A stretch of 64,000 bases of DNA from assembly GCA_014193315.1 (NCBI GenBank), contig BJHS01000007.1, positions 1 through 64,000 of the forward strand, written 5' to 3'. How positions within the stretch are numbered: the first letter of the stretch is position 1; every line of letters begins with the position of its first letter. The translations under genes and the position numbers were made by a program. Positions 1 to 64,000 of this stretch are shown here, piece by piece. This stretch comes from Verrucomicrobiota bacterium. GTDB lineage: Bacteria > Verrucomicrobiota > Verrucomicrobiia > Opitutales > UBA953. Below the pieces are notes generated by a model that made no database searches, was not told the DNA's origin, and saw nothing but the letters and a program-made list of their open reading frames with translations.

Positions 1-218
1 ACAGACGCGGCCGTGTAGGCTTGGGTGAAGCGCACCCCTTCGGCGGCGAGCTTATCCAGATTCGGGGTGCGCTGGTCCTGACGTCCGAAACAGCCCAGGT
101 CGTTGATGCCCAGGTCGTCGGCGAAGGGGATGACGAAGTTCGGGGGGGGGTCCTCCGCCGAGAGCGAAGGGGGACCGGCCAGCAGGGCGAGCAGCAGGCA
201 GGAAAGCAGTCGGGTCAT
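1..218 (-). CDS. Sulfatase, N-terminal fragment (cut by window edge)
   Basis: Reading leftwards from an ATG at 218, 72 codons are visible. Residues 1-21 form a signal peptide ([15 protein letters not shown]...). They are followed by the N-terminal block of the sulfatase family: [11 protein letters not shown] with the paired metal-binding Asp34-Asp35, then DLGCFG and [19 protein letters not shown]. In the family the formylglycine motif CxPSR follows directly after this stretch, so it should lie just beyond base 1. The product is probably an exported sulfate-ester hydrolase, as is common in polysaccharide-degrading Verrucomicrobia and Planctomycetes. The substrate cannot be told. The gene is divergent from the Nramp gene. 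A Pro replaces the usual Ile/Leu before FADD. Confidence 0.85.
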
Positions 219-234
219 GCGTCTTTCTTAGACG

Positions 235-259
235 TTTGCCCTCGGGTGCAAAGGGCAAA
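235..259. promoter_or_regulatory. Perfect 8-bp inverted repeat between divergent genes
   Basis: TTTGCCCT (235-242) and AGGGCAAA (252-259) are exact inverted repeats separated by 9 bases. They lie 17-41 bases upstream of the sulfatase start and upstream of the Nramp promoter region. The position suits an operator for one or both genes. It could equally be a small hairpin in the 5' leader of the sulfatase mRNA. Confidence 0.4.
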
Positions 260-271
260 AATGCCCGCGGG

Positions 272-299
272 TTGACACCTCTGCGGGTCGGTGAACGAT
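272..299 (+). promoter_or_regulatory. Candidate sigma-70 promoter of the Nramp gene
   Basis: A perfect -35 hexamer TTGACA (272-277) is followed after 16 bases by AACGAT (294-299), a poor -10. The ATG at 308 would then lie at about the transcription start, giving a nearly leaderless mRNA. The weak -10 makes this tentative. Confidence 0.35.
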
Positions 300-307
300 G
301 CGGGCTG

Positions 308-1585
308 ATGTCCACCGCCACTGAAGCGTCGCCGAGGGCCGCCTCTCGCTGGGCGGCTTTTCGGCGCTTTCTGGGCTTCGTCGGTCCGGGTTTTCTGGTC
401 TCGGTCGGTTACATGGATCCGGGCAACTGGGCGACCGACCTCGCGGGCGGCTCGCGGTTCGGTTATGCGCTGCTCTGGGTCATCCTGCTTTCGAACCTGA
501 TGGCGATTCTGCTCCAGCACCTCTGCATCCGCCTCAATGTCGCCACCGGCCAGGACCTCGCGCAGGCCTGCCGGGCCCGTTATTCGCCGGTCGTGTCGAA
601 GTTCCTCTGGGTCTCGGCGCAGGTGGGTATCGTCGCGATGGACCTGGCGGAATTGCTCGGCTCGGCCATCGCGCTCCAGATCTTCTTCAAGGTCCCGCTC
701 TTTTTCGGCGCGATCATCACCGCGCTCGACGTGCTCGTGCTGCTGGCGTTGACGCGGCTCGGCTACCGCTGGCTCGAATCGCTCGTCGCCGTCCTCGTGT
801 TGACCATCGCGGCCTGCGTGGGCGTCGAACTGCTGCTGGCGAAGCCCGAGCTGGCGGCCCTCTGCCAGGGTTTCGTGCCGACGACCGCGGTGCTGACGCA
901 CCCCGGCATGCTCTTTGTCGCCTTAGGCATCATTGGCGCCACGGTGATGCCGCATAACCTCTACCTGCATTCGTCGATCGTGGGGCAGCGGGCGCAGGGT
1001 TCGACGGAAGCCGAGCGCCGCGAAGCGATGCGCTTCGCGACCTATGACTCCACGCTCGCCCTGACCTTCGCGTTCTTCGTCAACGCCGGCCTGCTGGTGT
1101 TGAGCGCGGCGGTCTTTCACCAGTCGGGTCAGACCAGCGTCACCGGCCTCCCCGAGGCGCACCGCCTGCTCAATGGCGCTTTGGGCACGACCCTGGCCGG
1201 CACGCTCTTCGCCGTGGCGCTCCTCGCCTCGGGCCAGAACGCCACCATCACGGGCACCTTGGCCGGTCAGATCGTCCTCGAAGGTTTTCTCAAGGTGAAG
1301 AGCCCTGGTTGGATCGTGCGGGCGGCCACCCGGTTGGCGGCCCTGATTCCCGCCTTGTTCGTCATCGGTCTAGCCGGGGAAGGGAAGGTCGAGACCCTGC
1401 TTATCTGGAGCCAGGTCATCCTCAGCCTCCAGCTCGGCTTCGCCTGCTGGCCGCTGGTAAGGATGACCTCCGACGCCACGCTGATGGGCGCCTTCGTGGC
1501 GCCGCGCTGGTTGAGTCGACTCGGGTGGGCGGCCACGGCCGTGGTGGTCGGGGCCAGCCTGTGGTTCGTAGTAGGTGCTTTTTAG
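308..1585 (+). CDS. Nramp-family divalent metal (Mn2+/Fe2+) transporter
   Basis: The 425-residue inner-membrane protein has the Nramp hallmarks: DPGN at residues 37-40 in the first helix and MPHN at 214-217 in helix 6, the two unwound segments that bind the metal. About 11 hydrophobic segments follow, as expected for a proton-coupled importer of Mn2+ or Fe2+ (MntH-like). I chose the ATG at 308 because homology begins just after it. The frame is open upstream to 236, but that extension is charged and unlike a family N-terminus. There is no clear Shine-Dalgarno sequence. Metal preference cannot be read from the sequence. The gene stands alone, divergent from a sulfatase. Confidence 0.93.
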   Translation: MSTATEASPRAASRWAAFRRFLGFVGPGFLVSVGYMDPGNWATDLAGGSRFGYALLWVILLSNLMAILLQHLCIRLNVATGQDLAQACRARYSPVVSKFLWVSAQVGIVAMDLAELLGSAIALQIFFKVPLFFGAIITALDVLVLLALTRLGYRWLESLVAVLVLTIAACVGVELLLAKPELAALCQGFVPTTAVLTHPGMLFVALGIIGATVMPHNLYLHSSIVGQRAQGSTEAERREAMRFATYDSTLALTFAFFVNAGLLVLSAAVFHQSGQTSVTGLPEAHRLLNGALGTTLAGTLFAVALLASGQNATITGTLAGQIVLEGFLKVKSPGWIVRAATRLAALIPALFVIGLAGEGKVETLLIWSQVILSLQLGFACWPLVRMTSDATLMGAFVAPRWLSRLGWAATAVVVGASLWFVVGAF

Positions 1586-1618
1586 CACTTAAATAACTAA
1601 TTATAAGGTATTTAAGTG
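1586..1618. promoter_or_regulatory. AT-rich palindrome in front of the sulfonate-type ABC operon
   Basis: CACTTAAATA (1586-1595) and TATTTAAGTG (1609-1618) form a perfect 10-bp inverted repeat with a 13-base spacer. It lies immediately after the Nramp stop codon, in a stretch (1586-1690) that is strikingly AT-rich for this genome. It could be an operator for the downstream importer or a stem ending the Nramp transcript. The stem is too AT-rich and lacks the T-run of a good intrinsic terminator, so I favour a regulatory role. Confidence 0.4.
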
Positions 1619-1711
1619 TTTAAATTTCAGAAATTAATAGGCTCGACATCTAATCATGTTATCTTAACTAATGTAGTCATAAATTACAAGTGCCGTCCGT
1701 CTCCGTCCATC

Positions 1712-2728
1712 ATGTCCGCCATGCGATCTCTTATCCTCGCGCTTCTCGCCGGATCCTCCTTGGTCGCGGCCGAACAGCCAGTCGTCTTGCGGGTGGGTTT
1801 CTTTACTAACCTGACGCACGCGCCGGCTTTAGCGGCACGTCAGCTGGAGCGGGAAGGGCAGGATTTTCATGCACCGAACCTGCCGGCCGGGGTCAAACTG
1901 GAATGGCGGGCTTTCAATGCGGGTCCTCCCGCGATGGAAGCTCTTGTCGCCGGCGCGATCGACATCACCTATGTCGGTGCCTCCCCGGTCATCAACGCCC
2001 ATGTGCGGACCAAGGGGCGCTCGATTCGCGTCCTGGCGCCCGTTGCGACCGGCGGTAACGCCTTGGTCATCCATCAAGGGGCGTCCCTGCGCACGCCCGC
2101 TGATTTTCGCGGCCGTCGCATCGCCACGCCGCAGCTGGGCAATACCCAGGACGTTGACGCTCGGGTCTGGCTGCGTTCCGGCGGTCTCAATGTCACGATT
2201 GCTGGCGGCGATGCCCAGGTGTTGCCGGCTCAGAACGCCGAATTGGTCGCGCTCTTCAAGCGTGGCGACGTCGACGCTGCTTGGACGGTCGAGCCTTGGG
2301 TGACGCGCCTGGTGGATGATTTCGGCGGCCAGATCCTCGTCGAGAACCGCGATTCGATTATCACCGTCCTGGCTGCCTCGCAGAAGGCCCTCGATGCCAA
2401 GGGCGAAGCGGTGAAGGGCTTCGTGCGTTCACACTACCTGCTGCGCGACCGCCTGTCGGCGGAGCCCGCCTTGCTTGAGCGTCTCGCACGCACCGGCCTC
2501 GGCGCCGAATCCCGCTCCGCCGCCCCGAAGGCCGAACTCATCGCCCCCGCGTTACGCCGGATTCGCTGGGATCAGCCCGAGGACCCGGCACTCCGCCTCC
2601 GCCGCCTGACCGATGCTTTCAGCAAGGCGCAGGCGGATTCTCGTGCCTGCGGTCTGCTCGCCGGCGAAGCCCCGGTGGCTCCTTTGTTACAGGCCTTGGT
2701 CGATGACCGCCCGGTCGTCCGCAAGTAA
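1712..2728 (+). CDS. ABC importer substrate-binding protein, sulfonate/nitrate/taurine (SsuA/NrtA-like) family
   Basis: A signal peptide (MRSLILALLAGSSLVAA) precedes a type-2 periplasmic binding domain. It has the family stretches LRVGFFTNLTHAPAL, IDITYVGASPVIN, GNTQDVDARVWL and RGDVDAAWTVEPWV, which are typical of SsuA/NrtA/TauA-like proteins. The protein should capture a small sulfur or nitrogen oxyanion compound in the periplasm and deliver it to the ABC transporter encoded next. The start may be 1712 (MSAMRS) or 1721 (MRSLIL); neither has a Shine-Dalgarno sequence. The open frame from 1616 runs through the AT-rich leader and is unlikely to be translated. The actual ligand (aliphatic sulfonate, taurine or nitrate) is not decided by the sequence. 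Confidence 0.88.
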   Translation: MSAMRSLILALLAGSSLVAAEQPVVLRVGFFTNLTHAPALAARQLEREGQDFHAPNLPAGVKLEWRAFNAGPPAMEALVAGAIDITYVGASPVINAHVRTKGRSIRVLAPVATGGNALVIHQGASLRTPADFRGRRIATPQLGNTQDVDARVWLRSGGLNVTIAGGDAQVLPAQNAELVALFKRGDVDAAWTVEPWVTRLVDDFGGQILVENRDSIITVLAASQKALDAKGEAVKGFVRSHYLLRDRLSAEPALLERLARTGLGAESRSAAPKAELIAPALRRIRWDQPEDPALRLRRLTDAFSKAQADSRACGLLAGEAPVAPLLQALVDDRPVVRK

Positions 2729-2773
2729 CCCTCCTTGCTTTCTTTGACCCGTTCAGGCTAATCCCTCGTCACG

Positions 2774-3577
2774 ATGCCGGCCAACCCGTCCACCGAATCC
2801 AGTTCCCAGCTCACGCTGTGCCATGTGACCAAGCGTTTCCACGGCCGCGCTGGGCTCGTCACGGCCTTGGAGGATATCAACCTGCAGGTGAAGGAAGGCG
2901 AATTCCTCGTGCTGGTCGGTCCGTCGGGTTGCGGGAAGTCCACCCTGCTTAGCCTGCTCGCCGGCCTGGAGCAGGTCGACGAAGGTTCGATCAAACTAGA
3001 CGGTGCGGATGTCGTCGAGCCCGGTCGCGATCGACTGGTGATGTTTCAGCAGGATGCCCTTTTCCCCTGGCTTGATGCTCTCGCGAACGTCCTTTTCGGC
3101 CTGCGCCTCAAGCCGGGCCTGAACGACGCCGAACGCGCCGAGGCCGCCCGCTACTACCTCGACTTGGTCGGCTTGGCGGACAAGGAGAAGGCCCACCCTC
3201 ACGAACTTTCCGGGGGTATGCGCCAGCGCGTGGCCCTCGCCCGCTCTTTGGCTCCGAACCCGCGCGTGCTGCTGATGGACGAACCGTTCTCGGCGCTCGA
3301 CGCCTTGACGCGCGACCAACTTTACGGCGACCTCCAGAAGATCTTCACGCAACGTAAGAAGACCATCGTGCTGGTCACGCACAACATCCGCGAGGCGGTC
3401 TGCCTGGGCGACCGCGTCGTGCTGCTTTCGCCGAACCCCGGTCGGATCCGCCAGGTCTTCAACATCGACCTGCCGCGCCCGCGCCGGATCAACGACCCGG
3501 CCTTGGCCACCTTGGCCGCCGATATCACGACCGCCCTTTCCGCCCACCTCGCTGAACCGAAGGAGGGCCTCGTATGA
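2774..3577 (+). CDS. ABC importer ATPase (SsuB/TauB/NrtD-like)
   Basis: The 267-residue nucleotide-binding subunit has Walker [10 protein letters not shown] at 49-57, a Q-loop FQQDALFPW near 91-99, signature LSGGMRQ at 145-151, Walker B LLMDEP at 166-171 and a switch His in VTHN. The spacing and the ALFPWLDALANV stretch are typical of the nitrate/sulfonate/taurine importer group. It lies 45 bases after the binding-protein gene, and its stop overlaps the permease start (ATGA at 3574-3577), so the three genes form one operon. Confidence 0.92.
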   Translation: MPANPSTESSSQLTLCHVTKRFHGRAGLVTALEDINLQVKEGEFLVLVGPSGCGKSTLLSLLAGLEQVDEGSIKLDGADVVEPGRDRLVMFQQDALFPWLDALANVLFGLRLKPGLNDAERAEAARYYLDLVGLADKEKAHPHELSGGMRQRVALARSLAPNPRVLLMDEPFSALDALTRDQLYGDLQKIFTQRKKTIVLVTHNIREAVCLGDRVVLLSPNPGRIRQVFNIDLPRPRRINDPALATLAADITTALSAHLAEPKEGLV

Positions 3578-4344
3578 AATACCCTCGCGCCCTCGTCCCC
3601 GCCCTCATCGCCGTCTTAGTCGTCGGGTTTTGGGAGTGGTTTGTGCGTTCGGGACGCGTCGATGATGTCCTCGTCCCCGCCCCAACGCAGATCGCCGCTT
3701 GGTTCTGGTCCGCCCTGTGCGATGGATCGCTCGCCTCGGCCACTTGGGTGACCATGCGTCGTCTCACGCTTGGCTTCGTCATGGGGGCTGCCATCGGGAT
3801 TCCCGTCGGTGCCCTCTGCGCCCGGTCCCGGCTCGCCCGTGACACCATCGGGGTGCTTTCCCTTGGTCTGCAGACCTTGCCTTCCGTCTGCTGGGTGCCG
3901 GTCGCGATCATCGCCTTCGGCCAGAATGAGGCGGCCGTGCTCTTTGTCGTGGTAATGGGAACTGTCTGGGCCGTCGTCATCGCCGTGCAGGAGTCGGTGC
4001 TCTCGGTCCAGCCGCTTTATCTGCGCGCCGCCATGACGATGGGCTCGCGCGGCTGGCATCTCTGGACGCACGTGATCTTTCCGGCAGCCTTGCCCGGGAT
4101 CATCAGCGGGTTGAAGCAGGGCTGGGCTTTCGCGTGGCGTTCCCTGATGGCGGCCGAGATCTTCGTCGTGATTCTTTCCGGGTTCGGGCTGGGCTCATTG
4201 CTGCACGCCGGTCGCGAGTTGCTGCGGATGGATCAGGTCGTCGGCGTCATGTTGGTCGTGGTCGGGGTCGGCCTGCTGGCGGACTTGGTCTTCTTCTCCC
4301 CGGTCGAGCGCTGGTTGCGCCGATCGCGCGGGTTGGAGCGCTGA
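3574..4344 (+). CDS. ABC importer permease (SsuC/TauC-like)
   Basis: This 256-residue integral membrane subunit has about six helices and the permease EAA-type loop near residues 150-180 (AAMTMGSRGWHLWTHVIFPAALPGIISG). The start overlaps the ATPase stop by four bases and is preceded by one of the best Shine-Dalgarno sequences in the window (AAGGAGG, 3559-3565), consistent with coupled translation. Together with the two preceding genes it makes a complete importer of the sulfonate/nitrate/taurine class. No sulfonate-cleaving enzyme lies beside it. Confidence 0.92.
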   Translation: MKYPRALVPALIAVLVVGFWEWFVRSGRVDDVLVPAPTQIAAWFWSALCDGSLASATWVTMRRLTLGFVMGAAIGIPVGALCARSRLARDTIGVLSLGLQTLPSVCWVPVAIIAFGQNEAAVLFVVVMGTVWAVVIAVQESVLSVQPLYLRAAMTMGSRGWHLWTHVIFPAALPGIISGLKQGWAFAWRSLMAAEIFVVILSGFGLGSLLHAGRELLRMDQVVGVMLVVVGVGLLADLVFFSPVERWLRRSRGLER

Positions 4345-4398
4345 GGTCCGCCGCCTTTCCTGCTCGACCCCCGCCCCGCAGGGGCTAACCATCGGCCC

Positions 4399-5748
4399 AT
4401 GTTCATCGACGAAGCCAAGGTCATCCTCAAGTCCGGCGACGGCGGGCACGGGTGCGTCAGCTTCCGTCGCGAGAAGTTCATCCCCAAGGGTGGCCCCGAT
4501 GGCGGCAATGGCGGCAAGGGCGGCGACGTCGTGCTCTTGTGCGACCGTAATGAGGGCGACCTTCAGGCCTACCGCTGGCAGCCCCACCGCTCCGCCCGCA
4601 ATGGCACCCCCGGGATGGGCCGCCAGTGCGCGGGCCCTGATGGGCCTGACCTCACCATGCCCGTGCCTCCCGGCACCCAGGTCCTCGAGGAAGGCACCGG
4701 CCGCCTCGTGGCCGAGCTCACCGAGCACGGCGACCGCGTGGTCCTCCTCGCCGGTGGCAAAGGCGGCCTCGGTAACATGAATTTCAAGAGCTCGGTCAAC
4801 CAGGCCCCGCGCCGCACCACCCCGGGCTACCCGGGGGAGAAGGGCGACTTCCGCCTCGTGCTCAAGACCATCGCCGACATCGGGCTAGTGGGCTACCCCA
4901 ATGCCGGTAAGTCGACCCTGACCACCCTGCTTACGGCGGCCCGCCCGAAGACCGCCCCGTACCCCTTCACCACGCTGCACGTGAATGTCGGCGTGATCGA
5001 GTACACGGACCGTTTCGACCGCATCGTGATGGCCGATATCCCGGGCCTCATCGAGGGCGCCCATGACAACCGCGGCCTTGGCCACCAGTTCCTTCGCCAC
5101 ATCGAGCGGTGCACGCTGCTCGTCTTCATCATCGACATGGCTGGCAGCGAGAACCGCAAGCCATGGGATGACTTCAAGGTCCTTGAGCGCGAACTGCGTC
5201 TCTACTCCAAGGTTCTCGCCGGCAAGCCGCGCGTGATCGTGGCCAACAAGCTCGATTTGCCCGAGGCGGCCAAGTACTTGCAGGAATTCCAGAAGCGCGT
5301 GCACGAACGCGTGATTCCGATTTCCTGCTATAGCGGCGACGGCCTCGAGAATCTCCGCACCCAACTTTGGAGCGCGGTGAAAGGCCCGGTCGACCAGCGG
5401 CCGAAGCCGCCGGTCCAGGTCGTCCATGAATTGCCGACGAAGCCGACCAAGGCCCCGTCGAAGGCGGCCAAGCCGACCAAGCCAGCCGCGCCGAAGGCGA
5501 AGGCCCAGCCGGTCGCCAAGGCCGTCAAGAAGGGCGTGGTCAAAGCCAAGGCCAAGCTGGTGAAAAAGCCGGTCATGAAGAAGGCTCTCGTGCGGAAGGC
5601 CCTGGCCAAGAAAGTCGGGCCCAAGTCGAAGACCAAGCTGGTCGCCAAGAAGCCTACGGCCAAGGCCGCCCCGAAGAAGGCTCCGGCCAAGAAGAAGGCC
5701 ACCCCGGTGAAGCAGGCGGCCGTTCGGACCAAGGCCAAGAAGAAGTAA
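4399..5748 (+). CDS. obg: Obg/CgtA GTPase with a long Lys/Ala/Pro-rich tail
   Basis: Residues 1-158 are the glycine-rich Obg fold (MFIDEAKVILKSGDGG, then the GGxGGxGG stretch at 31-42). Residues 159-335 are the G domain: P-loop GYPNAGKST (165-173), DIPG (213-216), NKLD (283-286) and a PISCYSGDG block. Obg binds the large ribosomal subunit and acts in ribosome maturation and stress signalling. The oddity is residues 336-449: instead of a recognisable acidic OCT domain there is a low-complexity tail built almost only of Lys, Ala, Pro, Val and Thr (KPTKAP, AKAKAQP, KKAPAKKKA). It resembles histone H1 C-termini. There is no Shine-Dalgarno sequence. The gene is convergent with msrB. Confidence 0.96.
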   Translation: MFIDEAKVILKSGDGGHGCVSFRREKFIPKGGPDGGNGGKGGDVVLLCDRNEGDLQAYRWQPHRSARNGTPGMGRQCAGPDGPDLTMPVPPGTQVLEEGTGRLVAELTEHGDRVVLLAGGKGGLGNMNFKSSVNQAPRRTTPGYPGEKGDFRLVLKTIADIGLVGYPNAGKSTLTTLLTAARPKTAPYPFTTLHVNVGVIEYTDRFDRIVMADIPGLIEGAHDNRGLGHQFLRHIERCTLLVFIIDMAGSENRKPWDDFKVLERELRLYSKVLAGKPRVIVANKLDLPEAAKYLQEFQKRVHERVIPISCYSGDGLENLRTQLWSAVKGPVDQRPKPPVQVVHELPTKPTKAPSKAAKPTKPAAPKAKAQPVAKAVKKGVVKAKAKLVKKPVMKKALVRKALAKKVGPKSKTKLVAKKPTAKAAPKKAPAKKKATPVKQAAVRTKAKKK

Positions 5749-5757
5749 GGTGACTCC

Positions 5758-6348
5758 TTACTTCTGGGCCGGCTTACGCTCCTTGAAATTCAACGACTCG
5801 GAGTTCAGGCAGTAGCGGAGACCTGTCGGCTTGGGGCCGTCTTCGAAGACGTGGCCGAGGTGGCAGTCGCAACGGGCGCAGAGGATCTCGACCCGCACCA
5901 TGCCGTGCGCGCGATCCTCGATCGTGGCGACGTTCTCCTTGGAGACCGGGGAGAAGAAGCTCGGCCAGCCCGTACCGGAGTTGAACTTGGCGTCGGACGA
6001 GAAGAGCGGGAGGTCGCAGCAGACGCAGTGGTAGGTGCCGGTCTTTTTGTTGTCGAGCAAGGTGCCGCAGAAGGGCCGCTCGGTGCCCTTGGCCCGAGTC
6101 ACGTAGTACTGCTCCTTCGTCAGCTGGGCGGCCCAGGCTTCGTCGGTCTTGACGACCTTGTCGACGAGCACGGGCTTACCGATGCCCCCTTGGCCGTCGT
6201 CGAGGGTGACGAGTACCTGGGGGGCTTTCGGGGCGGAGGCTTCGGGTTTGGGCATGGGCGTCGGGGAGGGCGGGGTGGAAGGGGTGGTGGCCGCGAACAG
6301 GGCGAGGCCGGAGAGGAGGGCGGTGGCGAGGAGGTGGGAGGGCTTCAT
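5758..6348 (-). CDS. msrB: Peptide-methionine (R)-S-oxide reductase, exported
   Basis: The protein has 196 residues. Residues 1-20 look like a signal peptide, followed by a Pro/Ser/Thr-rich linker (21-42) and a complete MsrB domain. Zinc is bound by two CxxC pairs (C108/C111 and C157/C160). The catalytic Cys180 sits in [11 protein letters not shown], and Cys94 in RPFCGT could be the recycling cysteine. The enzyme repairs methionine-R-sulfoxide, here probably in the periplasm. The start at 6348 is the only one that places the signal peptide at the N-terminus. It follows the A-type carrier gene with a 4-base gap, so the two are co-transcribed. Confidence 0.95.
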
Positions 6349-6352
6349 GGTC

Positions 6353-6670
6353 TTAGCTGAAAGATTTGCCGCAGCCGCAGGTGCTGCTGGCGTTGGGGTT
6401 ACGCACCTCGAAGCCCTTGCCGTGCAGGCCATCGTCGAAGTGCACGGTGGAACCGTCGAGGTAGGTGTGGCTGGCCGGGTCGATGAGTAGCTTCACGCCC
6501 TCGCTCTCGAACTCCAAGTCGGTCGCCTTGCGCACGTCGAAAGCCATCCCGTACTCGAAGCCGGAGCACCCGCCAGTCTCGACGAGCACGCGCAGCAGCG
6601 AGGCCGGGTCGGCCTGCTGGGCGTGCAAGGCGCGGATTTGGCGGGCCGCTTCAGGGGTGAGGTTGATCAT
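6353..6670 (-). CDS. A-type iron-sulfur carrier (IscA/ErpA/HesB family)
   Basis: This small protein of 105 residues belongs to the HesB/IscA family. It has the three conserved cysteines that hold the Fe-S cluster or iron: C35 in [10 protein letters not shown], and C98 and C100 in the C-terminal STCGCGKSF. Members pass 2Fe-2S or 4Fe-4S clusters to apo-enzymes. It is upstream of, and almost touching, msrB. This pairs oxidative repair with cluster insertion, but no other isc or suf gene is in the window. Which paralogue it is (IscA, ErpA or SufA) cannot be decided. Confidence 0.93.
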
Positions 6671-6763
6671 GCCCTTTAAGTTTAGCTCCAATCCACGGGA
6701 GTCAAGGGGCGGAAGCGGGTCTTGGCGGCTTGCCTCCGCGGGTGGGGTGGGGAAGAGTCCCGC

Positions 6764-7513
6764 ATGCGACGCCTCGGCCTGATCCTCCTCGCGACCTTGG
6801 TGATCTACGTGATCACCGGCCTGGCCCTGGGCTTGGTCGTGACGCAGGGCATCTACGCCGGTATCTCCAGCCTGCCGGGCACCGGTGGCTTCACGGGGTC
6901 GTTCTGGGGCGATGTCCAAGGCTTGCTCGGCATCATGTTCCAAGTTGGCGAGCTGCCGGAAAAACCCCCCTTCGTATGGTTCATCGTCATCCTGGGGGTG
7001 TCGTTTCTGCAGGCCTGCCTGGTCTTCCTGCCTTTGCCGCTCGACCTCGCCGGCTCGCTGCAAGGCGGACGCCTGCGCCCCCGGATCTTCGCCGCCGCGC
7101 TGTTGATCCCGCTTCCCTTCGTCCTCGCCGGACTTTGGTTGAGCGATGCGCTCTATTTCCTGCCAGGGCCGGAGAAGCAAGCCGACGAATTCGCGATGAT
7201 GTCGATGGTCGGCTGCTTGGTGGCTTGGGGCGTCTCCTGGCTCGTCTGGATCCCCTTGCTCCTGCGCCGTTCCAAAGGTGAGCCGGACGCGGTCGAGCGG
7301 GCCGTTGCCCGGGCCTTGCGGGGGACCACCATCGGCTGGGCCCTGTCGCTCCCTTGGTATTACGTGGTCCGCGAGCGGCAGACCTGCGTCTGCGTGATAG
7401 GCACTTTCCTCGGCCTGATCTTCGGGTTGATCGGACTGGTCTTGGTCGGCGGCCCGCTCCTGCTCGTGTTCGCGCGCGACCGGCGGATCCGCGCCGCGCT
7501 CCGCGCGGAGTGA
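6764..7513 (+). CDS. Multi-pass membrane protein of unknown function
   Basis: I do not recognise this 249-residue protein. Hydrophobic segments lie near residues 5-30, 78-100, 108-130, 150-172 and 205-240, so it spans the inner membrane about five times. It has a CVCVIGTFLGLIFGLIG stretch before the last helix and a basic C-terminus (ARDRRIRAALRAE). The start at 6764 places MRRLGLILL at the N-terminus; the frame is open upstream to 6722. It is divergent from the Fe-S carrier gene and its stop almost meets the convergent dus stop. Confidence 0.7.
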   Translation: MRRLGLILLATLVIYVITGLALGLVVTQGIYAGISSLPGTGGFTGSFWGDVQGLLGIMFQVGELPEKPPFVWFIVILGVSFLQACLVFLPLPLDLAGSLQGGRLRPRIFAAALLIPLPFVLAGLWLSDALYFLPGPEKQADEFAMMSMVGCLVAWGVSWLVWIPLLLRRSKGEPDAVERAVARALRGTTIGWALSLPWYYVVRERQTCVCVIGTFLGLIFGLIGLVLVGGPLLLVFARDRRIRAALRAE

Positions 7514-7514
7514 C

Positions 7515-8573
7515 TCAGAGCTCGCAGCCCTGCTGCGTCTCGCGCGTCGGCCGCGCGATCAGCCCGCGGTAAGGTTCGTCGGGGTAGGTCTCCGTGGCCC
7601 GCGCCCCGAGCAGGTGCGCGTCGCACACGCCCAGCAGCTGCGTCAGCGTCTCGGTGCGCCGCATCTCGTGTAGGAAACGGCCGTCCGCGTCGACCGCCAA
7701 GCCCACGAAGTTGAGGAATTTCTTGAGGCGACCGGCCTGCTTCTCCGGCGCCAAGGCCTGGTCGCAGCATTCCTCGACGAGTTCCTGCACGTAGGCGCGG
7801 ACTTCGCCCAGGGTCGGCCGGAAGCGCGGGAGGCCTTGCTGGGTCTCGCGCCATTGGCGGAAGATCCACGGGTTCCGGATCGCGTGGCGGCCCATCATCA
7901 TGCCGTGCGCGCCGGTCTCGGCCGTCAACCGCTCGGCCTTGTCGGCGGTGGCCACGTCGCCGTTGGCGATGACGGGGCAGGGGACGGATCTCACCGCGTG
8001 CGCGATCGCGGCGTAGTCGACCTCGGACCAGTAGAGCCCCTTGACGGTGCGTCCGTGCACGGTGAGGAGGTCCACCTGGTGCTTCGCGACCAAGGCGAGG
8101 AGCGCATCGAAGTGACGCTGGTCCTCGAAACCGATGCGCATCTTGACGGTGAAGCGGCCGGGGATGGCTTGCCGCATCGCGCCGAGGAGCTCGTCGACCT
8201 TCGCGGGGTCGCGCAGGAGGCCGCCGCCGACGTTCTTGCGGTAGACCTTCGGCGCCGGGCAGCCCATGTTCAGGTCGATGCCCGCGACCGGCAGCGTCAG
8301 CAGCGACCGGATGGTGCGGACCATGTGCGGGGTGTCCTCGCCGATGAGCTGGGCGAAGACCGGCCGGCCCGTGCCGTGGTTCACGATCGAGTCGACGATG
8401 TGCTTCTCCGGCGTGGAGCTTTCGTGCACCCGGAAATACTCCGTGACGAACCAGTCGGGCGCGCCTTTGCGACCGATGACGCGCAGGAACCCCGTCGTGG
8501 TGACGTCCTGCATCGGGGCCAGCACCGAGGGGCGCGTGCCGGCGACGACCGGGTCTGGGGGCGGGGTGCTCAC
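7515..8573 (-). CDS. tRNA-dihydrouridine synthase (Dus family)
   Basis: This FMN-dependent TIM-barrel enzyme reduces uridine to dihydrouridine in tRNA D-loops. The 352 residues show the family signature APMQDVT near residues 19-25, NMGCPAPKVYRKNVGGGLL carrying the conserved GCP cysteine, LTVHGRT, ANGDV and the phosphate-binding GMMMGRHAIRNPW. The only start compatible with full homology is a GTG at 8573. It overlaps the stop of the upstream nuclease gene by four bases (GTGA), implying translational coupling. The Dus subtype (A, B or C) is not clear. Confidence 0.93.
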   Translation of the reverse strand: MSTPPPDPVVAGTRPSVLAPMQDVTTTGFLRVIGRKGAPDWFVTEYFRVHESSTPEKHIVDSIVNHGTGRPVFAQLIGEDTPHMVRTIRSLLTLPVAGIDLNMGCPAPKVYRKNVGGGLLRDPAKVDELLGAMRQAIPGRFTVKMRIGFEDQRHFDALLALVAKHQVDLLTVHGRTVKGLYWSEVDYAAIAHAVRSVPCPVIANGDVATADKAERLTAETGAHGMMMGRHAIRNPWIFRQWRETQQGLPRFRPTLGEVRAYVQELVEECCDQALAPEKQAGRLKKFLNFVGLAVDADGRFLHEMRRTETLTQLLGVCDAHLLGARATETYPDEPYRGLIARPTRETQQGCEL

Positions 8574-9013
8574 GCCTGCTTGCGGAGGCGGGCCAGTGTC
8601 TCGGTCATGTCCTCGCAGGCGTCGAGGACGCTCTTGGCGAGGAAGACCGGGCGCTTGGCCTTGACCGCGAGGACCAGCGCGTCGCTGGGGCGCGCATCGA
8701 CCTCGGCCAGCTTGCGCGCGACGGGGCCGTCCTGCCCGAGGAGCACGCGCGCGAAGAAGATGCCATCCTTGACGTCCACGATGACGACGTGGACGACCAC
8801 GGCGTCGAGGCCGAGCAGGAGGTGGAGCATGAGGTCGTGCGACTGCGGGCGCTCGGCGGTCTTGCCGGCGAGCGCGCCTTGGAGCGCCTCCCCGACCAGC
8901 GCGTCGACTTGGATGACCATCGTCTTGTGCTGGGTGACCAGGAACACGGCCGTGCCTCCCTTGGTCGGGACGACCTCGATGCCGATGACGGGAATGGCCT
9001 CCGGTTTGCTCAT
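8570..9013 (-). CDS. Bifunctional nuclease-family protein (DUF151)
   Basis: The 147-residue protein matches the bifunctional nuclease family: EVVPTKGGTAVFLV, a central block (YLLxGLDAVVVHVVIVDVKDGIFFARV-like), and the RPSDALVLAVKAKRPVFLA motif. These are the features by which the family is recognised. Described members have DNase/RNase activity, but most bacterial homologues are uncharacterised. It is the first gene of a two-gene unit with dus (four-base overlap). Confidence 0.88.
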   Translation of the reverse strand: MSKPEAIPVIGIEVVPTKGGTAVFLVTQHKTMVIQVDALVGEALQGALAGKTAERPQSHDLMLHLLLGLDAVVVHVVIVDVKDGIFFARVLLGQDGPVARKLAEVDARPSDALVLAVKAKRPVFLAKSVLDACEDMTETLARLRKQA

Positions 9014-9106
9014 ACCCGAACAGGTGTGGCGGGTTCCGCCTTCCCCGCAAGCCCGCGGTGGCTAGGTCCCGGTCCCCGTCGTCGAAAAACGGCGAGTGGC
9101 CTTGAA

Positions 9107-11242
9107 ATGGCGGGCTTTGGGCTGCAAGGTGGGACCGTGCATCCCTTCCTGACCGATGAGTTCCTCTTCGACTGGAGCCGCCTCACCCCGGCGCAGGTCG
9201 AGCCCGACACCCGCGCCGCCTTGGCGCAGTCGCGCGAACGGGTCGCCGCGTTCAAGCGGCTGACCGGCGCGGAGCTGACCTACGCGAACGTGCTCCTCGG
9301 CTTTGAGGCGGCCACGCGCGATCTCTCCCGGGCCTGGGGCCTGGTCTCGCACCTGGATTCGGTCCTCAACTCCCCCGATCTCCGCAAGGCCTACGGTGCG
9401 ATGCTGCCCGAGGTGACCGCCTACTTCACGTCGCTCACCCTCGACCCGGAGATCTGGGCCGTGTTCAAGGCCTACGCGGCCACCGCCGAGGCCGGTGCGC
9501 TGACCGGGGTACGCCGCCGTTTCCTCGACGAGACGATGGCCGACTTCCTGGAGAACGGCGCCGACCTGCCGGCGGCCCAGAAAGACCGCCTCGCCGCCAT
9601 CAACGCGTCGCTGGCGGAGAAGACCCAGAAGTATTCCGAGAACGTCCTGGACTCCACCAACGCGTGGGAGTTGTTCGTCGACGATGAGCGCCGCTTGGCC
9701 GGCTTGCCGGCGAGCGCCCTGGCCGCTGCGAAGCAGTCCGCGACCACCAAGGGCAAGCCGGAGGCCTGGCGCTTCACCCTGCAGCAACCTTCCGTCTACC
9801 CCGTGCTGCAGTACGCCCAGGACGCCGACCTCCGTCGCCAGTGCTGGGAAGGCCTCGGGCAGGTTGGCCTCAAGGAGGGTTGCGACAACACCGCGCTGGT
9901 CGGCGAGATCCTCGCCCTCCGCCACGAGAAGGCGGGCCTGCTCGGCAAGGCCCATTTCGCCGACTTCACCACCGCGCGTCGCATGGCCCGCACGGGCGCC
10001 CAAGCGCTGGGTTTCATCGAGGATCTCGGGGCGCGCATCCGCCCGAAATTCCAAGCCGAGGCGGCCGAGCTCGAAGCCTACCGCGCCCGCCAGGTCGGCG
10101 ACGCCGTGCGTCCGTTGCACCCGTGGGAGTTCGGTTTCTTCGCTGAGCGGATGCGCCGGGAACTGCATGGGTTCGACGACGAGGCGCTCCGTCCGTGGTT
10201 CCCGGTCGACGGCGTGATCGCCGGCATGTTCCGCCTGTTTGGCGACCTGTTCGGCTTCCAGGTGGTGGGCCGCGACGCGCTGCATGTCGATCAGTCGACG
10301 GGCGGTCGCACCGTGATTCCTGCCGCGGCCCCACGGGTCGCTGGCGAGCCGGTCAGCGTCTGGCACCCGGAGGTGCGCTTTTACGAGATCCGCGACGGCG
10401 ACCGTCTGCTGGGCTCCTTCTACACCGACTGGTTCCCGCGCGAGTCGAAGCGCGGCGGTGCCTGGATGAATTTCTTCCGCACCGGCGGACCGCGTGCCGA
10501 TGGTTCGTTCGCCCCGCACCTTGGCCTGATGTGCGGCAACTTCACCCCTCCGGTCGCCGGGCAGCAGGCCCTGCTCACGCACGACGAGGTCACGACCGTC
10601 TTCCACGAGTTCGGCCATCTGCTCCATCACCTGCTTGGCGAGGTCGAGGTCGAGTCCCTCGCGGGGACCCGCGTCGCCTGGGACTTCGTGGAGCTGCCTT
10701 CGCAGATTCTCGAGAACTGGTGCTGGGAGGAGGAGTCGCTCGCCCTTTTCGCCCGTCACCATCAGACGGGCGCGCCGCTCCCGGCCGACTTACTCGCCAA
10801 ACTGGATGCCGCCGCCAATTTCCGCGCGGCCTCGGTCTGCATGCGCCAGTTGGCTTTCTCGAAACTGGACCTGGACCTGCACATTCGAGCCCTCGAGCTC
10901 AAGGGGCGCGACCTCGACGCCCACTGGAACGAGGACTTTGCCTCCTGGCAGGCCCGGACCACCCGTCCGTCCCCGGCGATGGCCCGCCGCTTCAACCACC
11001 TCTTCTCCGATGCCACGGGTTATGCCGCTGGGTATTACTCCTACAAATGGGCCGAAGCCCTCGAGGCGGATGCCTTTACCCGGTTCCTTAAGGAGGGCGT
11101 CCTGAACCCAAAGGTTGGCCGGGAACTGCGGGCTAAAATCCTCGCCAAAGGCAATTCCGAGCCAGCGGAGAAGCTTTTTCGCGATTTCATGGGCCGGGAC
11201 CTGGATTCCGAGGCCTTGTTGGTCCGGGACGGTCTGGCTTAA
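9107..11242 (+). CDS. M3-family zinc oligopeptidase (oligopeptidase A-like)
   Basis: This cytoplasmic metallopeptidase of about 711 residues carries the M3 active site HEFGHLLHHLL (HEFGH at 500-504). The third zinc ligand Glu lies downstream in the VELPSQILENW block typical of PrlC/Dcp enzymes. It should degrade short peptides, including cleaved signal peptides. Two starts are plausible: ATG 9107 (weak context) and GTG 9137, which has AAGGTG just upstream and gives V-H-P-F-L as the first residues. The long open frame upstream of 9107 overlaps the divergent nuclease gene and is not coding. Confidence 0.93.
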   Translation: MAGFGLQGGTVHPFLTDEFLFDWSRLTPAQVEPDTRAALAQSRERVAAFKRLTGAELTYANVLLGFEAATRDLSRAWGLVSHLDSVLNSPDLRKAYGAMLPEVTAYFTSLTLDPEIWAVFKAYAATAEAGALTGVRRRFLDETMADFLENGADLPAAQKDRLAAINASLAEKTQKYSENVLDSTNAWELFVDDERRLAGLPASALAAAKQSATTKGKPEAWRFTLQQPSVYPVLQYAQDADLRRQCWEGLGQVGLKEGCDNTALVGEILALRHEKAGLLGKAHFADFTTARRMARTGAQALGFIEDLGARIRPKFQAEAAELEAYRARQVGDAVRPLHPWEFGFFAERMRRELHGFDDEALRPWFPVDGVIAGMFRLFGDLFGFQVVGRDALHVDQSTGGRTVIPAAAPRVAGEPVSVWHPEVRFYEIRDGDRLLGSFYTDWFPRESKRGGAWMNFFRTGGPRADGSFAPHLGLMCGNFTPPVAGQQALLTHDEVTTVFHEFGHLLHHLLGEVEVESLAGTRVAWDFVELPSQILENWCWEEESLALFARHHQTGAPLPADLLAKLDAAANFRAASVCMRQLAFSKLDLDLHIRALELKGRDLDAHWNEDFASWQARTTRPSPAMARRFNHLFSDATGYAAGYYSYKWAEALEADAFTRFLKEGVLNPKVGRELRAKILAKGNSEPAEKLFRDFMGRDLDSEALLVRDGLA

Positions 11243-11347
11243 GCCCGCCCAGTCCATCGGGGCGGCGCCGAAACCCTATTTAGTGGGGGCGGGCGCCTTA
11301 TTCCCCTTGCGCCAAGGACTTTTTTCCTATGCGTAAGGCCTTTACAG

Positions 11348-13249
<1,902 letters not shown>

Positions 13250-13258
13250 GCCGCCGGC

Positions 13259-13708
13259 TTAATCCGGCCGGACCAACGTGAACCGATGGCCGCCTTCCGT
13301 GAGGAGGGAGGCCTTCATCGTCCAATGGCCCCGCGGCAGGCGGCCGGCCACGCGTTCGGGCCATTCCACGAGCACGTTCCAAGGCGACCGGGCGAACTCC
13401 CAGATGAGCAGTTCATCGAAGCCCTCCGGGCGCGTGAGCCGGTAGGCGTCGACGTGGAAGACCTGCCGGTCGCCTTGGTGCACGTTAAGTAGGGCGAAGG
13501 ACGGGCTGGTGATGTCGCCCGTCACGCCGAGCCCGCGGACCAACCCGCGTACGAAGGTCGTCTTGCCCACCCCGAGGTCGCCCGCGAGGGCCAGCACCGT
13601 ATCGGGCGGCAGTAGGCGCGCGAAGGCGGCGGCGGCCCGTTCCGTCTCCTCCCCAGAGGAGGTGACGAGCCCGGCGGTCCAGGCGGCGAGATCGGAGGGC
13701 GAAGCCAT
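13259..13708 (-). CDS. tsaE: tRNA t6A biosynthesis ATPase TsaE
   Basis: The 149-residue ATPase has Walker A GDLGVGKT at 43-50, followed by TSPSFALLNVH and VFHVDAYRL, and a Walker-B-like LLIWEFARSPWNVLVEWPER block. This order is characteristic of TsaE (YjeE), which works with TsaB, TsaC and TsaD to form threonylcarbamoyl-adenosine at position 37 of ANN-decoding tRNAs. Its partners are not in the window. It may be read with or separately from the upstream oxidoreductase gene, since a terminator sits between them. Confidence 0.94.
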   Translation of the reverse strand: MASPSDLAAWTAGLVTSSGEETERAAAAFARLLPPDTVLALAGDLGVGKTTFVRGLVRGLGVTGDITSPSFALLNVHQGDRQVFHVDAYRLTRPEGFDELLIWEFARSPWNVLVEWPERVAGRLPRGHWTMKASLLTEGGHRFTLVRPD

Positions 13709-13754
13709 GGGGCAGTCTTCCTCTGGCTATGGGGGCAGGCAACCTGCAAACAAA

Positions 13755-13780
13755 AAGACCCGGCCGCGGGGCCGGGTCTT
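13755..13780 (-). terminator. Intrinsic terminator of the Gfo/Idh/MocA gene
   Basis: AAGACCCGGCC (13755-13765) and GGCCGGGTCTT (13770-13780) form a perfect 11-bp stem with a GCGG loop. On the minus strand it is followed by a T-run (complement of the A-run 13752-13756). It lies 24 bases after the oxidoreductase stop. Confidence 0.85.
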
Positions 13781-13803
13781 CGCGGTGAGGCTCGTCGGTC
13801 GGT

Positions 13804-15255
13804 TTAGGAGACGATGCCGAGGGGTTTGATGCCCTGCCAGCCGCCGCGGGTGAAGTCGGGGCACTGGATCGGCATCGAGCCGTCTTTCACGGAGCGGACG
13901 GAAATCTCGAGGATTGAGGACCAGTCGGCCGCGTCGTACACGGTCATGTCCGGGGTGATGCCTTGGCGCAGGCAGTCGAGCATGCGGTAGTTCATCACAT
14001 GGTCCATGCCGCCGTGGCCGCCGACCTTCTTGGCCGACTCGCCGACCTTCTTGATGAGCGGGTGCTGGTTGGCCTTCATGAAGGCGTCGAGCTTCTCCTT
14101 CTCCAGCCAGTTGTGGGCGTTGAGCTTCAGGCCCTTGACCGAGGGGTGGTCGCTCGACGCATCGACGGCGAGGCGGCCCGGGTAGCCGAAGAAAGTCGCC
14201 TTGGAGCCGCACAGGGCGTTGATGCGCGAGTAGGGGCGGGGGCTCACCACGTCGTGTTGGATCATGATGGTCCGGCCCAGCTGCGTCTTGATGATCGACG
14301 TGTTCATGTCGCCGCAGACATATTTCTCGTCCTTGTGCTTGCCGCCGTTCGGGTTCTTGCGGTCGCGGTATTCGGTGAGGTTGCGCTCGGGCGAGGAGAC
14401 GGAGACCACGAACTTGAAGGCGTCGCCGCGGCCGATGCCCAAGTACTGCGCCACCGGGCCGAGGCCGTGGGTGGGGTACAGGTTACCGTCCATGAAGGTG
14501 TGGTAGTTGCGGCGCCAGCCGCCTTCGCTGCCGAGGCTCCAGAGCACGTCCTGCGAGAGGTTGTGGATGTAGGCGCACTCGGCATGCTTGAGTTCGCCGA
14601 AGAGGCCTTGGCGGGCCATGTGCAGGACGAAGAGCTCCTCATCGCCGTAGCAGCAGTTCTCGATGATCGCGCAGTGGCGCTGGGTCTTCTCCGCGGTGTC
14701 GACCAGTTTCCAGCATTCGTCAACCGAGACGGCGGCAGACACCTCGATGAAGGCGTGCTTGCCGCACTCCATGGCCTTGAGAGCCATCGGCACGTGCCAT
14801 TCCCAAGGAGTGGCGATGTAGACCACGTCGATGTCATCCCGGGCGACCATCTTTTCCCAGGCATCCTCGGTGTCGGTGTAGACGACCGGCTCCTTGCCGG
14901 TCTTGGCCTTCACGTGGTCGAAGGCGCGCTTGGCGCGCTCGGGCTTGAGGTCGCAGACCGCCACCACTTCGGCGAAGTCGATGTTGACCGCGGAGTTGAC
15001 GTGGGTCATGCCGCGGGAGAGGCCGATGAACGCGCAGCGCACCTTCTGCAGGGGCTTGGTCTGCAGGTCCCAGACCGGCTTATTGCCGGCGGGGCGGGGA
15101 CGGGTCACCGAGATTTCATCATGGCCTTGTAGTTTGAGGGCTTTGGGGTCGGGCGCGGCGCCGGCGGAGGGCAACGTATTGAGGCCGAAGCCGACGCCGG
15201 CAAGGGCACCGAACTTGAGGAAGTCACGACGGGAGTTCTGTTCAGGGAGGCTCAT
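13804..15255 (-). CDS. Gfo/Idh/MocA-family oxidoreductase with Tat signal
   Basis: The 483-residue protein begins with a twin-arginine signal (RRDFLK at 9-14 followed by GALAGVGFGLNTLPSAGA), so it should be exported folded. The mature part has a Rossmann NAD(P) domain (CAFIGLSRGMTHV, VVAVCDLKPERAKRAF, DVVYIATPWEWHVPMAL, KHAFIEVSAAVS) and the C-terminal Gfo/Idh/MocA alpha/beta domain. Such Tat-exported members are very common in Verrucomicrobia and Planctomycetes. They probably act on sugars or glycosidic substrates. The EVS in place of the usual EKP motif after KHAFI departs from the classical dehydrogenases, so the reaction is uncertain. It is a single-gene transcript. Confidence 0.9.
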   Translation of the reverse strand: MSLPEQNSRRDFLKFGALAGVGFGLNTLPSAGAAPDPKALKLQGHDEISVTRPRPAGNKPVWDLQTKPLQKVRCAFIGLSRGMTHVNSAVNIDFAEVVAVCDLKPERAKRAFDHVKAKTGKEPVVYTDTEDAWEKMVARDDIDVVYIATPWEWHVPMALKAMECGKHAFIEVSAAVSVDECWKLVDTAEKTQRHCAIIENCCYGDEELFVLHMARQGLFGELKHAECAYIHNLSQDVLWSLGSEGGWRRNYHTFMDGNLYPTHGLGPVAQYLGIGRGDAFKFVVSVSSPERNLTEYRDRKNPNGGKHKDEKYVCGDMNTSIIKTQLGRTIMIQHDVVSPRPYSRINALCGSKATFFGYPGRLAVDASSDHPSVKGLKLNAHNWLEKEKLDAFMKANQHPLIKKVGESAKKVGGHGGMDHVMNYRMLDCLRQGITPDMTVYDAADWSSILEISVRSVKDGSMPIQCPDFTRGGWQGIKPLGIVS

Positions 15256-15324
15256 GGGGGGCCTTCCAAGACAGCCCAGGCGTGCTCGGGTTGCAACGGT
15301 TTTGCCGATAAGGTTTTCGACTCT

Positions 15325-15906
15325 CTAGTTTACGAAACCTTGGGCCCATTTAATCCCGAAGACCGCAAGGTTACGAACGATATGACCCATAAAGCAGGGC
15401 AGCAAGGAGCGGGTCGGGTTCAGCGGGTTGAAGCGAGCGAAGTAGAGCCAGACCGCCGTCACGAACTCGAAGAGCAGCGTGATCACCTGTTTCTCGTCGT
15501 GAGGATTGAAGTCGAGGAAGTCGATATGGATTGCGGCGAAGACGGCGGAGCCGCCGAGGATCAGGCAAAGCAACTTACGTCCGGAGAAGTGACTCGGCGC
15601 CGCGAAGCCGCGGAAGACGGCTTCCTCCGTGATCGCCGCGCCGATGAGGCCCAGCAGTGCGACCAGCGGTAAATGGGATTGGGTCGTCGATACGTCAAAG
15701 CGCGTCTCCACGCCTGCTTCCGCGATCGTGATAAGTAGGGCGCCCGACGCCGCCATGAAGTACGCCGCGGCCGGGGCCAGCGTCGTGCCAGGCCAGAAGC
15801 CTTCGGCCGCGCCCGTTTTCCAGCGGAGCCGGAATTCACCGTACCACGCCGCCAGCACGCAGAGGCCAAGGGCGAAGGCGAGGATGGCTTCGGTCGATTT
15901 ATCCAT
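15325..15906 (-). CDS. CPBP-family intramembrane metalloprotease
   Basis: The 193-residue membrane protein has the CPBP (CAAX protease and bacteriocin-processing/Abi) motifs: EEAVFRG with E94, E95 and R99, FAAIH with His127, and a third polar site near GHIVRN. It should be a glutamate/histidine-type intramembrane peptidase. Substrates in bacteria are mostly unknown. It is the last gene of the run LOG-cutA-CPBP on the minus strand, three bases after cutA, so it is co-transcribed. Confidence 0.87.
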   Translation of the reverse strand: MDKSTEAILAFALGLCVLAAWYGEFRLRWKTGAAEGFWPGTTLAPAAAYFMAASGALLITIAEAGVETRFDVSTTQSHLPLVALLGLIGAAITEEAVFRGFAAPSHFSGRKLLCLILGGSAVFAAIHIDFLDFNPHDEKQVITLLFEFVTAVWLYFARFNPLNPTRSLLPCFMGHIVRNLAVFGIKWAQGFVN

Positions 15907-15909
15907 GGA

Positions 15910-16227
15910 TCAGCGAATGCCCTGGACCCAGGCGCGGTAACCCGCCGAGGCGAAGTCGGAGTGGATGCCGAGCCATTGCGGCACGGCGTAGGGGTGGCGG
16001 GCGTGGACCCAGGTTTCGAGGTCGCGGGCCTTGGTGAGGGCGAATTTGAAGGTCAGCCGGAACTCGTCCTCCGCTTGGGTGCGACCTTCCCAGGCGAAAT
16101 GCGAGCGGATGGGACCGTCGACTTGAGCGCAGGCGGCGAGGCCCGCGGCCACCGCATCGGCGGCGAGGCGGTCCGCCTCCTCGCGCGAGGGCAAGGTCGT
16201 CCAGGCGATACCGAGGGCTTCAGTCAT
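15910..16227 (-). CDS. cutA: CutA1-like divalent cation tolerance protein
   Basis: The 105-residue protein shows the CutA1 pattern: an N-terminal TTLPSREEADRLAADAVAAGLAACAQV, then EFRLTFKFALTKARDLETWVHARHPYAVPQWLGI, close to the family's H-PYEVP-I motif. CutA forms very stable trimers and was linked to copper tolerance in E. coli, but its role elsewhere is unclear. The start at 16227 overlaps the end of the LOG gene by 8 bases. The C-terminus YRAWVQGIR matches the family end. Confidence 0.9.
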   Translation of the reverse strand: MTEALGIAWTTLPSREEADRLAADAVAAGLAACAQVDGPIRSHFAWEGRTQAEDEFRLTFKFALTKARDLETWVHARHPYAVPQWLGIHSDFASAGYRAWVQGIR

Positions 16228-17080
16228 GGCCAGGGTCGTCCCCCTGTAGGTATTTCTCGGTAATGATCCCGACCAGCAGGTCGCGCGCTTCCTGCACGGA
16301 GTCGACGTGGATGTAGAGGTCGCGGTCCTCGGGCGAGACCATGCCCCACTCATGGAACGTCTCGAAGTTCACCGCGCTCTTCCAGAAGGCCGAGCCGAAG
16401 AGCAGCACCGGGAAGTGCTTCTTGGTCTTGCCGGTCTGGATCAGCGTGAGCATCTCGAACAGCTCGTCGAAAGTGCCGAAGCCACCGGGGAAAGCCACGA
16501 GCGCCTTGGCGAGGTAGAGGAACCAATACTTGCGGACGAAGAAGTAGTGGAACTCAAGGTCGAGCTCGGGCGTGATGTAGGGGTTGTGTTCCTGCTCAAA
16601 GGGGAGGGCGATGCCCAGGCCGACGGAGCGGCCGCCGGCTTGATGCGCCCCTTGGTTGGCCGCTTCCATGATGCCAGGTCCGCCGCCGGAGCAGACGAGG
16701 AAGCGTTGCCACTCGGGCAGCGACATGGACCACTTGGTCATCTCGTAGGCAAGTTCGCGGCAAGCCTCGTAGTAGACGGAGGAGCGGAGGTTGATTTCGG
16801 CGACCCGCAATCGCAGGGCGCATTCGGCCCCGGTGCACTCGCCCGACTGGGGGAGCGCCTTGGCTTCGGCCAGCTCCCGCTGGGCACGCTCGGGGGTCAT
16901 CGTGCGGGCCGAACCGAACATCACGACGGTGTTCCGGACCCCGTATTTCTTGAAGCGCAGGTGGGGCTCCATCAGCTCGGCCATGACCCGGATGGTCCGG
17001 GCCTGAGGGCTGAGCATGAAATCCGGGTTCAAGTAGGCCCTCGGCGGGACGGGCCGTAGCTTGCCGGGTACAGAGGACAT
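16220..17080 (-). CDS. LOG-family protein (possible nucleoside monophosphate phosphoribohydrolase)
   Basis: The 286-residue cytoplasmic protein has the two LOG signatures: GGGPGIMEAANQGA at 132-145 and PGGFGTFDE at 198-206 (family PGGxGTxxE). Related enzymes hydrolyse nucleoside 5'-monophosphates, and some release cytokinins. The older name 'lysine decarboxylase-like' is misleading. An N-terminal extension of about 45 residues precedes the Rossmann-type core, and residues 75-100 form a charged insertion. It is the first gene of the LOG-cutA-CPBP operon and divergent from rpmH. Confidence 0.9.
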   Translation of the reverse strand: MSSVPGKLRPVPPRAYLNPDFMLSPQARTIRVMAELMEPHLRFKKYGVRNTVVMFGSARTMTPERAQRELAEAKALPQSGECTGAECALRLRVAEINLRSSVYYEACRELAYEMTKWSMSLPEWQRFLVCSGGGPGIMEAANQGAHQAGGRSVGLGIALPFEQEHNPYITPELDLEFHYFFVRKYWFLYLAKALVAFPGGFGTFDELFEMLTLIQTGKTKKHFPVLLFGSAFWKSAVNFETFHEWGMVSPEDRDLYIHVDSVQEARDLLVGIITEKYLQGDDPGHD

Positions 17081-17131
17081 TTAGGCATCTTTCCCGTCTT
17101 GGGCTGTCTGCCAAGCCGGGAAGCGTGAGGC

Positions 17132-17160
17132 TTGACACCCCCCGAGGGGTGCCCTTGGCT
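17132..17160 (+). promoter_or_regulatory. Candidate promoter of rpmH-rnpA-yidD
   Basis: A consensus -35 TTGACA (17132-17137) sits 45 bases before the rpmH ATG. With a 17-base spacer the -10 would be TTGGCT (17155-17160), a poor match. CACCCC/GGGGTG makes a small hairpin across the spacer. The -35 is convincing, the rest is not. Confidence 0.4.
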
Positions 17161-17176
17161 GTGGCCTTCAAATGTC

Positions 17177-17314
17177 ATGCAGCCCACCTACCGCCCTTCC
17201 AAAATCTCCCGCGCCCGTAAGTGCGGCTTCCGCGCCCGCTCTAAGACTGCCGGTGGCCGCAAGGTTCTCGCCAAGCGTCGCAGCATCGGTCGTAAGCGCC
17301 TCGGCGCCTCGTAA
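17177..17314 (+). CDS. rpmH: 50S ribosomal protein L34
   Basis: This short basic protein of 45 residues begins [21 protein letters not shown] and ends [12 protein letters not shown], the L34 pattern (typically ...RPSxxxRxRxHGFRxRMxTxxGRxVLxxRRxKGRxxL). In many bacteria rpmH sits directly before rnpA, exactly as here (5-base gap). The ATG at 17177 is the only sensible start. There is no Shine-Dalgarno sequence (AATGTC-ATG). dnaA, which often lies divergently upstream, is not here; the LOG gene is there instead. Confidence 0.96.
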
Positions 17315-17319
17315 GACCC

Positions 17320-17682
17320 ATGCGTCTCCCGCGGGAGCGCCGGATTCGTGCCTCGGCCGATTTCGCCCGCATCCGCAATACTGGCTCGCGGCTTGACTGC
17401 GGGCCTTTTCTTTTGAATTTCAAGCGGACCGAGGGCGGTGGCCCCACCCGGTTCGCCGTCATCGCGGCCAAGAAGTCGCTGCGCTTGGCCGTCGATCGCA
17501 ACCGGGCCAAGCGTCTGGCCCGGGAACTTTTCCGGACCGACCCGGCGCCGTTTCCTCCCGGTTGGGAAGTCGTGTTGGTCATTCGCTCGGGCCTCTTGCG
17601 TCGGCGCCTTGCCGACCTGCGTAAGGTCTTCATCGAGGCGGCGGCGCGAATCCAGGCTAAGGCTGCCGGCCCGGTCGCATGA
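17320..17682 (+). CDS. rnpA: Ribonuclease P protein component
   Basis: The 120-residue basic protein has the RNase P protein signature [10 protein letters not shown] (60-69) and the N-terminal [15 protein letters not shown] block. It assists the RNA subunit in 5' maturation of tRNAs. It lies between rpmH and yidD in the standard bacterial order. Its last codon overlaps the yidD start (ATGA at 17679-17682). Confidence 0.95.
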
Positions 17683-17933
17683 GCGAAGCGCGTCCGTCTT
17701 GGGCCGCCCGCCCGGCCCTGTGGTTGGTGCGCGGCTACCAGCGTTGGCTTTCCCGTCCCTTGCACGCAATTGCGCCGGGCTCGGGTTGTCGGTTTGCTCC
17801 GACCTGCTCGGCTTATGCGGCGACCAGCCTGGCCCGCTTCGGACTGTTCCGCGGCACTTGGCTCGCGACGAAACGCCTCTGCCGTTGCCACCCCTGGGGC
17901 GGCTCGGGTGTCGATGAGGTGCCGGAGAGGTAA
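17679..17933 (+). CDS. yidD: Membrane protein insertion efficiency factor YidD
   Basis: The 84-residue protein carries the YidD signature: [12 protein letters not shown], then [11 protein letters not shown] with Cys37 and Cys43, and a second [15 protein letters not shown] block. YidD is a small amphipathic membrane-associated protein that helps insertion of inner-membrane proteins. In most genomes yidC follows, but here an LTA-synthase-like gene follows 68 bases later, so the usual cluster is broken. Confidence 0.95.
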
Positions 17934-18001
17934 CCAGCCCGAGGCCATAACCGGCGTGAATATCCTCGCCCAGGTGGGTGCGGTTTAAGCATATTACCTG
18001 A

Positions 18002-20038
18002 GTGAAAGCCTTGTTCTCGCGCACCGTCGGCTCTCGGCAGGGAGGCACCGTGCTCCTCGCCCTCACCTATGTGCTCCTTGGCAGTCTGCTCCGCCTCGGT
18101 TTCCTGGTGGCCAGCGCCGGCGGGGTCTCTTGGGGCCTCGCGACCTTCGGCGCCTTGTTCGTCGGCTTCGCCTTCGATGTTGTGATGGCTTGGTTCCTCA
18201 CCCTTCCGCTCGGCCTGCTGGCGACCATCTGGCCGACGCGTTTCTGGCGCTTCCCTCTCGTGGTCGCCTGGACCTTCGGGGCTTTCCTCTTCAGCTTCTG
18301 GAAGATCTCCGAAATCTTGTTCTGGGAGGAGTTCGGCGTCCGCTTCAACTTCATCGCGGTGGACTACCTCGTGTACACGACCGAAGTCGTGAAGAACATC
18401 AAGGAGTCCTACAACCTGCCTTTGATCGCCGCGGCCGTCGCCCTCCTGGCTTTCGGCGCCTACATGCTCTGGCGCCGCCTTGGGCTGACCGCGGCCTGGC
18501 ATGCGGGGGCCGCCACCGATACCTCGCCCCGCTGGCGTACCCTCGTCGGGCTGCTCGCTCCGTTCATCTTATTGCTGGGGGTCGCTTACGCGACTGGACG
18601 GCATGACCTCAAGGTCGCCTCGCCGATCCACAGCTCTTTCGGCGAGCGCCTCACGGCCGGGCTCCGGCACATGGGCGACCCCCAGCCGAGCTGGGCCAAT
18701 AGCTACGACACCGAGATCGCCAAGAACGGCGAGTACGCCTTTCTCGCCGCGTTCTGGGCCAATCAATTGGACTGGAAGCGGTTCTATCCCTCCCGGGATG
18801 GCGTGGTGTCGGAATTAGCAGCCCGCTTGAGCCAGCAAGGGGCTCCGCTCGACCCGAGCAAGCCCAGCGATATCCTCCGCAAGGTCGCCGGGACGCCCGG
18901 TGCCCGCAAACTGAACGTCATCCAGATCACGGTGGAAAGCCTGAGCGCCAAGTTCCTGGGCTGCTACGGGGTCAACGACGAGGAGGATCGCACCGACTAC
19001 GGTAAATTCGGACTGACCCCGAACCTTGACCGCATTTCCCAGGAGTCCTTGTGGTTCACCCATTGCTACGCGGGGGGCACCCGTACGGTCCGCGGGATGG
19101 AGGCGCTCACCCTGTCGATTCCACCCATCCCGGGGCAGTCGGTCCTGCGCCGGAAGGGTTGCGAGAACCTTTCGACCTTGGGGTCGGCCTTGGCCGCCCA
19201 GGGGTATGACACAGCCTTCATCTACGGGGGCGACGGGTTCTTCGATAACATGAGTTATTTCTTCGGGGCCAACGGGTATCGCATCGTCGACCAGCCCGCG
19301 GCGCTCAAGGCAGGTCGGTCGGTTAGTTTTGGCAATGCCTGGGGAGCCTGCGACGAGGATGCCTTTAACTGGTCGATGGCGGAGGCGGATGAGGCGCATG
19401 CGGCCGGCAAGCCGTTCCACCACTTCATCATGACGACTTCGAACCACCGGCCTTACACCTGGCCGGCGGGGAAAATCCGGCCGGAACTGCGCGATCGCCC
19501 GGGTGGGGTCGCCTACACGGATTATGCCATCGGGGCCTTCCTTCGCCAGGCCGCCGCCAAGCCGTGGTTCAAGGATACCGTCTTCGTCATCGTCGCCGAC
19601 CATTGCGCCTCGGTCGCCGGCAAGCGTGAACTCGAGATCAAGAAGTACGAGATCCCGCTCTTCATCTGGGCACCCGGTTTATTGCCGGCGCGCAAGGTTG
19701 ATGCCATGATGAGCCAGATCGACCTAGTGCCGACCCTGCTGGGTCTGCTGAAGCTGCCTTATGCGGGACGCTTCGTCGGGGCCGATGTCCTCGCCCCCGG
19801 GTATCGTCCGCGGGCCTTCATCAGCAACTACCAGAAAGTCGCGGTCCTGCGTCCCGACGGGTTGCTGACCGTGTTGAAGCCGGTCCGGCAGGTCGCTCAG
19901 TTCCGGGCCGACCTCGCGACGGGTACTTTGGCACCCTTGACTTCACTGGATGCGGACGCCGCGGCGGAGGCGATTCAGTACTACCAAGGCACGGATGAAC
20001 TCTTCAATCGAGGTGGACTCGCCAACCCTGCGCGCTGA
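18002..20038 (+). CDS. LTA synthase/MdoB-like phosphotransferase (alkaline-phosphatase fold)
   Basis: The 678-residue protein starts at a GTG. About five membrane helices fill roughly the first 205 residues. A periplasmic sulfatase-like domain starts near residue 300 (LNVIQITVESLSAKFLGCYG, then LTPNLDRISQESLWF, the probable catalytic Thr in GGTRTVRGMEAL, IYGGDGFFDNMSYFFGANGY, and FVIVADHCAS with metal ligands). The domain order matches LtaS and the E. coli phosphoglycerol transferase MdoB/OpgB. In a Gram-negative it more likely decorates periplasmic glucans or lipopolysaccharide than makes lipoteichoic acid. The PAP2 gene overlaps its 3' end by 44 bases, so the two act together or share control. 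Confidence 0.9.
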   Translation: MKALFSRTVGSRQGGTVLLALTYVLLGSLLRLGFLVASAGGVSWGLATFGALFVGFAFDVVMAWFLTLPLGLLATIWPTRFWRFPLVVAWTFGAFLFSFWKISEILFWEEFGVRFNFIAVDYLVYTTEVVKNIKESYNLPLIAAAVALLAFGAYMLWRRLGLTAAWHAGAATDTSPRWRTLVGLLAPFILLLGVAYATGRHDLKVASPIHSSFGERLTAGLRHMGDPQPSWANSYDTEIAKNGEYAFLAAFWANQLDWKRFYPSRDGVVSELAARLSQQGAPLDPSKPSDILRKVAGTPGARKLNVIQITVESLSAKFLGCYGVNDEEDRTDYGKFGLTPNLDRISQESLWFTHCYAGGTRTVRGMEALTLSIPPIPGQSVLRRKGCENLSTLGSALAAQGYDTAFIYGGDGFFDNMSYFFGANGYRIVDQPAALKAGRSVSFGNAWGACDEDAFNWSMAEADEAHAAGKPFHHFIMTTSNHRPYTWPAGKIRPELRDRPGGVAYTDYAIGAFLRQAAAKPWFKDTVFVIVADHCASVAGKRELEIKKYEIPLFIWAPGLLPARKVDAMMSQIDLVPTLLGLLKLPYAGRFVGADVLAPGYRPRAFISNYQKVAVLRPDGLLTVLKPVRQVAQFRADLATGTLAPLTSLDADAAAEAIQYYQGTDELFNRGGLANPAR

Positions 20039-20723
20039 CCGCCCGTCGGTCCTCCTGCCCGCCTTGGCCCTCGCGGGCGTGCTCGGTTTCTTTGGCTTGC
20101 ATGGCACCGGTGGCGAGTGGCTCGACTTTCAGGTCCAGGCTTGGTTCTGGGACGGTCGCGACTGGCTCATCGCGAAGGACGCCGGCTGGTTTCATCAACT
20201 GGCCTACACTGGTCCGAAGGTCGCCATCTACGCCTTCGCCCTTTGGCTCCTCTGGGTCATGGCGGTGCCCGCGCAAGCGCCCGCGGGGATGGGGCGTCGC
20301 CGGGCGGCCTACGTCTTCCTTTGCTTGGCGGTGATTCCGTTGGTCTGTACGCAACTGCGCAGCGTGACGCACATGGCCACGCCGCGGGACCTTCAGGTCT
20401 ATGGGGCGGTCGCACCGAATGCCTGGCCGCACCTCCTGCTTTTTGACGTCAAGCCGTTGGGTTACCCCAGCCACGCGTTTCCCGCCGGCCACGCGAGCGG
20501 TGGTTTCGCCCTCTTAGCCCTGGCCTTCGCCTGGGATACCCCGGGCTCCCGCCGGCGGGGTCTGCTCATCGGCTTGGCTTATGGCGGCGCCATGGGGCTC
20601 TACCAGCTCGCCCGCGGTGAGCACTTCCTCTCGCACACGCTGGCCACGGCCGCGGTCGCCTGGTTAATCGCGGCCGCCTTGGCCCGCGTCGTCCGCCCGT
20701 CGGCGATCAGTTCGCCCAGTTGA
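19995..20723 (+). CDS. PAP2-family membrane phosphatase
   Basis: This integral membrane protein of 242 residues has PAP2 motifs: THMATPRDL (motif 1 variant), PAGHASGGFALLAL (PSGH-like motif 2) and ARGEHFLSHTLAT (motif 3 with its His). Members remove phosphate from phosphatidic acid, undecaprenyl pyrophosphate or lipid A. The start at 19995 lies inside the preceding LTA-synthase-like gene, so translation is probably coupled. The pairing suggests recycling of a lipid by-product (such as diacylglycerol phosphate) of the upstream enzyme, which is an inference. The 3' end overlaps the convergent pseudopilin gene by 17 bases. Confidence 0.88.
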   Translation: MNSSIEVDSPTLRADRPSVLLPALALAGVLGFFGLHGTGGEWLDFQVQAWFWDGRDWLIAKDAGWFHQLAYTGPKVAIYAFALWLLWVMAVPAQAPAGMGRRRAAYVFLCLAVIPLVCTQLRSVTHMATPRDLQVYGAVAPNAWPHLLLFDVKPLGYPSHAFPAGHASGGFALLALAFAWDTPGSRRRGLLIGLAYGGAMGLYQLARGEHFLSHTLATAAVAWLIAAALARVVRPSAISSPS

Positions 20724-21519
20724 CGAGGTTGTCCGAGCGCCGGGGCGCCGGGTCGGCATCGTCGAAGTAGGTCGCTGGAATAATCCCCGACTTGACCATC
20801 GGGCTGGTACCGCTCGGGTCGAAGTACTCAAGGAACTCGGGTTGACCGCCCTCGACCTTAGGCGCGACGAAATTGGCGCCGCAGCTCACGAGCACGAAAT
20901 TGGAGGACATCCACGCGGCGTAGTTGCCCGTGAAGCCGCCGGTGGTCAGGTTCTGGATGGAGACGTTGATGGACCCGAGGATGCGATAGCGGTATTCGTA
21001 GGGGTTACCCCACGGGTCGCGCAAGTCGAGGGTGGCGTTGATGTTGGCGAGGTCGGCGGGCTTCGCATCGGTGGGCGTGCCCGAGGCGACGTTGGCGTAG
21101 ACGGTGATGTCGTCCAAGGTGATGAAGGGCTTCATCTTCCGGCTGGTACCATTGGGCAAGATGTTGGAGTTATACGGCCACAGCTCCACCGCGAAGCCCC
21201 CCGTGGTGAGCTTGTGGTTGTAGAGCACCCGTCGGCCGCTGAGCTGGTCGAACAGGTCCGTGCGGTAGCTCGTCTGGTTGGCGGCATTGCTGGCGGAGGT
21301 CGTCTGGTTGGCGCAAGGGAAGTCGCCGTAGACTTTCTTGAAGTTCTCGCAGGCGATGACGATGCGCTGGATCTCGCCGCGGCCGCGGGCCTTCATGCGG
21401 GTGTTGGTCACACCTTTGTAGATGCCGAGGGTGGCGGTCGCGAGGATCATGATGATCGCGATGACCATCAGGAGTTCGATCAAGGTGAAGCCGGCGCGGC
21501 GGCGGGGGAGGGGACGCAT
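20707..21519 (-). CDS. Type II secretion/type IV pilin-like pseudopilin
   Basis: The 270-residue protein has a short basic leader, the prepilin peptidase site G10|FTLIEL with the invariant Glu15 (position 5 of the mature form), and a hydrophobic helix MVIAIIMILATATLGIY. A DPWGNPYEYRYRI block near residue 190 is typical of GspG-like major pseudopilins. Verrucomicrobia and Planctomycetes encode many such stand-alone pseudopilins; no secretion machinery is next to it. It is 11 bases downstream of the dUTPase gene on the same strand. Confidence 0.9.
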   Translation of the reverse strand: MRPLPRRRAGFTLIELLMVIAIIMILATATLGIYKGVTNTRMKARGRGEIQRIVIACENFKKVYGDFPCANQTTSASNAANQTSYRTDLFDQLSGRRVLYNHKLTTGGFAVELWPYNSNILPNGTSRKMKPFITLDDITVYANVASGTPTDAKPADLANINATLDLRDPWGNPYEYRYRILGSINVSIQNLTTGGFTGNYAAWMSSNFVLVSCGANFVAPKVEGGQPEFLEYFDPSGTSPMVKSGIIPATYFDDADPAPRRSDNLVNWAN

Positions 21520-21530
21520 GGCGGGGAAGG

Positions 21531-21905
21531 TCAGATGTGGCGCGAGTCGTTCTCGTCCTTCTGCACGTAGCCCGAATCCTGCCGCTGGTGGTTCACGGCG
21601 TTCTTCTTCAGGTAGGCTTGGTAGACGTCCTCGGAGGACATGCCGAGCACCTGGGCGATGGAGATGAGGAAGTGGAAGAGGTCGATCACCTCGACCCGGG
21701 CGTTCTGCTCGTCGAACTTCTGGTACTTGGCCCACCACTTCCAGGGGACGGAGTCGGTCAGCTCGGCCATCTCCTGCTGCATGGCGCGGAGGTAATTGAG
21801 CGTCCATTTGATCTTTTCTTCCTCGGTCATGCCCTTGGTTTCGACGCCGATGCGCTGGTTGAGCCCTTCCTGCATCCGGAAGATTTCCTCGAGTTTGTCG
21901 GCCAT
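21531..21905 (-). CDS. Dimeric dUTPase-like all-alpha NTP pyrophosphatase
   Basis: The 124-residue protein matches the dimeric dUTPase/MazG-like all-alpha family: an N-terminal FRMQEGLNQRIG helix, then QQEMAELTDSVPWKWWAK, and VEVIDLFHFLISIAQVLGM. The E-x-x-E and E-x-x-D positions bind Mg2+. It probably hydrolyses dUTP to dUMP plus pyrophosphate, keeping uracil out of DNA. The substrate could be another nucleotide. It is divergent from the U32 peptidase gene and probably co-transcribed with the following pseudopilin gene, an unrelated function. Confidence 0.88.
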   Translation of the reverse strand: MADKLEEIFRMQEGLNQRIGVETKGMTEEEKIKWTLNYLRAMQQEMAELTDSVPWKWWAKYQKFDEQNARVEVIDLFHFLISIAQVLGMSSEDVYQAYLKKNAVNHQRQDSGYVQKDENDSRHI

Positions 21906-22018
21906 GCGTCCATCAAACGACCCGCGGGGGCCGGGGCAACCCAGGAAGCAGACCCGGGTTTCGGTCGGCGGGCGAACTTCCCGCTTCCCTCCCGGGGCGG
22001 AGGCCCCTTGATGGAGGC

Positions 22019-24550
22019 ATGGCCGTCGTTTCCGGTAGCAGCGGACTCCGCAAACCCGAGGTCCTGGCGCCCGCCGGGGAGTGGGATTGCGTCAAGGCCG
22101 CCGTCGAGAACGGGGCGGACGCTGTCTTCTTCGGGGTCGGGCGCTTCAATGCCCGGGTCCGCGCCAAGAATTTCGAGGAGGCCGACTTGCCCGAACTCAT
22201 GGCCTACCTGCACGGCCGGGGGGTCAAGGGGTACGTCACCTTCAACACGTTGATCTTCCCCGAGGAACTGGCCGAAGCCGCGCGCACCCTGCGCGCGATC
22301 ATCGCCGCCGGGGTCGACGCCGCCATCGTGCAGGATGCCGGTATCTGCCGGCTGATCCGCCGGATTTCCCCGGACTTCCCCATCCACGCCTCGACCCAGA
22401 TGACCGTGACGAGCGCGGCCGGCGTCGATTTCGCCCGCTCGCTCGGTGCTTCGCTGGCGGTGCTCGGCCGCGAGGTCTCGTTGCCCGAGATGCGCACCCT
22501 GCAGACGGAGCAAGGGGCGCAAGGGGCTCCGCTTGACCTTGAGGTCTTCGTGCACGGCGCGTTGTGCGTGGCCTATTCGGGGCAATGCCTGACGAGCGAG
22601 TCGTTGGGTGGTCGCTCGGCGAATCGCGGCGAATGCGCCCAAGCCTGCCGCCTCCCTTACGAACTCGTGGTCGATGGCACGGTGAAGCCGCTGGGCGATA
22701 AGGCGTACCTGCTTTCGCCCCAGGACCTCGCGGGCATCGAGGTGGTCCCTGATCTCATTCGCGCCGGGGTGCGCTCGCTCAAGATCGAAGGTCGCTTGAA
22801 GTCGCCTGAATACGTGGCCGCGATCACCAAGGCTTACCGGCGGGCCGTGGATGCGGCTTGGGACGCCTTGGCCCGCGGGGGCGATGCCGACCGCGCCGCG
22901 GCGCAGGTCCGTCAGGAGGAGGATTACCCGATGCAGATGACCTTCTCGCGCGGCCTTTACTCCGGCTGGCTCCGCGGGGTCGATAACCAGAAGTTAGTGC
23001 ACGCCCGTTTCGGCAAGAAGCGCGGGGCTTTTCTTGGAACGGTCGTCGATGTGGCCCACCCGGGCGTCACGCTGCGCCTAGAGGGTCCGCTCAAGCCTGG
23101 CGATGGCGTGGTGTTCGACCAAGGCAAGCCGGCCGAGCGCGAGGAGGGCGGTTTCGTCCATGGGATCGAGCCCGCCCGCGGCGGCCTCACCTATGTTCGC
23201 TTTGATCGCGCGGGCGCGATCGACTGGAGCCGTGTCCAGCCTGGGGCCTTGCTCTGGAAGACCAAGGATCAGGAACTTGATAAGGTTCTGCACGCGTCCT
23301 GGGATCGCGAGAAGCCCAACTACCGCCGGCCGCTTTCCGCCCGGGTCATCGGCCGTCCCGGCCAACCGTTGCGGGTGGAGTTCAATGATGGCGAAGGGCA
23401 TGTGGTCTCCGGCGAGACGGGCATGCCGTGCGCCGTCGCCGAGAAACGGCCGATGGACGCGGTTTCCCTGAACGACCAACTGGGCCGCCTCGGGGACACG
23501 GGCTACGCGCTGGATGGGTTGGAGGCGGACCTCGAAGGGGCGTTGATCGTGCCGGTGAGCGAGTTGAACCGACTTCGCCGCGACTTATGCGACCGCCTGA
23601 CGGCCCTGCGCCGCGAGCCTCCGCGCTGGACCTTGCTGCCCTATGCCCCGGCGGCGACGGCGGTCACGGCGACGGCGGCGGAGCCGGCCGCGGAGTCTCA
23701 GATTGTCGTGGTCATTCGCGAGCCGGAGCAGTTGGAGCCGGCCCTTGCTTGGGGTGCCCGCGTGATCTACGCCGAGTTCGAGGACCCTAAGAAGTTCCGC
23801 GCCGCGGTGGCGCGCGTCCGCGCCTATGAGCAGGAAGCCGGCCGGAAGGTCGAGTTCTGGGCGATGGGTCCGCGCGTGCACAAGCAGGGCGAGGGCCGGA
23901 TCACCGAGATCGTCCTCTCCTGCGAGGCCGACGGCTACCTGGCGCGCAACCACGATGACCTGCGCGCCTTCGCGGGGAAGCGTCGCCGCGGGGATTTCTC
24001 GCTCAATGTGGCCAATGGCCTGGCCGCCGAGTGGCTCATGGAGCAGCACGGGCTCGAGGGGCTCACCGCCTCGTACGACCTCGACGCTAGCCAGCTCGCC
24101 GCGTTGCTCCGCTCGGCCCCGCCCGCTTGGTTCGAGGTCACGATTCACCAGCACATGCCGATGTTCCATATGGAGCATTGCGTCTTCTGCGCCTTCCTCT
24201 CCCCGGGCAAGGATTACCGCGACTGCGGGCGGCCCTGCGAGAAGCACCGCGTCAAACTGCGCGACCGCGTGGGCGCGGAGCATATCCTCAAGGCCGACGC
24301 GGGGTGCCGCAATACCCTCTACAACGCGCGGGCGCAGACGGGTGCCGAGTATGTCACCGACCTGCTGAAGCTGGGCGTCCGCCGTTTCCGCGTCGAGTTC
24401 GTCGACGAGGATGCGGAGACCGTCACGCGCACGCTGCAGAAGTACCAGGATCTCCTCGAAGGTCGCCTGGCCGGCGTCGATCTCTGGAACGACCTCAAGG
24501 TCCTCAACCAGCTCGGCGTCACCCGCGGGACCCTGCGGGTGCGGGTCTGA
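22019..24550 (+). CDS. U32-family peptidase/RNA-hydroxylase-like protein
   Basis: The 843-residue protein begins with the U32 domain (PEVLAPAGEWDCVKAAVENGADAVFFG, then FVHGALCVAYSGQCLTS, and RGECAQAC with Cys206 and Cys210). The long form has a DUF3656-type middle and a second Cys cluster near residues 720-740 (HCVFCAFLSPGKDYRDCGRPC). Bacterial U32 members such as RlhA and TrhP are now known to modify rRNA or tRNA rather than act as classical peptidases. The long form with extra domains is closest to RlhA, but its target is unproven. It stands alone between dUTPase and RecD2. Confidence 0.88.
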   Translation: MAVVSGSSGLRKPEVLAPAGEWDCVKAAVENGADAVFFGVGRFNARVRAKNFEEADLPELMAYLHGRGVKGYVTFNTLIFPEELAEAARTLRAIIAAGVDAAIVQDAGICRLIRRISPDFPIHASTQMTVTSAAGVDFARSLGASLAVLGREVSLPEMRTLQTEQGAQGAPLDLEVFVHGALCVAYSGQCLTSESLGGRSANRGECAQACRLPYELVVDGTVKPLGDKAYLLSPQDLAGIEVVPDLIRAGVRSLKIEGRLKSPEYVAAITKAYRRAVDAAWDALARGGDADRAAAQVRQEEDYPMQMTFSRGLYSGWLRGVDNQKLVHARFGKKRGAFLGTVVDVAHPGVTLRLEGPLKPGDGVVFDQGKPAEREEGGFVHGIEPARGGLTYVRFDRAGAIDWSRVQPGALLWKTKDQELDKVLHASWDREKPNYRRPLSARVIGRPGQPLRVEFNDGEGHVVSGETGMPCAVAEKRPMDAVSLNDQLGRLGDTGYALDGLEADLEGALIVPVSELNRLRRDLCDRLTALRREPPRWTLLPYAPAATAVTATAAEPAAESQIVVVIREPEQLEPALAWGARVIYAEFEDPKKFRAAVARVRAYEQEAGRKVEFWAMGPRVHKQGEGRITEIVLSCEADGYLARNHDDLRAFAGKRRRGDFSLNVANGLAAEWLMEQHGLEGLTASYDLDASQLAALLRSAPPAWFEVTIHQHMPMFHMEHCVFCAFLSPGKDYRDCGRPCEKHRVKLRDRVGAEHILKADAGCRNTLYNARAQTGAEYVTDLLKLGVRRFRVEFVDEDAETVTRTLQKYQDLLEGRLAGVDLWNDLKVLNQLGVTRGTLRVRV

Positions 24551-24556
24551 GCCGGT

Positions 24557-26743
24557 TCACTCGAGGTTCTTCAGGCGGGGGAGCAGGCTGGTCACGCGCC
24601 GCGAGTCCGCGGCGTTGCGGACCGCCATCGCGTAGGCCGTCGGGTCGCCGACGAGGATCACCTGCTTCCGGCCGCGGGTGACCGCGGTGTAGATCAGGTT
24701 CCGGGCGAGCATGATGCTGTGCTGGCGAAGGAGCGGCAGCACCACCGCGGGGAATTCCGAGCCCTGGGACTTGTGGATGCTCACCGCGTAGGCCAAGTGC
24801 AGGTCGGACTGCTCGCCGCGCTCGAGCTCGATGCGGGCACCGTCGAAATCGATGAGCAGCGTGCCTTCCTCGTTCAGGCCGAGCACCACCCCGAAGTCGC
24901 CGTTGAAGACGAGCTTGTCGTAGTTGTTACGCGTCTGGATCACCTTGTCTCCCGGTTGGATGCGCCCCGGTTTGGCGTCCTTGCCGCGCAGGCGGGCCTG
25001 GAGCGCCTGATTGTAGGCTTGGATGCCACCGGTACCTTTGTGCATCGGGGCCAGCACTTGGATATCGCGTAAGGGGTCCAATCGTAATGCCCGCGGCAGG
25101 ATCTCGCAGCAGAGCTTGGTGACCATCGCCACGCAGGCCTCGGGGTCCTCGACCTTCACGAAATGGATGTCTTGGGTGAAATCCAGGTGGGCCGGGTCCT
25201 CGACCGGTTCTGGCGGGGCCGTTTCGGCGTGCAGGATGCCGTGCGCCACGGTGACGATGCCCGAGCGCGCCCCTTGGCGGAAGACGGTGTCCAGTCGCGT
25301 CACCGCCGCGGTGCCTGATTCGATGAGGTCGCCGAGCACGTTGCCGGCGCCGACCGAGGGTAACTGGTTGACGTCGCCGACGAGCAGCAAGTGGGCGGTC
25401 GAGGGAATCGCGCGGAGCAGCGCCGCCGCTAGCTTCGTGTCCAGCATGCTGGATTCATCGACGATGACATAGTCGGCGTGCAAAGGGTCATCGGCGTTGG
25501 CGGTGAAGCCGCCCACGGCCGGGTCGAACTTGAGCAGGCGATGGATGGTCGACGCGGGTAGGCGGGTCGCCTCGGTCATGCGTTTGGCGGCGCGGCCGGT
25601 CGGGGCGCCGAGCGCCACCCGCGCCCGTTTCGCGGTGAGGATGTCGCAGAGCGCCCGCAGGATCGTCGTCTTGCCGGTCCCCGGCCCACCCGTGAGCACG
25701 GCGACCTTGTTGAGCAGGGCCATCTTCACTCCCGCTGACTGGGCCTCGGAGAAGGCGAACCCGGCCCGCCCTTGGGCCCATTCCACGGCCTTGTCGGCTT
25801 GGATGGTGGGGAGCCCGCTGGGTCCGGCCAGCAAACGCCGGATCGAAGCCGCGATGGATTTTTCGGCGTTCTCTTGCGGCCGTAACTGCATGAGGCGCAC
25901 GCCTTTCACGTCGAGGAACCCGACCGCTTGTTCGTCGAGCAGGCGGCGCAGGCGGTCCTGCACCACGGCGCGGTCCACCTCGAGCAGCGCGGTGGCCTGT
26001 TCGAGCAACCCTTCGTCGGGGAAGGCGCTATGCCCTTCGCCTTCGAGTTCTTCGAGGGTGTGGAGGAGGCCGGCGTCGACGCGCTGTGGTCCGGCGGTCG
26101 GCAACCCGAGGTTGCGCGCGATCTTGTCCGCCGTCTTGAAGCCCACGCCTTCGACCTCGCGGCAGACGCGGTACGGCTCGGTGGTGACGACTTTCTTGGC
26201 GTCCTGCCCGTAGGCCTTGACGATGCGCAGGCAGAGCGCGTTGGTCACGCCGTAGGTCTGGAGGAAGACCATGACCTCGCGGAGCGCCTTCTGCTCCTCC
26301 CAGGCGGCCTTGATCGACTTCGCCCGGCCGGGGCCGATGCCTTCGACCTCGCGCAGGCGACCCGACTGGTTGGAGATGATGTCGAGCGTGCGCACGCCGA
26401 ACGTCGCGACGATCTTGTCGGCGTAGGTCTTGCCGATGCCCTTGATGAGTCCGGAGCCGAGGTACTTGCGGATACCGTGGACGGAGGAGGGGAGGCGCGA
26501 CTGGAAGGTTTTCACGCGCAGTTGCGGGCCGTGCGCCGGGTGGTGCTCCCAGGTGCCCGTCGCATCGACCGTCTCGCCGCATTGCAGTCCCGTCATGTTG
26601 CCGAGGATGATCACCTTGTCGCCGGCCTCGGGCGCCAGCTCGGCGATCGTGAAGTGCGTCTCCTCGTCGAGCCAGAGGATGCGCTCGACCACGCCCGAGA
26701 GGGTGACCTCGGGTCCACGTGACGGTTCCCGCGGCGGCGACAT
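24557..26743 (-). CDS. RecD2-type 5'-3' DNA helicase (RecD/TraA family)
   Basis: The N-terminal half has the OB-like domain and tandem helix-hairpin-helix repeats typical of RecD2 (YLGSGLIKGIGKTYADKIV, REVEGIGPGRAKSIK, VEGVGFKTADKIARNLG). The superfamily 1B helicase core follows: Walker A TGGPGTGKTT near residues 347-356, DESSMLD, GDVNQLPSVGAGNVL and the C-terminal AYAVSIHKSQGSEFP. RecD2 works without RecBC in repair and replication-fork processing. I placed the start at ATG 26743; a TTG at 26755 would add four residues. No recBC gene is nearby. Confidence 0.93.
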   Translation of the reverse strand: MSPPREPSRGPEVTLSGVVERILWLDEETHFTIAELAPEAGDKVIILGNMTGLQCGETVDATGTWEHHPAHGPQLRVKTFQSRLPSSVHGIRKYLGSGLIKGIGKTYADKIVATFGVRTLDIISNQSGRLREVEGIGPGRAKSIKAAWEEQKALREVMVFLQTYGVTNALCLRIVKAYGQDAKKVVTTEPYRVCREVEGVGFKTADKIARNLGLPTAGPQRVDAGLLHTLEELEGEGHSAFPDEGLLEQATALLEVDRAVVQDRLRRLLDEQAVGFLDVKGVRLMQLRPQENAEKSIAASIRRLLAGPSGLPTIQADKAVEWAQGRAGFAFSEAQSAGVKMALLNKVAVLTGGPGTGKTTILRALCDILTAKRARVALGAPTGRAAKRMTEATRLPASTIHRLLKFDPAVGGFTANADDPLHADYVIVDESSMLDTKLAAALLRAIPSTAHLLLVGDVNQLPSVGAGNVLGDLIESGTAAVTRLDTVFRQGARSGIVTVAHGILHAETAPPEPVEDPAHLDFTQDIHFVKVEDPEACVAMVTKLCCEILPRALRLDPLRDIQVLAPMHKGTGGIQAYNQALQARLRGKDAKPGRIQPGDKVIQTRNNYDKLVFNGDFGVVLGLNEEGTLLIDFDGARIELERGEQSDLHLAYAVSIHKSQGSEFPAVVLPLLRQHSIMLARNLIYTAVTRGRKQVILVGDPTAYAMAVRNAADSRRVTSLLPRLKNLE

Positions 26744-26785
26744 GCCTTCAGCCAATCATGCCCGCGTCCGGGAGCGAAATCAAAA

Positions 26786-27445
26786 TCACGTCAGGCCGAA
26801 GGCTTCCTGGCCAAGCTCGGCGAGACCGGCATGGACCGTGTCGGGGGCATGCGGGGCCAATTCCTCAGCGGTATGGCTCCCGGTCGTGACGCAGTGGATG
26901 GCCGCCAGCCGCCCGTTGCGCGCCGTGGCGATGTCGAAAGGCGAGTCGCCGACCATCACCGTCCGGGCCGCGTCGGCGCGCATCGACCCCAGGACGTAAT
27001 GGGTGAACTCCGGCTGAGGCTTGCGCCACGGGTGGGCGTTGGTCCCGTAGATGCCGTCGAAGAGGTCGTCCAGGCCGAGGTGTTCCATGATCTTCTTAGA
27101 GTTGGCGTCGTCCTTGTTGGTGTAGACGGCGGTGCGGACGCCCTGGGCCCGGAGCGTCTCCAGAAGTTCCCGGCAGCCTGGGTAGACCCGGAGGCCGTGG
27201 AACATGACCGAAGGAAAGTGCTCGCGGAAGAGCCGGGTCGCCGTGGGCGCGTTGGCTTCGCCCGCCAGTTTGACCACGGTGACGTTGACCGACCCCCCGA
27301 CCGCGCACCGAATCTGTTCCAGGGTGACGCTCGGCAGCCCCATCATCGACATCACATCATCGTAACAGCGATGGATGGCTTCGAAATTATCGACTAAGGT
27401 GCCATCTAGGTCGAAAAGGACGGTCTGCGGGAGGGGGCGGGCCAT
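26786..27445 (-). CDS. HAD-family phosphatase (phosphoglycolate phosphatase-like)
   Basis: The 219-residue HAD hydrolase has the nucleophile motif FDLDGTLVDN (Asp12, Asp14), a helical cap, VYTNKDD (motif II), a Lys in the PWRKPQPE block (motif III) and VGDSPFDIATARN (motif IV). The nearest group is the Gph/PGP type, which removes phosphoglycolate or other small phosphoesters. The true substrate is not determined. It follows recD2 upstream by 42 bases on the same strand and is divergent from the next membrane-protein gene. Confidence 0.87.
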   Translation of the reverse strand: MARPLPQTVLFDLDGTLVDNFEAIHRCYDDVMSMMGLPSVTLEQIRCAVGGSVNVTVVKLAGEANAPTATRLFREHFPSVMFHGLRVYPGCRELLETLRAQGVRTAVYTNKDDANSKKIMEHLGLDDLFDGIYGTNAHPWRKPQPEFTHYVLGSMRADAARTVMVGDSPFDIATARNGRLAAIHCVTTGSHTAEELAPHAPDTVHAGLAELGQEAFGLT

Positions 27446-27534
27446 GGGAAAGCCCTAATCAGGCGGTATCGGGGGTGGTTTCCAAGTTTGGATTTGCAGG
27501 AAAGGTGCAGTCTCCTAGGTTGCGGCTTCTTCCC

Positions 27535-28149
27535 ATGAGCTTCTCGCTGGATATCACCAAGCCCCTCGGCCGCCTCGGCCTGGCTCTCAATCTCATCGTC
27601 CTGACGGTCCTCTTCTACCTGATCTCGGCGGTCTCCTTTAAATACATGACGGTTACGCTGCCGCATCAGGGTGCCGCCCACCACTCGGCTGAAATCGCGG
27701 AACAGACCGCGGAGAAGGCCTTCGAGAAGGCGAAAAAGGCCGCCAAGGGTAAGGCTTTTGACGAGAAGGCCGCCCACGAGCAGGCCAAGGTCGCTGGCGA
27801 AGCCGAGGTCAAGAAGCGGGCCGAGGAAACCCACGGGCATGCCGTCTCCGGCTGGGCTCCGTTCGCCATTTTTCTCCTCATCCTTTCCACGGTTTTCTTC
27901 GCCGGCTTCCTTTCCGTCGCGGTCCAGCGGCGAGCCAATGATGCCGGCCTGCTCGGTTTCTGGATTTGCACCAACCATCTCGGGGCCTGGCTCTTCGCCG
28001 GCTTCGTGGCATTCTACCCTTTCCTGGCCGCTAACGACCTGCGCAACGCTTGGACCCCGGCCTTCATCGCCGGACTGGTTCTCCTCTTGCCGGTGCTAGT
28101 TTTGGGCGGCGGCAAGGCTGAGTCCGCCGATAGCCACGACCATCACTGA
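27535..28149 (+). CDS. Membrane protein with charged Lys/Ala/Glu-rich loop, unknown function
   Basis: I do not recognise this 204-residue protein. One helix near residues 12-34 is followed by a soluble segment of about 60 residues (roughly 42-100) made almost only of Ala, Lys and Glu (AEIAEQTAEKAFEKAKKAAKG...). That segment is probably a coiled coil or long helix. Three more helices follow (near 105-128, 138-160 and 170-193) and a His-rich end (DSHDHH). The helix pattern could fit a subunit of a larger membrane complex. The start at 27535 is preferred over the longer open frame from 27475, which is not membrane-like. It overlaps the end of surE by 7 bases. Confidence 0.65.
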   Translation: MSFSLDITKPLGRLGLALNLIVLTVLFYLISAVSFKYMTVTLPHQGAAHHSAEIAEQTAEKAFEKAKKAAKGKAFDEKAAHEQAKVAGEAEVKKRAEETHGHAVSGWAPFAIFLLILSTVFFAGFLSVAVQRRANDAGLLGFWICTNHLGAWLFAGFVAFYPFLAANDLRNAWTPAFIAGLVLLLPVLVLGGGKAESADSHDHH

Positions 28150-28925
28150 GCCGTCGCTCCGGGTCGGCCAACGGTCCCAAAGTCGTAGACCGTGTGGCTG
28201 ATGGACCCGCGCTCGAGTACCGCAAGGTCGGTCTGGCCCTCGGACGAATAGTTTTCCCCGTCGTTCCAGCGAAACCGGTAGCCCAGCTGGGTCGGTTGGA
28301 AGAGAGAGCCGTGTCGGACGAGGGCGGGGTGGCTCCGTTCCATCGGCGTCGTCGCCGTCACGGTCGAGGGGTAGTTGAGGCTATGGACATGTAGGCCGGT
28401 GACTGGTTGACCGACCAAGCCGAGGGCGAAGCGGGCGGCGTGGCGGCAGGCGGCATCCAGGTGGGGGCGAATCTCGTCAGGGCAGGTCGCGGAGGTTCGG
28501 TGGACCCGTTCGAAGACCGCTTGCTCCAAGTCCAGTGAGCAGGCGACGGCCGGCAGCCCCCAAGCCGCGCCTTCGGTGGCCCCGGCCAAGGTGCCCGAGC
28601 TCAGGCAAAGGGGCATCGTCGCGTTTAAGCCGATATTCAGGCCAGAAATCACCACATCGGGCATGGCTGGGAGGAGGTGGCCGAGGGCGATGTTCACGCA
28701 GTCCGAGGGGGTACCGTCGATGCTCCAGGCCTGATCGCCGATGCCCGGGAAGGCCGCCAAGGTCACCTCGTGGTGCCGGCTGAAGGCCCGCCCGATCCAG
28801 CTGCGTTCGCCCGAGGGCGCGGCCACCAGCATCCGGAAGCCCACGTCCTTGCAGGCCTGGGCCAAGGCCTGCAGGAATGCCGTGTTGATGCCATCATCGT
28901 TGGTGAGCAGGGCCGTGGGCTTCAT
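28143..28925 (-). CDS. surE: SurE-like 5'-nucleotidase
   Basis: The 260-residue protein carries the SurE N-terminal motif LLTNDDGI with metal-binding Asp10-Asp11. It also has the SGLNIGLN block, SSGTLAGATEGAAWG, and a DGTPSDCVNIAL stretch. SurE removes phosphate from nucleoside 5'-monophosphates and is linked to stationary-phase survival. The ATG at 28925 is chosen because it begins exactly at MKPTALLTNDDG. The C-terminal third diverges from typical SurE, so substrate range is uncertain. It is convergent with the preceding membrane-protein gene. Confidence 0.88.
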   Translation of the reverse strand: MKPTALLTNDDGINTAFLQALAQACKDVGFRMLVAAPSGERSWIGRAFSRHHEVTLAAFPGIGDQAWSIDGTPSDCVNIALGHLLPAMPDVVISGLNIGLNATMPLCLSSGTLAGATEGAAWGLPAVACSLDLEQAVFERVHRTSATCPDEIRPHLDAACRHAARFALGLVGQPVTGLHVHSLNYPSTVTATTPMERSHPALVRHGSLFQPTQLGYRFRWNDGENYSSEGQTDLAVLERGSISHTVYDFGTVGRPGATAQ

Positions 28926-28970
28926 GCCCGCCCAGCGTGAGGGCTCCCCGGCCTCGGGCAACGCGGAAGG

Positions 28971-29468
28971 TTAGGCCTGCAGTTCGCCCAAGCCGGTTTG
29001 TAACTCGCGGATCAGGTCGCGCAGTTCGGCCGCCGCCTCATAATCTTCATCCGCCACCGCTACCTGCAGGTCGGTCTGGGCCTTGGTTAGGCGGGCGCGG
29101 CGAGCGGTGGGGCTGGAATGAGGGCCCCGCCCTTGATGATCCACCCCGGGCTGGAGGCGCGCGATGGTCGCCAAGGCTTCGGGGCCGTGGGCTTCGTAGC
29201 AGGTCGGGCACCCCAGGCGATGGAGTCGTTCGAAGTCGGCCCAGCGAAAGCCGCAGGTCGGGCAGCGGCTACGGCCGAGCGGGTTGGGTACGGCCAGTTG
29301 GACCCCGAGGGCCCAGGAGGGGAGGACGCCGTCTCCCGCGGGTTGCTGGACGACCGGGCACCCTTGGCAGCAGGCGAAGTGCGTGGCCGTGCCGCCCGCC
29401 ACGAGCGAGATATAGAGGGAGCACTGCTGGGTGCACCCTTGGCAGGCGGGCGGGCGAGGAACCATCAC
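28971..29468 (-). CDS. McsA-like zinc protein with UVR motif
   Basis: The 165-residue protein has several CxxC-type pairs: CQGCTQQC near the N-terminus, CCQGC, CPTCGF near residue 70 and CPTC at about 85. It ends with a UVR (UvrB/UvrC) motif in a coiled coil: RRARLTKAQTDLQVAVADEDYEAAAELRDLIRELQ. This order (zinc fingers then UVR) matches McsA-type proteins, which activate the McsB arginine kinase in Firmicutes or tether Clp partners. No mcsB, ctsR or clpC is next to it. The start is either of two Met codons at 29468 and 29465. It is 45 bases upstream of surE. Confidence 0.82.
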   Translation of the reverse strand: MMVPRPPACQGCTQQCSLYISLVAGGTATHFACCQGCPVVQQPAGDGVLPSWALGVQLAVPNPLGRSRCPTCGFRWADFERLHRLGCPTCYEAHGPEALATIARLQPGVDHQGRGPHSSPTARRARLTKAQTDLQVAVADEDYEAAAELRDLIRELQTGLGELQA

Positions 29469-29560
29469 CGCACACCCTAGCGACTTCGCGGCTAGGCCGC
29501 AAGCGCTTCGCGAACCTTTTCGGTTGAAGCCGTGCCTTGGGCGGATTGCCTTGAGGTGCG

Positions 29561-30406
29561 ATGATTTCTCCCGTCCTGATGATGGTTTTAGCCGAGACCG
29601 AGAAGGGGGTCGTCTGGTATTTCAAGCAGATGGACACCGCGGGGCTCGCCGTCGCCGGGGTGCTCGTCGTCTGTTCCCTGCTGGGTTGGGCCGCGATGAT
29701 CCAGAAGTGGTCCGATGTCCAGGAACTGCGTCGCCGTAACCACGCCTTTGAGCGTCGGCTGCGCGACGAAACCTCCGTGGTCGCCTTGAATTTCCCGCGC
29801 ACGACCAATCTCGGTCCTTACGAGTTCCTGGTGGCCGAGGCCGTTTCCGCCGTCCAGCGGCACAAGGGCCGGCTGATCCGACCCTCTGACGTGACGCTCT
29901 GCATGGGGCACGTCGAGAACGCGGTCCAACGCGGCGTCTCGCGCACGATGGTCAAGTACGAGGACAAGATGGTCTTGCTGAGTTCGCTCGTTTCCGGCGG
30001 CCCGTTCCTCGGCCTGCTCGGTACGGTCTGGGGGGTCATGGTCACCTTCGGCGCGCTGACCGAAAAGGCCAGCATCGCCCAGCTCGCCCCGGGCGTGTGC
30101 GGCGCGCTCGTCACCACGACGCTGGGCCTGTTGGTCGCGATCCCCGCCACCTTCGGCTACAATTACCTGCTGACGCAGGTGAAGATCATGTCGACCGAAC
30201 TCGATAACTTCGCCAGCTCGCTGGCCGACCGCGTCGAACTCGAGCTCGAGGGCGAAGCCCGCCGTAATTTCGAGCAGCAGCAGGAGCGCGAGCAATTGCG
30301 CCGGGCCGCCGCCGCCGCGAGCGCCCTCCCGCCCGTGGTGACCCCCGTGGCGCCACTCCCGCCCGAGACGCCGCCCAGCCTGCCCGGTTGGGAAGACGCC
30401 CGCTGA
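29561..30406 (+). CDS. ExbB/TolQ/MotA-type proton channel protein
   Basis: The 281-residue inner-membrane protein has an N-terminal helix (near 27-48), a cytoplasmic region, and the family's paired helices. These include the block SGGPFLGLLGTVWGVMVTFGALTEK and TTTLGLLVAIPATFGYNYL. It should form the pentameric proton-conducting ring that, with the next gene product (ExbD-like) and a TonB/TolA-like protein, energises outer-membrane processes. A Pro-rich C-terminus (PPVVTPVAPLPPETPPSLPG) extends beyond the usual family end. It is the first gene of a three-gene operon. Confidence 0.93.
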   Translation: MISPVLMMVLAETEKGVVWYFKQMDTAGLAVAGVLVVCSLLGWAAMIQKWSDVQELRRRNHAFERRLRDETSVVALNFPRTTNLGPYEFLVAEAVSAVQRHKGRLIRPSDVTLCMGHVENAVQRGVSRTMVKYEDKMVLLSSLVSGGPFLGLLGTVWGVMVTFGALTEKASIAQLAPGVCGALVTTTLGLLVAIPATFGYNYLLTQVKIMSTELDNFASSLADRVELELEGEARRNFEQQQEREQLRRAAAAASALPPVVTPVAPLPPETPPSLPGWEDAR

Positions 30407-30412
30407 ACGCGC

Positions 30413-30838
30413 ATGGCCCGCTCTTTTTCCAAGCCCGGTCGGTTGCACGTGATGAACGAGTTGAACGTCACGCCGATGCTCGACCTCTGTTTCTGCTTGT
30501 TGATCATCTTCATGATCTCCACGCCGGTGCTGGAGCAGACCACCGCCATCAACCTGCCCAAGGCCGAGAAGGGGGCGGGCAAGTCGATCGACACAAAGGT
30601 GGTCTACCGCATCGTCTCGCTCTCCGCCAAGGGGGAGCTCGCCATCGGCAGCCGCGTCGTCACGCAGGCGCAGCTGGAGGCTGAGTTCACCTCCATCGCG
30701 GCGCTCCCCGAGGCCGAGCAGCCGATCGTGCGTATCCGCGGTGACGGGGCTCAGGTCTACCAGAAGATCATCGACATCCTTTCCACGGCCAAGGCCAAGG
30801 GGCTGACCAAGGTCGGCCTCGATACCGAGACCCGCTGA
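30413..30838 (+). CDS. ExbD/TolR-type biopolymer transport protein
   Basis: The 141-residue protein has the ExbD topology. A short cytoplasmic start is followed by one helix with the essential Asp in LNVTPMLDLCFCLLIIFMIS. A periplasmic domain follows (KSIDTKVVYRIVSLSAKG...VRIRGDGAQVYQKIIDILSTAKAKGLTKVGL). It couples proton flow through the ExbB ring to conformational work in the periplasm. It lies 6 bases after the ExbB gene. Confidence 0.94.
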   Translation: MARSFSKPGRLHVMNELNVTPMLDLCFCLLIIFMISTPVLEQTTAINLPKAEKGAGKSIDTKVVYRIVSLSAKGELAIGSRVVTQAQLEAEFTSIAALPEAEQPIVRIRGDGAQVYQKIIDILSTAKAKGLTKVGLDTETR

Positions 30839-30839
30839 G

Positions 30840-31649
30840 ATGGCCGGCGAAGGCAAAGGGTTCATCGGGTCGGTCGCGGTCCACGCGGGGATCATCGCCG
30901 TGCTGATCGGGGCGTCTTGGTTCGCCTCGCGTCACACGGGCGAAAGCCTCGAGGCGTATGACCCCCTCATCGTGATCTTGGATGGTATCCCGGGCAAGAA
31001 GCCCGGCCAGATCGGCAAGACCCATGGCGTCGCCCAAGGCGATGAACGGGGCGTCGCCGGCGGCGTGCCGCGGATCCACATCAAAAAACTCGACCTTGAG
31101 AAGCTCGAACAGGACCGGCAAAAGGCCGCCGAACAGACCAGCCAGGCGACGACCTCGCCCACCAAGTCCGACAGCCGCGTGACGAGTAAGGCCGCCCCCG
31201 GTGGCAGCGGGAAAATCTCGCTCGACTCGTTCAATAAGAGCAACCCGGGCCGCAGCGGCGGTGGTCCGGCCGGCAAGGCGGGCAGCATCGGCGGCGTGAA
31301 GGTCGCCCTCGGACGCAATTATGGCGTCGGTGACAACGGCGGGGACGGTGGCTCGGCCTCCGAGCGACAGCTTTACGCCGGGGAAGTGAAGGCCCGCTTC
31401 CAATCGGCTTGGACCGATCTGCTCGCCGCCGAAGGGGCTTCGCTGGAATCGGCGGGCAGTTGCGGGGTCTCCGTGCGGATCGATGCCTTGGGCGGAGTCT
31501 CTTTCTCCGGCTGGTTGGACGCCCCGCGGGACAGCCGTTTCGCCCAGTTGGTCAAGCAGGCCGTCTCGCGCATCGGCAACTGCGGCAAACCCCCGGGGGG
31601 TAAAGGCTTCGTGATCGATTTCCCGAAGGTCGGGGTCTCGGACGGTTGA
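30840..31649 (+). CDS. TonB/TolA-like energy transducer (third gene of the ExbBD operon)
   Basis: The 269-residue protein has one N-terminal anchor helix (VAVHAGIIAVLIGASWFAS, 12-30). A long linker rich in Gly, Ser, Lys and Gln follows (about 70-185). The C-terminal domain (about 188-265: ARFQSAWTDLLAAEG, CGVSVRIDALGGVSFSGWLDAP, FAQLVKQAVSRIG) resembles the TonB/TolA C-terminal fold. Place and layout suggest it links the ExbB/ExbD motor to an outer-membrane target. Unlike classical TonB, the linker is not proline-rich, and the glycines make it TolA- or TonB-divergent. The C-terminal similarity is weak, so the role is inferred. Confidence 0.72.
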   Translation: MAGEGKGFIGSVAVHAGIIAVLIGASWFASRHTGESLEAYDPLIVILDGIPGKKPGQIGKTHGVAQGDERGVAGGVPRIHIKKLDLEKLEQDRQKAAEQTSQATTSPTKSDSRVTSKAAPGGSGKISLDSFNKSNPGRSGGGPAGKAGSIGGVKVALGRNYGVGDNGGDGGSASERQLYAGEVKARFQSAWTDLLAAEGASLESAGSCGVSVRIDALGGVSFSGWLDAPRDSRFAQLVKQAVSRIGNCGKPPGGKGFVIDFPKVGVSDG

Positions 31650-31655
31650 GCGGGA

Positions 31656-32120
31656 TCAGTCGCGCACCTCGAGCACCATCTGCACTTCGACGGAGACGCC
31701 GAAGGGTAGCCCGTTGACCGACACCGCGGCACGCGCGTGTTTGCCAGCGTCGCCGAAGACGGCGAGGAGGAACTCCGAGGCGCCGTTGAGCACCTTGGGG
31801 CTATCGCTGAAGCCGTCGATACCGTTGACGAACCCATGCACCATCACGACCCGGACGACCTTGTCGAGAGAGCCGAGGGCTACTTTCGCGTTGGCCAGGG
31901 CGTTGAGCGCGCAGAGGCGGGCGGCGTCGGCGGCCTGGGTCAGGTCCACCTCGCGACCGACCTTGCCGAGGGAGGCGGGCTTACCGTCTTTCATCGGCAG
32001 GGTGCCGGCGAGGTAGAGCAAGTTGCCCGTGCGCACGGCCGGGACATAGGCGCCGGCGGCGGGCGGGGGGGTCGGCAGGGTGAGGCCGAGGGCGGAGAGG
32101 CGGGCTTCTGGGGAGGGCAT
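31656..32120 (-). CDS. RidA/YjgF-family protein
   Basis: The 154-residue protein matches the RidA family, in the longer variant with an N-terminal MPSPEARLSALGLTLP start. It has GNLLYLAGTLPMKDG and the central helix AADAARLCALNALANAKVALGSLDKVVRVVMVHGFVN. It ends with HARAAVSVNGLPFGVSVEVQMVLEV. RidA hydrolyses reactive enamine/imine intermediates such as 2-aminoacrylate, while the wider YjgF group is diverse. The start at 32120 leaves 5 bases after the HPP gene. It is convergent with the TonB-like gene, only 6 bases away. Confidence 0.9.
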   Translation of the reverse strand: MPSPEARLSALGLTLPTPPPAAGAYVPAVRTGNLLYLAGTLPMKDGKPASLGKVGREVDLTQAADAARLCALNALANAKVALGSLDKVVRVVMVHGFVNGIDGFSDSPKVLNGASEFLLAVFGDAGKHARAAVSVNGLPFGVSVEVQMVLEVRD

Positions 32121-32125
32121 GGGAG

Positions 32126-32616
32126 TCAGAGCCAATACTTGGGCCAGGGGGTCGCGCGGCGCAAGTTATGATAGACGAGGGCGACGAGCACGAGAATCAC
32201 GGCGCCGGTCAGGGAGGGAAAGAGCAGGAACAGCCAGCCGGGCTTGAGCGCGAAGACCAGCAGGGGGTTGGAGACCGCGGGCGGGTGCACCGTGCGGGTG
32301 GCCTTCATCAGCGCGATGGCCGTCCCGACCGCGAGGGCGTCATGCCACCAGGCACCGGCGCCGAAATGAAGGAGGACCAGTCCGGTCAGCGTCCCGAGCA
32401 GGTGGCCGAGCACCACGTTACGCGGCTGGCTGAACGGCGAGTCCGGGTAGGCGAAGACGATCAAGGAGCTGGCCGCGAAGGAGCCCAGCAGCAGCAGGAC
32501 CTCGAGTTCGCGGAGAGCATTGACAGGCCGCCCACGATCGCGGCGGCCGCCAAGGCGGTGGCGAAGATTGCCGACCAAGGGGAACGGGGCGGGGGCGACT
32601 CGCCCGCGCCCCGCAT
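32126..32616 (-). pseudogene. HPP-family membrane protein with an apparent frameshift
   Basis: The C-terminal part, in one frame down to the stop at 32126, is a clear HPP domain: LLLGSFAASSLIVFAYPDSPFSQPRNVVLGHLLGTLTG, then AIALMKATRTVHPPA. That frame has no ATG; its first possible start is a TTG at 32578. The missing first helix is encoded in another frame from ATG 32616 (WSAIFATALAAAAIVGGLSML), which ends at a TGA at 32461. Joining the frames near 32510-32520 by a -1 shift gives a normal HPP protein of about 163 residues. It could be a true mutation or a one-base sequencing error. HPP proteins are linked to nitrite or osmolyte transport, but the function here is unknown. Confidence 0.72.
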
Positions 32617-32644
32617 CTTTCGGAGTAATTCCACGGTGCCGGGC

Positions 32645-33160
32645 TTACTTGCCCTGCAGCTTCTTCAGGCCGTCGATCAGCTCGATCGCCAGCTCGCGGC
32701 TGCGGCCTTTGATTTCGCGGGCCAGCGTGCCGTCGGACGAGCCGACCGCCTTCTTGGTCTGCGCATAGGTTACGGCGAGCACCGCTTCGCTGTTGCGCTT
32801 GATGGTGGCGTTGTCGCGGATCGTCAGGTTGATGACCGCCTCGTAGCGGCCGAGGCCGCGCTCGAATTTGACTTCAATGGTGAGGAGCGGGGTCGCGAGC
32901 TCGGAGTTGCCGCCGACGAATTCCTTGGGGACGATGTTGCTACGGCGCATCTCCAGTTCGATGGCGTCGCGGATCTCGCTCCGGAGGTCCGCGTCCTCCG
33001 GGCGCGTCTCCGAGGTCACGACGTCGATGAAGAAGTAGGAGATACCGCGGAGCTTGGCGAAGGTGCGGTCTTCGGGGAGTTTGCCTGGCTTGGTCTCTTC
33101 CTGGGCGCGGAGGGCCGGGAAAGCGAGAAGGCAGGCCAGGGCGAGGAGAACGGGGCGCAT
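32645..33160 (-). CDS. Secreted protein of unknown function
   Basis: The 171-residue protein has a clear signal peptide (MRPVLLALACLLAFPALRA, cleaved near AQ). A compact domain without recognised motif follows: TFAKLRGISYFFIDVVTSETRP, then ELEMRRSNIVP, and an ASP-rich beta-like middle. It probably acts in the periplasm. The pattern (short signal, then an acidic/beta-rich domain of about 150 residues) is seen in many uncharacterised Verrucomicrobia proteins. It lies between the HPP gene and the OppA-type lipoprotein gene on the same strand. I see no basis for a functional name. Confidence 0.7.
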   Translation of the reverse strand: MRPVLLALACLLAFPALRAQEETKPGKLPEDRTFAKLRGISYFFIDVVTSETRPEDADLRSEIRDAIELEMRRSNIVPKEFVGGNSELATPLLTIEVKFERGLGRYEAVINLTIRDNATIKRNSEAVLAVTYAQTKKAVGSSDGTLAREIKGRSRELAIELIDGLKKLQGK

Positions 33161-33197
33161 AGGGAGATCACCGATGGTGAGGGTTCGGCCGCGGGCT

Positions 33198-34850
33198 TCA
33201 ATCTCCTTTCGCGGGGCGGAGGCGTACGGCGTTGAGCGGGTGCTGGTCGATGAGGGTCGGGTACCAGCCCTGCACCTCGGGGCGGATCAGGAACTTGTTC
33301 TTGTTGAAGGCGACGGGGATAATCGGTGCACCCACGACCAGGCGTTGCTCCGCTTGCTGGAAGTAGTCGTGGCGTTTCGCCGGGTCGGGCTCGCGGGCCG
33401 CGGCGCCGATCAGACGGTCGTATTCCGGGTCGCTCCAGTTGCATTGGTTGAGCTCGTTGCCTGTGATGAACATCTCGAGGAACGTGTTGGGGTCGTTGTA
33501 GTCGGCGATCCAGGCGGAGCGAGCTAACTGGTATTCCCCCTTGTGCAGCGTACTGAGGTAGACCTTCCATTCCTGGTTCTTGAGCTCGACCTTGATGCCC
33601 AGCTCGCGGTCCCAGGTCTCTTGGTAGACTTCGGCCGCCTTCTGCGACCCTTCGGATGTATTGTAGAGGTATTCGAGTTTGGGCAGGCCCTTGCCGTCCG
33701 GGTAGCCGGCGGCGGCGAGCAGGCGACGGGCCTCCGCGCGGTCCTCTTGCCAGCGGGCGCGCGCCACGAACCCGCCGGTGCCGGGCGGGGTCAGGTTGAG
33801 GGCGGGCGTCTCCCCGGCGCGCAGCACCTTTTCGACGATCTGCTGGCGGTCGATGACCATGCCGAGCGCGCGCCGGACGCGCGGGTCGGCCAGCGCCTTG
33901 CGGACGTCCTCGTTGCCTTTCACCTCGCAGTTCACCCGGATGAAGGAGGTCGAGAGGTAGGGATCCAGCCGTAGTTCCGGGGCGCCGGTTTCGCGCAACT
34001 TGACGACCTTTGGCGGGGGCACGGATCCGGTGATGTGTAGCTCGCCGCCGCGAAAGGCGCGCTCCTCTGCGTAAAGCTCGGTGATGGCGCGGAACTCGAC
34101 CGCGTTCAGGCCCACGTTGCCGGCGTCCCAGTAGCCAGGGTTGCGTCGCACGACGATGCGGCGCGCCACTTCCCAGGTCTCGAGCGTGAAGGCGCCGTTG
34201 CCGACGAGCGCCCCGGGGCGGGTCCAGGGGGTGTTGAGCGTGTCGATTTTGCCAAACTTCAGGATGGTGGGCGGATGCACCGGCAACCAGCTGTGATGGC
34301 AGATCAAACCGAGGAAGTAGGAGACGGGGTTGTCGAGTTCGATGATGAGCGTGCGGTCATCGGGTGCGCGGAAGCCGACTTGCGCGAAGTCCTTGAGCTT
34401 GCCTTCGTTGAAATCCTTGGCGCCGCGGACGCAGTGCAGCATCGAGGCATACTCCGCCCCGAAGGTAGGCAACAGCATGCGCTGATAACTGAAAAGGAAA
34501 TCGCGCGCGGTGACCGGGTCGCCATTGGACCAGCGGGCGTCGGGGCGGAGCTTGAATGTCCACGTCCGGCCGTCGGCGGAGTTCGTCCAACTCTCCGCGG
34601 CCCCCGGAATCGGGCTCAGGTCGTCGGCCTTGTAGTTCACGAGGCCCTCGAAGAGGGAGTAGACGATCCGCGACTCGAGCAGCCCTGTCACCTCCTGGGG
34701 GTCGAGGCCGGAGGGTTCGGCGGCATTGTTGATGATGAGGTAGCCTTCCTTGGCCTTGCGGGCCGCCGTGTCCTCCTTGGGCCCGCAGCCCGTTAGGGCC
34801 AGTAGCAGGCAGAGCAGGGCGGACGCGAGACTTCGCAGGGGACGGTGCAT
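33198..34850 (-). CDS. OppA/DppA-type peptide-binding lipoprotein
   Basis: The 550-residue extracytoplasmic solute-binding protein of family 5 starts with a lipoprotein signal (lipobox LTGC, Cys21). The mature protein has the family stretches EPSGLDPQEVTGLLESRIVYSLFEGL, WTFKLRPDARWSNGDPVTARDFLFSYQR and FKLEYLYNTSE-like C-terminal repeats. It should bind oligopeptides and hand them to an Opp-type permease. No permease or ATPase genes are adjacent, so the rest of the transporter must be elsewhere or the protein has another role. It is divergent from the cupin gene. Confidence 0.92.
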   Translation of the reverse strand: MHRPLRSLASALLCLLLALTGCGPKEDTAARKAKEGYLIINNAAEPSGLDPQEVTGLLESRIVYSLFEGLVNYKADDLSPIPGAAESWTNSADGRTWTFKLRPDARWSNGDPVTARDFLFSYQRMLLPTFGAEYASMLHCVRGAKDFNEGKLKDFAQVGFRAPDDRTLIIELDNPVSYFLGLICHHSWLPVHPPTILKFGKIDTLNTPWTRPGALVGNGAFTLETWEVARRIVVRRNPGYWDAGNVGLNAVEFRAITELYAEERAFRGGELHITGSVPPPKVVKLRETGAPELRLDPYLSTSFIRVNCEVKGNEDVRKALADPRVRRALGMVIDRQQIVEKVLRAGETPALNLTPPGTGGFVARARWQEDRAEARRLLAAAGYPDGKGLPKLEYLYNTSEGSQKAAEVYQETWDRELGIKVELKNQEWKVYLSTLHKGEYQLARSAWIADYNDPNTFLEMFITGNELNQCNWSDPEYDRLIGAAAREPDPAKRHDYFQQAEQRLVVGAPIIPVAFNKNKFLIRPEVQGWYPTLIDQHPLNAVRLRPAKGD

Positions 34851-34953
34851 GGGGCGAGATTAGGCGGGACGGGTGGCGGAGGGCAAGCGATCCGTCGGGC
34901 TTCCCGGCCGTCTGTCGTCTTTACTCATCGTCGCCGTGGGCTAGAAACGACGC

Positions 34954-35472
34954 ATGCCCCGACTCACGCGCCGCGACCTCGCCGTCGCCTCCCTCACGCT
35001 GGCCACCGCCTTCGCCCTGTTGGGGGCGACGACCTTCACGCCGGTCAAGCCCAAGCTCGAAATCACGCCATCCAAGAACCCCGCCCTCAGCTCGGCCGCC
35101 TTCGATTGGGAGAAGTTGACGGTCAAATCGACCAAGGTCGGGGCCGTCCGTAAGGTCTGCCAAGGGCCGACGGCCACCTTGGATGAACTGGAGATTCACA
35201 TCACCACCTTGAACAAAGGCGAGGCCGCCCACGCCGCGCATGCGCATGCGGACGAGGAGCTGCTCATCGTCAAGGAGGGTACGGTCGAGGCCCTGGTCAA
35301 CGCCGAGTGGGTCAAACTCGGGCCGGGCTCGGTCATCTTCCAGGCTTCGTGCATCGATCACGCAATCCGGAACGCCGGCGAAACGCCCGCCACCTACCAC
35401 GTGATCAAGTGGAACTCGCCCGGCATGCTCAAGCAGCTCGCCGAGGCCAAGGCCGCCGCGGCGGCGAAGTAG
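34954..35472 (+). CDS. Cupin-domain protein with Tat-like signal
   Basis: The 172-residue protein begins MPRLTRRDLAVASLTLATAFALLG, a twin-arginine-like signal. A single cupin barrel follows: HAAHAHADEELLIVKEGTVEALVNAEWVKLGPGSVIFQASCIDHAIRNAGETPATYHVIKW. The HxH...E...H ligands are visible (HAHADEE, then H in DHAIRN). Such secreted cupins bind metals and often act on sugars, but no substrate can be named. It is separated from the convergent glnB by a strong terminator hairpin. Confidence 0.85.
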   Translation: MPRLTRRDLAVASLTLATAFALLGATTFTPVKPKLEITPSKNPALSSAAFDWEKLTVKSTKVGAVRKVCQGPTATLDELEIHITTLNKGEAAHAAHAHADEELLIVKEGTVEALVNAEWVKLGPGSVIFQASCIDHAIRNAGETPATYHVIKWNSPGMLKQLAEAKAAAAAK

Positions 35473-35484
35473 GGGCCGGCCAAC

Positions 35485-35516
35485 AAAAAGGGCGACCCTT
35501 GAGGGCCGCCCTTTTT
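35485..35516. terminator. Bidirectional intrinsic terminator
   Basis: AAAAAGGGCG (35485-35494) and CGCCCTTTTT (35507-35516) form a 10-bp stem. It continues as CCC/GGG around a TTGA loop after one mismatch. The A-run and T-run make it usable in both directions: for the cupin gene (stop at 35472) and for glnB (stop at 35536). Confidence 0.88.
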
Positions 35517-35535
35517 CGGGGGAACGGGGGACGCC

Positions 35536-35895
<360 letters not shown>

Positions 35896-35924
35896 TTAGG
35901 CGTTCGGTTGAGCAAGTCCACTTA

Positions 35925-35941
35925 TGCACCCCCCGTGCCAA
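35925..35941 (-). promoter_or_regulatory. Sigma-54 (-24/-12) promoter of glnB
   Basis: Read on the minus strand the sequence is TTGGCACGGGGGGTGCA. The -24 element TTGGCACG matches the sigma-54 consensus exactly. The -12 element is GTGCA, and GG and GC are spaced by exactly 10 bases. Transcription would start near 35914, about 40 bases before the glnB ATG. This is the best regulatory match in the window. It predicts activation by an NtrC-type enhancer-binding protein; its binding sites cannot be placed. Confidence 0.75.
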
Positions 35942-35964
35942 GTCACTTGAGGGGGGGTGGAAGT

Positions 35965-36615
35965 TTACGATTGTCTAGTTTTGAGCAAGGCCTCGCTCAC
36001 GGCGGCCATTTTTTCAGCAGATTTGAGTCCGGGGGCGAGTTCAATGCCGCTATTCAAGTCCAGGAAGCGCGCTCCCGTCTGGTAGGCATCGCTGACGTTG
36101 GCGGGACCCAGCCCCCCAGCGAGGATCCAAACCTGACTTGGGTGGCTTGTCTGCAGGCTTTGGAAGCGTTTCCAGTCCCCCGTCTTCCCGGTGCCGCCGA
36201 AGGCTTGGCGGGAGTGGGCATCATGGAGGAAGGTTTTGCTAAAATTGAGCAGTTCCGCGGGAAAGGGGGCGCCATCGGCGAGTTTGGGGGCCAACCAAAG
36301 CCGGTCCGGCCCGGCTATCGCGGCGATTCTCGGGAGGTCGCAAGTCGCGACCTGCGGGTCGAAGTGCGCCTGCACAATCGCAAACCCCTCGGCGAACAGG
36401 CCACGCACTTCATCCGCCGTCGGGTTGACCATCACGGCCACGCGCGCGGCGGCCGGAATCTCGCGGAGCAAGCTCGGTCGACGTTCCGCGGCCACGTGGC
36501 GAGGTGACCCCGGCCAGACGTTGACGCCCAGGAAGTCGGCCCCGCTGGCAAGCATCACGGCAGCATCGGCGGCGCGGGTGATCCCGCAGACCTTGATGGT
36601 GACCTCGCCAATCAT
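35965..36615 (-). CDS. trpF: Phosphoribosylanthranilate isomerase
   Basis: The 216-residue TIM-barrel enzyme of tryptophan synthesis converts N-(5-phosphoribosyl)anthranilate to CdRP. It has the catalytic Cys in IKVCGITR (Cys10), LAGGLGPANV (phosphate-binding) and DLNSGIE with the catalytic Asp near the C-terminus. No other trp gene is in the window. Its start overlaps the hemD stop (ATGA), making it the third gene of a hemC-hemD-trpF coupled unit. This mixes haem and tryptophan synthesis, an unusual but clear linkage. Confidence 0.95.
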   Translation of the reverse strand: MIGEVTIKVCGITRAADAAVMLASGADFLGVNVWPGSPRHVAAERRPSLLREIPAAARVAVMVNPTADEVRGLFAEGFAIVQAHFDPQVATCDLPRIAAIAGPDRLWLAPKLADGAPFPAELLNFSKTFLHDAHSRQAFGGTGKTGDWKRFQSLQTSHPSQVWILAGGLGPANVSDAYQTGARFLDLNSGIELAPGLKSAEKMAAVSEALLKTRQS

Positions 36616-37397
36616 CCGAGCGCGGCGATGATCGCGTCGCGGATTGCTTTGGCGGTCGGGGCGGTGGCGGTCGCGCCCAGGGGGATCCCGGTCCGGCGCA
36701 CGGCGTCGGCCGTCGTCGGGCCGACGGCGATGACCTTCGGGTGGCGGGCGCCGACCTCGGGGCGCAGGGAAGCGGCCTGATGCATGAATGATTCCACCGC
36801 GGAGGGGCTGGCGAAGACGATGGCGTCGGCCCCCCGGCGTCGGAACTCGGCCGCCTCGGGCGCTTCGGCGATGGACTTCTGGTCGGTCGAGTAGACCTTG
36901 AGGATGTCGACGATCGCGCGGCCCTCGTCCATGAGGAGGCGAGGCAGGGCTGGGTCGGCGAGGTTGCCGGTGGCGACGACGAGTTTTTGGTTCTCCACGG
37001 TGAACTTCGTCATCAACTCCCGGCCCAGCGCGACGGCGTCGGGTTGGGCCGCCACCAGGTCCGCGTCGAGGTGGTAGGAACGGAGCGCCTTCTCGGTCGC
37101 CGGGCCCACGCAGGCGAAGCGCGCGCCGCCGATCGAGCGGATGTCGGAAAAGCGCATGAGGAAGCGGTCGAAGAAACCGCGCACGCCATTGGCGCTGGTG
37201 AAGATAATCCAGTCGTACTCGCCGATCGTGTCGAGGACATCGGCCAGGGTGTCCTCATCCGGCTCAAAGGAGATCTCGAGTAGGGGTAGCTCGATCACGG
37301 CGGCGCCGGCCTCGGCGAGGGTGGCCTTCCAGTCGGCGCTACGGCCCTCGGGACGGGTGAGGACGACCAAGCGGTCGCGCAGGGGAAGTTTGCTCAT
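36612..37397 (-). CDS. hemD: Uroporphyrinogen-III synthase
   Basis: The 261-residue protein has the loose HemD pattern: VVLTRPEGRSADWKATLAEAGAAVIELPLLEI at the start, DWIIFTSANGVRGF, and FASPSAVESF plus KVIAVGPTTADAVRRTGIP at the end. HemD closes and flips the D-ring of hydroxymethylbilane to give uroporphyrinogen III. Sequence identity in the family is low, but its position directly after hemC (ATGA overlap at 37394-37397) supports the call. trpF follows with another ATGA overlap. Confidence 0.92.
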   Translation of the reverse strand: MSKLPLRDRLVVLTRPEGRSADWKATLAEAGAAVIELPLLEISFEPDEDTLADVLDTIGEYDWIIFTSANGVRGFFDRFLMRFSDIRSIGGARFACVGPATEKALRSYHLDADLVAAQPDAVALGRELMTKFTVENQKLVVATGNLADPALPRLLMDEGRAIVDILKVYSTDQKSIAEAPEAAEFRRRGADAIVFASPSAVESFMHQAASLRPEVGARHPKVIAVGPTTADAVRRTGIPLGATATAPTAKAIRDAIIAALG

Positions 37398-38251
37398 GGG
37401 CGGAGGCGGAGGTCGCGGAGAATGCGATCGGCGAGGGCATCGGCGGCCAGAAGGTCGGTGGCCGGGAAGTCGACGTCCCGGCGGCCGAAGTCATCGCGGA
37501 AGAGAACGATGCGGCCGGCGGCGTGGTGGCAGGCGAAGGCCGTGTGGCAACCTTCGCCGAGCTTCGCGAGGAAGAGGCGCTCGACCGTCACGGAAAACGT
37601 GGTGCGCGCGCAGCCTGCCGCGGCGAAGCGTGCGGACTCACCGGCTCGGCATTGGAGGGCGACGGCACCTTGGCCCGCGGCGGGTACCATGTGGGCCAGG
37701 TCGACGCGCTCGAAGGTGAGGCCGGCCCAGGCGGTGAGGCCGAGGCGATCGAGGCCCGAGGCTGCCAGGTAGGAGGCATCAGCGTCACCGTTGGCCAGTT
37801 TCTTCAGGCGGGTGTCGACGTTGCCGCGCAGTTCGGTCCACTGGGCCTCGGGAAAGGTCAGGCGACCTTGGGCACGGCGGCGCGGGCTGCCGGTCGCGAT
37901 GAGCCGGGGCGTGGGTAGGTCGACCCGGCGGACGAGCACGTCGCGCGGGTCCTGGCGGGGCAGGCAGGCCGCGAGCTCCAGACCGCCCGTCATCTCCGTT
38001 GGCAAGTCCTTGGAGCTATGCACCGCGAGGTCAGCCTCGCCGCGCAGCAGCGCCTGTTCCAGTTCAGCGGTGAACAATCCTTTGCCTCCCTGTTTCTCTA
38101 GCGACCAGGCCGTCTGTCGATCGCCGGTGGTCGTCAGGATGCGCACCTCGGTGGTCACGCCGAGCGCGGCTTCCAGGCGCGCCGCCGCATCGCGGGTCTG
38201 CTGCAAGGCCAGCGGGCTGCCGCGGGTGACGAGGATGAGCGGCGCGGCCAT
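37394..38251 (-). CDS. hemC: Hydroxymethylbilane synthase (porphobilinogen deaminase)
   Basis: The 285-residue enzyme joins four porphobilinogens into hydroxymethylbilane. It has TRGSPLALQQT, GGKGLFTAELEQALL, DLAVHSSKDLPTE, ATGSPRRRAQ and the cofactor-binding Cys235 in GEGCHTAFA. It is slightly shorter than the usual 300-315 residues. hemD overlaps its stop by four bases. The short membrane protein and the desaturase-like gene upstream are on the same strand and closely spaced, so they may share a transcript. Confidence 0.95.
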   Translation of the reverse strand: MAAPLILVTRGSPLALQQTRDAAARLEAALGVTTEVRILTTTGDRQTAWSLEKQGGKGLFTAELEQALLRGEADLAVHSSKDLPTEMTGGLELAACLPRQDPRDVLVRRVDLPTPRLIATGSPRRRAQGRLTFPEAQWTELRGNVDTRLKKLANGDADASYLAASGLDRLGLTAWAGLTFERVDLAHMVPAAGQGAVALQCRAGESARFAAAGCARTTFSVTVERLFLAKLGEGCHTAFACHHAAGRIVLFRDDFGRRDVDFPATDLLAADALADRILRDLRLRP

Positions 38252-38252
38252 G

Positions 38253-38639
38253 TCAGAAGCGGATGGCCCCGCTTTTCATGAGGTGGATAACGCCCCAAGC
38301 CGCGATGGTGGCGGCGTTGAGCGAGCCTAAGGCGACGGCGGCCAGACGGAAGCCATCCCAGGGCCGTCCGCGGGCGGCGAGCCAAGCGGTGAGCAACCCG
38401 CAGGCACAGCCTGGCAGGCCGAGCACGAGAGCGGCGAAGACCTTGAGGTCAAAGGGGTCGGCGACGTTCCCTAGGTAGACCTGGCTGCCGGGCACGGTCA
38501 GCCAGATTCCGGTGGCCAAGGTCAGGCAGGCGACGAGCAGGCCGAACCCTTGGAGGAGGCGGAAGGCTCGATCGGATGACTCGCGGGTGGCGGACACCCA
38601 CCTAGCAAAACGCCACCCGGCCCGACTTCCAAGTTTCAA
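38253..38639 (-). CDS. Small membrane protein between the desaturase-like and hemC genes
   Basis: The 128-residue protein has about three to four hydrophobic segments (near 26-48, 65-85, 95-115). The layout GFGLLVACLTLATGIWL ... FDLKVFAALVLGLPG ... RPWDGFRLAAVALG resembles the C-terminal half of the HemX/CcsA-like proteins that often lie beside hemC. It is only half their size and key histidines are not evident, so this link is tentative. The only start giving the full frame is a TTG at 38639 that overlaps the upstream stop (TTGA). It is 1 base from hemC. Confidence 0.6.
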   Translation of the reverse strand: MKLGSRAGWRFARWVSATRESSDRAFRLLQGFGLLVACLTLATGIWLTVPGSQVYLGNVADPFDLKVFAALVLGLPGCACGLLTAWLAARGRPWDGFRLAAVALGSLNAATIAAWGVIHLMKSGAIRF

Positions 38640-39490
38640 CTTCCCGGCGAGGTGGATTTGTCCGGGGCCGGGGGACGTGTCGATGCTTCCCCGAAGCCCA
38701 CGGAGGTCGGCTTGAAAGGGTGCTGGAGGAGTCCGCGTACCGTGTGTTCGACGGGCTCATGAATGCCGAAGTCCTGCGGCTTCCCGCCCTTGGGCATGTA
38801 ATGCGTCCCGAAGAGGATGTCCCAGAGCGGGAGAAAACTGGCGAAGTTCTTGTCGATGGCCGCCAGGTCCTTCGAGTGGTGCCAGCGGTGATAGACCGGC
38901 GAGGCGATGACATGGCGGAACGGACCCCAATCCCAATCGACATCGGCATGGCCGAGCAACGCGAAGACCCCGAGCGCCGGGCCGGCGACGGCGGCGGCCA
39001 CGGGGTCGAAGCCCAGCAGGATGAACGGGAAGACGAGCAGCGCGTTCGCGACGACGTCGTTCACCGGGTGCGCCCGCACGCTGCTCAACCAATCCAATTG
39101 CTCCGAACTATGGTGGACCGCGTGGAAGCGCCAGAGGCGTTTGCCGTGGAACCAGCGGTGGATCCAGTAGAGCAGGAAGTCGCCCAGCAGGAAGGCCAGG
39201 GCGAACTGCGGCCAGCGGGGCAGCTGTCCGATCGGGCCGAAGCCCCGGTACTGGTTGGCCTGCAGTTCCGCGAGCGGGATGATCCCGGTCGGCACCAGCA
39301 CTAGGAAGCCCAGGATGCTGATGACGACGAAGTTGAGCGGGTTCGACAGCAGCGCGTTGGCGACGCCGCTGAAGAGGTCGGTCCAGACCTGCGGACGCCA
39401 CCAAGGGCGCTCCTGCTTGTTGCCGAAGAGGTGCTCGATCATCCAGAACAGCGTCACCAGGAACGCCGCGGTGAAGAGGTAGGCGGCCAT
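38636..39490 (-). CDS. Sterol desaturase/fatty acid hydroxylase-family protein
   Basis: The 284-residue integral membrane protein has the di-iron histidine motifs of the family: HRWFH near residue 110, HAVHHS near 124, and YHRWHHSKD near 200. Members use O2 to hydroxylate or desaturate lipids, sterols or carotenoids. In bacteria the substrate is usually unknown. An N-terminal helix and a hydrophobic middle match the usual topology. It is at the head of the desaturase-membrane protein-hemC-hemD-trpF run, which suggests but does not prove a common transcript. Confidence 0.9.
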   Translation of the reverse strand: MAAYLFTAAFLVTLFWMIEHLFGNKQERPWWRPQVWTDLFSGVANALLSNPLNFVVISILGFLVLVPTGIIPLAELQANQYRGFGPIGQLPRWPQFALAFLLGDFLLYWIHRWFHGKRLWRFHAVHHSSEQLDWLSSVRAHPVNDVVANALLVFPFILLGFDPVAAAVAGPALGVFALLGHADVDWDWGPFRHVIASPVYHRWHHSKDLAAIDKNFASFLPLWDILFGTHYMPKGGKPQDFGIHEPVEHTVRGLLQHPFKPTSVGFGEASTRPPAPDKSTSPGS

Positions 39491-39495
39491 GGGGT

Positions 39496-39735
39496 TCAGG
39501 CTACCGGGGAATCCGCGAGCAGCGGAGGGGTCGAGGCGTCGAACTCGAGGAGCTCGCCCGGTTGGCAGCCCAGGGCTCGGCAGATGGCTTCGAGCGTGGA
39601 GAAGCGGATCGCCTTGGCCTTGCCGGTCTTGAGCACCGAGAGGTTCGCGAGGGTGAGGCCGACCGCTTCGGACAGCTCGGTCAGGGACATCTTGCGTCGC
39701 GCGAGCGCGACATCGAGGCGGATGACGATGGCCAT
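39496..39735 (-). CDS. Small XRE/Cro-type transcriptional regulator
   Basis: The 79-residue protein is a single helix-turn-helix domain: MAIVIRLDVALARRKMSLTELSEAVGLTLANLSVLKTGKAKAIRFSTLEAICRALGCQPGELLEF. This is the YozG-like type with the conserved TLEAICxALxCQPGDLLE end. It is encoded 5 bases after a DUF2975 gene, a pair seen in many bacteria. The role of the pair is unknown; the regulator may control its own operon. The start at 39735 is the natural one. Confidence 0.88.
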   Translation of the reverse strand: MAIVIRLDVALARRKMSLTELSEAVGLTLANLSVLKTGKAKAIRFSTLEAICRALGCQPGELLEFDASTPPLLADSPVA

Positions 39736-39740
39736 GGAAG

Positions 39741-40331
39741 TCAGATGACCAAGGCTTGGTCGGACTGCAGGGCCAGCGCCTGCTGCAGGTTCCAGCCGAG
39801 GATGAGGATCAGGAGGCCGGCCAAGATGATGCCGGCGTTGAGACCGAGGCACCCGCAGACCAGGAGGGCGATCCCGATCCGCTTGAGCACGCGGGCGTTG
39901 GCGGCGGTGATCACCTGGCCCTCGGCGAAGGCGGCGAAGAGTTGCCGGAGCAACCACGTGAAGCCGAGAATCAGCGTCGCCAGCAGGCCGGTCACCGCGA
40001 CGAAGCCGCCGCGTTTCTCGGGGTGGTCGACGAGTTCCTGGTACTTGTTGGCCTCCTGCTGGGCGCTCGCGACGTGGATGAGTTCCTCCGGCTGCTCGAT
40101 GAGCAGCGCGAGCAGCTTTGCAGGGGCCTGCCGGAACCCCGCCACCTGGGCGCCGTGCTTACTGTCCAGGTTGAGTTTCACCAGGGCTTCCGGATGGGTG
40201 GCGGCGGTGGCCAAGAGCAGGAGGGCCAGCAGCGTGCCGCCAATCAGGAAGGTGCTGCAGAGGAAGCGGCCGATCTTGCCGGCGCGGCGGATGCGGCGGT
40301 CGAGGTCGGTAGGGGTGGGTGGGTTGGTCAT
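39741..40331 (-). CDS. DUF2975-family membrane protein
   Basis: The 196-residue protein has four hydrophobic segments (near 25-45, 110-130, 150-170, 173-190). The DUF2975 stretch LLRQLFAAFAEGQVITAANARVLKRIGIALLV matches the typical 'F.pF..gn..f...n...L...g...l'. It is followed by the XRE gene, the usual partner. The function is unknown; the pair may work as a membrane-linked signal and regulator. An AT-rich promoter region with a palindrome lies upstream. Confidence 0.85.
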   Translation of the reverse strand: MTNPPTPTDLDRRIRRAGKIGRFLCSTFLIGGTLLALLLLATAATHPEALVKLNLDSKHGAQVAGFRQAPAKLLALLIEQPEELIHVASAQQEANKYQELVDHPEKRGGFVAVTGLLATLILGFTWLLRQLFAAFAEGQVITAANARVLKRIGIALLVCGCLGLNAGIILAGLLILILGWNLQQALALQSDQALVI

Positions 40332-40351
40332 GGCGGCAGTGGTAAAAGATT

Positions 40352-40400
40352 AATAAGTCATTTTAATCAACTATTATTTATTGATAATCAATAACTTATT
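40352..40400 (-). promoter_or_regulatory. AT-rich operator/promoter region of the DUF2975-XRE pair
   Basis: This stretch is far richer in A and T than its surroundings. It contains the perfect palindrome ATTGAT-A-ATCAAT (40380-40392), nested in a wider inverted repeat AATAAGT (40352-40358)/ACTTATT (40394-40400). It starts 21 bases upstream of the DUF2975 ATG. A site for the co-encoded XRE regulator is the obvious candidate. Confidence 0.5.
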
Positions 40401-40435
40401 TCCCTTAAGTGGATTTGGGGCGCCTAGGCACAAAA

Positions 40436-40455
40436 AGCCGAGGGATTCCTCGGCT
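40436..40455 (-). terminator. Intrinsic terminator of the symporter operon
   Basis: AGCCGAGG (40436-40443) and CCTCGGCT (40448-40455) form a perfect 8-bp stem with a four-base loop. On the minus strand a T-run follows (complement of A 40432-40436). It lies 22 bases after the symporter stop. Confidence 0.85.
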
Positions 40456-40477
40456 GCTTCGGTTCCGGGCGGGCTGG

Positions 40478-42334
40478 TCAGTGGCCGCCGAGCCCCTCGT
40501 GTTCCTTGATGTACTCCTGCTTGAGGCCCAGGGCTTCGGGCGCGTGAAGGACGAGCATCTTCATCCGGATGTCCGGCGGGATGCTGGCCGCGGTGGCCTT
40601 CGAGACGATGAACATCAGCCCGATGGAGAGCGCCACGGCCCAGATGGCGGGCTGTTCGCAGAGGATGCGGGCGAGCGGGTGCGCGACCCAGTAATCCGCG
40701 ATGGCCTTGGCCAGCGGGTGGTCGGCCCAGTAGGCCGCGAGTTCCGCCGCGTCGGCGAGCTTCTTCGCCTTGGCGACGGCGACATCGGAGATCGAGGTCA
40801 GGGAGATGGAGGCCAGCGCGCTGAGCCCGCCGACAAGCATGCCCGTGGCCGCGCCGCGCATGGTCATGCCGCGCCACCAGACGCTCATGAAGAGGAGCGG
40901 GAAGTAGCTGGCCGCCGCGATGGCGAAGGCCTGGCCGACCATGAAGTTGATTTCCAGCGCTTCGACCTGCGACCCTAGGCCGACGGCGACGAGGCCAACG
41001 ATGAGGGCCGACCATTTAAAGGCCTTCAGGCGCTGTTCCGGCGAGGAGTCCGGGCGGAGCATGCGGCCGTAGATGTCGTGCGCGAGGGCGCTGGACATCG
41101 AGACGAGCAGGCCGGAGAAGGTCGACATGAACGCGGCGAAGGCGCCGGCGCAGGTGATTCCCGAGAGGATGGAGCCGAGAAGCGCGTGGTCGCGTCCGGC
41201 GAGCAGCGTCGGTAACTCGAGGACGACCTTATCCGTGCCCTTGGCACCGACGGCGTCGTAGAGTTCGGGGGTGAGCGAGCGGCCGATCACGCCGTAGACG
41301 GGCGGGAAGACGTAGAAGACGCCGATGAGGATCATGACCCACATCGTCGTGCGCTTGGCGGCGACGCCGTCGGGGTTGGTGTAGAAGCGGACGAGGATGT
41401 GCGGCAGGCCGGCGGTGCCGCAGACGAGCGCGATGATGAGCGAGTAGGTGTAGAGGAGGGAATACGGCTTCTTGACGGACTCCAGCGAGGCCTTGGCCTC
41501 GGGCGTGGTCGCCGCCGCGATGGAGGCGTCGACGGCCTTCGTGGTCAGTTTACCGAACGGGGCGATCCAGGCCTCGTCCTTCGGGGCCTTGGCCGGCAAG
41601 GCCTTGCGCTCGATGCCCGGCAGGACGGTCGCCGCGGCTTCCTGCGCGGTCTTGTTGCCGGCGAGGTGCTGCTGGTAGTGGCCGACGACCGCGGCGAGGA
41701 TGAAGATCGGGAGGGTGATGGCGAAGACCTTGAGCCAATACTGGAAGGCTTGGACGAGCGTGATGCCCTTCATGCCGCCGAGCGAGACGTTGAGCGTGAT
41801 TACGGCGCCGACGACCACGACGCCGGCCCAGTAGGGCAGGCCCGGGAAGATGTAGGCGAGCGTCGTGCCCGCGCCCTTCATCTGCGGCATGGTGTAGAAG
41901 AATCCGATGAAGAGCACGAAGCAGACCGCGATCTTGCGGAACACCGGCGAATCATAACGGCCTTCGGCGAAGTCCGGGATGGTGTACGCGCCGAAGCGGC
42001 GGAGCGGGCCGGCGATGAAGAGCAGGAGGAACAGGTAGCCGCAGGCGTAGCAGACCGGGTACCAGAGGGCGTCGTAACCCGTGGCCATGACCATGCCGGC
42101 GACCCCCATGAAGGAAGCGGCGGAAAGGTATTCCCCCGAGATGGCGGAAGCGTTCCAGCCGACGGAGACCGAGCGGCCCGCGACGAAGAAGTCGCCGGCA
42201 CTCTTGGACTTGCCCGCGGTCCAGAAGCCCATGCCGACGGTCACGACGACGGTGATAAGCGAAAAGAAGGCAATCCAGGGGTCGACCTGCTTGGGGGCCG
42301 TCTCGGCGGCGAGAAAGGCGAGGAGGGAGCTCAT
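40478..42334 (-). CDS. Sodium:solute symporter, acetate permease (ActP)-like
   Basis: The 618-residue protein has about 13 hydrophobic helices and the SSS family signatures GFWTAGKSKSAGDFFVAGRSV, WNASAISGEYLSAASFMGVAG, GLPHILVRFYTNPDG and GAFAAFMSTFSGLLVSMSSALAHDIYGR. A DUF485 gene lies directly upstream, as in yjcH-actP, which supports acetate or a similar small monocarboxylate as substrate with Na+ or H+ as driver. Residues about 210-270 form a longer soluble loop than in ActP. Substrate remains an inference. Confidence 0.9.
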   Translation of the reverse strand: MSSLLAFLAAETAPKQVDPWIAFFSLITVVVTVGMGFWTAGKSKSAGDFFVAGRSVSVGWNASAISGEYLSAASFMGVAGMVMATGYDALWYPVCYACGYLFLLLFIAGPLRRFGAYTIPDFAEGRYDSPVFRKIAVCFVLFIGFFYTMPQMKGAGTTLAYIFPGLPYWAGVVVVGAVITLNVSLGGMKGITLVQAFQYWLKVFAITLPIFILAAVVGHYQQHLAGNKTAQEAAATVLPGIERKALPAKAPKDEAWIAPFGKLTTKAVDASIAAATTPEAKASLESVKKPYSLLYTYSLIIALVCGTAGLPHILVRFYTNPDGVAAKRTTMWVMILIGVFYVFPPVYGVIGRSLTPELYDAVGAKGTDKVVLELPTLLAGRDHALLGSILSGITCAGAFAAFMSTFSGLLVSMSSALAHDIYGRMLRPDSSPEQRLKAFKWSALIVGLVAVGLGSQVEALEINFMVGQAFAIAAASYFPLLFMSVWWRGMTMRGAATGMLVGGLSALASISLTSISDVAVAKAKKLADAAELAAYWADHPLAKAIADYWVAHPLARILCEQPAIWAVALSIGLMFIVSKATAASIPPDIRMKMLVLHAPEALGLKQEYIKEHEGLGGH

Positions 42335-42335
42335 G

Positions 42336-42647
42336 TTACTTGCTCTGGCCGTCCTGAGCGGCCTTGGCTTCGGCGTTCTCGAGCGCGATCGAGCGCTGGA
42401 TGAAGACGAAGGAGATGATCCACACGAAGGGGAAGAAAAGCACGCCGAGGATCAACCAAGTCAGCGTGAAGCCGAAGACCCGTTGCGCCATGAACTCCGG
42501 CTGGAAGTAGTTCATTAGCGGGAGGGCGACGAGCGCGACGGCGAAGCAGAGGGCGCAGGCGATGGATAGCTTGAGCTGGTCGCGCATAAGCCGGGTCAGA
42601 AAGGCATCCGAATGCGCATCAACCGGGGAGGGGGGGGGCTCTCTCAT
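42336..42647 (-). CDS. DUF485-family small membrane protein (YjcH-like)
   Basis: The 103-residue protein has two helices (near 29-48 and 58-82) and the DUF485 pattern LKLSIACALCFAVALVALPLMNYF ... TLTWLILGVLFFPFVWIISFVFI. It lies one base before the symporter gene, the same arrangement as yjcH-actP in enterobacteria. It is presumed to support assembly or activity of the symporter. The ATG at 42647 is preferred over an upstream TTG at 42665. Confidence 0.88.
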   Translation of the reverse strand: MREPPPSPVDAHSDAFLTRLMRDQLKLSIACALCFAVALVALPLMNYFQPEFMAQRVFGFTLTWLILGVLFFPFVWIISFVFIQRSIALENAEAKAAQDGQSK

Positions 42648-42743
42648 GGGGGTGTGCCCAGCCAAGGGATTGGGTTTGGAAAAGCAACCGTTTGGGCGGG
42701 CGACCTTGATTTTGCGATGGCGGTGGGGTTACTTTTCGGCATC

Positions 42744-43328
42744 ATGCCCCCTATGAAGAAAACGACCGTCTTCCTCGTTCTTGTGCTCGGTATCGGTGTC
42801 GCCCTGCTCGGGGCCCGTTTTTTCAGAGCCCCGCCCGTCGCGGTGCCCGCCCCGGTGCCCGTGGTCAAGGAGTCGGTCGCCCCGGCACCCGTCCTGAAGG
42901 TCAAGTCGGTGCGGCCCGCCGTCACCGAGGCGCCGAAGCCGACCAGCGACGAGGAGGCTGTGCGCCAAGAGTACAAGGCGAAGGCCAAGGCATTCGGTGA
43001 GGAGACCAAGAAAATGGTCGAGGAACTTGCCGGTGGCGATCAGGCCAAGTTGCAGCGCGCCATGATGGCAGGGATGATGAAGCCTGAAGGCCAGGCGATC
43101 ATGAAGGAGATGCGCGACCTAGGCGCCGCCTTCAAGACCGCCACCCCGGAGGAGCGCGAGGCCCTCGGGCAACAGGCCGTCGCCTTGCGTGAGCGAGCCA
43201 TGACTGCCCTGCGTTCGGAACTGGCAGCCCTGGATGTCCCCGCGGCCGCCCCGGCGGCGCCTGCGACCACCGGTGAGACCGCCCCCTTGGCTCCGGCCGC
43301 TGCTCCCGCCCCGGTCATCATCATGTAA
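42744..43328 (+). CDS. Membrane-anchored or secreted Ala/Pro-rich protein, unknown function
   Basis: The 194-residue protein (or 191 from ATG 42753) has an N-terminal hydrophobic segment (KKTTVFLVLVLGIGVALLGARFF) and a Pro/Val-rich linker (PPVAVPAPVPVVKESVAPAPV). A charged helical region follows (about 70-160, rich in Glu, Lys and Met), and then an Ala/Pro tail. It could be an anchored periplasmic helix bundle. No known domain is seen. It is divergent from the DUF485 gene. A possible promoter TTGATT-N17-TTACTT lies just upstream of the ATG. Confidence 0.68.
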   Translation: MPPMKKTTVFLVLVLGIGVALLGARFFRAPPVAVPAPVPVVKESVAPAPVLKVKSVRPAVTEAPKPTSDEEAVRQEYKAKAKAFGEETKKMVEELAGGDQAKLQRAMMAGMMKPEGQAIMKEMRDLGAAFKTATPEEREALGQQAVALRERAMTALRSELAALDVPAAAPAAPATTGETAPLAPAAAPAPVIIM

Positions 43329-43363
43329 GGTCGCCGTTCGGCTCGCCGACCATACCAACGAAG

Positions 43364-43387
43364 AAGGGCCAGCTTGCGCTGGCCCTT
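43364..43387. terminator. Hairpin terminator between convergent genes
   Basis: AAGGGCCAGC (43364-43373) and GCTGGCCCTT (43378-43387) form a perfect 10-bp stem with a TTGC loop. It is followed on the plus strand by only a short T-run. It lies between the convergent stops at 43328 and 43411 and can serve both genes. Confidence 0.7.
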
Positions 43388-43410
43388 TGGCTTGGCGGTA
43401 TGACCGACGC

Positions 43411-44448
43411 TTACTTCGTCGTGTACTCGGCCTGTGCGCCCTTGATGTTGCGCTTCTGGACCCAGGGCATGAGGGAGCGGAGACGCTGGCCGGTCTTTTC
43501 AATCGGGTGGTTCTCGCCCTGCTTGAGGAGCTTGTGGTAGTTCTTGAGGCCGCCCTTGTATTCCTTGACCCACTGGGCGGTAAACTTGCCGGACTGGATT
43601 TCCTTGAGGATCTCGCGCATCGCCTTGCGGGACGAGCTGTTGATCACGCGAGGGCCGCGGGTGATGTCCCCGTACTTGGCGGTCTCGGAGATTGAGAAGC
43701 GCATGCCGGAGATGCCCGCCTCGACCATGAGGTCGACGATGAGCTTCAGTTCGTGCAAGCACTCGAAGTAGGCCATCTCGGGCTGGTAGCCGGCTTCGAC
43801 GAGGGTTTCATAGCCCACCTTGACGAGTTCGGAGGCACCGCCGCAGAGCACGGCCTGTTCGCCGAAGAGGTCGGTCTCGGCTTCTTCCTTGAAGGAGGTC
43901 TTGATGACGCCGGCACGGGTCGAGCCGATGCCCTTGGCCCAAGCGAGGGCGGTCTTGGTGGCCTTGCCGGAGATGTCCTGCTGGATGGCGATGAGGGCGG
44001 GGACGCCCTTGCCTTCGACGTACTGGGCGCGGACGACGTGGCCGGGGCCCTTGGGGGCGACCATGGCGATGTCGACGTTCTTGAGGGGCTTGATCAGCTT
44101 GTAGTGGATCGAGAGGCCGTGGATGAAGAGGACGGTCTTACCACCCTTGCCGAGATTCGGAGCGATGTCCTTCTCCCAGACGGAAGCCTGCTTCATGTCG
44201 GGGATGCCCACGAGCATGACGTCGGCGCGGCGGACGGCCTCGGCGGTCTCATAGACCTTGAAGCCCTTCTTCTTGGCGGCGGCGGCGGACTTCGACCCCT
44301 TGTAGAGGCCGACGATCACGTTGAGGCCACTGTCGCGTAGGTTCATCGCGTGGGAGTGACCCTGGGAACCGAAGCCGAGAACGGCGAGGGTCTTGTACTT
44401 AAGCACGCCGAGATCGGCGTCCTTGTCGGTGTAGACTTTGGCAGGCAT
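43411..44448 (-). CDS. ilvC: Ketol-acid reductoisomerase (class I)
   Basis: The 345-residue enzyme converts 2-acetolactate to 2,3-dihydroxyisovalerate in valine and isoleucine synthesis. It has the NADPH motif GFGSQGH (25-31), the APKGPGH block, the Mg-binding stretch EEAETDLFGEQAVLCGG, and a C-terminal knotted domain with EAGYQPEMAYFECLHELKLIVDLM. The class I length fits. It is downstream of ilvN (27-base gap); the large subunit ilvB is not in the window. There is no Shine-Dalgarno sequence (CATACC-ATG). Confidence 0.97.
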   Translation of the reverse strand: MPAKVYTDKDADLGVLKYKTLAVLGFGSQGHSHAMNLRDSGLNVIVGLYKGSKSAAAAKKKGFKVYETAEAVRRADVMLVGIPDMKQASVWEKDIAPNLGKGGKTVLFIHGLSIHYKLIKPLKNVDIAMVAPKGPGHVVRAQYVEGKGVPALIAIQQDISGKATKTALAWAKGIGSTRAGVIKTSFKEEAETDLFGEQAVLCGGASELVKVGYETLVEAGYQPEMAYFECLHELKLIVDLMVEAGISGMRFSISETAKYGDITRGPRVINSSSRKAMREILKEIQSGKFTAQWVKEYKGGLKNYHKLLKQGENHPIEKTGQRLRSLMPWVQKRNIKGAQAEYTTK

Positions 44449-44475
44449 GGTATGGATGGAAAAGGGGAGGTTGGT

Positions 44476-45003
44476 TCAGCGAGTGGGGGCCTTCTTGCGG
44501 CCGCGGGACAGGGCGACGTTGCCGGTGCGGGCGGTTTCGAGGATGCCGTAGGGCTCGATCAGGTCGAGGAAGGCGCGGATTTTGTTCTCGTTGCCGGTGA
44601 ACTCGATGACGAGGGAGTCGTGGGCGACATCGACGACTTTGGCGCGGAAGAGCGCGGCGACCTCGATGATCTCGGAGCGGGTCTTCTTGTCGCTCTTCAC
44701 CTTGCAAAGGATCAGCTCGCGGGCGACATGGTCGACTTCCTCGCGGGAGAAGTCGTGCACGGTGATCACGTTGATTAGTTTGTCCAGGGCCTTGACGCAG
44801 CGGTCGAGGGCGGCGTCGTCGGCGACGACGGTGGCGGTGATGCGGGAGAAGGCCGGGTCGTGGGTCGGGCCGACGTTCAGGGTCTCGATGTTGAAGCCTC
44901 GGCCAGAGAGCATCCCCGCGACGCGAGCCAGGACGCCGAACTTGTTTTCGACAAGGGCGGAGAGGGTGTGCTTCTTCTTGATGGGCGTTGACGGGGTGGA
45001 CAT
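44476..45003 (-). CDS. ilvN: Acetolactate synthase small (regulatory) subunit
   Basis: The 175-residue protein has the ACT domain that binds valine: KHTLSALVENKFGVLARVAGMLSGRGFNIETLNVG, then TVHDFSREEVDHVARELILCKV, and the C-terminal IEFTGNENKIRAFLDLIEPYGILETARTG. It controls and activates the large subunit IlvB, which must be elsewhere. The start at 45003 is a clean match to the family N-terminus; the open frame extends 12 codons upstream into the tRNA gene. It lies directly after the tRNA-Val gene. Confidence 0.95.
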   Translation of the reverse strand: MSTPSTPIKKKHTLSALVENKFGVLARVAGMLSGRGFNIETLNVGPTHDPAFSRITATVVADDAALDRCVKALDKLINVITVHDFSREEVDHVARELILCKVKSDKKTRSEIIEVAALFRAKVVDVAHDSLVIEFTGNENKIRAFLDLIEPYGILETARTGNVALSRGRKKAPTR

Positions 45004-45014
45004 GGTGGTGAGGG

Positions 45015-45088
45015 TGGACGGAGAGGGACTCGAACCCACGACTTCCTCGGTGTAAACGAGGTGCTCTAACCAACTGAGCTATCCGTCC
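45015..45088 (-). tRNA. tRNA-Val (anticodon UAC)
   Basis: On the minus strand a 74-base cloverleaf can be folded: acceptor GGACGGA/TCCGTCC, D-arm GCTC...GAGC, anticodon arm CCTCG-TTTACAC-CGAGG with anticodon TAC (valine), and the T-arm GTGGG-TTCGAGT-CCCTC. The discriminator is A and CCA is not encoded. The second pair of the T-stem is a T-T mismatch. Confidence 0.95.
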
Positions 45089-45099
45089 AAAGGAGGTTG

Positions 45100-45129
45100 G
45101 GTATAGGGAAGCACCGTGCCTTTTGTCCA
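45100..45129 (-). promoter_or_regulatory. Promoter of the tRNA-Val gene
   Basis: On the minus strand TGGACA (45124-45129) and TATACC (45100-45105) are spaced by 18 bases. They match the sigma-70 consensus at 5 and 4 of 6 positions. Transcription would begin about 5 bases before the tRNA 5' end. ilvN and ilvC may be read through from here. Confidence 0.55.
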
Positions 45130-45188
45130 CTATGAAAACCTGCCCACGGGCTTGCTAGCGAGGCCTTTGGACCGCAAGGTGTGCTGTC

Positions 45189-45425
45189 ATGGACCCTGCC
45201 CGCCGCCACCGTATCCGCGAAGCCCTGCTCGCCCTGACCCTGCCGGGGGTCGGAAAAGAGGCCGTTTTGGAGTCCATTCGCTTGCTGGATGCGGAGGTCG
45301 TGACGGCGGATGCCGGGCTTCCTGGTGACCTGGATCATTACCTGCGCCGCCGTTCCTACGAGAAGGCGCTCGTCTTCCTCGATGGCGGTACACCCGGTGC
45401 GGGCACCTGTGGGCGCGGCCCATGA
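45189..45425 (+). CDS. Small conserved-looking protein coupled to the SUI1 gene
   Basis: The 78-residue protein is unrecognised. Residues 8-40 look helical (IREALLALTLPGVGKEAVLESIRLLDAEV) and the end is DHYLRRRSYEKALVFLDGGTPGAGTCGR. Codon use is like that of its neighbours. Its stop overlaps the SUI1-family start (ATGA at 45422-45425), so both are translated together, which supports it as real. A role in translation beside the SUI1 factor would be a guess. Confidence 0.65.
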   Translation: MDPARRHRIREALLALTLPGVGKEAVLESIRLLDAEVVTADAGLPGDLDHYLRRRSYEKALVFLDGGTPGAGTCGRGP

Positions 45426-45751
45426 GCGGTAACCCTTTCGATAAGCTCGACGGCCAAGGCCTGCCGCCCGGGCCGCCGCCTAAACCTGCGCCGGTCAAGG
45501 CGAAGCCCAAACTCGGCAAGATTATCCTGCAGTACGAGCGAGCGGGGCGCGGCGGCAAGGAGGTCACGATTCTCAAGGGGCTTTGGTTGGAGTCCCAGGA
45601 AATGCGAATGCGCGACGCTTTGCTGCGCGAGATGAAGCGGTCGCTCGGCACGGGCGGGGTCCTCGAGGGCCGGGAGATCGTCTTGCAGGGCGACCGTCGG
45701 GAGACGGCCAAGGCTTGGTTGCTGAAAGAAGGCTTCACGACCAACCTCTGA
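45422..45751 (+). CDS. SUI1/eIF1-family translation factor (YciH-like)
   Basis: The 109-residue protein has an N-terminal disordered Pro/Lys-rich part (1-32) and the SUI1 fold: KIILQYERAGRGGKEVTILKGL, LREMKRSLGTGGVLEGREIVLQGD and RRETAKAWLLKEGF. The RxGRxGKxVTxIxGL and TGGxxxxxxIxxQGD motifs match bacterial YciH. In eukaryotes eIF1 checks start codons; YciH affects initiation fidelity in E. coli. The short upstream gene overlaps its start by four bases. Confidence 0.93.
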   Translation: MSGNPFDKLDGQGLPPGPPPKPAPVKAKPKLGKIILQYERAGRGGKEVTILKGLWLESQEMRMRDALLREMKRSLGTGGVLEGREIVLQGDRRETAKAWLLKEGFTTNL

Positions 45752-45806
45752 GGTCGGCTCGCCAGAACCCACTCGACCCGCCCCGTTCGCGCGTTAGCGT
45801 CCTTTC

Positions 45807-47207
45807 GTGTCCGTCCTCCTGCCTGACTTGATCCGCCTTGATGGCGAGCTAACCCCACTGCGCCGGGTGGTGGAACTCCTCCGCGCGGCCGGCGGTCGCC
45901 CCTGCTTCGTCGGAGGCTGTGTCCGCGACGCCCTCATGGGAGTACCTGTGACGGATTTCGATGTCGAGGTTTACGGACTCGGGACGAGCGCGATCGAGTC
46001 GGCGTTGCGCCGTGAGTTCGGGCTCGTGACCGTCGGCGCGGCTTTCGGCGTGACCAAACTCAAGGACCTCCCGGTGGACGTCTCGGTGCCGCGCCGCGAG
46101 AACCGGACGGGCGCCAAGCACGCGGATTTCGACGTGCAGGCCGACCCGACGATGACGCCGAAGGACGCGGCGGAACGGCGCGATTTCACGCTCAACGCGA
46201 TTTTGTGGGATCCCGTCACGGGCGAACTGATCGACCCGTGGGGCGGGGTGGCCGACCTGGAGGCGAAGGTGCTCCGGCACGTCTCCGCCAAGTTCGCCGA
46301 GGACCCCTTGCGGGTGTTGCGGGCGATGCAGTTCGCCGCTCGCTTCGAGTTCACGGTCGCCCCGGAGACCGTGGCCTTGTGCGCGACGTTGTCGCAGGCC
46401 GACCTTCCGCCGGAACGGCTGATGGAGGAGTGGACCAAACTGCTCCTGCGTGGCCGGAAGCCCTCGCTTGGGCTGCGCTTTCTCCGCGACTGCGGGTGGA
46501 CGAAGTTCTACCCGGAATTGCATGCGATGATCGACGTGCCCCAGGATCCGGAATGGCATCCGGAAGGGTGCGCTTGGACGCATACCTGCCATTGCCTCGA
46601 CGCTTTCGCCCAAGGGCGCGTCGGCGTCCGGGAGGAGGACCTCGTCTTGGGCCTCGCCGTGCTGCTGCATGACATCGGCAAGGCCACCACGACGAAGAAG
46701 GAGCCGCACGACGACCGCTGGCATGCCTATGGTCATGAGGAGGAAAGCCATCGGCTCGCCCCGGCCTTCCTCGCCCGGATCACGCGCGAGGTGAAATTAA
46801 TCGAGGCGGTCTTGCCGTTGGTCCGCTGGCACGCGCAGCCTTATGAACTCTACAAGGCCAAGGCCGGCGATACCGCGGTCCGCCGCCTCGCCAATAAGGT
46901 GCTCCGGCTCGACCGGCTCGTCCGGGTCGACGACGCCGACCGCAAGGGGCGGCCGCCGCTCTGGCCAGGCGAGCGTTCCCCGCAGGGTATCTGGTTGGCG
47001 GAACGCGCGGCCGCGCTCCACCTCAAGGATTCCGCCCCGAAGCGGGTCGTGCTTGGCCGACACCTCATCGCGATGGGGCACAAGCCCGCGGGCTGGTTCT
47101 CCCCGATTCTCGAGGAGGCCTTCGAAGCCCAGCTGGACGGGCATTTCTCCGATGAGGCGGGCGGGTTGGTCTGGCTCACGGAACGCATGACCAAGGGCGT
47201 TGTCTGA
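45807..47207 (+). CDS. CCA-adding enzyme/poly(A) polymerase with HD domain
   Basis: The 466-residue protein starts at a GTG. The nucleotidyltransferase head has FVGGCVRDALMG (34-45) and TDFDVEVYG with catalytic Asp50 and Asp52, then RRDFTLNAILWDP. A downstream HD phosphohydrolase domain has LLHDIGKATT near residue 290. This matches the bacterial CCA-adding enzyme/poly(A) polymerase family with an HD domain. Because the tRNA-Val gene here does not encode CCA, a CCA-adding role is likely. The subtype is not proven. Confidence 0.92.
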   Translation: MSVLLPDLIRLDGELTPLRRVVELLRAAGGRPCFVGGCVRDALMGVPVTDFDVEVYGLGTSAIESALRREFGLVTVGAAFGVTKLKDLPVDVSVPRRENRTGAKHADFDVQADPTMTPKDAAERRDFTLNAILWDPVTGELIDPWGGVADLEAKVLRHVSAKFAEDPLRVLRAMQFAARFEFTVAPETVALCATLSQADLPPERLMEEWTKLLLRGRKPSLGLRFLRDCGWTKFYPELHAMIDVPQDPEWHPEGCAWTHTCHCLDAFAQGRVGVREEDLVLGLAVLLHDIGKATTTKKEPHDDRWHAYGHEEESHRLAPAFLARITREVKLIEAVLPLVRWHAQPYELYKAKAGDTAVRRLANKVLRLDRLVRVDDADRKGRPPLWPGERSPQGIWLAERAAALHLKDSAPKRVVLGRHLIAMGHKPAGWFSPILEEAFEAQLDGHFSDEAGGLVWLTERMTKGVV

Positions 47208-47213
47208 TTACCC

Positions 47214-47684
47214 ATGGCAAACCGCACCGATGGCCTCGCCGCCCTACTCACCGCCACCCCGGATTGGCCCGCCGTGTTGGCGCAGGTCGCTCGTGCTTTC
47301 GATTGCGGGACAGGCACGATCCACCGCACCGATTCGGAGACCGGGCTGCTTCGCCTGATCGCCCACCAAGGCATCCCGCCGCACGTGCTGCCGATGTTAT
47401 TGCCAAAGATCGATGCCATTCCCTTTGGCAAGGGCATCGCGGGCTGCGCCGCAGAGCGCAAGGAGGCGGTCCAACTTTGCAATTTACAGGAAGCCCTCGG
47501 CGGTGTCGCCAAGCCCGATGCCCGGAAAACAAATGTGCAGGGCGCTCTTGCCGTCCCGATCCTCGGGGCCGACGGCCGGGTGCTCGGCGTGCTGGGCGTG
47601 GGCAAACACTCGCCGTATGATTTCACGGATTCTGAGATCGCCGATCTCAAGGCGTGCGCGGCGTTGGTGGCGACGAGGTTTTAA
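47214..47684 (+). CDS. GAF-domain protein
   Basis: The 156-residue protein is essentially one GAF domain: VLAQVARAFDCGTGTIHRTDSETGLLRLIAHQGIPPHVL, then IPFGKGIAGCAAERKEAVQLCNL, and GALAVPILGADGRVLGVLGVGKHSPYDFTDSEIADLKACAALVA. GAF domains bind small molecules or nucleotides. The GKGIAGCAAERKEAV block with a Cys is also seen in fRMsr-like proteins, but the catalytic cysteines are not clearly present. It follows the CCA enzyme gene by 6 bases, so it is co-transcribed. Confidence 0.85.
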   Translation: MANRTDGLAALLTATPDWPAVLAQVARAFDCGTGTIHRTDSETGLLRLIAHQGIPPHVLPMLLPKIDAIPFGKGIAGCAAERKEAVQLCNLQEALGGVAKPDARKTNVQGALAVPILGADGRVLGVLGVGKHSPYDFTDSEIADLKACAALVATRF

Positions 47685-47690
47685 GCAGGG

Positions 47691-47714
47691 CTAGGGTTTA
47701 ACCCTAGTCTTTAT
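47691..47714 (+). terminator. Possible weak terminator after the GAF gene
   Basis: CTAGGGTT (47691-47698) and AACCCTAG (47700-47707) are perfect inverted repeats around one base. In RNA this gives a 5-bp stem with a 7-base loop, followed by TCTTTATT. The stem is short and the T-run broken, so the call is weak. Confidence 0.4.
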
Positions 47715-47776
47715 TAAGTAATCAACTCTAGGTCTCGAGATTCGACTTCGCGGGGCTTGGCTGGCTGAGTTTCGGC

Positions 47777-48601
47777 ATGCTTTACCTCGATCGTCTGCTC
47801 CGTCTTCTTTCCTCGGCTCTTCGTCATTGTCTCGTGCTGCTCCTCGCCGCCTCGTCGGCTATCGCCCTGGTTCCTCGCGACGAGATTCGGGTACTCGAGG
47901 TAGCCGGGACCGTGCTGCAGGTCGACGGGCGCGGCCTCAGCGAGGGCGCCGCTAACGGTGGCCGGATTAAGCGTGGATCGCGCGTGAAGGTCGGAGCGGG
48001 GGGACGTCTGGTGCTCGCGCTCTCCAATGGCGCCCGCGTCCTCGTCGAAGGCGAAGCCAGTTTCCAGTTTGCGACTTTCCTGGATAGCGAGTCGCGCGGT
48101 TCTGTGGTCGAACTGAAGACCCAGTCGGGGCAGTTCACCGTGACGCTTCCCCGTCAGGGACCTGGCGATGTGTTCCTGGTGCGTACGGATCAAGGCGAAC
48201 AATACCTGAAGTCGCGGGGCCTTTACCAGTGGAGCACGTCCCCGGCCACGGATGCGCTCCGGCTGACCTGTCTGGCCGGGGAGACCCTGTTCACGCCCCG
48301 GGAGGGCTCGGCCGGTCCCGTTCGTCTGAAAACCGGCGAACAGGTCAGCTTGGCCCAGTCCGGTCCGGCCTCCGCTACCTCGATTGAGCCGATGAATACC
48401 AGCGCACGGCGGGCGATTGTCGAGCGCCTCGCCTTCGATCGCGAGTTTAAGGTGTACCCCTTGGAACCAGTGCCGTTGGCTGGGGTGGACAGCCCGCGTG
48501 CTGGCGGTGGTGACTCCCCCCGCTTGAGCGCCGTGCTGGCTGCGATTGAGGATGTCGTGGAACGCCAGACCCAGAGCAACCCCTCACCTACGGGTGGCTG
48601 A
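47777..48601 (+). CDS. FecR-like domain protein, exported
   Basis: The 274-residue protein has a signal or anchor (residues 10-31). A FecR-type beta domain follows: IRVLEVAGTVLQVDGRGLSEGAANGGRIKRGSRVKVGAGGRLVLALSNGARVLVEGEASFQF, then VELKTQSGQFTVTLPRQ and FLVRTDQGEQYL. FecR domains transmit signals in iron transport systems, but in Verrucomicrobia many stand-alone copies exist with unknown roles. No sigma factor or TonB receptor is next to it. Its 3' end overlaps uvrA by 14 bases (convergent). Confidence 0.82.
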   Translation: MLYLDRLLRLLSSALRHCLVLLLAASSAIALVPRDEIRVLEVAGTVLQVDGRGLSEGAANGGRIKRGSRVKVGAGGRLVLALSNGARVLVEGEASFQFATFLDSESRGSVVELKTQSGQFTVTLPRQGPGDVFLVRTDQGEQYLKSRGLYQWSTSPATDALRLTCLAGETLFTPREGSAGPVRLKTGEQVSLAQSGPASATSIEPMNTSARRAIVERLAFDREFKVYPLEPVPLAGVDSPRAGGGDSPRLSAVLAAIEDVVERQTQSNPSPTGG

Positions 48602-51413
48602 GCGCCGACCCGGTCGGGGATCCCTTTACCCGAAGTAGTCCGGCAGGGGCTCCCTCGTAGATGAGATGGCCGCCCTTGGCTCCGCCTTCCGGGCCGAGTT
48701 CCATGACCCAGTCCGCGGCCATGATCAGGTCGGGGTGGTGTTCAATCACGATCAAGGTAGCGCCGGCATCACGCAGTCGTCCGAGCAGGGCGAGTAGTTT
48801 GGCGATGTCATCCCAGTGTAGGCCGGTGGTGGGTTCATCCAAGACGTAGAGTCGGCCAGTGTGGTCGCGTCGGGCGAGTTCGGCGGCGAGTTTCAGGCGT
48901 TGGGCTTCGCCTCCGGAGAGCGTGTTCGCCGGTTGGCCGAGTTTGAGGTAGCCGAGGCCGACCTCCTCCAGCGTCCGGAGCTTATCGGAAAGGCGAGGTT
49001 GGGCGCGGAAAAACTCCGCCGCATCTTTCACCGTGAGGTCCAGCGCTTCGGCGATGCTCAGGCCTTTGAATCTCACCTCTAAGGTCTCGCGGTTGAAGCG
49101 TCGGCCGGCGCAGCTTGGGCACTCCACGAAGGTTTCGCCGAGGAATTGCATGTCGAGGGCGACGGAGCCTTCGCCAGCGCATGTCTCGCAACGGCCCCCG
49201 CGGACGTTGAAGCTGAATCGTCCGGCCCCGTAGCCGCGCGCCTTCGCCAGGGGGAGGGAAGCCCAGAGGTCTCGCAGGAGGTCCATGATCCCGGTGAAGG
49301 TCGCTGGATTTGAGCGCGGGGTCCGCCCGATCGGTTCTTGGTCCACCGCCGTGAATGCCTGGATTTGGTCCAGCCCTTCGATGCCGGTATGCCGGCCCGG
49401 GACAACCTTCGCCCCGTTGATCTTGCGGGCCGCCGTGGCGGAGAGGATGTCGATGGCGAGCGAGCTCTTGCCCGAGCCCGAGACCCCGCAGACCACCGTC
49501 AAGTTGCCCAACGGGAAGCGGGCGTCGACCTGCTTGAGGTTGTTCTCGGAAGCCCCTCGGACCATCAGGAACTTCTTCCCGACTGGTTTTGGGGTGAGGC
49601 AGGAACGGAGGTCGGCCCGTCCGGAGAGGTAGGCCCCCGTGCGCGAAGTCGCGTGCGCCGCGCATCCTTTCGGGGTCCCTTCGAAGACCACGTGCCCGCC
49701 GTCGACCCCGGCGCCTGGGCCCATCTCGATGAGGTGGTCGGCCGCTAGCATCATGTCGCGGTCGTGTTCGACGACCACGACGGTGTTGCCGAGGTCGCGC
49801 AGGCCGTGGATTGAGCGGATCAGCCGTTGGTGGTCGGCTGGGTGCAACCCGATGCTTGGTTCATCCAGCACGTAGGTCACGCCGACGAGTCCGAGTCCGA
49901 GTTGGGTGGCCAGTCGGACGCGCTGGGCCTCGCCACCGGAGAGTGTCGCGCACTCGCGCTCCAAGGTCAGGTAATTCAGGCCGGCGTCGTGGAGGAAGGC
50001 GAGGCGTTGCTCCAGCCCGCGTCGGGCCTCCTCAATCGGTTGGACGCGCGGGGACTGGGCGAGTCGCTGAGCGAAGGCCAGCGCCTCGGGGATGCTCAAA
50101 CGCAGGAAGTCGGCGAGGTTTAGGCCCTCGAGCCGGAGCGATAGCGCCGCGGGCGAGAGTCGCTGCCCTTGGCACGACGCGCAGACCGAGCCCGATTGGT
50201 AATGTAAAAGGCGTTGGCGGAGGGATTCACCGGTCGTGGTGCGGTAGGCTTGTTCCAGTTCCGGGAACATCCCCGCCCAGGTCATCTCGATGGGTTTCCG
50301 GCCCTTGGGCGGAGGCAGCTGGAAGGTCCGGCTCGCGTCGCCATGCAGGAGGAGCTTGCGGGTGGCCTCGGGTAATTGACGCCACGGCGTCCGCAGGTCG
50401 AACGGTACCTGCTCGGCGAGCGCGCGGAGCACGGCGTTGCGCCGGATCAGCACCTTGCGTGTGCCTAGTTTCCAAGGCTTCACCACCCCGTCCTGCAACG
50501 ACAGCGTCTCATCCTGAATCGCGAGTCCCTCCTGGAAGCGCATTTGGCGGCCGAGTCCGCCGCAGTCCGGACAGGCACCGTCGGGGTGATTGTGCGAAAG
50601 GGCCTTCGGCTGGATCGGCTCGTAAGTCTGGCCGCAATGCTCGCAGGCCAGGTGTAAGGAGAGGACATATTCCATCCAATGGCCGCGCCCATCGTCGGCT
50701 AGCACCAAGGCCCGGTGCCGGCCCTCCTTGAAGGCCAGTTCTAGCGAGTCAGCCAGCCGGCTCCGTTGATCCTCGCCGCTCACGATCCGGTCCACGACCA
50801 CGTCGAGTTGCTTGGACTCGCGGCCCGTCAGCAGCCCCGTCGCCTCCTCTAAGGTCGCCACCTTGCCGTCTACCCGAACGCGCGAAAAGCCCCGGCGGCC
50901 GAGGTCGGCCACGGTCTCGAGCAGAGCCGATGGCTTGTCTTTGGCGACGGGGGCGGCGACCATCAGGCGGGTGCCCGCGGGAATCTTCGCCAGGGCCAGC
51001 AGGTTGTCATCGAGCGAGCGTTGCCGGACGGGGTGGCCGTCCTTGAGGCAAGTGCGATCCCCGGCCACGATCCAAAGCGGCCGGGCATGGTCGGCGATCT
51101 CGGTCAGGGTCGCCACCGTCGATCGGGGGTTGGTATTGCCGCCGGTCCGTTGGGCGATGGCGATGACCGGGGATAGGCCGCGGATGAAGTCGACGTCAGG
51201 GTGGGACACGGCGTCCATCATGCCGCGTGCCTTGGCCGAGAGAGATTCAAGGTACTGACGGGAGCCCTCCGCATGCAGGGTGTCGAAGGCTAGGGATGAC
51301 TTGCCCGACCCGCTCACGCCGGTGATGACGGTGAGCTGGTTGCGGGGGAGGAGCAGCTCGACCGACTTAAGGTTGTGCGTCCGGGCACCTTTGATGTGGA
51401 TGGGCGAGGCCAG
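48588..51413 (-). CDS. UvrA-family excinuclease ABC subunit with non-standard start
   Basis: The protein has about 941 residues in the UvrA layout: Walker A GVSGSGKSS near residues 33-41, zinc modules (CEHC...CPDC, CASC, CETC...CPSC), two ABC signatures (LSGGEAQR), and a second Walker A near residue 630. It scans DNA for damage with UvrB. Homology begins at ASPIHIKGARTHNLK, upstream of any ATG, GTG or TTG; the frame is closed by a TAG at 51423-51425. Starting at the GTG at 51317 would delete half the P-loop. A CTG at 51413, with AGG 8 bases before, is the best start. It could be a second UvrA paralogue. Confidence 0.88.
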   Translation of the reverse strand: MASPIHIKGARTHNLKSVELLLPRNQLTVITGVSGSGKSSLAFDTLHAEGSRQYLESLSAKARGMMDAVSHPDVDFIRGLSPVIAIAQRTGGNTNPRSTVATLTEIADHARPLWIVAGDRTCLKDGHPVRQRSLDDNLLALAKIPAGTRLMVAAPVAKDKPSALLETVADLGRRGFSRVRVDGKVATLEEATGLLTGRESKQLDVVVDRIVSGEDQRSRLADSLELAFKEGRHRALVLADDGRGHWMEYVLSLHLACEHCGQTYEPIQPKALSHNHPDGACPDCGGLGRQMRFQEGLAIQDETLSLQDGVVKPWKLGTRKVLIRRNAVLRALAEQVPFDLRTPWRQLPEATRKLLLHGDASRTFQLPPPKGRKPIEMTWAGMFPELEQAYRTTTGESLRQRLLHYQSGSVCASCQGQRLSPAALSLRLEGLNLADFLRLSIPEALAFAQRLAQSPRVQPIEEARRGLEQRLAFLHDAGLNYLTLERECATLSGGEAQRVRLATQLGLGLVGVTYVLDEPSIGLHPADHQRLIRSIHGLRDLGNTVVVVEHDRDMMLAADHLIEMGPGAGVDGGHVVFEGTPKGCAAHATSRTGAYLSGRADLRSCLTPKPVGKKFLMVRGASENNLKQVDARFPLGNLTVVCGVSGSGKSSLAIDILSATAARKINGAKVVPGRHTGIEGLDQIQAFTAVDQEPIGRTPRSNPATFTGIMDLLRDLWASLPLAKARGYGAGRFSFNVRGGRCETCAGEGSVALDMQFLGETFVECPSCAGRRFNRETLEVRFKGLSIAEALDLTVKDAAEFFRAQPRLSDKLRTLEEVGLGYLKLGQPANTLSGGEAQRLKLAAELARRDHTGRLYVLDEPTTGLHWDDIAKLLALLGRLRDAGATLIVIEHHPDLIMAADWVMELGPEGGAKGGHLIYEGAPAGLLRVKGSPTGSALSHP

Positions 51414-51533
51414 GGTGGAAACCTAGCGGGCTCCCGCCACGGGGAGAAGTCGAATGTGGCCAAGCGCTTCGGCCGTTAATAACTTGTCCGGATTGCGCTT
51501 CTCGCCTGGGTTCGAAAAGGTCATCTTGTCGGG

Positions 51534-52412
51534 ATGCTACGCGTGTTTTTTCTCCTCCTCATTGGGTCCGGTTTGCCGCTGCGGGCCGACCAGGAGGAGC
51601 CGCACATCCTGATTCTTGGTGACAGCATCGCCTACAACTGCGGTTGGACGGTCTACGTGGAGTCCTGAATCAGGGCACAGCCCGGTCTGGCCCGGGTCAC
51701 GATCGTCAATGCGGCGCTCCCCGGCGAGACCGCCAGCGGTCTCTCCGAGCCTGGTCATGCCGGTGGTGCTTTCCTGCGGCCCGATGTGCATAAGCGGCTG
51801 GAGCGCGCCCTCGCCTTGTTCAAACCGACCTTGGTGTTGCTCTGCTACGGGATGAACGACGGGCTTTACCTTCCGTCCGACCCCGAACGCACGCGTGCCT
51901 TTCGCGAAGGGCAGTTGCGGCTGCATGCCGCCGGCGTGAAGGCGGGGGCCAAGGTGGTGCACGTCACGCCTCCGCTTTTTGGTCCAGACATGAAGGTGCC
52001 GCCGTTTTACGACGGCGTCCTGGAGACCTACGCCCAGTGGCTCGTGACGCAGCGCCCAGCGGGTTGGTTGGTCGTGGATGTTCGCCCGTCGCTGCGCGAG
52101 GCCGTCGCGGCGGCCAAGCGAGTTGACCCGCAGTTCGTCTATGCGAAGGACAACCTTCAGCCCGGTTCGGAAGGGCACCTCTTCATCGCCCAAGCGGTCT
52201 GGGCGCAGTTGGCGCCGATGATGCGCTGGAAGTCCGACGCCTCCATTGGCGATCGCGCGAAGTGGAGGTTGCTCCAGCAAAGCGCCATCGTCCTGAGGGA
52301 TGCTTGGGTGATGAAGATTGGGCACAAACGGCCCGGGGTTGCGGCGGGTATGGCCTTACCGCTGGCTTTTGCCCGTTCCGCCGCCCTTTTGAAGGAGTAT
52401 TTCAAGTCATAA
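51534..52412 (+). pseudogene. SGNH/GDSL hydrolase interrupted by an in-frame TGA
   Basis: From ATG 51534 the frame encodes a signal peptide (MLRVFFLLLIGSGLPLRA) and the SGNH block I (HILILGDSIAYN). A TGA at 51666-51668 (codon 45) cuts it. The very same frame then continues without any break to 52412, encoding VNAALPGETASGL, LLCYGMNDGLY (block III) and a C-terminal KDNLQPGSEGH block with a His of the usual catalytic type. Without the stop the product would be a normal exported SGNH esterase of 292 residues. The C-terminal part could restart at GTG 51786 but would lack the nucleophile Ser. It may be a recent nonsense mutation, CGA to TGA for example. Confidence 0.83.
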
Positions 52413-52420
52413 GGCCCCGC

Positions 52421-52443
52421 GGGAGGGGGGGAGGGAGGGGGGG
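52421..52443 (+). repeat. Long G-run, potential G-quadruplex
   Basis: 23 bases of G with three single A interruptions, just after the SGNH stop and 74 bases before pstS. It contains four runs of at least three Gs, so a G4 is possible on the plus strand and in RNA. An effect on pst transcription is unproven. Confidence 0.6.
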
Positions 52444-52487
52444 CTATTGCGTAAGTAACACGCTCCCGCCACGGAACTGTAACAATC

Positions 52488-52509
52488 GTCAGGCATGATG
52501 GTCTGGCAT
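52488..52509 (+). repeat. Imperfect direct repeat in the pstS leader
   Basis: GTCAGGCAT (52488-52496) and GTCTGGCAT (52501-52509) are two 9-base repeats with one difference, 13 bases apart, ending 7 bases before the pstS ATG. CATGAT at 52494-52499 could be a -10 box. A classical Pho box is not seen. Confidence 0.4.
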
Positions 52510-52516
52510 CCTTCTT

Positions 52517-53506
52517 ATGAACCACACCCTCCAATCCCTCGCCTTGCTCGTCTTCACCGCGGGCATCGCTTCCGCCCAGCAGGCCGCCGCCCCGGTCACC
52601 GTTGACGCCAAGTTGCCTGATTACGCCGTCGCTTCCGGTGTTTCCGGTAACCTCAACTCGGTCGGCTCCGACACGCTCAACAACCTGATGACTTTCTGGG
52701 CCGAGGGCTTCAAGGCCAAGTACCCCAACGTCAACACCCAGGTCGAAGGTAAGGGTTCGGGCACCGCTCCTCCCGCCCTGACCTCTGGCGCCGCCCAGGT
52801 CGGTCCGATGAGCCGTGAGATGAAGTCCTCCGAGTCCGCCAGCTTTGCCGGTAAGTTCGGTTACAAGCCCACCAAGATCCCCGTGGCGATCGATGCACTC
52901 GCCGTCTTTGTTCACAAGGACAACGACCTTAAGGGACTCTCCCTCTCCCAGGTCGACGGAATCTTCTCCTCGACCCGCAAGCGTGGCGGTCAGGACATCG
53001 CCACCTGGGGGCAGGTCGGTGCGTCCGGCGCCCTCGCCGGCAAGACCATCTCCGCCTTCGGCCGTAATTCCGCCTCCGGAACCTACGGCTTCTTCAAGGA
53101 CAACGCCTTGAAGAACGGTGACTACAAGAGCAGCGTGAAGGAACAGCCTGGTTCCTCTTCCGTGGTCCAGGGCGTCGCCGCCGACCTCGGTGCCGTCGGT
53201 TACTCCGGCATCGGTTACAAGACTTCCGGCGTCCGCGCGGTGCCGCTGACCATCAAGGACGGCGATGCCTTCATCGAGCCCAGCTACGAAAATTGCCTCA
53301 ATGGCACCTACCCTCTGGCCCGTTACCTGTATGTCTACGTGAACAAGGCCCCGGGCAAGGACATGGACAAGCTCACCAGCGAGTTCATCACCTTCGTCCT
53401 CTCCAAGCAGGGCCAGGAGGTCACGATCAAGGACGGCTACTACCCGCTCCCGGCGGACGTCGCTGCCGAAGGCCGTACCGCGCTCAAGTACTACAGCGCC
53501 GAATAA
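52517..53506 (+). CDS. pstS: Phosphate ABC importer substrate-binding protein
   Basis: The 329-residue protein has a signal peptide (cut near ASA-QQ) and the PstS fold: [57 protein letters not shown], then [12 protein letters not shown] and LGAVGYSG. These carry the phosphate-binding Ser/Thr/Arg positions. It captures inorganic phosphate in the periplasm. It heads the pstS-pstC-pstA-pstB-phoU operon, with a 137-base gap before pstC holding a long hairpin. There is no Shine-Dalgarno sequence (CTTCTT-ATG). Confidence 0.96.
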
Positions 53507-53519
53507 CTCTGGTCTCGAT

Positions 53520-53578
53520 ACCGCCGCCTTCGCCGCCACGCCCTCCGGGGTCGGTCAATCAAGTGCGAAGGCGGCGGT
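53520..53578 (+). terminator. Long hairpin between pstS and pstC (attenuator or mRNA-stabilising)
   Basis: ACCGCCGCCTTCGC (53520-53533) and GCGAAGGCGGCGGT (53565-53578) are perfect 14-base inverted repeats around a 31-base loop, beginning 13 bases after the pstS stop. No T-run follows directly, so it may slow transcription or protect pstS mRNA from 3' decay. This would raise pstS above the permease genes, as is common for binding proteins. Confidence 0.6.
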
Positions 53579-53619
53579 CTCGGGTCCACCGGGGGGGTCC
53601 CGCCTTCCCTTTTTAAGCT

Positions 53620-53641
53620 GAGCCGACACCGAGCCGACACC
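53620..53641 (+). repeat. Tandem 11-bp direct repeat before pstC
   Basis: GAGCCGACACC occurs twice with no gap (53620-53630 and 53631-53641), ending 2 bases before the pstC ATG. It could be a recent slippage duplication or a regulatory site. No Shine-Dalgarno sequence is present in this stretch. Confidence 0.65.
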
Positions 53642-53643
53642 CA

Positions 53644-55938
53644 ATGGACAAGATTGACAACCAATCGTCACCTGCCGACGCCGCCCGTTTTGACGTTCGG
53701 CCGATGACCTTGGCGGTCGATCGTTGGATGGGGCGGCTGATCCGCTTCGGTGGCATCGGGGTGGTCTTGGCGGTCTTTGGCATGCTGGCCTTCCTGATCT
53801 TCCAGATCTTCCCGTTGTTCGCCGGGGCCAAGGTCCAGTCCGTGGAGCCGCTGCTTTTCCCTGCGGGCGCGGTCGCTTTTGGCGAAGATGAGTATGGTGA
53901 GGTGCCTTTCGTCTGTCTGGCCGACGGTACCTTGCACTTCCAGGATTCCCGCACTGGCGCCAAGGTGCTCCAGTGGTCGCCGAACGTGGCCCCCCGCCGG
54001 GTCACCGCGGTCCGGTCTTACCCGCGCGATGGTCTGGTCCTGCTCGGGCTCTCGGATGGCGCGGTTCAAGAGGTTCGCGTGTCGTATCGTTTGGCCTACG
54101 ATGCCTCCGGTACCCGTCGTTCCGAGCCCGTGGTCAACGCGGCGGAGCCGTTGACGGTCGGGGACGGCGGTGCGCCTTGCCGCGATGTCTGGGCGGCGAA
54201 GAATAGCGGTGGGCGACTTTTTGTGGTCCGTCAGTCCCTCGCTGGCCGCGAGCACCTGACCGGGTTGCTCCTCGCTGAGCGCAAGGGCCTCGGGGGCAAG
54301 GTGCGCGTGACCCCTGGTCAGCCTTTTCCGATTGCCGCTGATACGGTCGACTTCGAGCAGGTGTTGGTGCCGACCACGGCCGACTCCTTGTTGCTGATAC
54401 GCCGCGACGGCGAGGTCCGGACTTATAACGAGGCTGGCGAGGGCTTCGCTTTCCTGCAATCGTTTCGTCCTTTCGCGGGGGCTGCTGACCCGCGGGTAAC
54501 TTCGGCGGGTCTGATTTTCGGTAATGTTTCCCTGGTCGTCACGGGGGCCGAGGGTCAGCAGCACGTCTGGTCGCTTTACCCTCAGTTGCAGCCGGACGGA
54601 ATGAGCTTGCGCCGATGGGGCCGTATCCATGAAGGCTCCGTCTTGCCCGGGGTGGGGCAGGGGGTCTACGCCGCCGAAGGCAATAAGTGCTACCTTGCCT
54701 TGGCGGGGGGGAAGTTGCGTCTGCATAACATGACGACGGGGTCGCTGCGCTGGGAAGGCGAGGCGGGCGCGCAGGGTTTCCGGCAGGTCGCTTTTGGTCG
54801 CAACTATGACCGCCTCGCGGCCTTGGATGACCAGGGCCGTCTCCTCCGCTGGAAGATCGAAGACCACCACCCGGAATCCTCGTGGGCGACCTACTTCGGG
54901 AAAATCTGGTACGAGGGTGCATCCGGCCCCGCCTACGAGTGGCAGTCCAGCGCCGGTTCCGATGAGTTTGAGGCGAAGTATTCGCTCGTCCCTTTGTTCT
55001 ACGGTACGGTCAAGGGGACCTTCTACGCCTTGCTCTTTGCGCTCCCGATCGCCTTAACCGCCGCGGTCTACGTTTCCCAGTTCCTTCGCCCTCAATTCCG
55101 CCAAGTGGTCAAGCCGGGGATGGAGATCATGGCCTCGCTGCCCTCCGTTGTCCTCGGGTTCCTCGCCGGGCTCTGGCTCGCCCCGTTGGTCGACCCGTGC
55201 CTGATCTCCCTGTTATGCGCCTTGGCCGCGCTGGCCCCGGCCGCGATCTTCGCCGGTTATGCTTGGTCTAAACTGCCGCAACGGGTGCGTCGACAGGTGG
55301 CGCCCGGCATGGAGTTCCTTTGGCTGGTACCCTTTGTCGCTGGGTGTGCTTGGCTTGCCTGGCAGGCCGGTCCTTTCGTCGAGGCCGCTTGTTTCACCGT
55401 GAAGGATGTCGGCACGGGCCTGCCGATTGCCGACTTCCGCGAGTGGTGGCGCCAGACGACCGGCCTGAGCTACGACTCCCGCAACTCGCTCGTGGTCGGC
55501 TTCGTCATGGGGTTCGCCGTGATCCCGATCGTCTTCACCATCGCCGAGGACGCCCTGTCGAACGTGCCGACTTCCCTCGTGTCGGGTTCCCTCGCGCTCG
55601 GCGCCAGCCGCTGGCAGACGGTCTGGAGCGTGGTCATCCCGACGGCCATCTCCGGGATCGTCTCCGCCGTCATGATCGGGTTCGGCCGTGCCATCGGCGA
55701 GACGATGATCGTCGTGATGGCCACGGGTAACACCGCGGTGATGGAGGCCAATCCCTTCAGCGGCATGCGGACGCTCTCCGCCAACATCGCGGTCGAGCTA
55801 CCCGAAGCCGCCATCGGCCATACCCATTACCGCGCGCTCTTCCTCGGGGCCTGTTGCCTTTTCCTCCTCACCTTCGTGATCAACACCCTTGCGGAGGTCC
55901 TCCGCCAGCGCCTCCGCGAGCGCTACAAAGTCGTCTAA
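53644..55938 (+). CDS. pstC: Phosphate ABC importer permease PstC with large periplasmic domain
   Basis: The 764-residue protein is more than twice the usual 320. One helix (about 33-58) is followed by a soluble region of nearly 380 residues (about 60-435) with beta-propeller-like repeats (FVCLADGTLHFQDSRTG, LVLLGLSDGAVQEVR, CYLALAGGKLRLHNMTTGSLRWE). The permease core (about 445-764) comes last, with EAA-loop-type GSLALGASRWQTVWSVVIPTAISGI. Long PstC forms also occur in some Proteobacteria. The domain may sense phosphate or hold PstS. pstA follows 3 bases later. Confidence 0.92.
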   Translation: MDKIDNQSSPADAARFDVRPMTLAVDRWMGRLIRFGGIGVVLAVFGMLAFLIFQIFPLFAGAKVQSVEPLLFPAGAVAFGEDEYGEVPFVCLADGTLHFQDSRTGAKVLQWSPNVAPRRVTAVRSYPRDGLVLLGLSDGAVQEVRVSYRLAYDASGTRRSEPVVNAAEPLTVGDGGAPCRDVWAAKNSGGRLFVVRQSLAGREHLTGLLLAERKGLGGKVRVTPGQPFPIAADTVDFEQVLVPTTADSLLLIRRDGEVRTYNEAGEGFAFLQSFRPFAGAADPRVTSAGLIFGNVSLVVTGAEGQQHVWSLYPQLQPDGMSLRRWGRIHEGSVLPGVGQGVYAAEGNKCYLALAGGKLRLHNMTTGSLRWEGEAGAQGFRQVAFGRNYDRLAALDDQGRLLRWKIEDHHPESSWATYFGKIWYEGASGPAYEWQSSAGSDEFEAKYSLVPLFYGTVKGTFYALLFALPIALTAAVYVSQFLRPQFRQVVKPGMEIMASLPSVVLGFLAGLWLAPLVDPCLISLLCALAALAPAAIFAGYAWSKLPQRVRRQVAPGMEFLWLVPFVAGCAWLAWQAGPFVEAACFTVKDVGTGLPIADFREWWRQTTGLSYDSRNSLVVGFVMGFAVIPIVFTIAEDALSNVPTSLVSGSLALGASRWQTVWSVVIPTAISGIVSAVMIGFGRAIGETMIVVMATGNTAVMEANPFSGMRTLSANIAVELPEAAIGHTHYRALFLGACCLFLLTFVINTLAEVLRQRLRERYKVV

Positions 55939-55941
55939 GCC

Positions 55942-57573
55942 ATGGCCCTTCCCGATCAAGACAGCGCCACCCCGCGCGGCGAACCCTGGGTCTGGTTTTC
56001 CAGCCTCGGGTTGATTGTCGGCCTGGTGATGGTGCTCGGCCTGTTGGGGCTCGTGCTCATGAACGGTCTTTCGGTGTTCTGGGCGCCCCCGGTCCCCGTC
56101 GTCCGGCTCGATGATGGTACGAGCCTCATCGGCCAATTGGCCCAGCGGCGGATCCGCCCGGGATCCCCGGCCTCCGCCCCTCGCTATGAACGGCAGTACC
56201 AGGTGGGTCTGCGCGAACTCAACGGGCATTCCTATGTCTGGGTCGACGAGTCGCGGGTGCGCGCGGAGGAATTTCCCGCCGACATCCTTGGGCTGGAACG
56301 CATGGAGAACGGGCCGGCTTTTGTCCGTCCCGTGCGTTTGACCCGAGCCGATGGCCGCGTGGTCGAGGCCGCCGATCCGGCTTTTGCCGAGGCGCTGGCC
56401 GCCGAGGTCGCCGCCGGCGCCGGGGTGCGGGAGCGGTTGACGGAGATCAATCGCGGCCGCATCGGCGAGGTCAACGCGGCGATGGAACAGACCCGGGTCG
56501 ACTTGCGCCGCGCCGAGGACCAGAAGACTCCCACCGAAGCCATTCGCCGCGCGATGACCGCGCTGGAAGCCCGTTACGCCACCCTGGGGTCCGAGGCGAA
56601 TCAGATCAAGGCGACGGGTGAGACCTCCAAGCTCCTGGCCCGCGAGGCCGGCGGGCGCGAGGTGGTCGTCCCGATGGCGCAAGTGGTGCGCGAGTGGTTC
56701 CCTAACCGGCTCGGCTTCGCCGATCGGCTGGGGCTTTTCTTCCGCCGCCTGGGCGAGTTCATCTTCGGTGAGCCGCGCGAGGCCAATACCGAAGGGGGGC
56801 TGATGCCCGCCATCTTCGGCACCCTCGTGATGACGGTGTTCATGAGTTTGCTGGTGACCCCGTTCGGCGTGATTGCGGCCATCTACCTCCGGGAATACGC
56901 CCAGCAAGGGTCGCTCCTGCGGATTGTTCGTATCAGCGTGAACAACCTCGCCGGCGTCCCGTCCATCGTCTTCGGCGTCTTCGGCCTAGGCTTCTTCGTC
57001 TACGTCCTCGGCGGCTCGATCGACCAGCTTTTCTTCTCCGATCAGCTCAAGTATAACAATAACACGCCGGTGTTCGGCACGGGTGGCCTGCTCTGGTGCT
57101 CCCTCACGTTGGCCTTGATGACCCTGCCCGTCGTGATCGTCGCCACCGAGGAGGCATTGGCCGCCGTGCCGCGTGGCATGCGCGAGGCTTCCCTCGCGAC
57201 CGGCGCCTCGAAGTGGCAGACCATCCGCGAGATTCTCCTCCCGGCCTCGGCCCCGGGGATCCTGACCGGCGTGATCCTGGCCATGGCCCGTGGCGCCGGT
57301 GAGGTCGCCCCGCTCATGCTCGTCGGCGTGGTCAAGCTTGCCCCGACCTTGCCGCTGGATGGGACCGCCCCCTTCCTGCACCTGGACCGAAAGTTCATGC
57401 ACCTCGGCTTCCATGTCTACGACCTCGGCTTCCAGTCGCCCGACTCCGATGCCGCTCGCCCCATGGTCTTCGCCACGACGTTGCTCCTCATCGTCCTGGT
57501 CGTCTGCCTCAACCTCGGCGCCATCACCATCCGCAACCGCCTGCGGGCCCGCTACAAGACCGCCTCCTTCTGA
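55942..57573 (+). CDS. pstA: Phosphate ABC importer permease PstA with extended N-terminal part
   Basis: The 543-residue protein is nearly twice the usual 280-300. A first helix (about 15-42) is followed by an extracytoplasmic insertion of about 240 residues. It includes a predicted coiled coil (about 155-215: [27 protein letters not shown]) and a [22 protein letters not shown] helix. The PstA permease core lies at about 285-543 ([50 protein letters not shown]). Both permeases are enlarged, so the extra domains probably pair with each other. pstB follows after 8 bases. Confidence 0.92.
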
Positions 57574-57581
57574 TTTCCGCG

Positions 57582-58403
57582 ATGATCACCATGAATCCGC
57601 CCACCCCCTCCCGCATCCAAGTCCGCCCCGGCAACCCCAACGAGGGTCGCCAGGACTACATCAGCATCCGCGATTTCGGTTTCTGGTACGGGGACAAGAA
57701 GGCCCTCGACGCCATCTCGGTGGCGATCCCGGAGCGGCAGGTCGTGGCCTTCATCGGCCCTTCCGGTTGCGGTAAATCGACCCTCTTGCGTAACCTCAAT
57801 CGCATGAACGACCTGATCGATGGGATTCGGCATGAAGGCGAAATCACAATCAACGGTCGTTCGATCTACGATCCTGGCCTTGAAGTCATCTCGCTCCGCC
57901 GCCGCGTGGGCATGGTCTTTCAGAAGTCCAACCCGTTCCCCAAGTCGATCTTCGAGAATGTCGTCTACGCCCTCCGGGTCGTCGGCGTCAAGGATCGCGC
58001 CCTGCTCGAGGAGGCCTGCGAGACCTCCCTGCGCAAGGCCGCCCTCTGGGATGAGGTGAAGGATCGCCTCGAGGATAGCGCCCTGGGCCTGTCCGGGGGC
58101 CAGATGCAGCGCCTCTGCATCGCCCGCGCCATCGCCAATCGCCCGGAAATCCTGCTGATGGACGAGCCTTGTTCGGCCCTCGACCCGATCGCGACCGGCA
58201 AGATCGAGGAGCTCATCCATGAGCTCAAGGCCCAGTTCACCATCGTCATCGTGACCCACTCCATGCAGCAGGCCGCCCGCGTCTCGGACCGCACCGCGTT
58301 CTTCTACCTTGGCAAGTTGATCGAGTACGACAAGACCGAGAAGGTCTTCATGAACCCTTCGCAGGCACAGACCGAGGCCTACATCTCGGGCCGTTTCGGC
58401 TGA
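57582..58403 (+). CDS. pstB: Phosphate ABC importer ATPase
   Basis: The 273-residue ATPase has Walker [10 protein letters not shown] (59-67), [11 protein letters not shown] (Q-loop), LSGGQMQRL (signature), [12 protein letters not shown] (Walker B) and [13 protein letters not shown] (switch His). [11 protein letters not shown] and [13 protein letters not shown] are diagnostic of PstB. It energises phosphate uptake with PstA and PstC. The start may be 57582 (MITMNP) or 57591 (MNPPT). Confidence 0.97.
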
Positions 58404-58416
58404 TTTTAAAACCCAC

Positions 58417-59076
58417 ATGACCATGCAACGTTTCTTCCACGACGAACTCCGCCAACTCCGGGACGACCTCATCCTGATGGGGGAGCGTTCCCTGGACATG
58501 ACCCGACTCGTGCTCCGCGCCGTCGAGGCCCGCGACGACGCCCTCGCGCTCCAGGTCCGCGGTATGGATGACCGCGTCGACGAGCTCGAGAAGCGCGTCG
58601 ACCGCGAGATCATGCGCTACCTGACCCTCTTCGGCCCGATGGGCAGTGATGTGCGGCTCCTCCTTGCCGCCCGCGATATCGGCCATGACCTCGAGCGTAT
58701 CGCCGACGAAGCCTCGGTCATCGCCAAGCGGTCCCTCGTCATCTCGGAGCGCGGCCCGCTCAAGGACCTCCTCCATGTGCCCGAGGAGGGCATCATCGCC
58801 TGCGAGGTGCTCCGGTTGGCCCTGGACAGCTTCATCGAGGGCGACCTCGCTAAGGCCCGTTTGGTGCTCGAACGCGACGCCGAGATCGATGCCCTGAACC
58901 GTCGGAACTACGAGCAACTCTTCGGCAAGTCCGGCGACGCCGCCAAGGTGTCGGCCTCCCACGTGGAGCTGATCTTCATCTCCAAGGCCCTCGAGCGCAT
59001 CGGCGACCATTCGAAGAACATCGCCGAGCAGGTGATCTTCCTGCTTTCCGGCGAGGACGTCCGCCACGCCCGCTGA
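58417..59076 (+). CDS. phoU: Phosphate-specific transport accessory protein PhoU
   Basis: The 219-residue helical protein has two PhoU repeats: FFHDELRQLRDDLILMGERSLDMTRLVLRAV, GPMGSDVRLLLAARDIGHDLERIADEA, and the second FISKALERIGDHSKNIAEQVIFL with ERxxDH metal-type motifs. PhoU damps Pst uptake and PhoR signalling at high phosphate. It closes the pst operon. No phoB/phoR is nearby. A hairpin follows 9 bases after its stop. Confidence 0.96.
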   Translation: MTMQRFFHDELRQLRDDLILMGERSLDMTRLVLRAVEARDDALALQVRGMDDRVDELEKRVDREIMRYLTLFGPMGSDVRLLLAARDIGHDLERIADEASVIAKRSLVISERGPLKDLLHVPEEGIIACEVLRLALDSFIEGDLAKARLVLERDAEIDALNRRNYEQLFGKSGDAAKVSASHVELIFISKALERIGDHSKNIAEQVIFLLSGEDVRHAR

Positions 59077-59081
59077 CCTGT

Positions 59082-59120
59082 CCGCAGGAAAGTCTCCCTT
59101 GTCGGGGGGCTTTCCTGTGG
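59082..59120. repeat. Hairpin after phoU
   Basis: CAGGAAAG (59085-59092) and CTTTCCTG (59110-59117) are perfect inverted repeats, extended by three more pairs including one G-T. There is no T-run. It could end or process the pst transcript, and it overlaps the next promoter. Confidence 0.5.
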
Positions 59121-59126
59121 TATGAT
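59099..59126 (+). promoter_or_regulatory. Promoter of the holin-family gene, predicted leaderless
   Basis: TTGTCG (59099-59104) and TATGAT (59121-59126) lie 16 bases apart and match the sigma-70 boxes at 4 and 5 of 6 positions. The expected transcription start coincides with the ATG at 59133, so the mRNA would have no 5' leader. Confidence 0.5.
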
Positions 59127-59132
59127 GCGGGG

Positions 59133-59582
59133 ATGGAAGTCTCACGTCGTCTCGGTGTCCTGGTCCTCGAATGGGCGTCCCTAGCCCTGGGGGTGTTCCT
59201 GGCCGGCCACTTCCATTTCCTCACCTATGCCGACCCGGTCACCTTGGCGGTCGTGGCGGTCGTGCTCGGGCTTTTCAATTCCTTCCTGCGTCCGTTCCTG
59301 CTGGCAATCTTCATGATTGTCTCGATTCCGATCCTCATCATCACGCTTGGCCTCGGCGCCTATCTGGTGCTCTTCGCCACCAACGGGGCCATCCTCGCCT
59401 TGACGGCCAGCCTCGTGAAGGACCTGCACCTGAACAATTGGGTCATGGCGACCCTGACGATCTCCATCACTTCATGGATGATTTCCTCCGCGGTCGGCAT
59501 CGACCAGCTCAAGCCGCTACGCCGGGCCAACGAAGCCAAGGCCAACGCCCAGAAGGCCAAGGAAGACGCCATCGACATCTGA
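59133..59582 (+). CDS. Phage holin-family (4TM) membrane protein
   Basis: The 149-residue protein has four helices (near 8-30, 36-55, 57-82, 93-120) and the family pattern LVLEWASLALGVFLAGHFHFLTYADPVTLAVVAVVLGLFNSFLRPFL, with the NxxxRP stretch. The family name comes from a mycobacteriophage holin, but these proteins are widespread on bacterial chromosomes and no phage genes are nearby, so it is not a lysis protein here. The C-terminus is a Lys/Ala/Glu helix (KANAQKAKEDAIDI). Confidence 0.87.
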   Translation: MEVSRRLGVLVLEWASLALGVFLAGHFHFLTYADPVTLAVVAVVLGLFNSFLRPFLLAIFMIVSIPILIITLGLGAYLVLFATNGAILALTASLVKDLHLNNWVMATLTISITSWMISSAVGIDQLKPLRRANEAKANAQKAKEDAIDI

Positions 59583-59604
59583 GGCGAGCGGGGCGGTCGT
59601 TTAA

Positions 59605-59690
59605 GGTGGCGGGAGGCAGCTCCGGGTGGCTGGTGGCAGGTACGCAAGCAGGGTAGGGTGAGATATTCGTTACGCCTGCCACCCGCCACC
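59605..59690. repeat. Palindromic intergenic element (REP/MITE-like)
   Basis: GGTGGCGGGAGGCAG (59605-59619) and CTGCCACCCGCCACC (59676-59690) match at 14 of 15 inverted positions. Inside, GGTGGCAGG (59632-59640) pairs with CCTGCCACC (59675-59683). The same GGTGGC words recur in the outer part. The structure stands out from other intergenic DNA here. It has no coding capacity. Confidence 0.6.
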
Positions 59691-59812
59691 AGAGGCCGCC
59701 AACTGCCACCCGTATCTTTTGGATTCTCTGGCCCTCTGGTCCTCGTGCCCTCCGGCCCTTTCACTCAGTCTTGCCAATCCGCCGGGAGTCCTTTGCGTGG
59801 GGACTCCACGCC

Positions 59813-61003
59813 ATGTCGAATCCCGCTCTCTCCTCCTGGGCCCGCAACGTCGCCCCGTCCCCGACCCTCGCCGTCGATGCCAAGGCCAAGGCCCTCGCCG
59901 CCGCCGGCAAGGATGTCGTCGGTTTCGGCGTCGGTGAGCCCGACTTCGACACCCCGCAGTTCGTCAAGGACGCCTGCGCCAAGGCCCTCGCCGAAGGGAA
60001 GACCAAGTACGCCCCGACGCCCGGCATCCCCGCCCTCCGCAAGGCCATCGCCGAAGACTACACCCGCCGCGGTTTCACCGGTATCGCCGACCCCAACGTC
60101 GTCGTCTCCCCGGGCGGCAAGATGTCCTGCTACCTCGCCATCCTCGCCACGATCAGCGCCGGCGACGAAGTGATCATCCCGGCTCCCTATTGGGTGAGCT
60201 ACCCTGAGATGGTGAAGCTCGCCGGCGGCAAGCCCGTCGTCGTCAACGCGGAGGACTCCGCCGGCTTCAAGATCACCCCGGCCCAGCTGTCCGCCGCGCT
60301 CACCCCGAAGACGCGCATGGTCATCATCAACAGCCCGTCCAACCCGACCGGCGCCGTCTACACCCGCGCCGAGCTCGAAGCCCTCGTGGCCATCTGCGTG
60401 AAGGCCAACGTCTGGATTATGTCCGACGAGATCTATGAGAACCTCGTCTATGACGGCCAGACCACCTGCAGCCCGGCGACCTTCTCGCCTGAGGCCGCCC
60501 GCCTGACCATCACCGTCTCCGGCTACGCCAAGAGCTACTCCATGACCGGCTGGCGCCTCGGCACCCTCGTCGCCTCCGACAAGCCCCTCGCGGCCGCCGT
60601 GGCCGACCTCCAGAGCCAGATCTCGTCCAACGCCACGACCTTCGCGCAGTTCGGCGCCCTCGCGGTGCACCAGCACCCTGACAAGGCCAAGGCCTCCCTC
60701 GCCGAGATGGGCGCCGTCTTTGACAAGCGGCGCCTCAACCTGCTCGCCGGCCTCAACGCCATCCCCGGGCTGACCTGCTATCGCTCGCAGGGCGCCTTCT
60801 ACCTCTTCCCGAACATCAAGTCGTTCGGCCTGACCTCCGCCCAGTTCGCCGACCGCCTGCTGGAAGAAGAACTCATGGCCGTCGTCCCGGGTTCGGCTTT
60901 CGGTTCCGAAGGCTACATCCGCCTCAGCTACGCGACCTCCGACCAGGTGATCGCCCAGGGTCTGGAGCGTCTCACCCGGTTCTGCGCCAAGCTGAAGAAG
61001 TAA
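59813..61003 (+). CDS. Class I/II pyridoxal-phosphate aminotransferase (aspartate aminotransferase-like)
   Basis: The 396-residue enzyme has the fold-type I signatures [44 protein letters not shown], the PLP-binding Lys in [15 protein letters not shown] (near residue 240) and the C-terminal [15 protein letters not shown] with the substrate-binding Arg. It most resembles AspC/AspB-type aspartate aminotransferase of subgroup Ib. Other amino-group donors are possible. The start at 59813 (MSNPALSSW) is chosen by homology. A strong terminator follows. Confidence 0.94.
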
Positions 61004-61031
61004 TTTCAGACAGGGGGCACACCCCTGAACG

Positions 61032-61061
61032 AAAGGACGGCACCCAGTGCCGTCCTTTTTT
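61032..61061 (+). terminator. Intrinsic terminator of the aminotransferase gene
   Basis: AAAGGACGGCAC (61032-61043) pairs with GTGCCGTCCTTT (61047-61058) in a 12-bp stem with a CCA loop, followed by T-run to 61061. A smaller hairpin (CAGGGG/CCCCTG, 61011-61027) precedes it. Confidence 0.92.
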
Positions 61062-61091
61062 ATGCCTCGTCCGCCGAATGGTGGACGCATG

Positions 61092-61143
61092 GGTAGGGGC
61101 GGGGCTACGCCACGCCCGGGCACGTCGTAACCGTGCCCCTACC
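61092..61143. repeat. REP-like palindrome with GGTAGGGGC ends
   Basis: GGTAGGGGC (61092-61100) and GCCCCTACC (61135-61143) are perfect inverted ends of a 52-base element with CG-rich internal symmetry (CGCCACGCCC / GGGCACG). It lies between the aminotransferase terminator and the HigA stop. It looks like the intergenic palindromes spread by REP/RAYT systems; copy number is unknown. Confidence 0.55.
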
Positions 61144-61169
61144 TCCGGCCGCCATGCGGCGGCTGAAGC

Positions 61170-61472
61170 TCACGCCGCCTGCAACGGCTTGATGCTCGCC
61201 TTTACCTTGGGGCCGATGGTGTTGACGGCCTCCCTGAGGTCGTAGGCGAGCTGGGCGCGCAGCCAGTAGCCGGGCTCGAGACCGAGGTAGGTGCAAAGGT
61301 GCAGGTCGGTCTTGGCGGTGATGCCCCGGCGCTCCTTGAGGATCTCGTTGACGCGCTGGTGGGGCAAGTGCGCACCCTTGGCCAGCCGATAGGCCGTGAT
61401 GCCCAGCGGTGTCAGGAAGTCCTCGCGGAGCAGTTCGCCCGGGTGGACGTTGAGGTGCTTCTTCTTTTTCAT
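61170..61472 (-). CDS. HigA-family antitoxin (orphan)
   Basis: The 100-residue XRE-type protein matches the HigA antitoxin/VapI family: HPGELLREDFLTPLGITAYRLAKGAHLPHQRVNEILKERRGITAKTDLHLCTYLGLEPGYWLRAQLAYDL, with an N-terminal lysine run (KKKKH). HigA normally lies directly after higB, a RelE-type RNase toxin. Here no higB is seen in the 187 bases upstream or elsewhere. It may be a solitary regulator derived from a toxin-antitoxin pair. The ATG at 61472 is chosen by homology; an in-frame ATG at 61535 also exists. Confidence 0.88.
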   Translation of the reverse strand: MKKKKHLNVHPGELLREDFLTPLGITAYRLAKGAHLPHQRVNEILKERRGITAKTDLHLCTYLGLEPGYWLRAQLAYDLREAVNTIGPKVKASIKPLQAA

Positions 61473-61520
61473 GATCACGTCGTGACGATGATAAGTCTGC
61501 CAAGGCGGGGCGAGGAAGTC

Positions 61521-61555
61521 ATGCATGGATAGCATGCATAGTTCGCTCTATTTTA
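61521..61555 (-). promoter_or_regulatory. Operator palindrome and -10 box of the HigA gene
   Basis: ATGCATG-GATAG-CATGCAT (61521-61539) is a perfect 7-bp inverted repeat. On the minus strand a TAAAAT -10 (61550-61555) lies just upstream. The palindrome would cover the transcription start, ideal for autorepression by HigA. The -35 is unclear. Confidence 0.55.
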
Positions 61556-61659
61556 CCCTATTCACCGAAAGGTGCGGTAATTGTGAGGGATGCGACAGTA
61601 TCGTGACCTGGCTGGATGGATATCACTAAGGCAGCACGCGGTGCCGTCCCTGCCTCACT

Positions 61660-62268
61660 TCAGGCCGGCTCGACGAGCACGCACGCCATCCCCGCGGCGT
61701 CGGCGGCTTCCTTGCCGCGCGGGCTGTCCTCGAGGACGACGCAGTCGGCCGGGTCCACGCCGATGCGCGCGGCGGCCGCGAGGAAGAGGTCCGGGTGCGG
61801 CTTGGAGCGAGCGGCGTCCTCGGCCGTGATGATGGCGTCGAAGAGGTGCGTGATGTCGAGCCGGTCGAGGGTCGTGCGCACATGCGCCTTGCGTCCGGCC
61901 GAGGCGACGGCGGTCCTGTGGCCGAGGCCCCGGACGTGGTGCACGATGTTGACGACCTCGGGGCGGGCGGTGACGTCCTTCGCGAGGTGTTCCTCGAGGA
62001 AGGCATGGCCGTCCGCGAGTAGCCGGTCGACGTCGAGGTCGAAGCCGTAGTCGGCCTTCAGGCGTTTGCAGGTATCCGCCGCGGACATGCCGCCCATCGA
62101 GCAGAAGAGCGGCCAGGGGAAGTCGAACGGCCGGCCCAGCTGGAGGCTGATGATGTGCGTCCAGCTGCGGTGGTGGATCCACATCGTCGCGGCGAGGGTG
62201 CCGTCGCAGTCGAAGATCCAGCCGCGGCGCGACAGCAGCGCGGGGTCGAACGGGTGCATCCGCGCCAT
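61660..62268 (-). CDS. HAD-family hydrolase (beta-phosphoglucomutase-like)
   Basis: The 202-residue HAD protein has the nucleophile motif IFDCDGTLAATMW (Asp20, Asp22), VASAGRKAHVRTTL (motif II), the Lys in AARSKPHPDLFL (motif III) and VVLEDSPRGKEAADAAGM (motif IV). The nearest group is beta-phosphoglucomutase/phosphatase type (subfamily IA). The usual DGTLvDTE is altered to DGTLAATM. The substrate is unknown. It lies 5 bases after ffh and is probably co-transcribed. Confidence 0.88.
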   Translation of the reverse strand: MARMHPFDPALLSRRGWIFDCDGTLAATMWIHHRSWTHIISLQLGRPFDFPWPLFCSMGGMSAADTCKRLKADYGFDLDVDRLLADGHAFLEEHLAKDVTARPEVVNIVHHVRGLGHRTAVASAGRKAHVRTTLDRLDITHLFDAIITAEDAARSKPHPDLFLAAAARIGVDPADCVVLEDSPRGKEAADAAGMACVLVEPA

Positions 62269-62273
62269 GGCGA

Positions 62274-63644
62274 TCAGCGCATGCCCGGGAAACCGCCACC
62301 GGGGAAGCCGCCGCGGCCGCCGCCCATCTGGCCCATGCGGCGCATGAGTTCCTTGCCCTTGCCGCCCTTCATCATGCGCATCATCTCGCGCATCTGGGAA
62401 AACTGCTTGATCAGCGCGTTGACGTCGCTGACCTGGGTGCCGGAGCCCTTGGCGATGCGGAGGCGGCGGGAGCCGTTGAGGATGTCGGGGTTGCGTCGCT
62501 CCTTGCGGGTCATCGAGAGCACGATGGCTTCGGTCTTGGCGAGATGCTTCTCCTCCTTGGCGCCGACCTGCACGTTGCCCATGCCCGGCATCATCTTCAT
62601 GATGTCCCCGAGCGGGCCCATCTTCTTCATCTGCTGCATCTGCGCGAGGAAGTCCTCGAGGTCGAAGTCCGCCTTGCGCATCTTCTCGGCTAGGCGCTCG
62701 GCCTCCTTCTGGTCGACGACCTCCTGGGCCTTCTCGACGAGGGAGACGACGTCGCCCATGCCCAGGATGCGCTGGGTCATGCGGTCCGGGTGGAAGGTGT
62801 CGAAGTCGCCGGACTTCTCGCCCGTGCCCATGTAGCGGATCGGCACGCCGGTGACGGCCTTCATCGACAGGGCTGCGCCCCCGCGGGCATCGCCGTCGAG
62901 CTTGGTCAGGATGATGCCGGTCAGCGGGGTCGATTCGTGGAACTTGCTGGCCACGTCGACGGCCTGCTGGCCGAGGGCGGCGTCGGCGACGAGGAAGACC
63001 TCGTGCGGCTGGAACGCGTCGCGTACGCGGCGGACTTCCTCCATCAGGTCGCCGTCGATCTGCAGGCGGCCGGCGGTGTCGACGATGACGAGGTCCGCGG
63101 CGGCGGCCTCGGCGTCCTTCACCAGGCGACCCACCATCGCGGCGACGTCGGTCGCGGCGCGGTCGGCGCGGAAGTCGAAGCCCTCGTTCCTCGCGAGCGT
63201 CTCGAGCTGGTCGATGGCCGCGGGGCGGCGCAGGTCGGCCGCGACGAGGGAGGGTTTGCGGAGGCCTTCCTTCTTCACGAGGTGCTTGGCGAGCTTGGCG
63301 GCGCTGGTGGTCTTGCCGGAGCCTTGGAGGCCGACGAGCAGGACGCGCAGGGGGCGGCGCGGGTCGATCGGGCGTTCCCCTTCGCCGAGGAGCTTGGTGA
63401 GCTCGTCGGAGACGACCTTGACGGCCATCTGGCCGGGGTTGACGGAGTCGACGACGGCCGTGCCGAGGCAGGCGGCCTTCACGCGCTCAGTGAAGTCCTT
63501 GGCGACCTTGAAATTGACGTCCGCGGACATCAGGGCCGAGCGCACCTCGACGAGGGCGGGGGCGATGTTGTCCTCGGTCAGCTTGGATAGCCCGCGGAGG
63601 TCGCGAAGGGCCTTGGTGAGTTTCTCGGTGAGGTTGGCGAACAC
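62274..63644 (-). CDS. ffh: Signal recognition particle protein Ffh
   Basis: The 456-residue protein has an NG GTPase domain ([52 protein letters not shown], and [10 protein letters not shown]) and a methionine-rich M domain ([26 protein letters not shown]) that binds 4.5S RNA and signal sequences. The C-terminus ends in a Gly/Phe/Arg tail ([16 protein letters not shown]). It targets membrane proteins co-translationally. The start is GTG 63644 without a Shine-Dalgarno sequence. No 4.5S RNA gene is seen nearby. Confidence 0.97.
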
Positions 63645-63800
63645 GGGAAGGTAAGGAGAACGAAGGCGGGCCGGAAAGGCAAGAGGGACAGGGGAGGGCG
63701 GGGTCGGCCGGATCCCGGAACCAAGCCCCCGCCCAGGTTTCCCGTGGCGACGGTCTTGCCATGTGCCCGGCCAGCGCTAGTTTGCCCCGACCCCACCCCC

Positions 63801-64000
63801 ATGCGCCTTGCCCGCTTCCTCCCACTGGTCTGCGCCCTGGCGGCTTTGGCCGCCGAACCCCTAGTCCTGCCGCTTTGGAAAGGCGATGCCCCTGAGGGCG
63901 ATGGGAAGTTCTCCTCCGCGGCCAAGGCGCGGCTCACCGTGCACCTGGCCGAAAAGCCGAACGGCGCCGCGGTCGTCATCTGCCCGGGTGGTGGTTACGG
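63801..64000 (+). CDS. Secreted alpha/beta hydrolase (acetyl-xylan-esterase-like), N-terminal fragment
   Basis: 66 codons are visible before the window ends. A signal peptide (MRLARFLPLVCALAALA) is followed by EPLVLPLWKGDAPEG ... RLTVHLAEKPNGAAVVICPGGGYG. The PLWxGDAP start and AVVICPGGGYG oxyanion-hole region are typical of the secreted lipase/xylan-esterase family that is abundant in Verrucomicrobia and Planctomycetes. The catalytic Ser lies beyond the window. It is divergent from ffh. Confidence 0.85.
   Translation, partial: MRLARFLPLVCALAALAAEPLVLPLWKGDAPEGDGKFSSAAKARLTVHLAEKPNGAAVVICPGGGY

Follow-up and report, generated by a model that had tools for sequence, protein, structure and literature searches.

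Nitrogen control by NtrBC and RpoN in Escherichia coli (glnALG, glnK-amtB) combines RpoN-dependent -24/-12 promoters and an upstream palindromic TGC...GCA box with an activator built of receiver, AAA+ and Fis domains, and its targets encode P-II, an ammonium transporter and glutamine synthetase. The NtrC gene itself also stands under a sigma-54 promoter, that of glnALG. In the sigma-54 consensus, a GG and a GC lie ten bases apart within TGGCAC-N5-TTGC-like elements, and transcription starts 12 nt after the C of the -12 element. The E. coli NtrC box, TGCACCAnnnTGGTGCA, spans 17 bp and reads TGC-N11-GCA in the accessible text of its description (PMC8743547).

For Verrucomicrobia or Opitutales, a literature search, covering its sources in part, returned no promoter-level work on sigma-54/NtrC nitrogen control; within that coverage, the nearest published work is a transcriptome of the verrucomicrobium Methylacidiphilum fumariolicum SolV (PMC3404531). 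According to the accessible parts of that paper, strain SolV carries glnB, amtB, glnD, ntrB and several ntrC-family genes, and in N2-fixing cells amtB is up three- to fourfold and ntrB, ntrC and glnD show no significant difference. The same parts mention sigma-54 control once, by way of a review, and give no promoter or operator sequences (PMC3404531).

Here, we analyze a 64-kb stretch of verrucomicrobial DNA, hereafter the window, together with the 2.36-Mb, 97% complete genome that contains it (G000). A sequence-only reading of the window had noticed a near-perfect sigma-54 site upstream of the P-II gene glnB. We consider it likely that this site is a working promoter, one of five in a dedicated sigma-54/NtrC-type nitrogen regulon with a self-activating activator. 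This predicted circuit as a whole, in which five putative promoters share a variant operator and the activator seemingly drives itself, is in our view a more interesting result than the single promoter. The upstream operators, the promoter of a type III glutamine synthetase gene (GSIII) and the activator's own promoter go beyond what the earlier reading had spotted.

The putative glnB promoter element and its conservation

The locus comprises the following features:

35536..35874, minus strand: glnB, the single P-II gene, 112 aa (PF00543, 115.7 bits; the genome's only match)
35914, minus strand: predicted glnB start (+12 rule), followed by a 40-nt CA-rich leader, 35875..35914
35925..35941, minus strand: -24/-12 element of the putative glnB promoter, TTGGCACGGGGGGTGCA (minus-strand letters of 35941-35925), its core found in all five nearest relatives
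35965..36615, minus strand: trpF, the upstream gene, whose 3' end carries the operators (an open reading frame, named from its translation)
35971..35988, minus strand: main glnB operator, TTGCTCAAAACTAGACAA, within the final trpF codons and 47 bp upstream of the -24/-12 element
36003..36020, minus strand: possible second operator of lower strength, CTGCTGAAAAAATGGCCG, within the trpF gene (consensus score 16, matrix rank 25)

With its GG at 35939-35938 and its GC at 35927-35926, the element has the exact GG-N10-GC spacing, and 50 nt separate it from the glnB ATG at 35874. Spacing, distance and the core kept in all five relatives bear out the earlier observation of a near-perfect site, and counting 12 nt from the -12 C leads to the same predicted start, near 35914, that had been proposed before. 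The leader (35875-35914) has no visible Shine-Dalgarno sequence.

Within the window, the glnB site is the sole match to TGGCACN6TGCA without mismatches. With two mismatches allowed, the window holds 49 matches versus 52 expected, which is chance level, and the strict pattern TGGCACN6TGCW is not enriched in the 2.36-Mb genome, where it matches 10 times versus 21 times for the reversed control. The string alone is therefore not significant and proves little; the significance of the glnB site derives from its position and conservation. Scored with -24/-12 weights of our own making, which are built around the consensus given above, it reaches 24.5, and about 0.5% of 120-nt single-strand tiles from the part of the genome analyzed reach 22.

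The nearest glnB relatives (L008-L012) are 92-97% identical and come from metagenome-derived genomes that carry the label Opitutae or Opitutales, several of them apparently from lakes. In an alignment of the window with these five, the element is better conserved in position than the DNA around it: TTGGCAC and TGCATAAG are invariant in all six sequences and the glnB leader is also well kept, whereas the bases from the trpF stop to the -24 element are scrambled. The strong conservation of the CA-rich leader extends across the clade.

A broader survey covered the 250 bp upstream of glnB at 63 Verrucomicrobiota loci, the five near ones and 58 others, with a threshold of 22. On the sense strand, this score is reached at 5/5 near and 14/58 other loci, compared with 0/5 and 1/58 on the antisense strand and shuffle means of 0.05 and 0.45, respectively; in other phyla, 12 of 17 glnB upstream regions reach it. 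As the remaining 44 of the 58 have no site within these 250 bp, sigma-54 control of glnB would be common, but not universal. Comparing the presence of rpoN with that of the site across genomes showed no contrast, since almost all of them (46/50) have rpoN.

Five putative nitrogen promoters and a shared palindrome

The sequence-only reading had described glnB as a solitary P-II gene without amtB. The P-II gene is indeed single-copy and no amtB lies in its neighbourhood, but two tandem genes, amtB1 and amtB2, are found on another contig. Both are preceded by their own sigma-54 sites, which makes glnB part of a regulon. Three of the ten strict genome matches lie in the right orientation before nitrogen genes, namely glnB, amtB1 and GSIII, which encodes a protein of 718 aa. 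The match at C10:57961, which extends over the probable start codon of gnd, was taken as chance, and the other six lie inside or beside genes without a visible nitrogen link. Comparison of homologous upstream regions in the five relatives, with any base allowed after TGC, yielded further sites before amtB2 and before the gene of an enhancer-binding protein, bEBP1. Across the six genomes, TGGCA, TGC and their spacing are kept in 29/29 promoters (six each of glnB, amtB2, GSIII and bEBP1, and five of amtB1, leaving out that of G003, where the match covered residues 201-441 only), and the GG-GC spacing within TGGCAC-N5-TTGC-like elements holds for all of these sites as it does for the glnB site of the window. 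Two of the 29 score below 22, the bEBP1 site and the GSIII site (21) of G005.

Upstream of the core, the regulon genes carry a palindrome of the form TGC-N10-GCA, which we refer to as the operator. At glnB, it has counterparts at -47 in all five relatives, with scores of 15-19; it keeps fixed distances from the -24/-12 element, namely -47 at glnB, about -80 at amtB2, about -110 and -91 at amtB1, and -68 and -48 at GSIII. In two of five genomes the best consensus score of the amtB1 operator is only 15, a value reached in 7.4% of 250-bp background tiles (17 is reached in 0.6%). The consensus, TTGCT..AAAA..RGCAA, was first picked by eye from these same promoters, and for a held-out test we therefore trained a matrix on 22 sites chosen by hand in G001-G005, excluding glnB and G000. 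Among the 63,983 window positions, this matrix gives the top rank to the glnB operator (35971-35988). A scan of 163,362 positions in G000 places, in this order, amtB1, amtB2, bEBP1, GSIII, glnB, C10:79349 and amtB1 at the top, where glnB is the only true hold-out by gene and the other top sites are orthologues of training sites.

Because the final trpF codons contain the glnB operator, its conservation may in part reflect coding constraint, which could also account for the possible second operator, CTGCTGAAAAAATGGCCG. At amtB1, the two upstream operators extend into the beginning of a divergently oriented reading frame; those of amtB2, GSIII and bEBP1 are apparently intergenic. Genome-wide, the strict operator pattern is not enriched, with two matches (amtB2 and C10:79349) versus two for the reversed control. 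The operator is absent from most other Verrucomicrobiota glnB loci searched, and is thus either a feature of the clade or fast-evolving.

Three further occurrences deserve mention. The top match of the 163-kb scan (L101 7553-7570) overlaps the amtB1 -24 element, where an operator could act as a brake at high activator level. An operator-like TTGCCCAAAAACCTGCAA at C10:79349-79366 of G000 (L103 9350-9367) stands before a ccsB-like gene, with hemA and the gene of a second enhancer-binding protein, bEBP2, following on the same strand; L103 has no -24/-12 site scoring at least 22. Finally, an operator-like TTGACCAATTACTGGCAG (L152 4806-4823, matrix score 14) is found about 94 bp upstream of the start of glnD.

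Counted by the +12 rule, the predicted leaders measure 36-42 nt at glnB, 15-33 nt at GSIII and 1-4 nt at amtB1, amtB2 and bEBP1 (17/17 cases). Judged by eye, alternative start codons would hardly fit, given where the receiver domain and the signal peptides begin. If true, three of the five regulon messages would be practically leaderless. Somewhat short of even confidence, we extend this to the conjecture that the clade uses sigma-54 mainly for a compact, self-igniting nitrogen regulon with an operator shortened by 1 bp, in which the activator and both amtB genes would be effectively leaderless and translated independently of a Shine-Dalgarno sequence.

Candidate activator, kinase and competing explanations

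The RpoN/NtrC-like circuit predicted earlier, against which a genome devoid of rpoN would have spoken, gains support from the shared cores at five nitrogen genes and from the gene content: there is one copy of rpoN (L001; TIGR02395, 339.5 bits versus a cut-off of 277.35) and there are two strong AAA+ enhancer-binding proteins, bEBP1 (L002) and bEBP2 (L003). Each of the five relatives likewise has two strong PF00158 matches. bEBP1 consists of a receiver (PF00072), a sigma-54 AAA+ (PF00158) and a Fis domain (PF02954). Its score against the NtrC equivalog TIGR01818, 481.9 bits, is below the cut-off of 558.6, and we therefore call it NtrC-like rather than NtrC; a PDB search confirmed the NtrC-family fold and yielded nothing further. 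In all six genomes, the bEBP1 gene has its own -24/-12 site with an operator lying some 70 bp further upstream, and its start region overlaps another, less strong operator-like site. Such an arrangement would be expected of a regulator of this regulon that activates itself. bEBP1 apparently switches on the whole regulon, its own gene included.

No NtrB kinase was seen by eye within about 6 kb of bEBP1. Five HisKA kinases are encoded in the genome, two of them with HEIRNP motifs (L146, L149). The latter, a GAF-GAF-HisKA protein with the motif HEIRNPL (L152:5436-7154), is separated by one gene from glnD, whose product scores above its curated cut-off; the kinase itself reaches 81.3 bits versus the NR(II) cut-off of 240 bits. 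By inference only, L149 is our favoured bEBP1 partner.

From the computed motifs, positions, conservation and gene content, we infer how RpoN and bEBP1 binding, kinase partner, uridylylation signal, start sites and nitrogen response might be connected. Under nitrogen shortage, GlnD would uridylylate P-II, and the HEIRNPL-type histidine kinase would phosphorylate bEBP1. About 47-111 bp upstream of the -24 element, dimers of bEBP1 would then bind a palindrome resembling TTGCTTAAATTTAAGCAA (TGC-N10-GCA) and loop to the RpoN polymerase, whereupon the promoter would open. By activating its own gene, bEBP1 would create a positive feedback.

The sigma-54 promoters could also be real with bEBP2, or both proteins, as activator and the palindrome serving another regulator. 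That both proteins are kept in the five relatives, and that an operator-like site stands before the ccsB-like gene upstream of hemA and bEBP2, would fit such an arrangement, which we nevertheless regard as improbable: the strongest conserved operator next to an enhancer-binding protein gene, combined with a -24/-12 site, is that of bEBP1 in 6/6 genomes, whereas the bEBP2 loci, downstream of hemA, have no operator of that strength in the flanks examined.

Upstream of glnB and in its orientation, hemC, hemD and trpF (named from their translations) are separated by short gaps, an arrangement in which read-through, or else a sigma-70 promoter, might be the main source of glnB transcripts and the sigma-54 site a minor one. 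We think this unlikely, since the 90-bp gap between trpF and glnB contains the conserved promoter core and leader, and a search of 35500-36300 yielded no sigma-70 consensus, although the promoters of this phylum may differ from it. Known RNA elements have no Rfam match above the gathering score in 35400-36300. At the end of glnB, a sub-threshold suhB/mmgR match on the minus strand (35475-35551; E 0.0072, 25.4 bits, gathering score 41) looks by eye like a terminator hairpin with a T-run.

Lastly, it is hardly conceivable, and already largely refuted, that the glnB site arose by chance or forms the G-run half of a terminator hairpin of trpF: strict matches are not enriched genome-wide (10 versus 21) and a C-run does face the G-run in the source genome, but this C-run is not kept in the relatives, where the GG and GC elements remain, and chance is ruled out by the conserved core, the 14/58 versus 1/58 antisense sites and the recurrence at five nitrogen genes. 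All in all, the glnB motif looks like a genuine nitrogen-starvation promoter.

Comparison with known nitrogen circuits

In place of a guess about one site, there is thereby a testable model of a circuit with five promoters for uncultured freshwater bacteria, in which a probable activator, the operator that it would read and its feedback loop are named. Judged by its sequences, this circuit is a variant of a well-known kind. Like the E. coli system, it has -24/-12 promoters of the RpoN type, a palindromic TGC...GCA box upstream of them, a receiver-AAA+-Fis activator, and P-II, ammonium transporter and glutamine synthetase as targets; and like the NtrC gene of E. coli, the activator gene of this clade lies behind a sigma-54 promoter, here a putative one.

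The differences lie in the details. The classical 17-bp TGC-N11-GCA form of the NtrC box is not found in this clade, which has TGC-N10-GCA instead of the spacing given in the accessible text for E. coli (PMC8743547). The regulated synthetase is GSIII here and GSI in E. coli, and the P-II gene lies apart from amtB. The activator gene stands alone with its own predicted promoter, with no NtrB gene recognised by eye in its vicinity, and the leaders predicted at three genes measure 1-4 nt, unlike in E. coli. In M. fumariolicum SolV, glnA is numbered beside glnB in the accessible parts of the paper (PMC3404531), which also differs from the arrangement described here. An operator spacing that differs by 1 bp and nearly absent leaders thus set this nitrogen circuit of a distant phylum apart from the enterobacterial model.
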